This document shows, one piece after another, positions 1 to 36,759 of a stretch of DNA of 36,759 nt. The translations under genes were made by a program, and so were the position numbers. The DNA is from Sulfurimonas sp. (GTDB lineage: Bacteria; Campylobacterota; Campylobacteria; Campylobacterales; Sulfurimonadaceae). How positions within the stretch are numbered: the stretch's first letter is position 1; every line of letters starts with the position of its first letter. The notes under the pieces were generated by a model. That model ran no database searches. It had not been told where the DNA came from and saw only the letters and a program-made list of their open reading frames with translations. Location of the stretch: assembly GCA_002899765.1 (NCBI GenBank), contig PPDH01000028.1, positions 4,417-41,175 of the forward strand, in the 5' to 3' direction.

Positions 1-95
1 AACTAGTGTCAAGTACCATGGAGTATTTTATTACTATGCCCTACTTACAGTTGTTTTAGAAAGCATATCGATTAAAATTAGGTGCGAAAGCTCAG
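1..95 (-). mobile_element. Partial insertion sequence end (left edge)
   Basis: Bases 73-95 match, as reverse complement, bases 36665-36687 at the other edge (23 of 23), and the sequences diverge on both sides of the match. That is the pattern of IS terminal inverted repeats. Read inward (minus strand), an ATG at base 19 opens a frame M-V-L-D-T-S running off the window, a possible transposase start. Only about 95 bases of the element are present, so its family is not assigned. The nirS frame downstream stays open through the repeat to the window edge, but I infer that this part is IS-derived rather than NirS. Confidence 0.6.
73..95. repeat. IS terminal inverted repeat, left copy
   Basis: This is a 23-bp repeat whose outer end, read inward, is CTGAGCTTTCGCACC. 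It is identical in inverted orientation to 36665-36687. The base after the repeat on the nirS side (96 onward) differs from the base after the other copy, so the outer boundary is at base 95. No obvious target duplication links the two flanks (TTACT versus ATATA). Confidence 0.7.
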
Positions 96-682
96 TTACT
101 AAAATCTATACAGGTCCTGCATCTAAACCACACCCAGGTCAAGGTTCTTCTTGGTTTAACGAAACTCTAGGTCAACAACTTGGAGCAACAGTTAACATGA
201 ACTTAGGTCAAGTAACTATTTGGGATGACAACTTTGATGTTATTCGTCAAATTCCAATCGGCGGCGGTGGATTATTCATCGGTACATCTGAGCACACTCC
301 TTTCCTATGGGCAGATAACGTTCTTGGCGGTTCAGATGTTTGGAATCAAGTTCACTTGATTAACAAACAAACTCTTGAACTAGACAGAATTATTACTGTA
401 GGTACAACTAAAGGTACTGTTACAGATCCTGTAACTCATAAAGTTCTTTATAGCTGGGATGTTCCAACTGTGAAAGATGACAAAGGTAACGCAGTTACTC
501 CTAGAATCTTACATGCAGAGCCTGCAAATCACGGTCACTGGACTATGATTTCTGAGTGGAATGCTGGACGTATCGGTATTTATGAAGCTGAGACTGGTAA
601 ATTTGTTAAATATATCACTGGTTTAACAACTCCTACATTTACTTACTCAATTGAGCACAGACAAACTATTCCAGGTGCATAA
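96..682 (+). CDS. nirS: Cytochrome cd1 nitrite reductase (NirS), C-terminal fragment
   Basis: NirS reduces nitrite to nitric oxide in the periplasm, using heme c and heme d1. Only the C-terminal ~195 residues, the last blades of the d1 beta-propeller, are present. The 'KPHPGQG' motif just inside the junction matches the conserved PHPGRG segment of the d1 domain, and GGGLFI, ILHAEPANHGHW and the TPTFTY end are NirS-like. The N-terminal cytochrome c domain and most of the propeller are missing, because the reading frame runs into the IS end at base 95. The first ATG is at 197, but it lies mid-domain and is not a native start. The heme d1 genes directly downstream support the assignment. As shown the gene cannot make active enzyme; the 5' part may lie on the far side of the IS. 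Confidence 0.85.
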
Positions 683-690
683 TTTGCACT

Positions 691-722
691 TTTTCTCTCT
701 CTTTTGAGAGAGAAAATCTTTT
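691..722 (+). terminator. Rho-independent terminator after nirS
   Basis: This is a perfect 11-bp stem (691-701 with 706-716) with a TTTT loop. It begins nine bases after the nirS stop and is followed by a T-rich stretch. It probably separates nirS mRNA from the heme d1 operon, or lowers read-through into it. Confidence 0.75.
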
Positions 723-829
723 CAATATTATTAAGTTTTTCAACTAAAAAATACTCGCAAATTATAGCAACACTTAAAGCTTCCAAGTTATACAGCACTA
801 TACAAAACTAATAATTTTTGACAATTATA

Positions 830-855
830 AGCCAAATTTCAAGCTTAGTTTGGCT
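830..855. promoter_or_regulatory. Inverted repeat in the leader of the heme d1 operon
   Basis: AGCCAAA (830-836) and TTTGGCT (849-855) form a perfect 7-bp dyad with a 12-base spacer. The dyad sits 30 bases before the cytochrome start and just after a TTGACA (818-823). It could be an operator or an mRNA hairpin. No matching Fnr/Crp half-sites were recognised, so the role is unknown. The rest of the 683-885 gap is AT-rich with nothing else recognisable. Confidence 0.25.
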
Positions 856-885
856 AAAATAAAACTTTAACAAAGAAAGACTATT

Positions 886-1191
886 ATGAAAAAAAATATA
901 CTAATAACACTTATTTCTACACATTTACTTTTAGCAAGTGAGCCAAGCGGTAAAGAAGTTTTTGAAAAATATTGTTGGGGATGTCATCATCAGCACTCTG
1001 AAGCATTCGGTCCTTCTTTTAGCGAAATTGCTTCTAAGCGCACAAATGAAGAGATTCAAGCATACATACTAGATCCAGAATCCATGTATAAAGCTTTTGG
1101 ATACAAACGCACGGTCATGACAAAATTAAAATTAACTGATAAAGAGAGAGAAACTATCGCGAAATATATTCTTTCATACAAAGGTAAATAA
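886..1191 (+). CDS. Small periplasmic c-type cytochrome (NirC-like)
   Basis: This 101-aa protein has an N-terminal signal peptide (MKKN then a hydrophobic run to about residue 17). It has one heme c motif, CWGCH (Cys30, Cys33, His34), and a Met-containing C-terminal half that could supply the sixth ligand. Its size and place at the head of a nirJ-nirF-nirE operon fit the cytochrome c55x / NirC role of passing electrons to or maturing cytochrome cd1. That role is inferred from context; on sequence alone it is a generic class I cytochrome. The stop codon is immediately followed by the nirJ ATG. Confidence 0.75.
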   Translation: MKKNILITLISTHLLLASEPSGKEVFEKYCWGCHHQHSEAFGPSFSEIASKRTNEEIQAYILDPESMYKAFGYKRTVMTKLKLTDKERETIAKYILSYKGK

Positions 1192-2313
1192 ATGTTTAGA
1201 TTATCAAATCTCATATCTTCCGTAGTTGAGGGAAAACCGGAAAGAATTCTTAACGGTTCTATCGCAATATGTAACTTTACAAATCGTTGTAACCTCTCAT
1301 GTCTTCACTGCTACTCAAAATCAACACTTGATGAAGTCGATACACTCACAACCGAGCAAATAAAAAAAACAATTATACAGATGAAAGCAAACGGCGTTAA
1401 ATTTATCATCTTCTCAGGAGGAGAGCCGCTTACACGAAAAGACCTTTTTGAGATTGCAGATTTTTGCAAAGAAAATGGAATCATCACATATCTCTCAAGT
1501 AACGGTCTCTATTTTACAAAAGGAAATATACAACGCATAGTAGATACATTTAACTATGTCGGTGTAAGCATAGACGGTGATGAGCCGACACATGACTACT
1601 TTCGCGGACTAAAAGGTGCATTTAAAGAGACTCTCAAAGCCGTACAGCTTGCAAATGCAACAGGAGCTAAAGTCGGCATACGCTTTACAATGACAAAAGA
1701 CACTATCAACTCTTTAGAGTATATTTTTGACCTTGCAGAAAAAGAGAATATCCCAAAAATCTATATCTCTCATCTAGTCTATTCCGGACGCGGTTTGGAT
1801 AACCTCAAAATGGATCTCTCAAAAGAACAACGAAGAAAAGCCGTTGAATTTATACTCAATAAAGCATTTGAGTATTATGAAACGGGCAGAGACATAGAGA
1901 TAGTTACCGGTAATATGGAGCAGGATGCAATCTTGTTTTTAGAGAGATTTGCCAAAAAATATCCGCACCTCAAAGAGACAATGAGAGAGCGCCTTGTTGC
2001 ATGGGGCGGTAATAGCGCAGGTCGTAAACTTTTAAATATAAATAGCGAAGGCGATGTAAGACCTGACCCATTTTTTCCGTTAACTATAGGAAATATAACA
2101 GAGCAGAACTTTGGCGATATTTGGCAAAGCGGCGAACTGCTTCAGCAGCTAAGAGTTCATCCGAGAAAACAAATTAGCGGTATCTGCGGGGAATGTGAGC
2201 AGATAGATATATGTAACGGCGGCTCAAGGTCGAGAGCTTATGCAATCACGGGTGATTTATGGAGCGAAGATCCATCATGCTACTTAAGTGAACAAGAAAG
2301 AAGGAAAAACTAA
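1192..2313 (+). CDS. nirJ: Heme d1 biosynthesis radical SAM protein NirJ
   Basis: This 373-aa radical SAM/SPASM protein removes the propionate side chains during heme d1 synthesis from didecarboxysiroheme. The radical SAM cluster motif CNLSCLHC (Cys33, Cys37, Cys40) is followed by the SAM-binding 'FSGGEPL' segment near residues 73-79. A C-terminal Cys cluster (CGECEQIDIC and a later Cys in 'PSCYL') matches the SPASM auxiliary-cluster region. Length matches NirJ of other denitrifiers. It starts directly after the cytochrome stop, and its own TAA shares its last base with the nirF ATG (TAATG), indicating translational coupling. Confidence 0.9.
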   Translation: MFRLSNLISSVVEGKPERILNGSIAICNFTNRCNLSCLHCYSKSTLDEVDTLTTEQIKKTIIQMKANGVKFIIFSGGEPLTRKDLFEIADFCKENGIITYLSSNGLYFTKGNIQRIVDTFNYVGVSIDGDEPTHDYFRGLKGAFKETLKAVQLANATGAKVGIRFTMTKDTINSLEYIFDLAEKENIPKIYISHLVYSGRGLDNLKMDLSKEQRRKAVEFILNKAFEYYETGRDIEIVTGNMEQDAILFLERFAKKYPHLKETMRERLVAWGGNSAGRKLLNINSEGDVRPDPFFPLTIGNITEQNFGDIWQSGELLQQLRVHPRKQISGICGECEQIDICNGGSRSRAYAITGDLWSEDPSCYLSEQERRKN

Positions 2314-3449
2314 TGAAAATAGACAAAGTGATATTGGGAGTTTTTTTGATGGCCTCCATTTTTATAAATGCCCATGCAAAGGGAGTAAATCCTGTACTAG
2401 CAGCCCTCAAAGCTAACGAAAAAATTTTTGTTGTCGAGAGAGAGAATCAATCTCTAGCAGTTATAGAACAAGGGCTTACAAGAGGACATATAGAGGGAAT
2501 GCACGACATGAACCATGGCGTTGTAAAATTTTATGGCAAAGACGGCTATGTAATTTCTCGTGATGGATATATCATCAAATTTGACCCTGTTGAAGAAAAA
2601 ATACTCAAAGAGTATAAAACAAGTGATAGCGCGATCGGCTTTAGTGTAACCAAAAACTATATAGCTGTTGCAAACTACGCTAAAAAAAGCGTTGATATCC
2701 TTGATAGAGATTTAAATCCTATAAAATCATTTGAGACGGGTTCAAAAAATGTTGGAATTAAACAGTATAAAAATTATCTTGTATTTTCTCAAATGGACAA
2801 TGACAAAATCACAGTGCTAAAAGATAAAAATGAAGGCAAAGGAGTGCCTGATTTTGAGATATACAAAGAGTTTGAAGATGTCGGTGTTATGCCCTTTGAT
2901 GCGATGATAAAAAATAACAATTTTATTACCGGTTTTTTTAAAAGCCCATTCTTCGGTGTCGTAGATCTTGACACCATGACTTACTCAAAAATCGATATTC
3001 TGCTTGAAGATAGAAAGCCTGTACTTAAGGTTCCTCACTTTGGCTTTTGGAGCATTAGTGATGGACATGTTTTTATACCTGCTGTCGGAAACAACAAGGT
3101 TCTTGTCTACACTCCTGACTTTAAATTTGTAAAAAGCATAGAAACAGAGGGTCTTCCTGTTTTTACTGCTCTAAGTCCTGACCAAAAATATATGGCAGTC
3201 ACCTTTAGCGGTGATAAATTTCCGGTTGTTCAGATTATAGATACACAGACTCTGAAAATCATCAAAAGATTTGAATTTGACGGAAAAGTACTTCATGTAA
3301 GATGGTCAAATGTTAGACCAAATCTCTATATCTCGGTAAACGATACCAATAAAGTCGCCGTCATACATACAAAAGAGTGGTACCTTGCACGTGAAATGTA
3401 CAATATCAAAAAACCATCAGGTATATTTATTTATGAAGAGGCAAATTAA
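2313..3449 (+). CDS. nirF: Heme d1 biosynthesis protein NirF
   Basis: This 378-aa protein has a signal peptide (hydrophobic residues about 7-20, AHA cleavage region) followed by repeated beta-propeller blades, e.g. 'VVKFYGKDGYVISRDGYI' and 'KYMAVTFSGDKFPVVQIIDT'. NirF is a periplasmic propeller related to the d1 domain of NirS and is needed for the last steps of heme d1 formation. It overlaps nirJ and nirE by one base at each end (TAATG junctions), so the genes are one operon. No in-frame damage was seen. Confidence 0.88.
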   Translation: MKIDKVILGVFLMASIFINAHAKGVNPVLAALKANEKIFVVERENQSLAVIEQGLTRGHIEGMHDMNHGVVKFYGKDGYVISRDGYIIKFDPVEEKILKEYKTSDSAIGFSVTKNYIAVANYAKKSVDILDRDLNPIKSFETGSKNVGIKQYKNYLVFSQMDNDKITVLKDKNEGKGVPDFEIYKEFEDVGVMPFDAMIKNNNFITGFFKSPFFGVVDLDTMTYSKIDILLEDRKPVLKVPHFGFWSISDGHVFIPAVGNNKVLVYTPDFKFVKSIETEGLPVFTALSPDQKYMAVTFSGDKFPVVQIIDTQTLKIIKRFEFDGKVLHVRWSNVRPNLYISVNDTNKVAVIHTKEWYLAREMYNIKKPSGIFIYEEAN

Positions 3450-4189
3450 TGGGTAAGGTTTATTTAACGGGAGCAGGTCCCGGAGATATCGAGTTACTGA
3501 CTATAAAAGCACTAAAGGTAATTAAAGAGGCAGATGTAATCATTTATGACCGTTTGGCAAATCCGGACATTCTAAAAGAAGCTAAAAACGGCTGCGAATT
3601 TGTATATGTCGGAAAAGAGGACGGAAAGCATATTGTACCTCAAGATGACATCAATGAAGTCATCTACCAAAATGCTCTCAAGTATGAGAATGTAGTCCGC
3701 CTCAAATGAGGAGATCCTTTTGTATTTGGACGCGGTGGAGAAGAGGCTCTTTATCTACATGAAAGAGGTGTTAAATTTGAAGTAATTCCCGGTATCACAT
3801 CTTCGATTAGTGCCCCTGCATATGCAGGCATTCCCGTAACACACAGAGGAGTTGCCGTTAGTTTTAGAGTAGTAACAGGTCATGAGTCTCCTCATAAAAA
3901 AGAGTCTCAGATTCCTTGGGAGACGTTTAAAACAGATGATACTATCGTTTTTTTAATGGGTCTTCACAATCTTCCTAAAATCTGTAAAAAACTTATTGAA
4001 ATCGGAAAAGCAGAGAATTATCCGTGTGCCGTAATTTCCAAAGGAACAACAAAAGAGCAGATTGTTATTACGGGAACTCTTCAAGATATCGTTATAAAAG
4101 CAAAAGATTTGCCTACACCTGCCCTTATCGTTGTGGGAAAAGTTGTAGAGCTTAGAGAACAACTGCAGTGGTTTGAGGAAAATGCCTAA
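3449..4189 (+). pseudogene. nirE: Uroporphyrinogen-III C-methyltransferase (NirE/CobA-type), interrupted by TGA
   Basis: SUMT makes precorrin-2, the entry point to siroheme and heme d1. The 246-codon frame is complete except for a TGA at 3707-3709. Before it lies the N-terminal 'GKVYLTGAGPGD' motif; after it the same frame continues as GDPFVFGRGGEEA, then 'EVIPGITSS', 'PVTHRG' and 'ALIVVGKVV'. Family members read LKGGDPFVFGRGGEE here, so TGA replaces the first Gly of a near-invariant loop (GGA to TGA, one G to T change). No frameshift is needed. Its place after nirF makes heme d1 (nirE) more likely than cobalamin or siroheme. As written only 86 residues would be made; sequence error is a serious alternative. 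Confidence 0.88.
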
Positions 4190-5708
4190 ACTTCCCGATA
4201 CGTCTCAAGCGGTTTTAATCGCACCAAATATATACTGGGTCGGCATGCATTTAAAAAACGACCCCTTTCAATGCCATCCATACTTAATTATAAACGGCGA
4301 TGAGTCCATTCTCATCGATCACGGTTCCATGCTTGAGTTTAGCGAGACTGTTAGAAAGGTAAAGACTCTTATAGATATAAGCTCCATAAAATACATTATT
4401 CTTCATCATCAAGACCCTGATTTAGCAGCGGCAGTTCCAGAAATAGAAAAACTTATAAACAGAGATGATCTTCAAATAGTAACGCACTCTAGAATGTCTC
4501 TTTTAATCAAACACTATCTTGTAACTTCAAGTTATTATGAAATAGATAAACATGACTACAAACTAATAACCTCTAGCGGTTTTAAGCTTGAATTTTTATT
4601 GACTCCATACTGTCACTCTCCAGGAGCATTCGTCAGCTATGACCCTGAGTCAAAAATTCTTTTTTCAGGCGATATCTTTGGAGGGATTGAGGAATCTTGG
4701 GATTTTTATGCGGATGAGACTTACTTCCAAAAAGCGAAACAGTTTCATCAGGAGTACATGCCTAGTAAAGATATTTTTAACTATGCGCTAAGCAAGATTG
4801 AAAAACTTGACATAGAGATGATCGCTCCTCAGCATGGCTCCGTAATAGAGAAAAAGTATATTGCAAGACTCATACAAGATATGAAAAACCTCGATTGCGG
4901 ACTATACATAGAAAAAAAATATAATCAAGAACTTATCGACATCATAGAAGAGTTGAAAAAAAAAGAACAAGCATTAAAAGAACGTAACTTATTGCTCTTA
5001 GAACAATCAAAAAGAGCGGAAATTGGAGAGATGATTGGAAATATTGCACATCAATGGCGTCAACATTTAGCAATAATCAACACATCCCTTGCAATACTAA
5101 AAGAGAAAAACAAAGCAGATATGCTTAGTAAAGGCGAAATAGCAGACAAACTCCAAAAGATGGAAAAACGTATACTCTACATGTCTGAAACTATAGAAGA
5201 TTTTATGAACTACTACACTCCCGATAGAGAAAAATCTTACTTTAGCATCAAAGAAGCTGTAGAAAAAGCATTAGATATAGTTAATTTAAAATCTGAGGAC
5301 AGAGATATTCATTTAAATCTTTTACTCAGTGATACGCATAAAATCTACGGGCAGATAAATGAGTTTATCCAAGTTATTGTTTCAATACTCTCAAATATCA
5401 ATGACTTAATAGCAATCAAAAAAATAGAAGGTACCGAAATAACAATTTCACTCTATGAACAAAATAGTCTTATAACTCTTAGTATTAAAGATAATTGCGG
5501 CGGAATTGAAGAAGAAAATTTAAGTAAAATATTTGATCCATATTTTACGACAAAGCATAAATCGATGGGAACCGGACTTGGTCTGCATATAGCAAAAATG
5601 ATTATAGAAGATAACTTAAACGGCAATTTAAACGCTAAAAACATCTACTCCGGCAATGGAAAGAAAATTGGGGCAGAATTCATCATAAAGGTAAAAAATG
5701 AAAGTTGA
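4182..5708 (+). CDS. Soluble sensor histidine kinase with N-terminal ODP (MBL-fold di-iron) domain
   Basis: This 508-aa protein has no membrane segment. Residues ~1-235 are a metallo-beta-lactamase fold of the ODP/flavodiiron type. All expected metal ligands are visible: His76-x-Asp78-x-Asp80 in 'HHQDPDLA', His145 in 'CHSP', Asp164 in 'SGDIFGG', His218 in 'PQHG'. A coiled coil (~245-285) leads to HisKA with phosphoacceptor His290 in 'IAHQWRQ', and a HATPase domain with 'DNCGGI' and 'GTGLGL'. The ODP domain is known to bind O2, and relatives handle NO, so an O2/NO sensor is inferred. The ATG at 4182, preceded by GAGGAA and overlapping the nirE stop by 8 bases, is preferred to a TTG at 4173. 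The usual Pro after WRQ is His here. Confidence 0.88.
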   Translation: MPKLPDTSQAVLIAPNIYWVGMHLKNDPFQCHPYLIINGDESILIDHGSMLEFSETVRKVKTLIDISSIKYIILHHQDPDLAAAVPEIEKLINRDDLQIVTHSRMSLLIKHYLVTSSYYEIDKHDYKLITSSGFKLEFLLTPYCHSPGAFVSYDPESKILFSGDIFGGIEESWDFYADETYFQKAKQFHQEYMPSKDIFNYALSKIEKLDIEMIAPQHGSVIEKKYIARLIQDMKNLDCGLYIEKKYNQELIDIIEELKKKEQALKERNLLLLEQSKRAEIGEMIGNIAHQWRQHLAIINTSLAILKEKNKADMLSKGEIADKLQKMEKRILYMSETIEDFMNYYTPDREKSYFSIKEAVEKALDIVNLKSEDRDIHLNLLLSDTHKIYGQINEFIQVIVSILSNINDLIAIKKIEGTEITISLYEQNSLITLSIKDNCGGIEEENLSKIFDPYFTTKHKSMGTGLGLHIAKMIIEDNLNGNLNAKNIYSGNGKKIGAEFIIKVKNES

Positions 5709-6387
5709 AAAAATCAGAGATATGTCTGTTTTGCTGGCTGAAGATGAGACGGAACTTCGTGAAACTTTGACTGAGTATCTACAGATATTTTTTAACAGAG
5801 TCTATACTGCATCATGCGGAAATGAAGCTTACGATATATACAAACAGAAGAAACCTGAGATTATTTTGACAGATATTAACATGCCAAATCTTGACGGTTT
5901 TGATATGATTGCCAAAATAAGGAAAAACGATAAAGAGACAAAAATTATCGTTATGAGTGCGCACTCAGATCAAGAAAAACTTCTTCAAGCCATCAAGCTT
6001 CATCTTGAAGCATATCTTATAAAACCTATAAAAACGGATACGCTCAAGAATATTTTGCTAGAGACGGTAAACCTTATAAGAAAAACTGCCAATAGAGTTT
6101 ATGTAAGCGAGACTATATATTGGGATTATGATACAAATACACTTTGGGAAAACACTAAAGAGATAAAACTTAGAAAAATGGAAAATCTACTATTGAGACT
6201 GCTCTTTTCTGAACCAAACAACTGTTTTTCAAGTCAAGATATTTTTACATATCTTCATACCGGCAAAGAGGAAAAAGAGTTCTCATCACATGCCATAACG
6301 TCTCTTATGAAGAGAATCAGAACAAAACTGCCAGACGGAATAATCCACAATATATATGGATTAGGCTATAAAGTCACTCCGGTTTAA
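5698..6387 (+). CDS. OmpR-family response regulator
   Basis: This 229-aa protein has a receiver domain (~1-125) with the acidic pair in 'LAEDE', phosphoacceptor Asp59 in 'LTDINMPNLDGF', Ser/Thr in 'MSAHSD' and Lys in 'IKPI'. A winged-helix DNA-binding domain (~140-229) ends in 'IIHNIYGLGYKV', the typical beta-hairpin end. It overlaps the kinase gene by 11 bases and is clearly its partner. Because both follow nirE directly, regulation of nitrite/NO respiration genes is a reasonable inference, but no target site was identified. Confidence 0.93.
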   Translation: MKVEKIRDMSVLLAEDETELRETLTEYLQIFFNRVYTASCGNEAYDIYKQKKPEIILTDINMPNLDGFDMIAKIRKNDKETKIIVMSAHSDQEKLLQAIKLHLEAYLIKPIKTDTLKNILLETVNLIRKTANRVYVSETIYWDYDTNTLWENTKEIKLRKMENLLLRLLFSEPNNCFSSQDIFTYLHTGKEEKEFSSHAITSLMKRIRTKLPDGIIHNIYGLGYKVTPV

Positions 6388-6406
6388 GAGTTTTAAAAAC
6401 TCTTAA
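6384..6406. terminator. Convergent palindrome holding both stop codons
   Basis: TTAAGAGTTTT (6384-6394), one base, then AAAACTCTTAA (6396-6406) form an 11-bp perfect dyad. It contains the stop codon of the response regulator and, on the other strand, that of the Sel1-repeat gene. It may act as a weak bidirectional terminator; the U-tract is poor in both directions and the central run leaves little loop. Confidence 0.45.
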
Positions 6407-7104
6407 TACTTTTGTAATTCATACTTCTTGTATAACTCCACCGCCTCTTTATTTCCTTCATCTATAGCTTTTTGCGCCCACGCTTTAGCTTTAGCAAAAT
6501 CTTCTAGTTCACAATATATCTCTGCTAAAAAATGATAAACAGTAGTATCTCCCTCTGCTGCATTTTTCTCAAACCACTTTGAAGCCTCATCAAACTTTAA
6601 AAGCTGCATGTAGACACGCCCGACATTTTGCTGTGCTATCTTATGTCCTGATGTTGCCGCACTCTCTAAGAGCTGGACTGATTTGGTTACATTAAGATCC
6701 ACTCCATCACCATTATAGTACATAAGTGCTAAGTCGTACTGAGCATTCGCATTATTTTGCTCAGAGGATTTACTAAGAAACTCAAAGGCTTTTTTGCTGT
6801 CTTGCTCTACATTATTTCCACGCAGATAAAACATTCCCAAATCATACTGTGCATTTGCATTGCCGTTGCTTGCAGATTTCTCAAGCCAATATATAGATTT
6901 TTCAATATCTTTGGGCGTACCTAAACCATTTGCATATAGATAACTTAGTGCACTTTGGGCTGTTGTATCGCCATCCTTTGCATTTTTCTCATAAATCTCA
7001 AACGCCTTCTTATAATCACTCTTTTTAAAAGCCTCTAAAGCCGCTTTGTTATCTGCATGTAGATTAAAGAGTAACATAAATGCGACAATTATAAATTTAA
7101 ACAT
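6403..7104 (-). CDS. Exported Sel1-like repeat protein
   Basis: This 233-aa protein has a signal peptide (residues 1-17, ending NLHADN) and then about five Sel1/TPR-like helical repeats. Repeat cores include 'AQSALSYLYANGLGTPKD', 'AQYDLGMFYLRGNNVEQD', 'AQYDLALMYYNGDGVDLN' and 'AQQNVGRVYMQLLKFDEA'. Such repeats bind proteins and are common in periplasmic or surface proteins of Campylobacterota. No catalytic motif is present and the partner is unknown. It is convergent with the response regulator and lies 29 bases downstream of the symporter gene on the same strand. Confidence 0.85.
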   Translation of the reverse strand: MFKFIIVAFMLLFNLHADNKAALEAFKKSDYKKAFEIYEKNAKDGDTTAQSALSYLYANGLGTPKDIEKSIYWLEKSASNGNANAQYDLGMFYLRGNNVEQDSKKAFEFLSKSSEQNNANAQYDLALMYYNGDGVDLNVTKSVQLLESAATSGHKIAQQNVGRVYMQLLKFDEASKWFEKNAAEGDTTVYHFLAEIYCELEDFAKAKAWAQKAIDEGNKEAVELYKKYELQKY

Positions 7105-7133
7105 ATCCCTATCCTTCTTATTTCAATACGCTA

Positions 7134-8357
7134 TTATACATTTTGCTTTTTAATCTTTTGCAACTGATCGACAATTTTTACAACAACCAAGTCAGATGTA
7201 ACATTTAAGGATGTTCTTGCCATATCCAAAAGCCTATCTACCGCAACAATCAAAGCTATATACTCAACCGCCAACCCAAGCTGGTTTAAAATCACAACCA
7301 TCATAACTAAAGAGGCACTCGGAAGTGCAGCGACACCAATACTTAATGCCACAACTGTTACCCCCAAAAGAAGCTGATCCATAAAACTCAAATCAACTCC
7401 TGCCAGATGGGATATGTAAAGCACCGCTACCGTTAAGTATGCGGCGGTTCCATCCATGGAGACGGTAGCACCAAGAGGCAGCACAAAAGAGGCATTTTTC
7501 TTATCAACGCCTCCGACCTCCTCCACAACACGCATAGATACTGGCAGAGTTGCCGTACTCGATGCGGTAGAAAAAGCCATGATAGGCGCTTCGCGTACAT
7601 CACTTAGATATCTAAATGGATTAATTCGCCCAAAAAGACCAAGCAGGGCAGGCAGAGTCACTGCGGCATGTATAAATAAAACGGCTACTACCATCACTAC
7701 ATATTTCCATAACCCCATTATTACCTGAACCCCCTGCTCGGCTATAACGTATGAGATAAGGCTGAAAACGCCTATCGGAGTCATTTTGATAACCCACTCT
7801 GCCATTATGAGTATAGCATTTGTAACAGCCGTGAAAAAATCAAGCATTAAAAGCTGTCTCTCTTTTTTTAGGTGCAAAGAGGCTATGGCAAACAGGGCTG
7901 AAAAAACTATAATCTGCATCATAGAGCCATTTGCCAAAGCATGAAATATATTTGCAGGAATAAAGCTTAAAATCATCGCGCCAAAAGAGAAAGGTGCTAC
8001 CTCGGAAGCCTTTGCATACTCCAAACCATGAGCAGACACCGCTTCTACTATAGGTATAAGATTCATTGCCAAAATAGCTGTAAAAACAGCCAATGCAGTT
8101 GTCAAAATATAGAAACTGACGGTTCTAATCCCTATCTCTTTTAAACTTTGCAGATTTCCAAGCCCCATTATCGAGACATAAATACTAGAGAAGACAAGCG
8201 GCACAACAAGCATCTTTAAAAAACTTATAAAAATCTGCCCTATTACCTGCTGTTTTAACGCTAGCTGAGGAAGAAAAATCCCAAAAAGAACTCCTAAAAT
8301 TATGCCTAAGAGAACCAGTCTGTTTGTTGTGGAGTATTTTTTAATTTTTTGTATCAT
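7134..8357 (-). CDS. Dicarboxylate/amino acid:cation symporter (DAACS family)
   Basis: This 407-aa integral membrane protein has about eight transmembrane helices plus two re-entrant hairpins. Signature segments are the serine-rich 'AFSTASSTATLPVS', 'FVLPLGATVSMDGTA' (substrate and Na+ site) and 'DRLLDMARTSLNVTSD' near the C-terminus. It imports a C4-dicarboxylate, glutamate/aspartate or a similar substrate with Na+ or H+; the exact substrate cannot be read from sequence. It lies 8 bases after mgtE on the same strand, so co-transcription is likely. Confidence 0.9.
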   Translation of the reverse strand: MIQKIKKYSTTNRLVLLGIILGVLFGIFLPQLALKQQVIGQIFISFLKMLVVPLVFSSIYVSIMGLGNLQSLKEIGIRTVSFYILTTALAVFTAILAMNLIPIVEAVSAHGLEYAKASEVAPFSFGAMILSFIPANIFHALANGSMMQIIVFSALFAIASLHLKKERQLLMLDFFTAVTNAILIMAEWVIKMTPIGVFSLISYVIAEQGVQVIMGLWKYVVMVVAVLFIHAAVTLPALLGLFGRINPFRYLSDVREAPIMAFSTASSTATLPVSMRVVEEVGGVDKKNASFVLPLGATVSMDGTAAYLTVAVLYISHLAGVDLSFMDQLLLGVTVVALSIGVAALPSASLVMMVVILNQLGLAVEYIALIVAVDRLLDMARTSLNVTSDLVVVKIVDQLQKIKKQNV

Positions 8358-8365
8358 CTTTGGCT

Positions 8366-9694
8366 CTACAACAAAATATATGTTGCCAAAGCTAAAAAGC
8401 TAAAAAATCCTACAACATCCGTTACCGTTGTTAAAATAACAGCGCTTCCTATGGCAGGGTCAATATCCATTCTTTTAAGAAAAAGAGGGATAGCGGCTCC
8501 AAAGAGACCTGCCATTAAAAGATTTATTACCATACTAAGGGCGATTACGACGCCAAGCATATTTATCTTAAACCAAACCGCTGCCACAATCCCCATAACA
8601 ACCGCAAAAACAACTCCATTCATTAAAGAGATTAAAACCTCTTTTTTGATAATGCGCATGGCATCACCCTGTGAAATTCCTCCAAGAGCCAGCTGTCTTA
8701 CAACAACTGTAAGACTCTGTGTTCCCGCATTTCCGCCCATTGAAGCGACGATGGGCATTAAAACCGCAAGGGCTACCATACTTTGCAGGGTATCGGCAAA
8801 AAAACCTATGACGATGGAGGCAAATATGGCAGTGAAGAGGTTAAGCCCAAGCCAAGAAGCTCTTTTTTTGCCTGCTCTAAATATCTCATCATACTCCTCG
8901 GCATCATCATCAACTCCGGCAAGATGGTACATCTGTTCCGTTGCATGTTCATTGATAATATCATAGATATCATCAGAAGTTATACGCCCAAGCAAAACTC
9001 CGTACGCATTGACAATCGGCATAACAGAGAGATCGTACTCTTCAAAATAGTGAACAACATCTCTAATATTCTCTCTATCCTCTGCTCTTTTTGGCTCAAA
9101 ACTATCTTCGCTCTGCTCTATATTTTCTATAAGGGTTTTCTCAAAATCAAAAACAAGCAAATCATCTAAACCGACAGTAAAGAGAAGTTTTTTATCACTG
9201 CCTATAATAAAGAGATTTTGAATATTTTCTATCTCTTTAGCATGTCTAAGCTCCGCAAATCTCTTTATGACATCATGAACAATCTCATCCTTGTATGCAG
9301 TAAAAATCTCAAGCTGCATATAGGCGCCGGCTTCATCTTCATCATAAGTCTGAAGCTTTATAATCTCTTTTTTATCATCTTCGTCAAGCGTATCAAAAAC
9401 CTTAGAAGCTACACTCTCATCAACCTCTTGAAGTTCATGCATAAAATCAACTTGATCATCTGACTCAAGTGCAGATACCGCATCTCTTAACTCTTCAACG
9501 CTAAAATTTTCTACAACATCGTCAAAATATCTATCAGGAAGAGCAAGAGCAACATCACCGATTAAATCTTTTGGTACAAGTTTCAGAGATGCGGCAAATT
9601 CACTATCATCAAGCTGCTTGAGTATCTTTGCAATATCTGAGGGGTGAATCTCACTTAGCTCATGAGCGTTTAAATACTCTTGTAGTTTATTCAT
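8366..9694 (-). CDS. mgtE: Magnesium transporter MgtE
   Basis: This 442-aa protein has the full MgtE architecture. An N-terminal superhelical Mg2+-sensing domain (~1-125, 'IHPSDIAKILKQLDDSEFA') is followed by a tandem CBS domain pair (~130-255, with 'MPIVNAYGVLLGRITSDDIYD'). Five C-terminal transmembrane helices follow, with the pore segment 'LMPIVASMGGNAGTQSL'. It is a cytoplasmic-membrane Mg2+ channel gated by internal Mg2+. It is the first gene of a probable mgtE-symporter pair. Confidence 0.93.
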   Translation of the reverse strand: MNKLQEYLNAHELSEIHPSDIAKILKQLDDSEFAASLKLVPKDLIGDVALALPDRYFDDVVENFSVEELRDAVSALESDDQVDFMHELQEVDESVASKVFDTLDEDDKKEIIKLQTYDEDEAGAYMQLEIFTAYKDEIVHDVIKRFAELRHAKEIENIQNLFIIGSDKKLLFTVGLDDLLVFDFEKTLIENIEQSEDSFEPKRAEDRENIRDVVHYFEEYDLSVMPIVNAYGVLLGRITSDDIYDIINEHATEQMYHLAGVDDDAEEYDEIFRAGKKRASWLGLNLFTAIFASIVIGFFADTLQSMVALAVLMPIVASMGGNAGTQSLTVVVRQLALGGISQGDAMRIIKKEVLISLMNGVVFAVVMGIVAAVWFKINMLGVVIALSMVINLLMAGLFGAAIPLFLKRMDIDPAIGSAVILTTVTDVVGFFSFLALATYILL

Positions 9695-9707
9695 TTCTCA
9701 ACTTATC

Positions 9708-10232
9708 TTAAAATGTGGCTTTAACCAAAAGATCAACCTGATCCCGTACACACATAAATACCATACACGGCATTTCAATACCAAAATCACTCATCAAAAT
9801 CATAGAGGCTGCATCTATGTTCAAACTGCCCTCTGTCGAAGTTATTTTAGCCTTCGCACTTAGCTCTTTTTTTTCTCCATGAAAATCAAGCGTGCCGTTA
9901 ATAATGTAGCTATTTTCTCCCTCGGTTTTTGTGACGTTTGCTATGGTATACGTTGCAAGCTTAAACGTGTCTGCCTCAACCTCTTTATACATATGCTCGT
10001 CTCTCTCGCTCTTATCGCTTGTAAAGAGAGTCATCTCAACCCAAAATTTACCCTTAATGGTACTAATATCACTGTTTTCTATAGTTATATCTGCTTTTAG
10101 ATGATTGTTTATGGGATCAATGGTTTTATCCATCAACATCTCTGTATGTGCAGCAACATAACCGCTTTTTAACTCTAAGCTAATTGCAAAGAGAGGAAGT
10201 GCTAAAAGCAACATAGTAAATATCTTTTTCAT
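9708..10232 (-). CDS. YceI-family periplasmic protein
   Basis: About 174 aa. The start is set at the ATG of MKKIF (10232), since the three residues before it add nothing to the signal peptide (hydrophobic to about residue 17). The mature part has the YceI lipocalin-like pattern: 'SGYVAAHTEMLMDKTIDP', 'IKGKFWVEMTLFTSD', 'YIINGTLDFHGEKKELSAKAKI' and a closing 'DLLVKATF'. YceI proteins bind polyprenoid-type lipids or amphiphiles in the periplasm. It ends 13 bases upstream of mgtE. Two Cys near the C-terminus could form a disulfide. Confidence 0.82.
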   Translation of the reverse strand: MKKIFTMLLLALPLFAISLELKSGYVAAHTEMLMDKTIDPINNHLKADITIENSDISTIKGKFWVEMTLFTSDKSERDEHMYKEVEADTFKLATYTIANVTKTEGENSYIINGTLDFHGEKKELSAKAKITSTEGSLNIDAASMILMSDFGIEMPCMVFMCVRDQVDLLVKATF

Positions 10233-10282
10233 GATGAACATGCCTATTTTTAAATGAATACTATTTTAACATATATTTTATT

Positions 10283-11191
10283 TTAATGCAGAACACCTGA
10301 GAGTGCGACTGCCAAACCAAGTCCGGATGCTATCCAACCGACAAATATCATCATAAAAGCGAGTTTTAGCATACTAGCTTCTTTGCTTAAAGTCGTAAAA
10401 ACCACAACATTGTAGTATGAAATGGTAAAAGGGTAGAGCATAGCAAGCGCAAAAGCCCACTCTAAATAAGAAAGCGCATAACTTCCTATAAAGAGCGCCG
10501 CTATTAAAATATGCTTCTTTGTTTTTGAGATATTGATAAAATATGCGCCAAGAAGCCCCAAAAGATGAAATATTATGATTGTAAATGTGTACTCTGACCA
10601 GATATCTATGTCCGAATGTATAGAGAGAGTTTCAAAAAGATTTGAGTCTAAAAATATCCATATCATAAGAGGTAAATACTGTAAGTAAGGGTGCGAAACC
10701 TCTTTAGAATCCGTCTCAACCCTGTAATCTCTAAGTGCAAATGCACTTAAAAGCGCAATTAGGCTAAAAAGAACTGCCATGTAAACTCTGTTATTTGCAT
10801 CATACGTAAAAAAGTAAGTGCCTATCGTATAGGCTATAGCAAGTGCAAAAAGTAGCTCTCGCTGCTGTTTTGCTTTAAAGAGATAGATACCAAGCGGAGC
10901 CATGATGCCGACGGATAGACCCAAAAGAGCAAGGGTAACTATATTGTAGTCGGGATAGGAAAAGGAGAGTGCTAACTGCAAACATAACGCAACTATTATC
11001 TTATGAATGGGTTTGCTGATTCCACCCCAAGAAAAACCCCCTAAAACCGTTCCTAAAATACCCCCTATAAACATAGGAAAAAGTGTTTGCAAATCAGAGT
11101 TGTAGTGCTCGGCAACTCCGGTTTGAACTATCAAAAGATAGTAACAAAGTTCAAACCCAAGAAGTAAAACAAGAGCCGCAGAGTGAATCAT
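10283..11191 (-). CDS. Polytopic membrane protein of unknown function (operon member 5)
   Basis: This 302-aa protein is almost entirely hydrophobic, with roughly 8-10 predicted transmembrane helices and short loops such as 'RDYRVETDSKEVSHP'. No family was recognised. The repeated small-residue helices and 'GGFSWGGISKP' loop recall transporter-like proteins, but I would not assign one. Its ATG overlaps the stop of the upstream heme-copper-like gene by 4 bases (ATGA), so it is translationally coupled to it and probably acts with it in the membrane. Confidence 0.7.
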   Translation of the reverse strand: MIHSAALVLLLGFELCYYLLIVQTGVAEHYNSDLQTLFPMFIGGILGTVLGGFSWGGISKPIHKIIVALCLQLALSFSYPDYNIVTLALLGLSVGIMAPLGIYLFKAKQQRELLFALAIAYTIGTYFFTYDANNRVYMAVLFSLIALLSAFALRDYRVETDSKEVSHPYLQYLPLMIWIFLDSNLFETLSIHSDIDIWSEYTFTIIIFHLLGLLGAYFINISKTKKHILIAALFIGSYALSYLEWAFALAMLYPFTISYYNVVVFTTLSKEASMLKLAFMMIFVGWIASGLGLAVALSGVLH

Positions 11192-12633
11192 AGGCGGCTT
11201 CTAAAGATGAGATATAAAAGAGCATAAGAGATGTCGTAAAGACCTACAAGAAGCCCGAGCATATCTATAGTCCCTAGATAAAAGAGGCAAAGAAAGATAG
11301 TTCCGGTAATCAGACGGGCAATTGAGGTAAAATAGGCAAAAAGATGCGCCTCTTTGGTTATTCCCACGAGATGCAAGATACCGACAAAGCCCATGAAACC
11401 AAAAACCAGATAGTAGTACGGAGTAAAATGAAGTCCTAAAAATTCAAAGAGTATCGGTGCGGATAAAAAGAGAATAAGCGCACCCAAACCATCCGATGCA
11501 AAGCCGTTTAAATGGTAGAGTTGAAGCAGAGAAACTCTCTTTATGTTCATCTTTTTAATTATGTAATAGACTAAGCCGGCAACCCCGATAATACCGCCAA
11601 AAAGACGAATCCACCACATTAAGACGACATCAACTTTAAAAACTCCCGCTTCATCAAAACCCGCTAACGTAAGCGAGATAAAAATAATCCCCATAACAGA
11701 GAGCCAAAAGTGCATAAAACTCTTTGGCAGCTTATAAAAATAGTTTAAAATACTAAGCGACATAAAAAATATACCCAAACCGATAGCGGCATGAGCATGA
11801 GCTACTACCAAATCATTTCTATGAAACGGCCAGCGAATCTCGGGGATAAAAAGGATATTGCCTTGAATCATGACAAACAAAAACACCCAGATTGATATAA
11901 CCAAATAAGGTGTTGATTTCAAAGTAAGTTTTGCATCTTTATACCACTTTAGTAAAAGCGGAGCGTATGCAAAAGTCAGCCACTGATAAACCCACTCTTC
12001 ATTGTATGAAAGTTCTCCTGCAAAGATACGCGTCGCAACCGAGAGAGCGTATCCTGCGAGCGGAAGAAGCCAAAAGATGTGCCAGCGTACCGTGAAATTC
12101 TCTTTTGCATGTAGTTTTATCATAAGATAAAAAAGCGGTATAAGCGTAAAGCTCATGCCCAAAGTATTATCGCCATGAGGTCCGATAAGAGTTTTTTCAA
12201 CCTGCCCGTAAGTCGGATTCATCAAAACCAGAAGCGATATAGGTGCCACAAAAAGAAGCGCTTTTGACACTTTTACCCAAAGCGGCGTTATCTCGTACTG
12301 CTTTATAGTTTTAAAGATACCGACTATGTAAAAAATACCCGAAGCCGCAAGTATAAAGTTGAGTTCATAAGCAAAATAATAAAAGGGCAAACCTCTTTGA
12401 GCCCCCAAAGAGATAGATATAACCGCCATAAACAAAAAGAGATGCCATAGCAAAAAGTAGGCTCTAAGTGGCTCTACAGCGCTGTTTAAGTCCAACTTGT
12501 CTTTTGCAAAAAGGGCAAAAGGGAGCAAAGAGAGAGCGAGCATAACCGGACCGTAGAGCATCAGCGTAATATGAAGCGAACGAGTAGTCGGTGCATTAAG
12601 CAGAGTATTGTCAAAATAGGAAAATCCCAACAT
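11188..12633 (-). CDS. Heme-copper oxidase subunit I-like membrane protein (operon member 4)
   Basis: 481 aa from the first ATG, with about twelve transmembrane helices. 'RSLHITLMLYGPVML' resembles helix II of NorB/CcoN-type subunits, where the His binds low-spin heme. 'VVAHAHAAIGLGIFF' resembles their helix X, whose HxH binds both hemes. The paired His motif expected for the CuB site is not seen, so this may be a degenerate member without oxidase or NO-reductase activity. The frame stays open 96 bases upstream and encodes another hydrophobic helix (SVIPVWAFIFLGSIAAGV), but has no ATG, GTG or TTG there. The true start is therefore uncertain and may be an ATT at 12729. Operon partners are an ABC exporter-like pair. 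Confidence 0.6.
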   Translation of the reverse strand: MLGFSYFDNTLLNAPTTRSLHITLMLYGPVMLALSLLPFALFAKDKLDLNSAVEPLRAYFLLWHLFLFMAVISISLGAQRGLPFYYFAYELNFILAASGIFYIVGIFKTIKQYEITPLWVKVSKALLFVAPISLLVLMNPTYGQVEKTLIGPHGDNTLGMSFTLIPLFYLMIKLHAKENFTVRWHIFWLLPLAGYALSVATRIFAGELSYNEEWVYQWLTFAYAPLLLKWYKDAKLTLKSTPYLVISIWVFLFVMIQGNILFIPEIRWPFHRNDLVVAHAHAAIGLGIFFMSLSILNYFYKLPKSFMHFWLSVMGIIFISLTLAGFDEAGVFKVDVVLMWWIRLFGGIIGVAGLVYYIIKKMNIKRVSLLQLYHLNGFASDGLGALILFLSAPILFEFLGLHFTPYYYLVFGFMGFVGILHLVGITKEAHLFAYFTSIARLITGTIFLCLFYLGTIDMLGLLVGLYDISYALLYLIFRSRL

Positions 12634-12724
12634 CTGAGCAGCATATATAACACCCGCTGCAATAGAACCTAAAAATATAAAAGCCCAAACTGGGATAACC
12701 GAATCTATTAATCTATAAAATTTG

Positions 12725-13336
12725 TCAATCTTTTAACCTGATTATTTGAGTTGCATAATTTTCTATCTGCATGTCATGAGAGGCGACGACTACCGTCGTA
12801 CCTTTTTGTACCGCTTGGGCTAAAAGAGAGTAAACTATCTTAGAGTTTTTCGAATCCAGACTTCCGGTAGGCTCATCAGCAAAGATAATTTTTGGCTCAT
12901 TTACAAGTGCACGTGCAAGTGCCACGCGCTGCCTCTGCCCACCTGAAATCTCATTTGGATAACGCGATGATAGCTCTAAAATACCGAGTTCTTCAAGTAT
13001 CTTGTTTATATTTTGTTTCTTATCTTCTAATGCAGCCAGAGCTATATTTTCATAAACATTGAGATAGTTTATGAGATAGTGAAACTGAAAAACAAACCCT
13101 ATCTTGCTTTGGCGAAAATAGTCTATGTTTTTAATCTCAAGAACAGACTCACCTTCTATGAAAAGTTCCCCGCTTGAGGGTTTTAAAAGAGTTGAGAGAA
13201 TGGAGAGAAGCGTTGATTTTCCACTTCCGCTTTCTCCGCTTAAAAAGAGAAATTCGCCGTTTTTTATCTCAAACGAGAGGTCAAAAAGAACCTGCTCCGC
13301 GCCGTAAAAGTGTGAAACATGTGATGCCTGTATCAT
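12725..13336 (-). CDS. ABC transporter ATPase, LolD/MacB type (operon member 3)
   Basis: About 203 aa from the ATG at 13336, which overlaps the permease stop as ATGA; an ATG two codons earlier is possible. Walker A is 'GESGSGKST', the signature is '[15 protein letters not shown]', Walker B is '[13 protein letters not shown]' and the switch His is in 'VVASHD'. The Q-loop lies in 'FVFQFHYLI'. The sequence class is that of ATPases paired with FtsX-like permeases (LolD, MacB, FtsE), and the next gene upstream is such a permease. These systems transmit force to periplasmic partners or move lipids/peptides out of the inner membrane. Confidence 0.9.
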
Positions 13337-14406
13337 GCACATCCTTGATTTATAAGAAGTATCGGGTCTGTTTTAGATGCTATCCATGCAGGAAGCAGCG
13401 AACCCAAAAGCGCCATAAAAATAGTAGAGGCTAAAACATACAAAGCGGTACTTAACGAGAGTGTGCCGTTTACATACCATTGAAGCATCTCAATATGCGG
13501 CAGCAGCGCCAAAATACCCAGACTTAAAAGAAGTGCAAAGATGTATGCTGAAATACTCATTATAAGTGTTTCAAAAAATAAATTTTTTATAATGAAAAAG
13601 CGGCTTTTCCCCAATGCACGCATAATACCAAACTCCTCTTTTCTGGAGTTTACAATCATGCTCATGACTGAAGCAATCCCCATAAGCCCCATAGCAAAAG
13701 CAAGAGTTGAGATAACAAGAGATGAGTTTTCGATGATTTTAAACTGGTTATACTCTTTGACAAAATTTTGCGTTGTCTTTACCTCTATTTCGCTACTTAA
13801 ATCAGAGATTTTTTTGGCAATACTCTCTATTTCATTTGGAGAGGAAGATGAAACAAAGAGCATGGAGGCAGAGCGGTTAAACAGCACTCCCGCATCGGAT
13901 ATATTCATAACCAAACCGCCCTCTTCAAAACCTATTTCACTGCTATAAACACCAGATATTTCAAATTTTTTATTTCCTATATTTATGTTTGAGGTAGAAA
14001 ACTGCTTTGCAAGATTTTCACCCAGTATCACCTCGCCTTCTTTAGGATAAACCCCTCTAAGAAGCTTATAATGCTCAAAATGATTGGCGGTCGTACCGTA
14101 GATTCCTGCAATCGGAATATGACCTACAGGGGAAGCTCCCACTATCATGGCGTAACTTGAGGAGACATGTTTTAGCTCATTTATCTTTTGAATCAAGCCG
14201 ATATCTACATTGGAGAAAAAAGTATCCGAGATGCCCTTTTGTGTGACGATAATATCCCCGTCACTATTAATCATCTTGGAGTACATTCCGATTACACCCT
14301 GAGATACGGAACTGATGAGAAAAATAGCCATTACAGCAATGGTAATGGATGAAAATATCAAAAGACTCTTAAGCGGATTTTTACGAAGTGCTTTTATTGC
14401 CGTCAC
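13333..14406 (-). CDS. FtsX/MacB-type ABC permease (operon member 2)
   Basis: This 357-aa protein has one N-terminal transmembrane helix (~13-35), a ~200-residue periplasmic domain of MacB_PCD type ('GDIIVTQKG', 'LLRGVYPKEGEVILGENLA'), and three C-terminal helices. The conserved FtsX segment 'SRKEEFGIMRALGKSRFFI' lies between the first two of these. The start is GTG at 14406, overlapping the stop of the upstream gene as GTGA. With the adjacent ATPase it forms a Type VII-like ABC complex; the substrate is unknown. Confidence 0.88.
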   Translation of the reverse strand: MTAIKALRKNPLKSLLIFSSITIAVMAIFLISSVSQGVIGMYSKMINSDGDIIVTQKGISDTFFSNVDIGLIQKINELKHVSSSYAMIVGASPVGHIPIAGIYGTTANHFEHYKLLRGVYPKEGEVILGENLAKQFSTSNINIGNKKFEISGVYSSEIGFEEGGLVMNISDAGVLFNRSASMLFVSSSSPNEIESIAKKISDLSSEIEVKTTQNFVKEYNQFKIIENSSLVISTLAFAMGLMGIASVMSMIVNSRKEEFGIMRALGKSRFFIIKNLFFETLIMSISAYIFALLLSLGILALLPHIEMLQWYVNGTLSLSTALYVLASTIFMALLGSLLPAWIASKTDPILLINQGCA

Positions 14407-14852
14407 TTTTCAATCGCCTCTTTTAGCTCTTGTTGCGTCGAAACATAAGATATCTCTTTGATTTTTTCTTCCTCTATATACAAAATCGTAATCTTGCCCT
14501 CTTTTGACGTAGCTGCTTCTTCAAATTTTTCATCATAGTTTATAAATATAGGATGCTTATATTTTCTAAGCTTAGGAAGTGCAAACATTTTTGTAATGAT
14601 TGTAGGCATTTTATTAATATCTGCAATAAAAACAGCATGATGACGTTGCAGATAAGTCGGCTCTTGTTCATCAAAATAGCTGTTTGCCAAAGCTCCGCTA
14701 TCTTTTTCAAACGTAGCGATAATAAGTTTTACATCTTTTGAAATTTTTATCTCTTCTCCATGAGGCGACACATATTTAAACTTCACAAGTTTAGCCAAAT
14801 CTGCATCAAGAGATGAGATTACAATAACAAATAATAACAATAGCTTATACAT
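14403..14852 (-). CDS. Exported thioredoxin-fold-like protein (operon member 1)
   Basis: This 149-aa protein has an N-terminal signal peptide (about residues 1-17, 'LLLLFVIVISSLDA'). The alternating strands in 'VKLIIATFEKDSG', 'HHAVFIADINKMP' and 'KITILYIEEEKIKEI' suggest a thioredoxin-like fold. There is no CXXC, so redox chemistry is not expected. It heads the five-gene operon, and its TGA overlaps the GTG of the permease. A periplasmic adaptor or chaperone for the ABC/heme-copper-like complex is a guess. No named family was recognised. Confidence 0.65.
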   Translation of the reverse strand: MYKLLLLFVIVISSLDADLAKLVKFKYVSPHGEEIKISKDVKLIIATFEKDSGALANSYFDEQEPTYLQRHHAVFIADINKMPTIITKMFALPKLRKYKHPIFINYDEKFEEAATSKEGKITILYIEEEKIKEISYVSTQQELKEAIEK

Positions 14853-14893
14853 AAAAATCCTTTAAAATAAAAATTTATTATGCTCTGAATAAA

Positions 14894-15664
14894 CTAATTG
14901 ATGGTTAATACCGCTATTTCGCTTTGAGCTTTATACCGAATGTTTAAACCACAGTATCCAAGACCGTTTGTGACATATAAAACTGTTTTTTTATACATGT
15001 ACAGCCCGCTGAAGTATGGTTGAAACAACTTTACCATTAAAGAAATAGGGAAAATCTGTACGCCATGCGTATGCCCGCTTAGTTGAACATCAATGCGAAA
15101 ATCATCTACATGTGAGATATCCTTTGGCTGATGGGCTAGCAGTATTGTTGATAAATCAGGATTTAGTTTTAAGAAGAGTTCTTTTATGGGTCGTTTAATT
15201 CCGCGCACAAAACTGTACCTGTCGCTTAAGCCCACTAGCTGCAGAGTAGAACCTTTTACATTTATGCAAACTATTTTATTATCTAAGCAGACAACCCCGT
15301 TTTTACACATTATCTCATTAAGGTCTTTTAGCCCGTAAACTATATCATGATTGCCGCTCACATAGTATGAAGGTGCCTCCAAATTTTTAAAGTGCTCTAA
15401 ATGCTCTTTTACTTTCAAAGCCGAAGTTTGTATTATATCCCCGCTAAAGAGGACAATATCGGGTTTTATTTCATTGATTTTTTCAACAAGATTTTTAAGA
15501 TAGTCCAGTTTTACCCGTTTTGTAAGATGCAAGTCCGAGAGCTGAACAATACGAAGTCCGTTTAACGAACTGCAAAAAGAACTGCTTTTTACTCTTATTT
15601 CTTTAAAAGGGAGATACTTCCAACCAATCTGCAGGGGCATTATTTTAAACTCTTTTTTTTTCAT
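14894..15664 (-). CDS. YkuE-type metallophosphoesterase
   Basis: This 256-aa calcineurin-like phosphoesterase carries all the metal-site motifs: 'QLSDLHLT', 'FSGDIIQ', 'SGNHDI', 'LLAHQP' and 'LSGHTHGVQ'. The short basic N-terminus lacks a clear signal peptide. This subfamily includes UDP-2,3-diacylglucosamine and other membrane-associated phosphohydrolases; the substrate here is not determined. It is transcribed divergently from the SYLF-domain gene. Confidence 0.85.
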   Translation of the reverse strand: MKKKEFKIMPLQIGWKYLPFKEIRVKSSSFCSSLNGLRIVQLSDLHLTKRVKLDYLKNLVEKINEIKPDIVLFSGDIIQTSALKVKEHLEHFKNLEAPSYYVSGNHDIVYGLKDLNEIMCKNGVVCLDNKIVCINVKGSTLQLVGLSDRYSFVRGIKRPIKELFLKLNPDLSTILLAHQPKDISHVDDFRIDVQLSGHTHGVQIFPISLMVKLFQPYFSGLYMYKKTVLYVTNGLGYCGLNIRYKAQSEIAVLTIN

Positions 15665-15750
15665 AATAGTATCATTTTAGATTAACTTTCGCCATGTTGT
15701 AAATTATGATATCATTATTAGTGAAAAAAACATACTCAAAGGCAGATACA

Positions 15751-16341
15751 ATGAAACATTTAAAATTAATCTTCAGCTTATTTCTTATAGTTGTTCTATT
15801 TTCTGGTTTTTGGTCGGGAAAAAGTAAAAAAGAGATTAGAGAAGAGAATAGAACTGAGAGAATTGAACGCTTAAAAACCAGCAATGAGACGTTGCAGCTG
15901 CTCTACAAATATGCACCCGAAGCAAAGAAAATAGTACAGCGTTCTTATGGATATGCAACATTTAGCAATGTAGGCGTAAACCTTGTTGTCTTCTCGGCAG
16001 AGGGAGGAAAAGGAGTCGCGCATAACAACAAAACCGGAAGAAATACATACATGAACATGGCTTCGGGAGGTGTTGGTCTTGGTCTTGGAGTCAAAGATTT
16101 CAGAGCAGTTTTTTTATTTGAAAATCAAAAAGTGTACAATACTTTTGTCAACTCCGGCTGGGAAGCAAATGCACAGGCTGACGCCGCTGCCAAATATGAA
16201 CAGAGCGGAGGTTCCCTAAATGCGGCTATTACGGTTGCACCTGGGATACGACTCTATAAGATGACGCAAAATGGTTTGGCCCTGCAGGCGACCATTCAAG
16301 GAACTAAATATTGGAAAGATGAAGAGTTAAACAAAAACTAA
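15751..16341 (+). CDS. SYLF/Ysc84-domain lipid-binding protein
   Basis: About 196 aa from the ATG at 15751 (MKHLKLIF); an upstream in-frame ATG at 15706 would put polar residues before the signal segment and is rejected. A hydrophobic N-terminus (~5-20) is followed by a charged linker. The SYLF domain then starts at 'APEAKKIVQRSYGYATFSNVGVNL' and continues through 'GKGVAHNNKTGRNTYMNMASGGVGLGLGVKDFRAVFLF'. SYLF proteins bind phosphoinositides or other lipids; bacterial ones are exported and poorly understood. It is transcribed alone, with a hairpin after it. Confidence 0.82.
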   Translation: MKHLKLIFSLFLIVVLFSGFWSGKSKKEIREENRTERIERLKTSNETLQLLYKYAPEAKKIVQRSYGYATFSNVGVNLVVFSAEGGKGVAHNNKTGRNTYMNMASGGVGLGLGVKDFRAVFLFENQKVYNTFVNSGWEANAQADAAAKYEQSGGSLNAAITVAPGIRLYKMTQNGLALQATIQGTKYWKDEELNKN

Positions 16342-16370
16342 TTTTTTTCTCTGCCTTAAAGACCATAAGC

Positions 16371-16396
16371 TAGATTTCAACTTAGGTTGAAATCTA
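16371..16396. terminator. Perfect hairpin between the SYLF gene and topA
   Basis: An 11-bp perfect stem (16371-16381 with 16386-16396) encloses a TTAG loop, 30 bases after the SYLF-gene stop. There is no U-tract after it, so it is a weak terminator candidate and could instead be an operator or RNA element. The rest of the 166-base gap is AT-rich. Confidence 0.4.
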
Positions 16397-16478
16397 ATTT
16401 ACACAGGTCTCTTCCTCCTATTTTCTCTTTTTATACTTTTTTTGCTACACTTGCAAACTTAAAAATTACTACACTATA

Positions 16479-16484
16479 TATAAT
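16479..16484 (+). promoter_or_regulatory. Candidate -10 box upstream of topA
   Basis: A TATAAT lies 24 bases before the topA start codon, within an AT-rich run. A TTGCAA at 16451-16456 is 22 bases upstream, too far for a normal -35, but Campylobacterota sigma-70 promoters often lack a conserved -35. AGGA at 16497-16500 is a plausible ribosome binding site for the TTG start. Confidence 0.45.
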
Positions 16485-16507
16485 GTATAGCATAATAGGA
16501 AAACTAT

Positions 16508-18730
16508 TTGAATTTAATTATCGTCGAATCACCTGCTAAAGCCAAGACCATTAAAAACTTTCTCGGCAAAGATTATGAGGTTATCGCTTCAAAAGGTCAT
16601 ATACGGGACCTTCCAAAATCCCGTTTTGGAATCAGTGTGGATGAAGACAACCATCTTGTTCCCGCTTATAGTGTTGCAAAAGAGAACGCCGCAACAGTCA
16701 AAGAGATAAATGCTTTGGCAAAAAAGAGTGATACTATATATATCGCGACCGATGAGGACCGCGAAGGTGAAGCCATCGGATGGCATATAGCTCATGCTAT
16801 CAAAAGAGACCCCGAAACACTCCCTAGAATAGTATTTCATGAGATAACAAAAACTGCTATAAACAACGCTTTACAAAACGCCCGCAAAATAGATATGGAC
16901 ATGGTAAACGCGCAACAAGCACGCCGTATACTTGACCGTGTCGTGGGCTACAAACTCTCCCCTTTGCTTAGTTAAAAAATCCAAAAAGGACTCTCGGCAG
17001 GTCGTGTTCAATCCTCAACACTCAAACTTGTAGTAGACAGCGAGAGAGAGATAAAAGCGTTTATACCTGAGGAGTACTGGAGCATAGATACTCTTTTTAA
17101 AAAAGATATAGAAGCGACTCTTATACTCCATAAACAAGAAAAACTCTCAAAACTATCCATCACAAATAAAAAGCAGGCTGATGCTATCGTAGAGAGTGTA
17201 AAAGCCGACTCGTTTGTTATATCAAAGATTGAGACAAAAGAGAGAAAAAGTGCTACGCCTCCGCCGTTTATGACCTCAACCCTTCAACAGACCGCATCAA
17301 GCAAACTCGGATTTACCCCGAAAAAAACTATGATGGTCGCTCAAGCACTTTATGAAGGCGTTAAAACTCCAAGCGGAACAAGCGGTGTTATTACCTATAT
17401 GAGAACAGACTCACTAAACCTTGCACATGAAGCGCTTAGTGCTGTTCGCGGCGTAATCGAGAGCAGATTCGGCAAAAAATATCTCCCTGACGAACCTAAG
17501 GTTTATACCAAAAAAGCAAAAGGAGCACAAGAAGCACACGAAGCAATCCGCCCTACTATGCTTCAATTTACTCCCGAAGTCGCAGCATCATTTCTCAAAC
17601 CCGATGAGATTAAACTCTACCGCCTCATATATGAAAGATTCATGGCATGTCAAATGAATGATGCCGTATTTGAACAACAAAGCATCATCTTCAGCGGCAA
17701 AGAGAATGAGTACAGAGCAAGCGGAAGAAAGCTGATTTTTGACGGTTTTTACGCACTTACAGGAGCCGAAGACAAAGACAAACTTCTTCCTTCTCTTAAA
17801 GAGGGCGAAGGTGCCGAGATACAAAAAATAAAACAAGAGCAGCATTTTACAGAACCGCCTGCGCGCTACTCAGAAGCAGCACTTATCAAAAAACTTGAGA
17901 GCGAAGGAATCGGACGTCCTTCAACATACGCTCCGACTATTGCGACTCTTAGCAACAGAACTTATGTAACTATCGAGAAAAAACAGATTATTCCTACAGA
18001 GATGGCGTTTACCGTTACAGAGATTTTGGAGAAGAATTTTGCAAACATCGTTAATGTATCTTTTACCGCAAACATGGAAGAGAAGCTAGATGAAGTTGCA
18101 GAGGGGCAAAATGACTGGCAGAAACTTTTAAGTGACTTTTACTTCCCGTTTTTAGAACAGGTTGAAGAGGGCAAAGAGAAGATAATATCACTCAAAGTTG
18201 CAAAACCTCTTGGTCATGCCTGCCCTAAATGCGGGGAAGAGCTGCTTCTTCGTTCAGGCAGATTTGGAGAGTTTATTGCATGCAGCGGCTTTCCAAAGTG
18301 TAAATATACCGAGCAGGTTGAGGGCGACAAAGAGGATAAAGAGCAATCAAGTTCCGAATCAACTCATGAGATATGTGATAAATGCGGCAAAGAGATGGTT
18401 CTAAAAAGCGGCAGAAACGGTCAATTTCTAGCATGCAGCGGATACCCCGAGTGCAAAAATACAAAAAGCATCAATATAGAAGAGAAAACTAGCGAGACTC
18501 CATGTCCTGAATGCGGCGGCAAAATAAGCCTCAAAAATTCAAGACGCGGTCCGTTTTGGGGATGTGAAAACTACCCTAAATGTAAATTTATATCCAAATT
18601 TGAACCCACAACCATCAAATGAAAAGAAAAAGGATGTGACGGCGCTTTAGCTAGAAGAACTTACAGAGGCAAAGAGGTTTACGAGTGCATTAAGTGTAAA
18701 ACCAGAACTCCGATTGAAGATATAGAGTAA
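16508..18730 (+). pseudogene. topA: DNA topoisomerase I (TopA), interrupted by two in-frame stops
   Basis: TopA relaxes negative supercoils. The single frame of 741 codons begins at TTG (16508). It shows the Toprim domain ('LIIVESPAKAKTI', 'DEDREGEAIGWHIA'), the 'GLSAGRVQS' motif, the catalytic Tyr297 in 'ITYMRTDS', and C-terminal four-Cys zinc fingers. TAA at codon 156 (16973-16975) falls between 'YKLSPLLS' and 'KIQKGLSAGRVQS'. TGA at codon 705 (18620-18622) sits where the first Cys of the fourth finger is expected (x-KEKGC ... CIKC). Both are single substitutions without frameshift. Because topA is normally essential or nearly so, sequence error or read-through is more likely than true loss. 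Confidence 0.92.
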
Positions 18731-18738
18731 GAAAGATT

Positions 18739-19263
18739 ATGAAAATAGGTATCATTTCCGACACTCACACAAAGGTGAAAAAAGCCAAAAGAGCGATTGA
18801 TGCCCTTATAGCAGACGGTGCTGAGTTTATGCTGCATGCAGGCGATATAGTGGATGTTGAAGTTCTCCGTCTTTTGCATGAAAGCGGCTTGAGATATGAA
18901 GCTGTCTACGGAAATAATGATGCTCATTTATCAATGTTTCATGAACAGTTCAATCTCGTTCAAGAACCATACTACTTTAAGCTTGCAGATACAAAGTTTA
19001 AACTTATGCACCTCCCTTTTTATATGACTCCCGATGCAGATGTTGTTATATTTGGTCATACGCATGAGTTTTCGCTGCAGTTTGTAAACAACACTCTCTT
19101 TTTAAATTCCGGGGAAGTTTGCGCCAGAAACAAACCGCTCTCGGAGTGGGCGATGCTAGAGATACAAGAGAGTACGCTTATAGTTACGAGATATACAAGA
19201 GCAAACAAGAGTGATGAGATAAAAAAAGAAGAGTTTACCTACATAAGGCAAAACCATGAATAA
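18739..19263 (+). CDS. YfcE/MJ0936-type metallophosphodiesterase
   Basis: This 174-aa calcineurin-like protein has 'GIISDTHTK', 'LHAGDIVD', 'VYGNNDAH' and 'IFGHTHEF', the ligands of a di-metal site. The short single-domain form matches cytoplasmic YfcE-like phosphodiesterases; the physiological substrate is unknown. It starts 8 bases after the topA stop and overlaps bioB by 8 bases, so it is probably part of a topA-yfcE-bioB transcript. Confidence 0.87.
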   Translation: MKIGIISDTHTKVKKAKRAIDALIADGAEFMLHAGDIVDVEVLRLLHESGLRYEAVYGNNDAHLSMFHEQFNLVQEPYYFKLADTKFKLMHLPFYMTPDADVVIFGHTHEFSLQFVNNTLFLNSGEVCARNKPLSEWAMLEIQESTLIVTRYTRANKSDEIKKEEFTYIRQNHE

Positions 19264-20101
19264 AGAGATATTTTTATGCGCAATCTGTAATATAAACAGC
19301 GGTACATGTAATGAAGACTGCAAGTTTTGTTCTCAAAGCGTACGTTACAAAGCAGATATAGAGCGTTATAAGCAAAAAGAGATGGAGCTTATTTTAAAAG
19401 AGGCAAAAACAGCTTATGCGAGCGGCGCTTTAGGATTTTGTCTTGTTAGCGCCGATAAAGGGCTTAACGAAAAAACGCTCTCATTTGTCTGCTCTATCGC
19501 TGAGATTTTAACAAAAGAGATTCCAGAGCTTAGGCTCATAGCATGTAACGGCACGGCAACGCTTGAGCAGCTTCTTATACTAAAAAAAGCGGGCATAAAA
19601 GCCTACAACCACAATCTTGAAACCTCAAAAGAGTTCTACGGACAAATTTGCACAACACACTCTTGGGATGAGAGATACGCTACATGTCAAAATGTAAATG
19701 AAGCAGGTTTAGTACTTATCAGCGGCGGGATTTTCGGACTTGGAGAGACGCTAGAGGATAGGCTCTCGATGCTTGAGTCTCTAAAGTCACTGCGTCCGAT
19801 ATCAGTTCCTATAAACTTCTATCATCACAATGAAGCGTTAGAGCTGCATCCTAATCCTCTCAGTGTGGATGAGGCGCTCTCTTTGGTAAAACTGACGAGG
19901 GAGATGATTCCTGATGCCCAGCGGATTATGGTCGCAGGGGGAAGAGAGCTTATGTTTGGCAAGAGACAAAGCGAAATTTTTTCACATGGAGCAAACTCAA
20001 TAGTTATAGGAAATTATCTCACAACAAGCGGACGTGAGATAAACAAAGATTTGGATATGTTAAAATCATTGGGTCTAAAAATAGCAAAAGCGGTACGATA
20101 A
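19256..20101 (+). CDS. bioB: Biotin synthase BioB (short, Helicobacter-like form)
   Basis: BioB is a radical SAM enzyme that inserts sulfur into dethiobiotin. The 281-aa sequence has the [4Fe-4S] motif Cys18-x3-Cys22-x2-Cys25 ('TCNEDCKFC'), 'GFCLVS' (Cys62, equivalent to E. coli Cys97), 'IACNG' (Cys97, equivalent to E. coli Cys128) and 'YNHNLET'. The third auxiliary-cluster Cys (E. coli Cys188) is Ile155 in 'VLISGGIFGLGE', and the Arg260 position is Met225 in 'IMVAGGRE'. The auxiliary sulfur-donating cluster must therefore be held differently. Extra Cys at 8, 11, 132 and 144 may take part. It lies 4 bases before the antiporter gene. Confidence 0.9.
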   Translation: MNKEIFLCAICNINSGTCNEDCKFCSQSVRYKADIERYKQKEMELILKEAKTAYASGALGFCLVSADKGLNEKTLSFVCSIAEILTKEIPELRLIACNGTATLEQLLILKKAGIKAYNHNLETSKEFYGQICTTHSWDERYATCQNVNEAGLVLISGGIFGLGETLEDRLSMLESLKSLRPISVPINFYHHNEALELHPNPLSVDEALSLVKLTREMIPDAQRIMVAGGRELMFGKRQSEIFSHGANSIVIGNYLTTSGREINKDLDMLKSLGLKIAKAVR

Positions 20102-20105
20102 AATA

Positions 20106-21275
20106 ATGAATGAAAATGTCATACTTGTAGTAACTATCTCTCTTATCATCATATTTTCGCCATTTTTTGCAAAGCTTTTAAAGCTTCCTACCACTCCGAT
20201 TGAGATTATATTTGGAGCTATTTTTGCCTATGTCGGCTTTTTACATGAAGAGCACCTTTTTGCAATAGTCGCCGAACTTGGATTCTTGTATCTGATGTTT
20301 ATAGCAGGAACAGAGATAAATCTAAAAAACACTCTAAAAACGCCAAAAGAGTTGATGAAAAAAATCATCATCTACCTTGTTATCTTGTACGCATTCTCCA
20401 TTGCCCTTTCTCTTTATCTTAATCTCGGAAAAATATTTATGGTGCTTATGCCGCTTATCTCCGTCGGACTTATTGCAACACTCTCTAAAGAGTACGGCAA
20501 AACTCCATGGCTCTCGCTCTCTATGACGGCGGGGGCAATCGGCGAGATAGTAAGCATAGGTTTTTTGACTCTCACGTCTGCAGCACTGCAGTCAGGTTTG
20601 GGCTTGGGTCTTCTTAAGACCATATTTGCACTTGTGTTATTTTTAATATTTATGTTTTTGCTCTTTCGCGCCATGGAACTTCTCTTTTGGTTGTTTCCCG
20701 AAGTCTCCACATCTCTTATGCCGCATAATGACAACAAAGAGCAGGATATAAGGCTCTCCATGGGGATATTTTTTCTTCTTGTAGGCGCAATGCTCTATCT
20801 TGATTTAGAGCTTGCCTTTGGTGCATTTTTAGCAGGAATTTTTATCCCCACTTTTTTTGAACACAAACATGAGCTGCCTGAAAAACTTGCCTCCTTCGGC
20901 TTTGGTTTTTTAGTGCCTATATTTTTTATCCACATTGGAAGTTCTTTTAATCTGGAAATGCTCTTTATGGAAGGTCTTATAACAAAAGCGCTCTTTATCA
21001 CGCTTGCTATGACACTCATGAGAGTCGTGGCTTCATTAGTGTTTATAAAAGAGCTTCGTCTTATAGATTCTTTGCTTATGGGATTATCCCACTCTATGCC
21101 GCTTACGCTACTAATCGCTATGGCGACTCTCGCCTACCATGCAAACAGCATAGATGAGCTTCATTACTATGCACTTATCTTAGCGTCGCTTTTCCAGGCT
21201 ATTGCTATCATGATAATTATTAAGCTGATAAACAACTACAAAATAAAAAATGGACTCTCTAATGAAAAAATTTAA
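20106..21275 (+). CDS. Cation:proton antiporter (CPA2/Kef-type membrane domain)
   Basis: This 389-aa protein has about twelve transmembrane helices, starting with 'VTISLIIIFSPFFAKLLKLPTTP' and 'ELGFLYLMFIAGTEINL', both typical of CPA2 Na+/H+ exchangers. 'LELAFGAFLAGIFI' matches the conserved core helix. No C-terminal RCK/TrkA-N nucleotide-binding domain is present, so it is a transport domain only. It exchanges Na+ or K+ for H+; which ion is not readable. The next gene starts 14 bases before its stop. Confidence 0.85.
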   Translation: MNENVILVVTISLIIIFSPFFAKLLKLPTTPIEIIFGAIFAYVGFLHEEHLFAIVAELGFLYLMFIAGTEINLKNTLKTPKELMKKIIIYLVILYAFSIALSLYLNLGKIFMVLMPLISVGLIATLSKEYGKTPWLSLSMTAGAIGEIVSIGFLTLTSAALQSGLGLGLLKTIFALVLFLIFMFLLFRAMELLFWLFPEVSTSLMPHNDNKEQDIRLSMGIFFLLVGAMLYLDLELAFGAFLAGIFIPTFFEHKHELPEKLASFGFGFLVPIFFIHIGSSFNLEMLFMEGLITKALFITLAMTLMRVVASLVFIKELRLIDSLLMGLSHSMPLTLLIAMATLAYHANSIDELHYYALILASLFQAIAIMIIIKLINNYKIKNGLSNEKI

Positions 21276-21702
21276 AATAACTTTGATTCTTCTGCTTTTA
21301 GCGACTTTTAGCTATGCACAGACACCTTTTGACCTTGGAGGTGTGAAAAGCTACTACCCCGTAGTTGAAATAAACACCCAGCGCATCGATGCCAAATACA
21401 AAAACATACTTCTAAATATGATAAAAGAGACCTCAAAAGAACTCTGTATAAATACAGAGAACTTTTCATCCAGATCTTTAGCTTTTTTGGTGAGTTATAT
21501 AGGTGTTGGTGATGAACTGGCGATAAAACTCGAACTTATGCTTGGAGAGACTATGAAACGAAATGATACCAAAGAGGATGTTTTTGTCCTCTCCTACTTA
21601 AACGGGAGTATTTTTGTTCCCGAAGATAAAGAAGAACTCCTTGAGAAAGCCGAGAGTCTGCTTGAGAGTTTTGCAGACCAATATAAGGAAGACAACTTAT
21701 GA
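21262..21702 (+). CDS. Small exported protein of unknown function
   Basis: About 146 aa from the ATG of MKKFKI at 21262 (an ATG four codons upstream is possible but splits the signal peptide less well). The signal peptide runs to about 'SYAQ'. The mature domain is a mixed alpha/beta sequence with 'IDAKYKNILLNMIKETSKELCINTENFSS' and 'LAFLVSYIGVGDELAIKLELMLGE'. No family was recognised. It overlaps the antiporter by 14 bases and the thioredoxin gene by 4 bases (ATGA), so it is likely co-translated with both. Confidence 0.7.
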   Translation: MKKFKITLILLLLATFSYAQTPFDLGGVKSYYPVVEINTQRIDAKYKNILLNMIKETSKELCINTENFSSRSLAFLVSYIGVGDELAIKLELMLGETMKRNDTKEDVFVLSYLNGSIFVPEDKEELLEKAESLLESFADQYKEDNL

Positions 21703-22073
21703 AAACAATCCTAACACTTTTACTTACGGTTTTAATTGCCTCCGCGCAGGGTTACAAGGATTTTGCCAAAGAGATGGGGTATGAGACAAATTACAATGCT
21801 GCACTGAAAAAGGCAAAAATAGAGCAAAAAAACCTAATGGTTTTAATGATAACAAACTACTGTCCATGGTGCTCTAAGTTTGAGAAAAAAACACTCTCGG
21901 ACAAAAAGGTAGATGAAGCTATCAAGGCAAAATATATTCCCCTAATCATAAACAAAGAGGAGGGAGGATTTCCGCCATACTTAAACACTCCTCTAGTTCC
22001 AACAACCTATTTTATAGACCCAAAAGAGCAGAAGGCTTACTATGAGAGAATGGGGTTTGTCAATAAAACATAA
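21699..22073 (+). CDS. Periplasmic thioredoxin-like protein, C-terminus cut by TAA
   Basis: 124 aa. A signal peptide (~1-17) precedes a thioredoxin fold with the active-site motif CPWC (Cys55, Cys58 in 'NYCPWCSKFEK') and the cis-Pro loop 'LVPTTYFID'. It belongs to the thioredoxin_7/SoxW-like periplasmic disulfide-handling group. The frame continues after the TAA (22071-22073) as FLELLKEIE with a second stop at 22101-22103, which is the usual C-terminal helix. The stop is therefore probably a mutated Glu or Lys codon. Loss of ten residues might be tolerated. The upstream gene overlaps by 4 bases. Confidence 0.83.
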   Translation: MKTILTLLLTVLIASAQGYKDFAKEMGYETNYNAALKKAKIEQKNLMVLMITNYCPWCSKFEKKTLSDKKVDEAIKAKYIPLIINKEEGGFPPYLNTPLVPTTYFIDPKEQKAYYERMGFVNKT

Positions 22074-22080
22074 TTTTTAG

Positions 22081-22123
22081 AGCTCTTAAAAGAGATAGAA
22101 TAGTCCTCTTTAGAGCTTTTTTT
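22081..22123. terminator. Bidirectional terminator between thioredoxin gene and oxidoreductase
   Basis: AGCTCT (22081-22086) and AAAGAG (22089-22094) pair with CTCTTT (22106-22111) and AGAGCT (22112-22117), with a two-base bulge. A run of seven Ts follows on the plus strand. It overlaps the last codons of the convergent gene on the minus strand. Confidence 0.7.
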
Positions 22124-23063
22124 CCTGTATGTGGCAAGCGATTGCATAACCGTGATTTAAACCAAGGGCAATGCTTCCGCCGCTCTCTTGCGTAATATCT
22201 CCCGCAACAAACAATCCTTTGATATTTGTTTCATAGTTATCATCATGTACGGGCTTACCGTCTTCTTCATTTATACCCGAACTTGCCAAAAACGCGCTCG
22301 GAGTCGTTCCTCCTATGGCATAGATAACTCTATCATAAACTTGCGGTTCAATCGTGTCAAAGTTAACTTTTACTCTGCCTTCGTCACTCTCTAATGAAAC
22401 GATATCAACGCCTAAAATCGGCTCTATTTCTTTATGCATAATCGCATTTGCTATATCTCTTTGGTTGGTCGGATTAGCACGTCTGAAAGTCTCTCTTCTG
22501 TAGCAGATAGAGACCTCGTTTTTCGCACTCAAATCAACCGCATACTCAATTGCACTGTCTCCGCCGCCGACAACCAGAACGCTCTCGCCGCCCCCGCACC
22601 CTTCAAGCGTGAACCCTACTCTCTTTTTAATCTCTAACGGTATTTTATACTCAGGCTTATTTGGTTTTCCCATCCTGCCTATTGTGACGACTACGTACTT
22701 TGCATTAATGCTCCCGCCTGCTATAAAAACTTCAAAATATCCGTCTCGTTTTTCTATCTTTTGCACTTCCGTATGCGTCTTAAGCTCTACCGAATGATGC
22801 GCTAAAATCTCGTCAAAAAAATCTAAAGTGCTCTCTTTTGTTCCGTCTACAAAATAGATTCTACCGTCAAGCTCGACTTTCTGCCCCTTCCAATCCTTAT
22901 CTACTCTTTTGTTATCCTTGTAATATTTGCGTATAGTAGAGTTATGATTTTCATCTTTTTCAATCAAAACGATATCTCTAATCCCCTGCAGATAACTCTC
23001 AACAGCCGTAGCGATTCCTGCCGGACCGGCACCTATAATAGCGAGATTGTACATGTGATTCAT
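22110..23063 (-). CDS. FAD-dependent NAD(P)H oxidoreductase (thioredoxin-reductase-like, no CXXC)
   Basis: This 317-aa two-dinucleotide-domain flavoprotein has 'IIGAGPAGIATAVE' (FAD) at the N-terminus, 'VLVVGGGDSAIEYA' (NAD(P)H) near residue 160, and 'GLFVAGDIT' at the C-terminal FAD motif. The active-site CXXC of thioredoxin reductase is absent, so it is closer to YpdA-type or ferredoxin/flavodoxin-type reductases. 'GFTLEGCGGGESV' is an unusual Gly/Cys loop before the second domain. The electron acceptor is unknown. Start at 23063 or at the ATG three codons later. Confidence 0.82.
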   Translation of the reverse strand: MNHMYNLAIIGAGPAGIATAVESYLQGIRDIVLIEKDENHNSTIRKYYKDNKRVDKDWKGQKVELDGRIYFVDGTKESTLDFFDEILAHHSVELKTHTEVQKIEKRDGYFEVFIAGGSINAKYVVVTIGRMGKPNKPEYKIPLEIKKRVGFTLEGCGGGESVLVVGGGDSAIEYAVDLSAKNEVSICYRRETFRRANPTNQRDIANAIMHKEIEPILGVDIVSLESDEGRVKVNFDTIEPQVYDRVIYAIGGTTPSAFLASSGINEEDGKPVHDDNYETNIKGLFVAGDITQESGGSIALGLNHGYAIACHIQEKKL

Positions 23064-23189
23064 AATAAATCCTTATTGCTTAATAAAGGTATAATAACAT
23101 AACAAAAAAATAATCTAAATATATTTTGTACTATAATTTCAAAACTAAATCTCTTTTTTGGAAAATTCTCATTATGAATCTTTTTACCC

Positions 23190-23780
23190 ATGCCTCGTAT
23201 CGATAACAAAACATTTTATTCGACCGCGATAGAGAAATACGGCATCACCGCAAAAGGCGTTAACTGGCACTCAAAAGAGTCTCAAAAACTACGATTTGAC
23301 ATTATATTTAAAATGTTACCGCAAGATATGGACAAATACAGCGTTGCCGATGCAGGATGCGGATTTGGGGATTTGTACCTCTACATGATAAAGAAAAAAA
23401 GAGTTCCAAAAGAGTATATCGGCATAGACTCTTTGGTAGACATGTACTCCATAGCCAGTGAGCGGACCGGCTGCGAAATCCTTATAGCAGACATCTGTAA
23501 AGACTCTCTCCCTCCTGCGGACTTTTACGTCTGCAGCGGTGCTATGAATGTACTCGAGGAGTTTGAAACACATCTTTTTATGCAAAATTGCTTTAACGCA
23601 TGCAAAGTAGGTTTTATATTTAACGCTCTTCATGGGGAGAAAAAAAGTGAAACATACAACTACCTCACAACTGCGCAAATAGAAGAAATAGCAGCACATT
23701 TAGGCGTTAAAAAAGTTCTCTTCAAAGATGATTACATGCAAGACGATATAACCGCTCTTTTTCTAAAAGAGTCTATCTGA
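23190..23780 (+). CDS. Class I SAM-dependent methyltransferase
   Basis: This 196-aa Rossmann methyltransferase has motif I 'VADAGCGFGDLYLY', the acidic end of strand 2 in 'YIGIDSLVDM', and motif IV near 'FYVCSGAMNVL'. The substrate is unknown. The TGA overlaps the asnB ATG, so the two are coupled; a link to amide or tRNA/protein modification is possible but not shown. A TATAAT at 23132-23137 may be its promoter. Confidence 0.83.
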   Translation: MPRIDNKTFYSTAIEKYGITAKGVNWHSKESQKLRFDIIFKMLPQDMDKYSVADAGCGFGDLYLYMIKKKRVPKEYIGIDSLVDMYSIASERTGCEILIADICKDSLPPADFYVCSGAMNVLEEFETHLFMQNCFNACKVGFIFNALHGEKKSETYNYLTTAQIEEIAAHLGVKKVLFKDDYMQDDITALFLKESI

Positions 23781-25585
23781 TGTGTGCGGTTTTTGGAATT
23801 TTAGGAGAGTATGATGCAACTGTTGCAAGAGCCGCTCTTGGCAGACTTACACACAGAGGACCCGACTTTTGCGGTATAGTTGAGAGAGAAAATCTCTTTT
23901 TTGCGCATCAGCGCCTCGGCATAATCGACACACACGCACGCTCAAACCAGCCCTTGCGTCATGAGAAGATTTTGCTCTCGTTTAACGGAGAGATTTACAA
24001 CTTCAAAGAGCTAAAATATGAGCTGAAAAACGACTTTGATTTTAAGACCCAGAGCGATAGCGAGGTCATAATCGCGGCGTATCTGAAGTGGGGTGTTGAT
24101 TTTGTCTCCCATTTGCAGGGAATGTTTGCAATTGCACTGCTTGATGATGAGACACTCTATCTTTTTCGCGACAGACTAGGCAAAAAACCGCTCTTTTATC
24201 TTCATGACAAAGCTTTTGTATTTGCTTCTGAGATAAAAGCGCTTCTGCCGTTTTTGCAAAAAATTGAGATGGATGAGGATGCGCTTCTTAGTTACTTGTC
24301 ATTTTTGGCGCCCACACCTCCTTTTACCTTTTTTAAAAATATCAAAAAATTAGCAGCAGGAGAGTACCTGACTTTTAAAGATAACAAAGTTGAAGTAAAA
24401 CGCTACTTTGACCTGCTTGATGCTAAAGCAAACCTCATCACGGACAAAGACGAAGCCATTTTCATTTTAGAAAATCTTCTGCAAGAGTCCATAAACTTGA
24501 GACTTAGCGCAGACGTTCCCATGGCATCGCTGCTCTCAGGAGGAATCGACAGCGCTCTTATAAATGCGTTTGCGCTAAAGGGCGGCGTAAAACTGCAGAC
24601 CTATACGCTGGGCTACAAAGATTTCTCAAAATATGACGAGAGGCAAAATGCCAAAGAGAGTGCAGAGTTTTTAGGAGTCTCAAACCAAGAGGTCGAGATT
24701 TCACAAAATGACTTTATAGATGCGCTTGATAAAACTCTTGATGCGCTTGATGAGCCGCTAAACGACCCTGCAGCAGTTCCTCTTTATCTCCTATTTGAGC
24801 GCATAAAACAGGACGGATACAAAGTGGTTTTGAGCGGAGAGGGAAGCGATGAGCTTTTTTTAGGGTATAGGCAATATTTTGAATTTTTGGATGTGCAGTC
24901 ACTTACAAAACTCAAAAACAAAAACTGGCTTAGCAACTATTTTCACTCCAACTTTTCTATGAACAGAGAGTGGGAACGCTACAAGAGGGTTTTTGACGAC
25001 ACGCTGCTCTTTCGCACCACGGGCGAGAGTTTTAGTGATTTGCAAAAAAATATGCTCATGAGAAGAAATGTCAGAGATAACGAATCGCTTAAATATATAA
25101 AAAAATATCGTGACAGATTTGAGGCTTCTTCTCATACAGACGAGACTATCTGGTACAGCTATATTGATTTGAATCTTTTTCAAGCCGAACACTTCTTGAG
25201 TAAACTCGATCGTATCAGCATGGCACACTCTATCGAATCACGAACCCCTTTTTTAGACCATAAATTTGCATCCGCTCTCTTTAGCATCGACCCGAAACTC
25301 CGCTACGAAGAGGGTATCACCAAATCGCTTCTCAAATCAATTGCAAAACCATATCTTGGCGAAAAAATTCTCTCACGTAGAAAAAAAGGATTTTCTAACC
25401 CCTACATGGAGTATCTTGTAGAGAGTAAAAAGATTGAGCTCATCAGAGAGGTAAACGACAAAAGCGGGATGTTTAAAAAAGATGCTATCGAGGAGTATAT
25501 TCAAAAAGCCTCAAAAGGCGGTTTTAAACAGCATGTCTGGGGGCTTTACGTTTTAAGTGTCTGGATAAAAAAGTATCTGTTATAG
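23780..25585 (+). CDS. asnB: Asparagine synthase, glutamine-hydrolysing
   Basis: This 601-aa protein has catalytic Cys2 (MCAVFG) after Met removal, a glutaminase class II domain ('HRGPDFCGI', 'LSFNGEIYNFKEL', 'FRDRLGKKPLFY') to about residue 200, and the synthetase domain with P-loop 'LLSGGIDSALI', 'GEGSDELFLGY' and 'ESRTPFLDHKFA'. It converts aspartate and glutamine to asparagine with ATP. Full length and intact. Paralogues of this architecture also amidate surface-sugar or peptide substrates, so the paired methyltransferase leaves some doubt about the true substrate. Confidence 0.9.
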   Translation: MCAVFGILGEYDATVARAALGRLTHRGPDFCGIVERENLFFAHQRLGIIDTHARSNQPLRHEKILLSFNGEIYNFKELKYELKNDFDFKTQSDSEVIIAAYLKWGVDFVSHLQGMFAIALLDDETLYLFRDRLGKKPLFYLHDKAFVFASEIKALLPFLQKIEMDEDALLSYLSFLAPTPPFTFFKNIKKLAAGEYLTFKDNKVEVKRYFDLLDAKANLITDKDEAIFILENLLQESINLRLSADVPMASLLSGGIDSALINAFALKGGVKLQTYTLGYKDFSKYDERQNAKESAEFLGVSNQEVEISQNDFIDALDKTLDALDEPLNDPAAVPLYLLFERIKQDGYKVVLSGEGSDELFLGYRQYFEFLDVQSLTKLKNKNWLSNYFHSNFSMNREWERYKRVFDDTLLFRTTGESFSDLQKNMLMRRNVRDNESLKYIKKYRDRFEASSHTDETIWYSYIDLNLFQAEHFLSKLDRISMAHSIESRTPFLDHKFASALFSIDPKLRYEEGITKSLLKSIAKPYLGEKILSRRKKGFSNPYMEYLVESKKIELIREVNDKSGMFKKDAIEEYIQKASKGGFKQHVWGLYVLSVWIKKYLL

Positions 25586-25614
25586 CTTAGTTCTCTTTTT
25601 TAAGAGCACTAAGC
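25585..25614. terminator. Stem-loop between convergent asnB and carbonic anhydrase genes
   Basis: GCTTAG (25585-25590) pairs with CTAAGC (25609-25614), and CTCTT (25593-25597) with AAGAG (25602-25606), around a T-rich loop. It sits exactly at the convergence of two genes, but neither side has a clear U-tract. Confidence 0.35.
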
Positions 25615-26243
25615 GGTAAAAACTGTGATATCTCAGGGTCATAGTACTCTATCTCTCCACTCTCGATATCATAAACCCAGCCGTGAATCGCAATTTCATC
25701 GCTGTAGATTCTTTTTTTAACGGAGGGGTAAGTTAAGAGATTTTCAAGCTGAGAGATTACGGAGAGTTTTTCTGTAAGTCGCAAAAGCTTCTCTTTATCC
25801 GCATTAAGCCCAAGCGCCAAAATAGCCTGTGCTTTTGCGCTCTCTCCTAGCGTGAGCCAAGTTTTTGTATGGACAAGTTCGGGGTCATCGCTGCAGCTTT
25901 TCGTATGTATAGCCTCTATCGCCCCGCACTTTGTATGACCGCAAACTATAATATTTTTCACTTTAAGAACGCTCACGGCATACTCAATAGCCGATGCGGT
26001 AGAGTGAAAATCCTCATCAGGCTTATACGGTGCGACAAAATTACCTATATTTCTGACAACAAAAAGGTCGCCCGGTGCACTGTTTGTCATTAAATCGGGT
26101 ACGACTCTTGAATCAGAACAGCCTATATAAAGGGCTTTTGGCGTCTGTCCCTTTGTAGCAAGTTCCAAAAACTCTTTCTCATGAGCCTTGAAATAACTTT
26201 TACGAAAGAGCTCGTTCCCCTGAATAATGTTGTCGTGAGTCAT
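25587..26243 (-). CDS. Beta-class carbonic anhydrase
   Basis: About 218 aa from the ATG of MTHDNIIQ at 26243; a longer frame to 26318 adds 25 residues not typical of the family. Zinc ligands and catalytic dyad are in 'IGCSDSRVVP' (Cys, Asp, Arg) and 'VCGHTKCGA' (His, Cys). 'GDLFVVRNIGNFV' and 'SAIEYAVSVL' are family hallmarks. It interconverts CO2 and bicarbonate. It lies 10 bases after the biotin carboxylase gene on the same strand, which fits supply of bicarbonate to that carboxylase. Confidence 0.9.
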   Translation of the reverse strand: MTHDNIIQGNELFRKSYFKAHEKEFLELATKGQTPKALYIGCSDSRVVPDLMTNSAPGDLFVVRNIGNFVAPYKPDEDFHSTASAIEYAVSVLKVKNIIVCGHTKCGAIEAIHTKSCSDDPELVHTKTWLTLGESAKAQAILALGLNADKEKLLRLTEKLSVISQLENLLTYPSVKKRIYSDEIAIHGWVYDIESGEIEYYDPEISQFLPLSALKKEN

Positions 26244-26328
26244 GGTAAAACCTTTTGTCTTTTGAGGCAAAATTATATCTAAAGAAAATAAACCTCTCAA
26301 TTTCTCTAAAACCTGCATTTTGTAATCA

Positions 26329-27780
26329 TTAATGTCTTACTATAAGCTTGTGCTCTTTAATCTTATTTATAATATCCGCGATAAAAGAGCTCTTCTTTTC
26401 CTCTTTGGCTATAGATTTTGTAGCTTTTAGATTGAAGATTTCCATTTTTTTATCAAGATAGCTCGTGTCGAAATTTCCCTGCATAAAATCCATATCCTTT
26501 ACTATCTCTCTGTGAAGAGAGAGGTTTGTTATAACACCGTCAATGTAAAACTCGTCTAAAGCTCTTGAAGCTTTTTTTACGGTACCTTCCCAATCAAGCG
26601 CCCAAACGATAAGTTTACCGACCATCGAGTCGTAATTAGGCGGGATAGCATATCCGCTATAGACGCTTGAGTCTATCCTTACTCCCGGACCGCCCGGAAT
26701 TATATAGTTTGTGACAGTACCTATTGAGGGCATAAAGTTGTTTTGAGGATTCTCTGCGTTTACTCTAAACTCGATGGCATATCCGCGAAAGTTAATCTCC
26801 TCTTGAAGATATTTGAGCTTGTCTCCATCCGCGATTTCTATCATTCTTTGAATAATATCTACTCCAGAGATAATCTCAGTTACGGGATGTTCAACCTGAA
26901 CTCTCGTATTCATCTCTATAAAGTAGATGTTATCGTCTTTATCAAGCAGATACTCTACCGTTCCAACACTTTCATATCCCAGCTTCATCATAGCCTTAGT
27001 CGATATCCTGTAAAGCTCTTTTCTGGCTTTTGAACTTAGTCTCGGTGAAGGTGCTATCTCTATGACTTTTTGGTGACGGCGCTGAATGGAGCAATCCCTC
27101 TCTCCCAGATGCACTACATTACCGTACTTGTCCGCTACTATTTGTATCTCTATATGTCTTGGGTTCTCAACGTACTTTTCTACAAATACCTCCCCTTTGC
27201 CGAAATATTTTTTAGCCTCGTTTGTAGCGGAATCGAACATCTCGTCAAAAAGTTTCGCGCTCTTTACTATCCTCATGCCTCGACCACCGCCGCCAAACGC
27301 TGCTTTGATAATTACGGGAAAACCTATCTCTGCGGCGATTTTAGCACCTTGTGTTTTATCTACTATCGGTTCATCCGTTCCTTCTAAAACAGGTACGCCT
27401 ATCTGCCTCATAGCAACCTTTGAAGCCATTTTATCGCCAAAAAGCGCGATATGTTCAGGTTTTGGACCGATAAATATTACTCCTTTGTCTTGGCATGCCT
27501 GAGCGAACTCGGCATTTTCAGACAAAAAACCGTAGCCCGGATGAATAGCGTCACATCCAGCTTTGAGCGCTAAAGAGATGATTCTCTCATAATTGAGATA
27601 CGCTTGAAGCACATCACCTGTTATGGGATAACACTCGTCGGCTTTTTTCACCCAAATACCCTCAACGTCGGCTTCTGAAAAAATAGCCACACTTTTTACA
27701 TCCAGCTCTTTACATGCCCTAATAATTCGTAGAGCTATCTCACCCCTGTTTGCTACCAACACCTTAGAAATTTTTTTCAT
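26329..27780 (-). CDS. Biotin carboxylase subunit (AccC/PycA type)
   Basis: This 483-aa ATP-grasp protein has 'KVLVANRGEIALRII', the Gly-rich ATP loop 'AAFGGGGRGMRIV', 'VHLGERDCSIQRRHQKVIE' and 'FIEMNTRVQVEHPVTE'. It carboxylates biotin carried on a separate subunit. The ~480-aa length, with an extra C-terminal tail after 'LDKKMEI', is nearer to the stand-alone pyruvate (or 2-oxoglutarate) carboxylase subunit A of Campylobacterota than to ~445-aa AccC. The acceptor subunit is not in the window, so the substrate is unresolved. The carbonic anhydrase gene follows it directly. Confidence 0.85.
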   Translation of the reverse strand: MKKISKVLVANRGEIALRIIRACKELDVKSVAIFSEADVEGIWVKKADECYPITGDVLQAYLNYERIISLALKAGCDAIHPGYGFLSENAEFAQACQDKGVIFIGPKPEHIALFGDKMASKVAMRQIGVPVLEGTDEPIVDKTQGAKIAAEIGFPVIIKAAFGGGGRGMRIVKSAKLFDEMFDSATNEAKKYFGKGEVFVEKYVENPRHIEIQIVADKYGNVVHLGERDCSIQRRHQKVIEIAPSPRLSSKARKELYRISTKAMMKLGYESVGTVEYLLDKDDNIYFIEMNTRVQVEHPVTEIISGVDIIQRMIEIADGDKLKYLQEEINFRGYAIEFRVNAENPQNNFMPSIGTVTNYIIPGGPGVRIDSSVYSGYAIPPNYDSMVGKLIVWALDWEGTVKKASRALDEFYIDGVITNLSLHREIVKDMDFMQGNFDTSYLDKKMEIFNLKATKSIAKEEKKSSFIADIINKIKEHKLIVRH

Positions 27781-27931
27781 CTCTTAGACCTCACGGATAA
27801 ATTAAAGCAAAATTTTATCGTCTTAAAAAAATAAATTCTTTACTTTTTATGCTTATAAAATTATCTGTTATTGCTAAAAAAATATTTTATAATTGCTATC
27901 AAAACAACTCTCTTTTGCTATAATAATTCTC

Positions 27932-28807
27932 ATGAAAAAAGAGACGCTTCAAAAAAGGGTGCAGATTGCCAACGCTATCATGTACTATATCTATACGCAT
28001 ATAGAAACAAATATCGATATGGAGGAGTTAAGCGGCGATCTGAATATCTCCAAGTTTCACATGCACAGAATTTTTAAAGATATTTTCGGCAAAAATATCT
28101 ATGAGAGTATAAAATCCATCAGACTGCAAAAAGCCTCCAACCTACTGCTTACAAATAAATACTCGACCATAAACGATATAGCAGGTATCTGCGGCTACAG
28201 CTCGCAGTCCTCTTTTCTTCGCGTCTTTAAAGAACGCTTTGGAATGACGCCCAAAGAGTGGAAAAGAGGCGGCTATAAAAAGTTTTCACAACACATCATC
28301 GAACAGTATCAAAAAGCCAAAAAATCTACGGCGAAGTTTGACCATCTGGAGCCTACTATAGTCAAAATGCCGCTTATACAGAGCTACTATATCAGACATA
28401 GCGGCTACAACGCACAAATAAGCTCTGCTTGGCAAAAGCTTCAAACTTGGATTTTTAGCAATGATGTTTTAGAGTGCAGACAGATTGCACTTTTCCATGA
28501 CAATCCTACTATAACACCGCTGCAAGAGTGTCAATATGTGGCTTGTATAGCGGTAGACAAAGGGGTGAAAATCAAAAGTGACAGACTGCCCAAGTTTAAC
28601 ATCTCAGACGGGATTTACGCAAGATTTGACTTAGAGGGAGAACAAGGAGATATGCTAAAGTTCATCCAGTGGGTATATCATGAGTGGCTTCCAAAAAGCG
28701 AATATGAGACTACCACAAAACCGCCATATGTCATCTACAAAAAGAACAACTACCTCTCAGAAGACGGTATGTTTGATATAAGCTTTTACCTCTCTATAAA
28801 GTTTTGA
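27932..28807 (+). CDS. AraC-family regulator with GyrI-like effector domain
   Basis: About 291 aa from the ATG at 27932 (MKKETLQKR). Two helix-turn-helix motifs (residues ~10-105) are in 'LNISKFHMHRIFKDIFG' and 'DIAGICGYSSQSSFLRVFKERFGMTPKEWK'. The C-terminal ~155 residues resemble a GyrI/Rob-type small-molecule binding domain ('MPLIQSYYIRHSGYNAQI', 'GIYARFDLEGEQGDMLKFIQWVYHEWLPKS'). It probably senses a hydrophobic or cationic compound. A TATAAT at 27919-27924 lies only 8 bases before the start, so the message may be almost leaderless if that box is used. Transcribed divergently from the biotin carboxylase gene. Confidence 0.85.
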   Translation: MKKETLQKRVQIANAIMYYIYTHIETNIDMEELSGDLNISKFHMHRIFKDIFGKNIYESIKSIRLQKASNLLLTNKYSTINDIAGICGYSSQSSFLRVFKERFGMTPKEWKRGGYKKFSQHIIEQYQKAKKSTAKFDHLEPTIVKMPLIQSYYIRHSGYNAQISSAWQKLQTWIFSNDVLECRQIALFHDNPTITPLQECQYVACIAVDKGVKIKSDRLPKFNISDGIYARFDLEGEQGDMLKFIQWVYHEWLPKSEYETTTKPPYVIYKKNNYLSEDGMFDISFYLSIKF

Positions 28808-28808
28808 G

Positions 28809-29696
28809 CTAAGTGATTTTCCTCGCACTCAAAAAGAGATAATCTTTTCCACTCACCACAACTCTGTACTTTTTTTGCTGAAGATATTTTTTGCAAAAGT
28901 GTATATCCTTTAGAACCAAACTAAGTTCGCTAAATGAGTAGTTAGGGGCTTTTGCACCGTATATCATCTCGCCGTCTATCCATCTGCAGTTTTGAAAACC
29001 AAGCAGCATTGCACCGCCCTCTGCCAAGTAGTTTTGGTATATGGACATAAAAGCGGCGTTAAAGGCGATGTTTGAACTCTGAAGCGTTCCTATGGAGATT
29101 ATAAGGTAGAATCTTCCTAACTCCAGCTCCTCAAGAGAGTTTATGTCATGGCAGATAAACTTGACATTTTCATATTGTGAAAACTCTTTTTTTGCAAACT
29201 CTATAGCAGATGCCGAATAGTCAATGCCCACAAATTCAACAGTGCAAAACTCCTTGTACGAGAGCATATTTTTTATGACCTCAAACTCATCACCGCGGTT
29301 TACGCCTAGATTTAAAATCCTCTTTTTGTTTTTGACGTTTACAAATTCAAGTGCTTTTTTGTAGTGGTATAAAAAGCTTAACTCTTTTGTTTTGTCAATA
29401 CTGAAAAATGCGCTCTCTACGCCATATTTTTCACTACTTTCATCATCTGAGTTATGAAAAGAGCTGTTGAGGCGTAACTTTTGAAATCTTAAAAGAGTAG
29501 TCGTCTCATCTTTTTTTACCGGGGTAAGAAGTCTCATAAAATAGAGCTGTGCCAAATCTGCAAAAGCCTTATATCCGATAGTTTTTATATCGGACTCTAA
29601 AACCTCAGCCTCAACAACTTCACCGCCCTCTACATGTAAAGCTTCAAAAACAACGAGTATCTCATTTGAGGTTTTACCCCGCAGATTTAGAATCAT
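28809..29696 (-). CDS. Class I methyltransferase with extra N-terminal domain
   Basis: This 295-aa protein has a C-terminal Rossmann methyltransferase domain (~125-250) with 'ILNLGVNRGDEFEVI' as motif I, 'VEFVGIDYSASAIEFAKKEF' and 'FICHDINSL'. The first ~120 residues ('MILNLRGKTSNEILVVFEALHVEGGEVVEAEV') are a separate domain I do not recognise. The substrate is unknown. It directly abuts upp on the same strand (no gap), suggesting co-transcription. Confidence 0.75.
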   Translation of the reverse strand: MILNLRGKTSNEILVVFEALHVEGGEVVEAEVLESDIKTIGYKAFADLAQLYFMRLLTPVKKDETTTLLRFQKLRLNSSFHNSDDESSEKYGVESAFFSIDKTKELSFLYHYKKALEFVNVKNKKRILNLGVNRGDEFEVIKNMLSYKEFCTVEFVGIDYSASAIEFAKKEFSQYENVKFICHDINSLEELELGRFYLIISIGTLQSSNIAFNAAFMSIYQNYLAEGGAMLLGFQNCRWIDGEMIYGAKAPNYSFSELSLVLKDIHFCKKYLQQKKYRVVVSGKDYLFLSARKIT

Positions 29697-30323
29697 CTAC
29701 TGTTTTACGGTATTGTAAGAGCGGTCACCGGCATCTTCAAGCCCCGGTATGATGAACTTGTCGCTGTTAAGCCTCTCGTCTATCTGCGCTATGTAGATAT
29801 CTACTTCAGGATACGTCTTGCTTACTTTCTCTAACCCCTCAGGCGAGCCTATAATATTTAGCGCTACAATTTTGAGCGGCTCTCTGCCTTTGATAAGCTC
29901 TATGGCGTCCATCATCGAGCCGCCCGTTGCAACCATCGGGTCAACCAAAATAACGGTTTTTCCCTTGCACTCAGGAAGCCTGTCATAGTAAAGAACGCTT
30001 TTGTGAGTACTCTCGTCTCTCTTCATCGCCAAGAATCCCGCCGATACTCCAGGCAAAAGGTCTACAGCACTATCAAGCATCGGCATACCTGCACGCAAAA
30101 CCGTTGCAACTACAATATTGTCCTCGTCTATAACCATGTAACTCTCTTTGCCGCGCCATGTCGTTATACTCTTTTGCGCAAAAACAGGCTCCTTTAACGC
30201 TTCATACATAAGCTGTTTTGTAAGTTCGCCGACAGTATGTCTAAAACGAAGAGCATCGCTGCTCTGGTCTCTTAGATGCGCAATCAAGGTTTTTGTAACG
30301 GGGTTTGATAATTCGTAAACCAT
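29697..30323 (-). CDS. upp: Uracil phosphoribosyltransferase
   Basis: This 208-aa protein salvages uracil to UMP using PRPP. The PRPP loop 'VILVDPMVATGGSMMDAI' and the C-terminal 'FIIPGLEDAGDRSYNT' (uracil pocket) are diagnostic, as is 'VVATVLRAGMPMLDS'. Length matches the bacterial family. It lies 19 bases after the CopD-like gene and next to the methyltransferase gene. Confidence 0.95.
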   Translation of the reverse strand: MVYELSNPVTKTLIAHLRDQSSDALRFRHTVGELTKQLMYEALKEPVFAQKSITTWRGKESYMVIDEDNIVVATVLRAGMPMLDSAVDLLPGVSAGFLAMKRDESTHKSVLYYDRLPECKGKTVILVDPMVATGGSMMDAIELIKGREPLKIVALNIIGSPEGLEKVSKTYPEVDIYIAQIDERLNSDKFIIPGLEDAGDRSYNTVKQ

Positions 30324-30342
30324 TTTTTACTCCTTTTCAAGG

Positions 30343-30798
30343 CTAAGAGAGAATATGTCTTAGCTGCATTGCATACCAAAGCACTATAAGATTTAAAAGA
30401 AAAATCATCATAGAACTAGCACGTGATACTATTTTTTGAACGGTTGTACGATTACTCTTATGTGTCTTTAGTGCAATCCTCATGTGAACAATGGTAAAGA
30501 GTGTAATCGCGCTTACATAAAAGAGTTTATTGCTCATCATGTAACCGAGTTTTGACTCATCGACATCAAGCGTTAAGACATCAATCAGATTAAAATTAAA
30601 AAATAGAAATGTTCCCGTACTAAGCAGCACGACAAGCCAGAAAGTCTCAAAATATCCATAAAGAGGACCCAAGTACTCATAGGTCTGCTCCTGCGCCTCT
30701 TTGCCTTTGAGCAATATGCCAAGAGCAAACAGTAAGAGCGAGCCGCCTATCCAAGCAGTCGCTCCAAGTATATGAATATAAAGCACCACATCTACCAT
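30343..30798 (-). CDS. CopD-like / DUF membrane protein, four TM
   Basis: This 151-aa protein has four transmembrane helices at about 3-28, 50-68, 88-107 and 128-147. 'YIHILGATAWIGGSLLLF' is the conserved first helix of the CopD/YkoY-like superfamily, with a His that may bind heme or copper; a second His lies in 'IVHMRIAL'. The role is not established. It lies upstream of upp on the same strand. Confidence 0.72.
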   Translation of the reverse strand: MVDVVLYIHILGATAWIGGSLLLFALGILLKGKEAQEQTYEYLGPLYGYFETFWLVVLLSTGTFLFFNFNLIDVLTLDVDESKLGYMMSNKLFYVSAITLFTIVHMRIALKTHKSNRTTVQKIVSRASSMMIFLLNLIVLWYAMQLRHILS

Positions 30799-30896
30799 AA
30801 AATTTTCCTCGCTAAATTTTGATTCTTAGATTATAGTATAAAATGTAAACACCAAAAAGGTCAAAATGCAAGAAAATAAAATATTTAAAAGTAGTG

Positions 30897-31433
30897 TTAT
30901 TTACTCTCTTTTTTCACTAAATGACACTCGGTTGTCGAGTATGGACATGTTTTAACTATACTCATCTCAAACTGCTCTTCATCTATGCCGCCGAGCTTTC
31001 TCTCATAGTTGCGCATTGCAGCACGAAACGCCGTGAGAACCATATTTGCGCTGTCTTGATGCTCGGTTGAGACACGTTCAACCTGCTCATCTTCTGGTTT
31101 GCTTGTATCTACTTTTGGAGCAGGAATAGCCGCATAACTCTCCTCTAGTTCCTTTTGCAGGTTTGAAGTAATCTCAAGCGCTTCCTCTATACTCTCGCCT
31201 TTTATCATCTCGGTAAATATCGAGCCAAGCGTAGTAGTGTCTTGATTTCCGTTTGTACCGAACTTCACATCCAAAATAGAGTTCTCATCTCTTTTGATAT
31301 ACATAATCACATAACTTTTTGTTGCATGATCTATCCCCACCCCGACACAGTCCGCATCTTCAAGCTTCCCGTAATTTTCGGGCTGCATAAGGTGTTTTCC
31401 TATCTCTGCTTGTAACTCTTTTTCTTCATTCAT
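30897..31433 (-). CDS. NifU/IscU-like scaffold homologue lacking two cluster cysteines
   Basis: 178 aa with the IscU fold pattern ('LMQPENYGKLEDADC', 'DVKFGTNGNQDTTTLGSIFTEMIKGESIEEAL', 'FRAAMRNYERKLGG'). The first IscU cysteine is kept (DADC). The second ('YGCGSA' in IscU) is replaced by 'NGNQDT', and the third ('HCSxLA') by 'EHQDSA'. A different C-terminal pair appears in 'KTCPYSTTECHLV'. It is therefore unlikely to assemble a normal [2Fe-2S] cluster. Its ATG overlaps the deaminase stop by 8 bases. Confidence 0.72.
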   Translation of the reverse strand: MNEEKELQAEIGKHLMQPENYGKLEDADCVGVGIDHATKSYVIMYIKRDENSILDVKFGTNGNQDTTTLGSIFTEMIKGESIEEALEITSNLQKELEESYAAIPAPKVDTSKPEDEQVERVSTEHQDSANMVLTAFRAAMRNYERKLGGIDEEQFEMSIVKTCPYSTTECHLVKKESK

Positions 31434-31881
31434 ACTCTACTCCTTTTTGACCTAGCATTTCAATTACTACATTGTTGTCTTTGATAAATTTTGAGATTAT
31501 TGCAGAGTGATTGTGCTCGTAAGGTTTGAGATAAACTATACGCTTAATTCCGCTGGCTATTATGTTTTTACTACATTCGCTGCATGGTTCAAGCGTGACA
31601 TAGATAGTTGCACCCTCAATACTGATTCCTTTTCTCGCCGCCCAGATTATAGCGTTCATTTCTGCATGTATTTCGTATGTTTTTGACCACTCGTGATGAT
31701 CTGAAGTATACTCGTCTTCCCAGTGATCACGGCAGTTTATATATCCAGCAGGAGTTCCGTTATAACCCGTGCTTAGTATTCTTCAGTCCTTAACGATTAC
31801 TGCGCCCACTTTTTTAGAGACGCACTTTGAAGCAGTTGCTATCTCTTGCGCGATATTTATAAAATTTTCATCACTTAACAT
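31426..31881 (-). pseudogene. dCMP deaminase (ComEB-like), interrupted by TGA
   Basis: dCMP/cytidine deaminases convert dCMP to dUMP for thymidylate synthesis. The complete 151-codon frame starts at 31881 (MLSDENFIN). The zinc ligands are intact: His in 'EIHAEMNA' and 'LEPCSEC'. A TGA at 31783-31785 (codon 33) lies in 'AVIVKD*RILSTGYNGTP', where the family has Gly (VKDGRI-STGYNGTP), so GGA to TGA is the simplest change. No frameshift. It starts 3 bases after the SurA-like gene and overlaps the NifU-like gene. As written, only an internal ATG at 31659 could be used, losing part of the fold. Confidence 0.88.
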
Positions 31882-31884
31882 CCT

Positions 31885-32718
31885 TTACGGCTCTCTAATG
31901 ATTTTTATATCCGCGCTATTTCTAAGTCTCGCAAAATAATCACTCAAAACCTGCTCTCTCTTTTGTGTCATGATAAGATTTATAATCTCGTTTTTTACAC
32001 TCTCAAAATTTACGCTGCTTGGAGCTTCTATCCCTTTTAGGAAAAAACTCACAAATGAACCGTTTGGATCAGCCACTACGGGGGTAAAACTATTTATTTT
32101 TGTATTTTCAAGAAGTCTTGAGAGTTGAGCCGATATTTTATTGTACTCTAAAACCTGCTCATCTATTTGAACTTCGTCTGAGTGAAACATAGGGATAGTT
32201 ATCTTTTTTTCAAGAGCAGTTCTGTTTTGTGAGCTGTATATGGAAACATTAAAAGCACTAGGACGTAAAAACTCTTCTTTATGCAGTTCAAAATACTCTT
32301 TTAACTCCTCATCGCCCGGAATATCAATAGAAGAGTAAGCGATTGCAGAGTAGAGTTTTTGTGACAAGATCTTCTCTTTTGTCTTCTCTTTAAATTCTGC
32401 AGAATTTAGTCCGTTAGAGTTTCTGACTACTTCATAAAACTCATCTATGCTCATTTTATTTGCAGCTGCAATTTTTTTGATGTCATCATAAACTTCAGCG
32501 CTTGTTACACTTATTTGTCTCTCATCAATCTCTGCGGCTTCTAGTTTTTTTCTTATCAAAATATCGGTTGCAATATTTGCATCGACATCAGATATCCGCA
32601 TCTCTTCTTTTATATCATAGAGAGTAATCGGCTCTCCTTTTACTACAACGCTAACCCCGTTAATCAGCTCTGCGCTAAGCAATGCACTAAAAAAAAGAGA
32701 TAAAAATATTTTATACAT
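31885..32718 (-). CDS. Periplasmic SurA-like peptidyl-prolyl isomerase/chaperone
   Basis: About 277 aa from the ATG of MYKIFLS at 32718, which starts a clear signal peptide (cleavage after LLSAE); a longer frame to 32778 adds a non-signal stretch. The SurA_N chaperone pattern is present: 'GVSVVVKGEPITLYDIKEEM', 'ILIRKKLEAAEIDERQISVTSAEVYDDIKKI'. The parvulin domain is poorly conserved, so isomerase activity is doubtful. It heads the surA-deaminase-NifU-like operon and diverges from gltX. Confidence 0.75.
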   Translation of the reverse strand: MYKIFLSLFFSALLSAELINGVSVVVKGEPITLYDIKEEMRISDVDANIATDILIRKKLEAAEIDERQISVTSAEVYDDIKKIAAANKMSIDEFYEVVRNSNGLNSAEFKEKTKEKILSQKLYSAIAYSSIDIPGDEELKEYFELHKEEFLRPSAFNVSIYSSQNRTALEKKITIPMFHSDEVQIDEQVLEYNKISAQLSRLLENTKINSFTPVVADPNGSFVSFFLKGIEAPSSVNFESVKNEIINLIMTQKREQVLSDYFARLRNSADIKIIREP

Positions 32719-32820
32719 TTTATATCCTATTGCTATATCATCATATTTTAAAAAAAGTATTTTACCCGCTTTTAACAAATTATAGCCTAAAATTGCACAA
32801 CTATTTACTAAAGGCTTTTT

Positions 32821-34209
32821 ATGGTTGTTACTCGTTTTGCTCCAAGTCCTACGGGCTATTTACATATCGGCGGTTTAAGAACGGCTCTTTTTTCCTATCT
32901 TTGGGCAAGAAGACATGAGGGGAAGTTCCTTCTTCGTATTGAAGATACCGATAAAGCGAGAAATTCCAAAGAAGCGGCAGAAGCGATTGTCAATGCGTTT
33001 CATTGGCTTGGATTAGAACATGACGGCGAAATACTCTATCAATCTCAAAGAGATGAGATATACGCAAAATATATCAATCAGCTTTTAGAAGAAGGCAAAG
33101 CCTACAAATGCTACATGTCAAAAGAGGAGCTCGCAGAACTTAGAGAGATGCAGACGGCAAACAAAGAGCGTACAAAGTATGACGGCAAATATCGTGATTT
33201 TACAGGTACTCCTCCTGAGGACATAGAGCCTGTTATCCGCATAAAAGCTCCTCTTAGCGGAGAGATTATAGTTCATGACGGTGTTAAGGGCGATATTGTT
33301 TTTAGAGCCGAAGATATCTTAGATGATTTTGTAATTGCAAGAGCCGACGGCTCGCCGACATACAACTTTGTAGTAGCGGTTGATGATTATCTTATGGGAG
33401 TTACCGAGGTTATCCGCGGAGATGACCATCTCTCAAATACACCAAAACAGATTATTATTTATGAAGCACTCGGATTTGACATGCCGAATTTTCATCATGT
33501 TCCGATGATTCATAATTCAGAGGGGAAAAAACTCTCCAAACGTGACGGCGCGACAGACGTTATGGCGTACAAAGAGATGGGATATACTCCCGAAGCACTT
33601 TTAAACTTTTTAGTACGTCTTGGATGGAGCCATGGAGATCAAGAGATTTTTTCCATGGATGAGATGAAAGAGCTTTTTGACCCTAAAAACATCAACAAGT
33701 CAGCATCTATTTACAACACTGAAAAACTTGACTGGCTAAACTCTCACTATATAAAAAATACTCCAAACAGCGAACTTGCCAAACTGCTTGAACAGTATGG
33801 TCTGCTGCTAACTTCTCATGACAAAAAAGAGATTTTGTTAGATGCCCTAAAAGAGCGTGCAAAGACCCTAAAAGAGATGGCAGCCCTTGTGTACGAGATT
33901 ATCAGCACGCCGACTTATTATGAGCAAACAGCTGTAGAAAAAGCTTTTAAAGGCAATGCGCTGGAGATTTTAAATATTTTCGGAACAAAAGTATTTGCCG
34001 CAAAAGAGCTTCATCTTCCAAGCGATTATCACCATCTTATGCAAGAAGTGGTTGATGAGATGGGGATAGGCTTCGGCAAAATCGGTCAGCCTTTGCGCGT
34101 GGCACTTTTGGGGAAAATGAGCGGTCCCGGGCTTGATAGCGTTATGGCGATTATCGGCAGAGACGAGACCATGCTGCGCATCGCAAACGCTATTGCCAAG
34201 CACTCATAA
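32821..34209 (+). CDS. gltX: Glutamyl-tRNA synthetase
   Basis: This 462-aa class I synthetase has the HIGH motif in 'PSPTGYLHIGGLRTALF', 'LRIEDTDKARN', 'RGDDHLSNTPKQI' and the KMSKS motif in 'GKKLSKRDGATDV'. It charges tRNA-Glu (and possibly tRNA-Gln, since Campylobacterota commonly carry two GltX paralogues). Full length, no internal stop. AAAGG just before the start is a plausible ribosome binding site. Confidence 0.95.
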   Translation: MVVTRFAPSPTGYLHIGGLRTALFSYLWARRHEGKFLLRIEDTDKARNSKEAAEAIVNAFHWLGLEHDGEILYQSQRDEIYAKYINQLLEEGKAYKCYMSKEELAELREMQTANKERTKYDGKYRDFTGTPPEDIEPVIRIKAPLSGEIIVHDGVKGDIVFRAEDILDDFVIARADGSPTYNFVVAVDDYLMGVTEVIRGDDHLSNTPKQIIIYEALGFDMPNFHHVPMIHNSEGKKLSKRDGATDVMAYKEMGYTPEALLNFLVRLGWSHGDQEIFSMDEMKELFDPKNINKSASIYNTEKLDWLNSHYIKNTPNSELAKLLEQYGLLLTSHDKKEILLDALKERAKTLKEMAALVYEIISTPTYYEQTAVEKAFKGNALEILNIFGTKVFAAKELHLPSDYHHLMQEVVDEMGIGFGKIGQPLRVALLGKMSGPGLDSVMAIIGRDETMLRIANAIAKHS

Positions 34210-34212
34210 AAA

Positions 34213-34752
34213 ATGAAGAGGGTTTTAATCCTTCACGGCTGGGGCGGGAGTGATTTTCCGCACTGGCAGAGTTGGCTCGCAGGAGAAATTGCAAAAGATT
34301 ACGGTTGTGTAAGTTTTTTAAAGTTTAGCGATATTAACTTTCCAAATAAAGATAAGTGGCTAGCCGAGTTAACTAAAGAGTTAGAAGATTTTAAGCCCGA
34401 TATTGTTATTTGTCACTCCTTAGCCAATACACTCTGGTTTCATCTATGCCATGAGGGCAAAATAGAAGAGATAGAAAACCTTTTTCTTGTTGCTCCTCCA
34501 AGTTTGAAGTGCGCCATAAAAGAGCTGGAGAGTTTTTTTCCTTGCAAAATCCCAGCAAAGCTTTATGCAAAAAAGCAGATCCTCGTTACCTCGACAAACG
34601 ACCCTTACATGTCGCAAGATGAAGCTATAGAGCTTCAAAGAACACTCGGTATAGAGATGAAGGTTTTAGAAAATGCGGGGCATATAAATACAAACAGCGG
34701 CTACGGCGAATGGCGTTGGATATTAGAAGAGATAAATGCTCTAAATAAATAG
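34213..34752 (+). CDS. RBBP9/YdeN-type serine hydrolase
   Basis: This 179-aa compact alpha/beta hydrolase has 'ILHGWGGSDFPHWQSWL' (oxyanion region), nucleophile Ser in 'VICHSLANTLW', an acid in 'STNDPYMS' and catalytic His in 'ENAGHINTNSGYGEW'. Substrate unknown. It starts 3 bases after the gltX stop and is likely co-transcribed with it. Confidence 0.83.
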   Translation: MKRVLILHGWGGSDFPHWQSWLAGEIAKDYGCVSFLKFSDINFPNKDKWLAELTKELEDFKPDIVICHSLANTLWFHLCHEGKIEEIENLFLVAPPSLKCAIKELESFFPCKIPAKLYAKKQILVTSTNDPYMSQDEAIELQRTLGIEMKVLENAGHINTNSGYGEWRWILEEINALNK

Positions 34753-34791
34753 AGTCAAAAAATATAAAAATTTAAAAACAGAAGAAGCAGC

Positions 34792-36630
34792 ATGATACAA
34801 CTTATAAACATTTCAAAAAGTTTCGGCAAACATGAGCTTTTTAGCAACCTCAGCTTTAAGCTCAACCCAGGTAACAAAGTCGGTTTGGTCGGACGCAACG
34901 GAAGCGGAAAATCTACGCTTTTTAAACTTATTTTAGGCGAAGACACTCCTGACACAGGGGAAGTAATCATTCCAAGAGGGTATAAAATAGGCGCGCTTAA
35001 GCAGTATCTGGAATTTAGTGAAAGTACCCTTAGAGAAGAGGCGGCACTAGCACTTGAAGAGGATATGAAGTATGACATCTACCGCGTAGAGAAGATTTTA
35101 TTTGGTTTGGGTTTTACGCAAGAGGATTTAGAAAAAGACCCTCTCTCTTTCTCGGGCGGTTATCAAATCCGTATAAACCTTGCAAAGCTTCTGGTAACAG
35201 AGCCGAATCTGCTGCTTTTAGATGAGCCTACAAACTACCTTGATATTCTCTCGCTCAGATGGCTGAAAAATTTTCTAAAAGCTTTTGAGGGCGAAGTTAT
35301 TTTAATCACTCACGACAGAGATTTTATGGACGCCGTCACTACGCACACTATGGGGATTGTACGCAGAAATCTAAGGGTTATTGCAGGAGATACGCACAAA
35401 TACTACGAACAACTCCAAGCCAATGATGAGTTGCATGAAAAACAAAAAATAGCACAAGATAAGAAAGTAAAAGAGCTTGAAGATTTTATTGCCCGAAATA
35501 AAGCGCGTGCTTCAACTGCTGCTCTTGCGCAGTCGAAAGTTAAACAACTTGAGAAGATGGATCTGCTTGAAGATTTAGGTTACGACTCATCTTTGGAATT
35601 TGATTTTAACTACAAAGATACGCCTGCAAAAGTTCTTCTTGATGTTAAAAACCTAAGTTTCGGTTACACACCAGATAACATTCTGTTTAAAGATATCTCT
35701 TTTGTACTTCAAAAGGGTGAGCGTCTTGGGATTATCGGAAAAAACGGTAAAGGTAAATCAACCCTGCTAAATACAATTGCAGGAGAGTTAAAGCCTCTTA
35801 GCGGTGAAGTTCAGATGCACACAAGTACTGCTTTTGCACACTTCGGACAGACAAATATCGCAAGGCTGCATCCAAACAGCACGGTGCTTGATGAGATTCA
35901 CTCTGCCAACACAAAACTCTCCGCACAAAATATCCGCGGTATTGCGGGTGCCATGATGTTTAGCGGAGAGAGTGCAGATAAAAAAGTCTCGCTTCTCTCA
36001 GGCGGCGAAAAAAGTCGTGTCATGCTAGGGCAGATATTGGCACGTGATGTAAATCTCCTATTTTTGGATGAGCCTACAAACCACTTAGACATGGACTCTA
36101 TAGAAGCACTGACGGTGGCAATCCAAAACTTCAAGGGCTCCGTAATCATCGTAACCAACTCAGAAGAGTTACTGCGCCGTACATGTGACAGGCTTATCAT
36201 ATTTACAAAAAACGGTGCAGAATATTTTGACGGCGGTTACGACCTCTTTTTAGAAAAAATGGGCTGGGATGAAGAGGAAGAAGAAAAAGTCAAACAAAAA
36301 CCAAAAGCAAACTTTAAAAACAACAAAAAAGTAAAAGCCGACCTTATCAGAGACAAAAACAAACTTACTTCACCGATGAGAAAAAAGATTGACAAGCTTG
36401 AAGCCTCTATTATCAAGTCTGAAGAGACTCTGGCTTCCCATCAGAAGAAACTGCTTGAAGCTTCAAGCAAAGGAGATAGTTTTAAAATCATAGAGTTTTC
36501 AAAACTTGTATCTTTAGAACAAAAAGAGGTTGAGAAGATGTTTGAACTCTTAGAGATTTTACAAAGCGAGTTTGATGAGATTACAAACGACTATGACAAA
36601 AAAATTGCAGAAGTTGAGCAACTGCAATAG
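34792..36630 (+). CDS. ABC-F family ATPase (translation factor type)
   Basis: This 612-aa soluble protein has two ABC domains and no membrane segment. Domain 1: Walker A 'GRNGSGKST', signature 'FSGGYQIRINLAKLL', Walker B 'LLLDEPTNYLD'. The ABC-F linker (~235-270, charged helix, 'ARASTAALAQSKVKQLEKMD') follows. Domain 2: 'GKNGKGKST', 'LSGGEKSRVMLG', 'LFLDEPTNHLDMDS'. A C-terminal coiled coil (~505-610) follows a Lys/Glu-rich hinge. Such proteins act on the ribosome E-site or in DNA repair (Uup-like). It lies 39 bases after the hydrolase gene and is the last intact gene before the IS end. Confidence 0.9.
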   Translation: MIQLINISKSFGKHELFSNLSFKLNPGNKVGLVGRNGSGKSTLFKLILGEDTPDTGEVIIPRGYKIGALKQYLEFSESTLREEAALALEEDMKYDIYRVEKILFGLGFTQEDLEKDPLSFSGGYQIRINLAKLLVTEPNLLLLDEPTNYLDILSLRWLKNFLKAFEGEVILITHDRDFMDAVTTHTMGIVRRNLRVIAGDTHKYYEQLQANDELHEKQKIAQDKKVKELEDFIARNKARASTAALAQSKVKQLEKMDLLEDLGYDSSLEFDFNYKDTPAKVLLDVKNLSFGYTPDNILFKDISFVLQKGERLGIIGKNGKGKSTLLNTIAGELKPLSGEVQMHTSTAFAHFGQTNIARLHPNSTVLDEIHSANTKLSAQNIRGIAGAMMFSGESADKKVSLLSGGEKSRVMLGQILARDVNLLFLDEPTNHLDMDSIEALTVAIQNFKGSVIIVTNSEELLRRTCDRLIIFTKNGAEYFDGGYDLFLEKMGWDEEEEEKVKQKPKANFKNNKKVKADLIRDKNKLTSPMRKKIDKLEASIIKSEETLASHQKKLLEASSKGDSFKIIEFSKLVSLEQKEVEKMFELLEILQSEFDEITNDYDKKIAEVEQLQ

Positions 36631-36664
36631 AGAGATTATTGATTTATGCTAGTATGTAATATAT

Positions 36665-36687
36665 CTGAGCTTTCGCACCTAATTTTA
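36665..36687. repeat. IS terminal inverted repeat, right copy
   Basis: This 23-bp repeat is identical to 73-95 in inverted orientation. The outer end is at 36665, 34 bases after the ABC-F stop codon. Confidence 0.7.
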
Positions 36688-36759
36688 TAGTGTTACATTC
36701 GGTAGTAGCGGTATTCTCTCAGCATTTGTCATATCTATTGACATGTATTTTTCAGTTTT
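36665..36759 (-). mobile_element. Partial insertion sequence end (right edge)
   Basis: Beyond the repeat, the minus strand is open from the window edge (36759) to a TAA at 36685-36687, giving a 24-residue C-terminus ending in 'ERIPLLPNVTL'. Its stop codon uses the inner bases of the repeat, a layout common for transposase genes. This is the 3' end of the element, whereas 1-95 appears to be its 5' end. Both copies therefore lie in the same orientation and flank the window as direct copies. The family was not identified. Confidence 0.55.

Follow-up and report, generated by a model that had tools for sequence, protein, structure and literature searches.

The LolCDE transporter uses ATP to lift lipoproteins out of the inner membrane. 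A YceI-family lipocalin and a membrane cytochrome b561 (BcnA-LcoA) form a known pair in lipid-peroxyl detoxification, and isoprenoids or ubiquinone-8 have been reported inside YceI barrels; that report leaves the route by which lipids and quinones reach YceI lipocalins, and the way they are re-reduced, for further study (PMC9113575). Here we describe a gene module of Campylobacterota in which a YceI gene accompanies an FtsX/LolD-type transporter and a protein resembling subunit I of heme-copper oxidases (HCO-like), and whose probable task is the handling and reduction of membrane lipids, not O2 respiration. We found no account of such a module in the openly licensed PMC literature.

The locus comes from Sulfurimonas sp. 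contig PPDH01000028.1 (assembly GCA_002899765.1, positions 4,417 to 41,175); the window is this whole stretch of 36,759 nt. Five coupled open reading frames lie within 10283-14852 and, together with a YceI gene and a gene for a YaeI-like metallophosphoesterase, make up a module of seven genes (Table 1). A first-pass annotation had described the five as an operon with stop/start-overlap junctions, and had proposed that their products form one complex in fixed ratio. Their coordinates and overlap sequences proved correct, all five lie on the minus strand and the overlaps recur in relatives, but the unit does not end there, as the YceI and metallophosphoesterase genes belong to it too. The junctions in the window are GTGA (149-aa gene/FtsX), ATGA inside a 10-base overlap (FtsX/LolD), ATTGA (LolD/HCO) and ATGA (HCO/MFS). 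In relatives FtsX and LolD overlap at 71 of 77 loci, LolD and HCO at 77 of 79, and HCO and MFS at 67 of 71; these counts are upper bounds, since starts were placed mechanically at the first start codon. At the start of the window are genes that we take, by reading, to be NirS-, NirJ- and NirF-like. The names GltP, MgtE, YSC84, Sel1, histidine kinase and response regulator given to neighbours are likewise presumed, by reading.

Table 1. Genes of the module in window coordinates
Product	Position	Strand	Basis
YceI-family lipocalin, signal-like N-terminal stretch (by reading)	9708..10241	minus	Pfam YceI 53.1 bits (cut-off 23.7)
Membrane protein of 302 aa with predicted MFS fold and 11 predicted helices ("membrane protein" of the first-pass annotation)	10283..11191	minus	AF2 model and fold match
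Predicted CuB-less heme-copper superfamily (HCO-like) protein, ~513 aa if the start is ATT 12727-12729	11188..12729	minus	Homology, fold, ligands
ABC ATPase of LolD/MacB type, 205 aa, with Walker A and a signature motif (by reading)	12725..13342	minus	Pfam ABC_tran E 2.7e-35
FtsX/MacB-type permease, 357 aa, GTG start	13333..14406	minus	Pfam FtsX 6.2e-16, MacB_PCD 1.7e-15
Cysteine-free 149-aa protein, taken by reading to be exported; loosely attached member	14403..14852	minus	Family alignment
YaeI/LpxG-like metallophosphoesterase	14894..15664	minus	Pfam Metallophos; NCBIfam LpxG and YaeI below cut-off

Is this arrangement peculiar to one contig? Conservation of gene order had been set beforehand as a test, and the order recurs in relatives: the FtsX-LolD-HCO-MFS-YceI set stays together in Campylobacterota. 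At the 54 loci flanked on each side by 4.5 kb or more (well-flanked loci), FtsX and MFS genes are present in all 54 and LolD and YceI in 52 each; of the two loci missing each of the latter, tblastn recovers LolD in both and YceI in one. The HCO-like and MFS proteins are found in an identical set of 60 of 397 genomes (60, from 62, after weak partial HCO matches in G314 and G383 were dropped). In an 80-genome test set made up of 40 of the 60 carriers and 40 non-carriers, the latter mostly Sulfurimonas, the FtsX gene was found in 40/40 carriers and 0/40 non-carriers, with E-value cuts picked after the score gaps had been seen. One relative has a module-less site with identical flanks. The module is a block that is present in some Campylobacterota and absent from others. 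In a genome scan, the best 80 of 105 relatives bear titles of Campylobacterota or vaguer groups, one being "Proteobacteria bacterium"; the cultured species Sulfurospirillum cavolei and S. diekertiae are among the carriers. The peptide patterns were derived from Campylobacterota and other phyla lay outside the scan, so we do not claim that the module is restricted to this phylum. A search of plasmids returned no match, and one of viral contigs no relative.

The HCO-like protein had been called heme-copper-like in the first-pass annotation, with a structural match to heme-copper subunits named as a test. The match is strong: the predicted model (pLDDT 78) superposes on cbb3 oxidase and cNOR with Z 25-26 over 376-391 residues, and the protein is accordingly predicted to have the COX1/subunit I fold of the heme-copper oxidoreductase superfamily in about residues 1-400, followed by extra C-terminal helices. 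The annotated length of 481 aa belongs to a real reading frame, but the N terminus was too short: in close relatives an ATG takes the place of the window's ATT, which overlaps the LolD stop, and a start there gives the length in Table 1. The window protein itself has no Pfam match; in its family, Pfam COX1 is matched at E up to 1 by 74 of 79 members (best 8.4e-10), and a CcoN profile at 1.4e-4. A quick tree of the family with CcoN, NorB and aa3 sequences places it as one group with support of 100 on a very long branch, and leaves its position relative to the other three without resolution.

The family alignment of 79 rows omits loci L012, L013, L015 and L017 (apparent duplicates of L022, L032, L082 and L084) and also L019, L029, L030, L061, L072, L076 and L086 (partial, masked, or start unclear). 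The presumed heme-ligand residues H52, H310 and H312 are invariant in all 79. To judge by the residues, H52 (TM II) and H312 (TM X), both aligned to CcoN, would bind a low-spin heme, and H310, aligned to the first His of the CcoN HxH, a high-spin heme. H184, D186 and H302 are likewise invariant. As the first-pass annotation had noticed, the CuB His pair is missing: there is no HH within residues 217-262 in any of the 79 homologs, and the two positions aligned to the pair have His in 23/79 and 5/79, never both as a pair. On this alignment the protein appears to lack the CuB/FeB site (three His including an HH pair) of O2/NO-reducing members of the superfamily.

The transporter call of the first-pass annotation also held. 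FtsX, MacB_PCD and ABC_tran all score above their Pfam cut-offs, and the domain content (FtsX, a periplasmic domain of MacB type and an ATPase of FtsE/LolD type) identifies a predicted MacB/LolCDE-type pair. The ATPase hits FtsE and LolD in NCBIfam without reaching either cut-off, and the LolCDE equivalog scores are not reached (LolD 181.5 bits, cut-off 307.75; lolCE 52.2, cut-off 362.45). For the 302-aa membrane protein, the AF2 model (pLDDT 92.6) matches MFS transporters with VIA Z 22-24 over ~290 residues, pointing to an MFS fold; the window protein has no Pfam family above cut-off, and a Pfam TgpA_N match, below cut-off and in one of 40 members, was dropped in favour of this fold. The label "Trx-like" for the 149-aa protein is unproven: it has no cysteine, none is conserved across 32 aligned sequences (hence no CxxC), and it gives no PDB profile match and no convincing Pfam match. 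Its family has matches in 116 of 397 genomes and so is wider than the module.

The metallophosphoesterase is replaced in part of the carriers. In the 80-genome set it was found at E under 1e-80 in 27/40 carriers and 0/40 non-carriers. A hydrolase related to NAPE-hydrolysing phospholipase D (NAPE-PLD; profile E 1.5e-60 to 4qn9), counted in carriers only, is present in 12/40; both occur in 0/40 and neither in 1/40 (G002). At the 54 well-flanked loci the phosphoesterase is present in 32, the NAPE-PLD-like hydrolase in 16, both in none and neither in 6. Two carriers have the hydrolase gene and the HCO gene on separate contigs: G029, with the phosphoesterase, and G329, with the NAPE-PLD-like hydrolase. 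Two unrelated metal-dependent hydrolases replace one another within the module, and we infer that they share a lipid substrate.

What does the module do? We tentatively favour a reading in which it acts at the inner membrane and in the periplasm, where it extracts, carries and redox-treats a membrane lipid (an isoprenoid quinone, or a phospholipid that has been damaged or modified). The cytosolic phosphodiesterase, YaeI-like or NAPE-PLD-like, would prepare the lipid and the MFS protein would move it; FtsX-LolD would spend ATP on lifting it from the inner membrane, as LolCDE does with lipoproteins, and the YceI lipocalin would be its periplasmic acceptor. The HCO-like protein would be a b-type cytochrome lacking a centre for O2/NO reduction; it would hand quinol-pool electrons to the lipid bound in YceI, or accept electrons from that lipid, a role like that proposed for cytochrome b561 in BcnA-LcoA. 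It is conceivable, though rather doubtful, that we are dealing with a lipid machine of a new type, whose CuB-less superfamily member, recruited from respiration, became a quinol-linked cytochrome for the reduction (repair) of lipids or quinones brought on YceI by a MacB-type pump; a respiratory-type redox subunit would then be wired to a mechanotransmission ABC transporter.

Other readings start from the HCO-like protein itself. It might be a redox biosynthetic enzyme (such as a heme peroxidase, a hydroxylase or a desaturase, with a lipid or secondary metabolite as substrate) whose product is exported by the MFS, ABC and YceI proteins. Retention of the presumed high-spin heme residue H310 without a CuB pair, the invariance of H184, D186 and H302, and a set that includes transporters and a hydrolase would all suit such an enzyme; no synthase, ligase or transferase was recognized among those conserved families that were annotated, and we think this reading unlikely. 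That the protein does reduce O2 or NO after all, as an atypical reductase with its second metal held by the invariant H184 and D186, seems very improbable. D186 does align with the first CuB ligand of CcoN, in a region where alignment and model are weak; against this, residues 217-262 hold no His pair in any of the 79 aligned homologs, and residues 237 and 238 vary.

The first-pass interpretation, which had the heme-copper-like protein, the missing CuB pair and the FtsX/LolD transporter right but missed YceI and the phosphoesterase, offered a heme or quinol redox module, respiratory assembly or NO/O2 sensing. Rather than the last two, the YceI gene, the phosphoesterase and its exchange for a NAPE-PLD-like hydrolase would suggest lipid handling. 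A system for assembly or maturation of a respiratory enzyme, either cbb3 oxidase or one of denitrification, would fit the presumed NirS-, NirJ- and NirF-like genes and the COX1-family matches in 40/40 tested carriers; such matches also occur, however, in 37/40 non-carriers, a lipocalin and two interchangeable hydrolases would be unexpected, and NosZ, which passes its cut-off in 15 of the 40 carriers and in as many of the 40 non-carriers, gave no denitrification link. We regard assembly as improbable, and equally so a heme-based NO/O2 (or redox) sensor signalling to the FtsX-LolD pump. A CuB-less heme could bind NO or O2, and Arcobacter-type loci have a response regulator and what we take, by reading, to be a histidine kinase after the module, but this putative kinase family is nearby in just 23 of 85 loci and the lack of a NosZ association counts here too. 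Three carriers (G002, G263, G414) have a single COX1-family match each, CcoN-like, which also speaks against a sensor and indicates that NOR is not required for the module; a NOR link was set aside on the evidence of these three carriers.

The module may give a point of entry for studying by what route membrane lipids or quinones come to YceI lipocalins and in what way they are re-reduced, and nature's exchange of one hydrolase for the other hints at the substrate. The HCO-like family adds a distinct heme-copper lineage in which the abilities of the fold without O2/NO reduction can be tested, the presumed heme ligands being kept.

How, then, does the module compare with known systems? With CcoN and NorB the HCO-like protein shares the predicted fold, the TM II His and the TM X HxH, and with CcoN also an E/Q-G-x12-H-x2-D-x4-H-x-H stretch in CcoN spacing; it differs in having no HH pair, an Asp where the first CuB ligand aligns and the additional C-terminal helices, and the conserved module genes include no cytochrome c subunit. 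As in LolCDE and MacB, an FtsX and MacB_PCD permease is paired with a LolD-like ATPase, but here there is a single permease gene, MacA and LolA were not recognized in the cluster, and the pair is linked to the HCO-like protein, the MFS protein and YceI. The Sulfurovum- and Sulfuricurvum-type versions of the module carry the MBL-fold relative of NAPE-PLD, which is absent from the window. A further parallel is with BcnA-LcoA, in which a YceI gene is linked to that of a membrane protein with several helices and an expected b-type heme (PMC9113575); here YceI lies in the cluster in 52 of 54 loci, and the HCO-like protein may bind heme, to judge by its ligand residues. The cytochrome-like protein of the module has, by prediction, a heme-copper (COX1) rather than a b561 fold, ABC, MFS and hydrolase genes are added, and no aldehyde reductase was recognized in the conserved set. 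By analogy, the module may work like the BcnA-LcoA pair without being a member of that system.

The first-pass annotation described a five-gene unit, and all five ORFs are present in the window as it had them, but related loci show that the unit is larger and that its genes keep company as a module. Related loci were drawn from whole genomes and from the GTDB contig collection, and the ORFs of 85 of them were clustered; 84 of the 85 have the ORF for the heme-copper-like protein (HCO). The usual order is FtsX-LolD-HCO, then a 302-residue membrane protein (MFS), then YceI. The gene for a 149-residue protein lies ahead of FtsX, behind YceI, or immediately behind HCO, and a hydrolase gene is found inside the cluster or adjoining it. 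In Sulfurovum-type loci (e.g. L064, L068, L083) MFS-YceI precede FtsX. Conservation of gene order had been proposed as a check: lineages differ in order, but the same genes remain together. By ORF clustering, FtsX and MFS are present in all 54 of the loci whose flanks extend 4.5 kb or more in both directions, LolD and YceI in 52 each, and the 149-residue protein in 41. Their hydrolase is a metallophosphoesterase (32 loci) or an MBL hydrolase (16), never both; six loci have neither. The tblastn algorithm recovers LolD in both loci where clustering missed it and YceI in one of two, and gave no match for YceI in locus L082.

What are the partner proteins? The 302-residue protein has no family match above cut-off, and its model (pLDDT 92.6) has an MFS fold (Z 22-24). 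The FtsX protein carries FtsX and MacB_PCD domains, YceI scores above its Pfam cut-off, and the MBL hydrolases match NAPE-PLD (4qn9) at 1.5e-60. The 149-residue protein has no cysteine, no PDB profile match and no convincing Pfam match.

An HCO profile scan of 397 Campylobacterota genomes gave 62 matches, of which two weak partial ones were left out; the other 60 are all at E < 1e-100. The MFS profile also matches 60 of the 397, the identical set. Counted among these are G416, whose HCO gene is cut by a contig end, G088, whose MFS gene is split across two frames, and G404, whose HCO-like gene is a decaying copy (Table) and whose MFS gene has no in-frame stops. Eighty chosen genomes were then compared: 40 of the 60 carriers of the HCO gene and 40 non-carriers, the latter mostly from the window's genus. 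FtsX (E <= 1e-20) is found in 40/40 carriers versus 0/40 non-carriers, and the cluster-type phosphoesterase (E < 1e-80; next best 8.3e-66, in longer proteins) in 27/40 versus 0/40. A NAPE-PLD-like protein, searched for in the carriers alone (E < 1e-100; next best 1.5e-60), occurs in 12 of the 40, with zero overlap with the phosphoesterase carriers; one carrier (G002) has neither at the cuts used. In G029 and G329 the hydrolase and HCO genes are on different contigs. The 149-residue family is wider than the module (116 of 397 genomes). At a module-less site in G354, a member of the window's genus, the flanks (presumably Sel1-, GltP-, MgtE- and YSC84-like, names by reading) and the 149-residue gene are found with identities of 51-83%. 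None of the other six genes of the module is matched there, and HCO, MFS, FtsX and the cluster-type phosphoesterase are absent from the whole G354 genome at the cuts used. The module was either lost from this site or never gained.

The window's HCO protein alone has no Pfam match; 74 of 79 aligned family members match COX1 (E up to 1), and the family profile finds R. capsulatus CcoN at E 1.4e-4. The structural match that the first-pass annotation called for was obtained: an AF2 model built with nine sequences (pLDDT 78, residues 175-183 below 50; pTM 0.75) matches cbb3 and cNOR with Z 25-26 and rmsd 4-5 over 376-391 residues, the helices past about residue 400 being outside the aligned range. 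H52 aligns with the heme ligand of TM II, H310/H312 align with the TM X HxH, and the stretch E/Q-G-x12-H-x2-D-x4-H-x-H has the CcoN spacing. These three histidines and H184, D186, H302 and H452 are invariant in 79/79 members. The CuB His pair is indeed missing, as had been noted: none of the 79 has HH within residues 217-262. In a region where both alignment and model are of low confidence, hhalign matches D186 to the first CuB His and 237/238 to the pair; His stands at 237 in 23 of the 79 members and at 238 in five, never as HH.

The ATT at the HCO start (Table) overlaps the LolD stop as ATTGA, and the first predicted HCO helix is formed by the residues directly after it. The same base gives an earlier LolD stop (205 residues versus a cluster median of 209). 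This ATT may be a genuine start or an error; in-frame stops also occur elsewhere in the assembly, namely in topA (Table; none in five related genomes), in nosZ (one TAG) and, upstream of the window, in a COX1-family gene (one TAA). Those stops reflect either decay or sequence errors.

Table. Coordinates of features in the window and in two other genomes
Location	Feature	Remark
Window 1-3449	Cytochrome cd1 nitrite reductase-like gene end, small cytochrome c-like ORF, radical SAM protein, NirF-like protein	Presumed, by reading
Window 4173-5708	N-terminal metallo-beta-lactamase-like (possibly di-iron) domain, C-terminal histidine kinase	Presumed, by reading
Window 5698-6387	Response regulator, next after the preceding	Presumed, by reading
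Window 12727-12729	ATT	HCO gene of close relatives starts here with ATG
Window 16973-16975	In-frame TAA in topA	Frame runs on to 18622
G404:C1:1208652-1210187	HCO-like gene	Eight in-frame stops
G354:C1:2073500-2081500 (L131)	Module-less site	

Two respiratory links were considered and rejected: NosZ shows no association with the module among the 80 compared genomes, and NOR is not needed for its presence. In Arcobacter-type loci (e.g. L056, L060, L066, L069, L071, L073, L081) two genes that by reading encode a response regulator and, putatively, a histidine kinase lie directly behind the module, downstream of the phosphoesterase.

LolCDE-kind pumps lift lipidated substrates out of the inner membrane, and FtsX-LolD would be a pump of this kind, acting on a lipidated substrate; the hydrolase step could be supplied by either of two unrelated enzymes. 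PMC9113575 reports YceI lipocalins with bound isoprenoids such as ubiquinone-8, and states that in many bacteria the YceI gene adjoins or is fused to cytochrome b561, which is proposed to reduce YceI-bound quinone and so to quench lipid peroxyl radicals. The HCO-like protein may fill the b561 role beside YceI. Given this substitution, the candidate pump and the two-enzyme hydrolase slot, we tentatively read the module as a lipid or isoprenoid extraction and redox system, at a likelihood somewhat below even. The make-up of the module and the co-occurrence of its genes are observed; that it contains heme, how electrons flow, what it acts on and in which direction are inferred. Compared with the YceI-cytochrome b561 pair, a heme-copper-fold protein here takes the place of b561, and the module adds a pump and a hydrolase.
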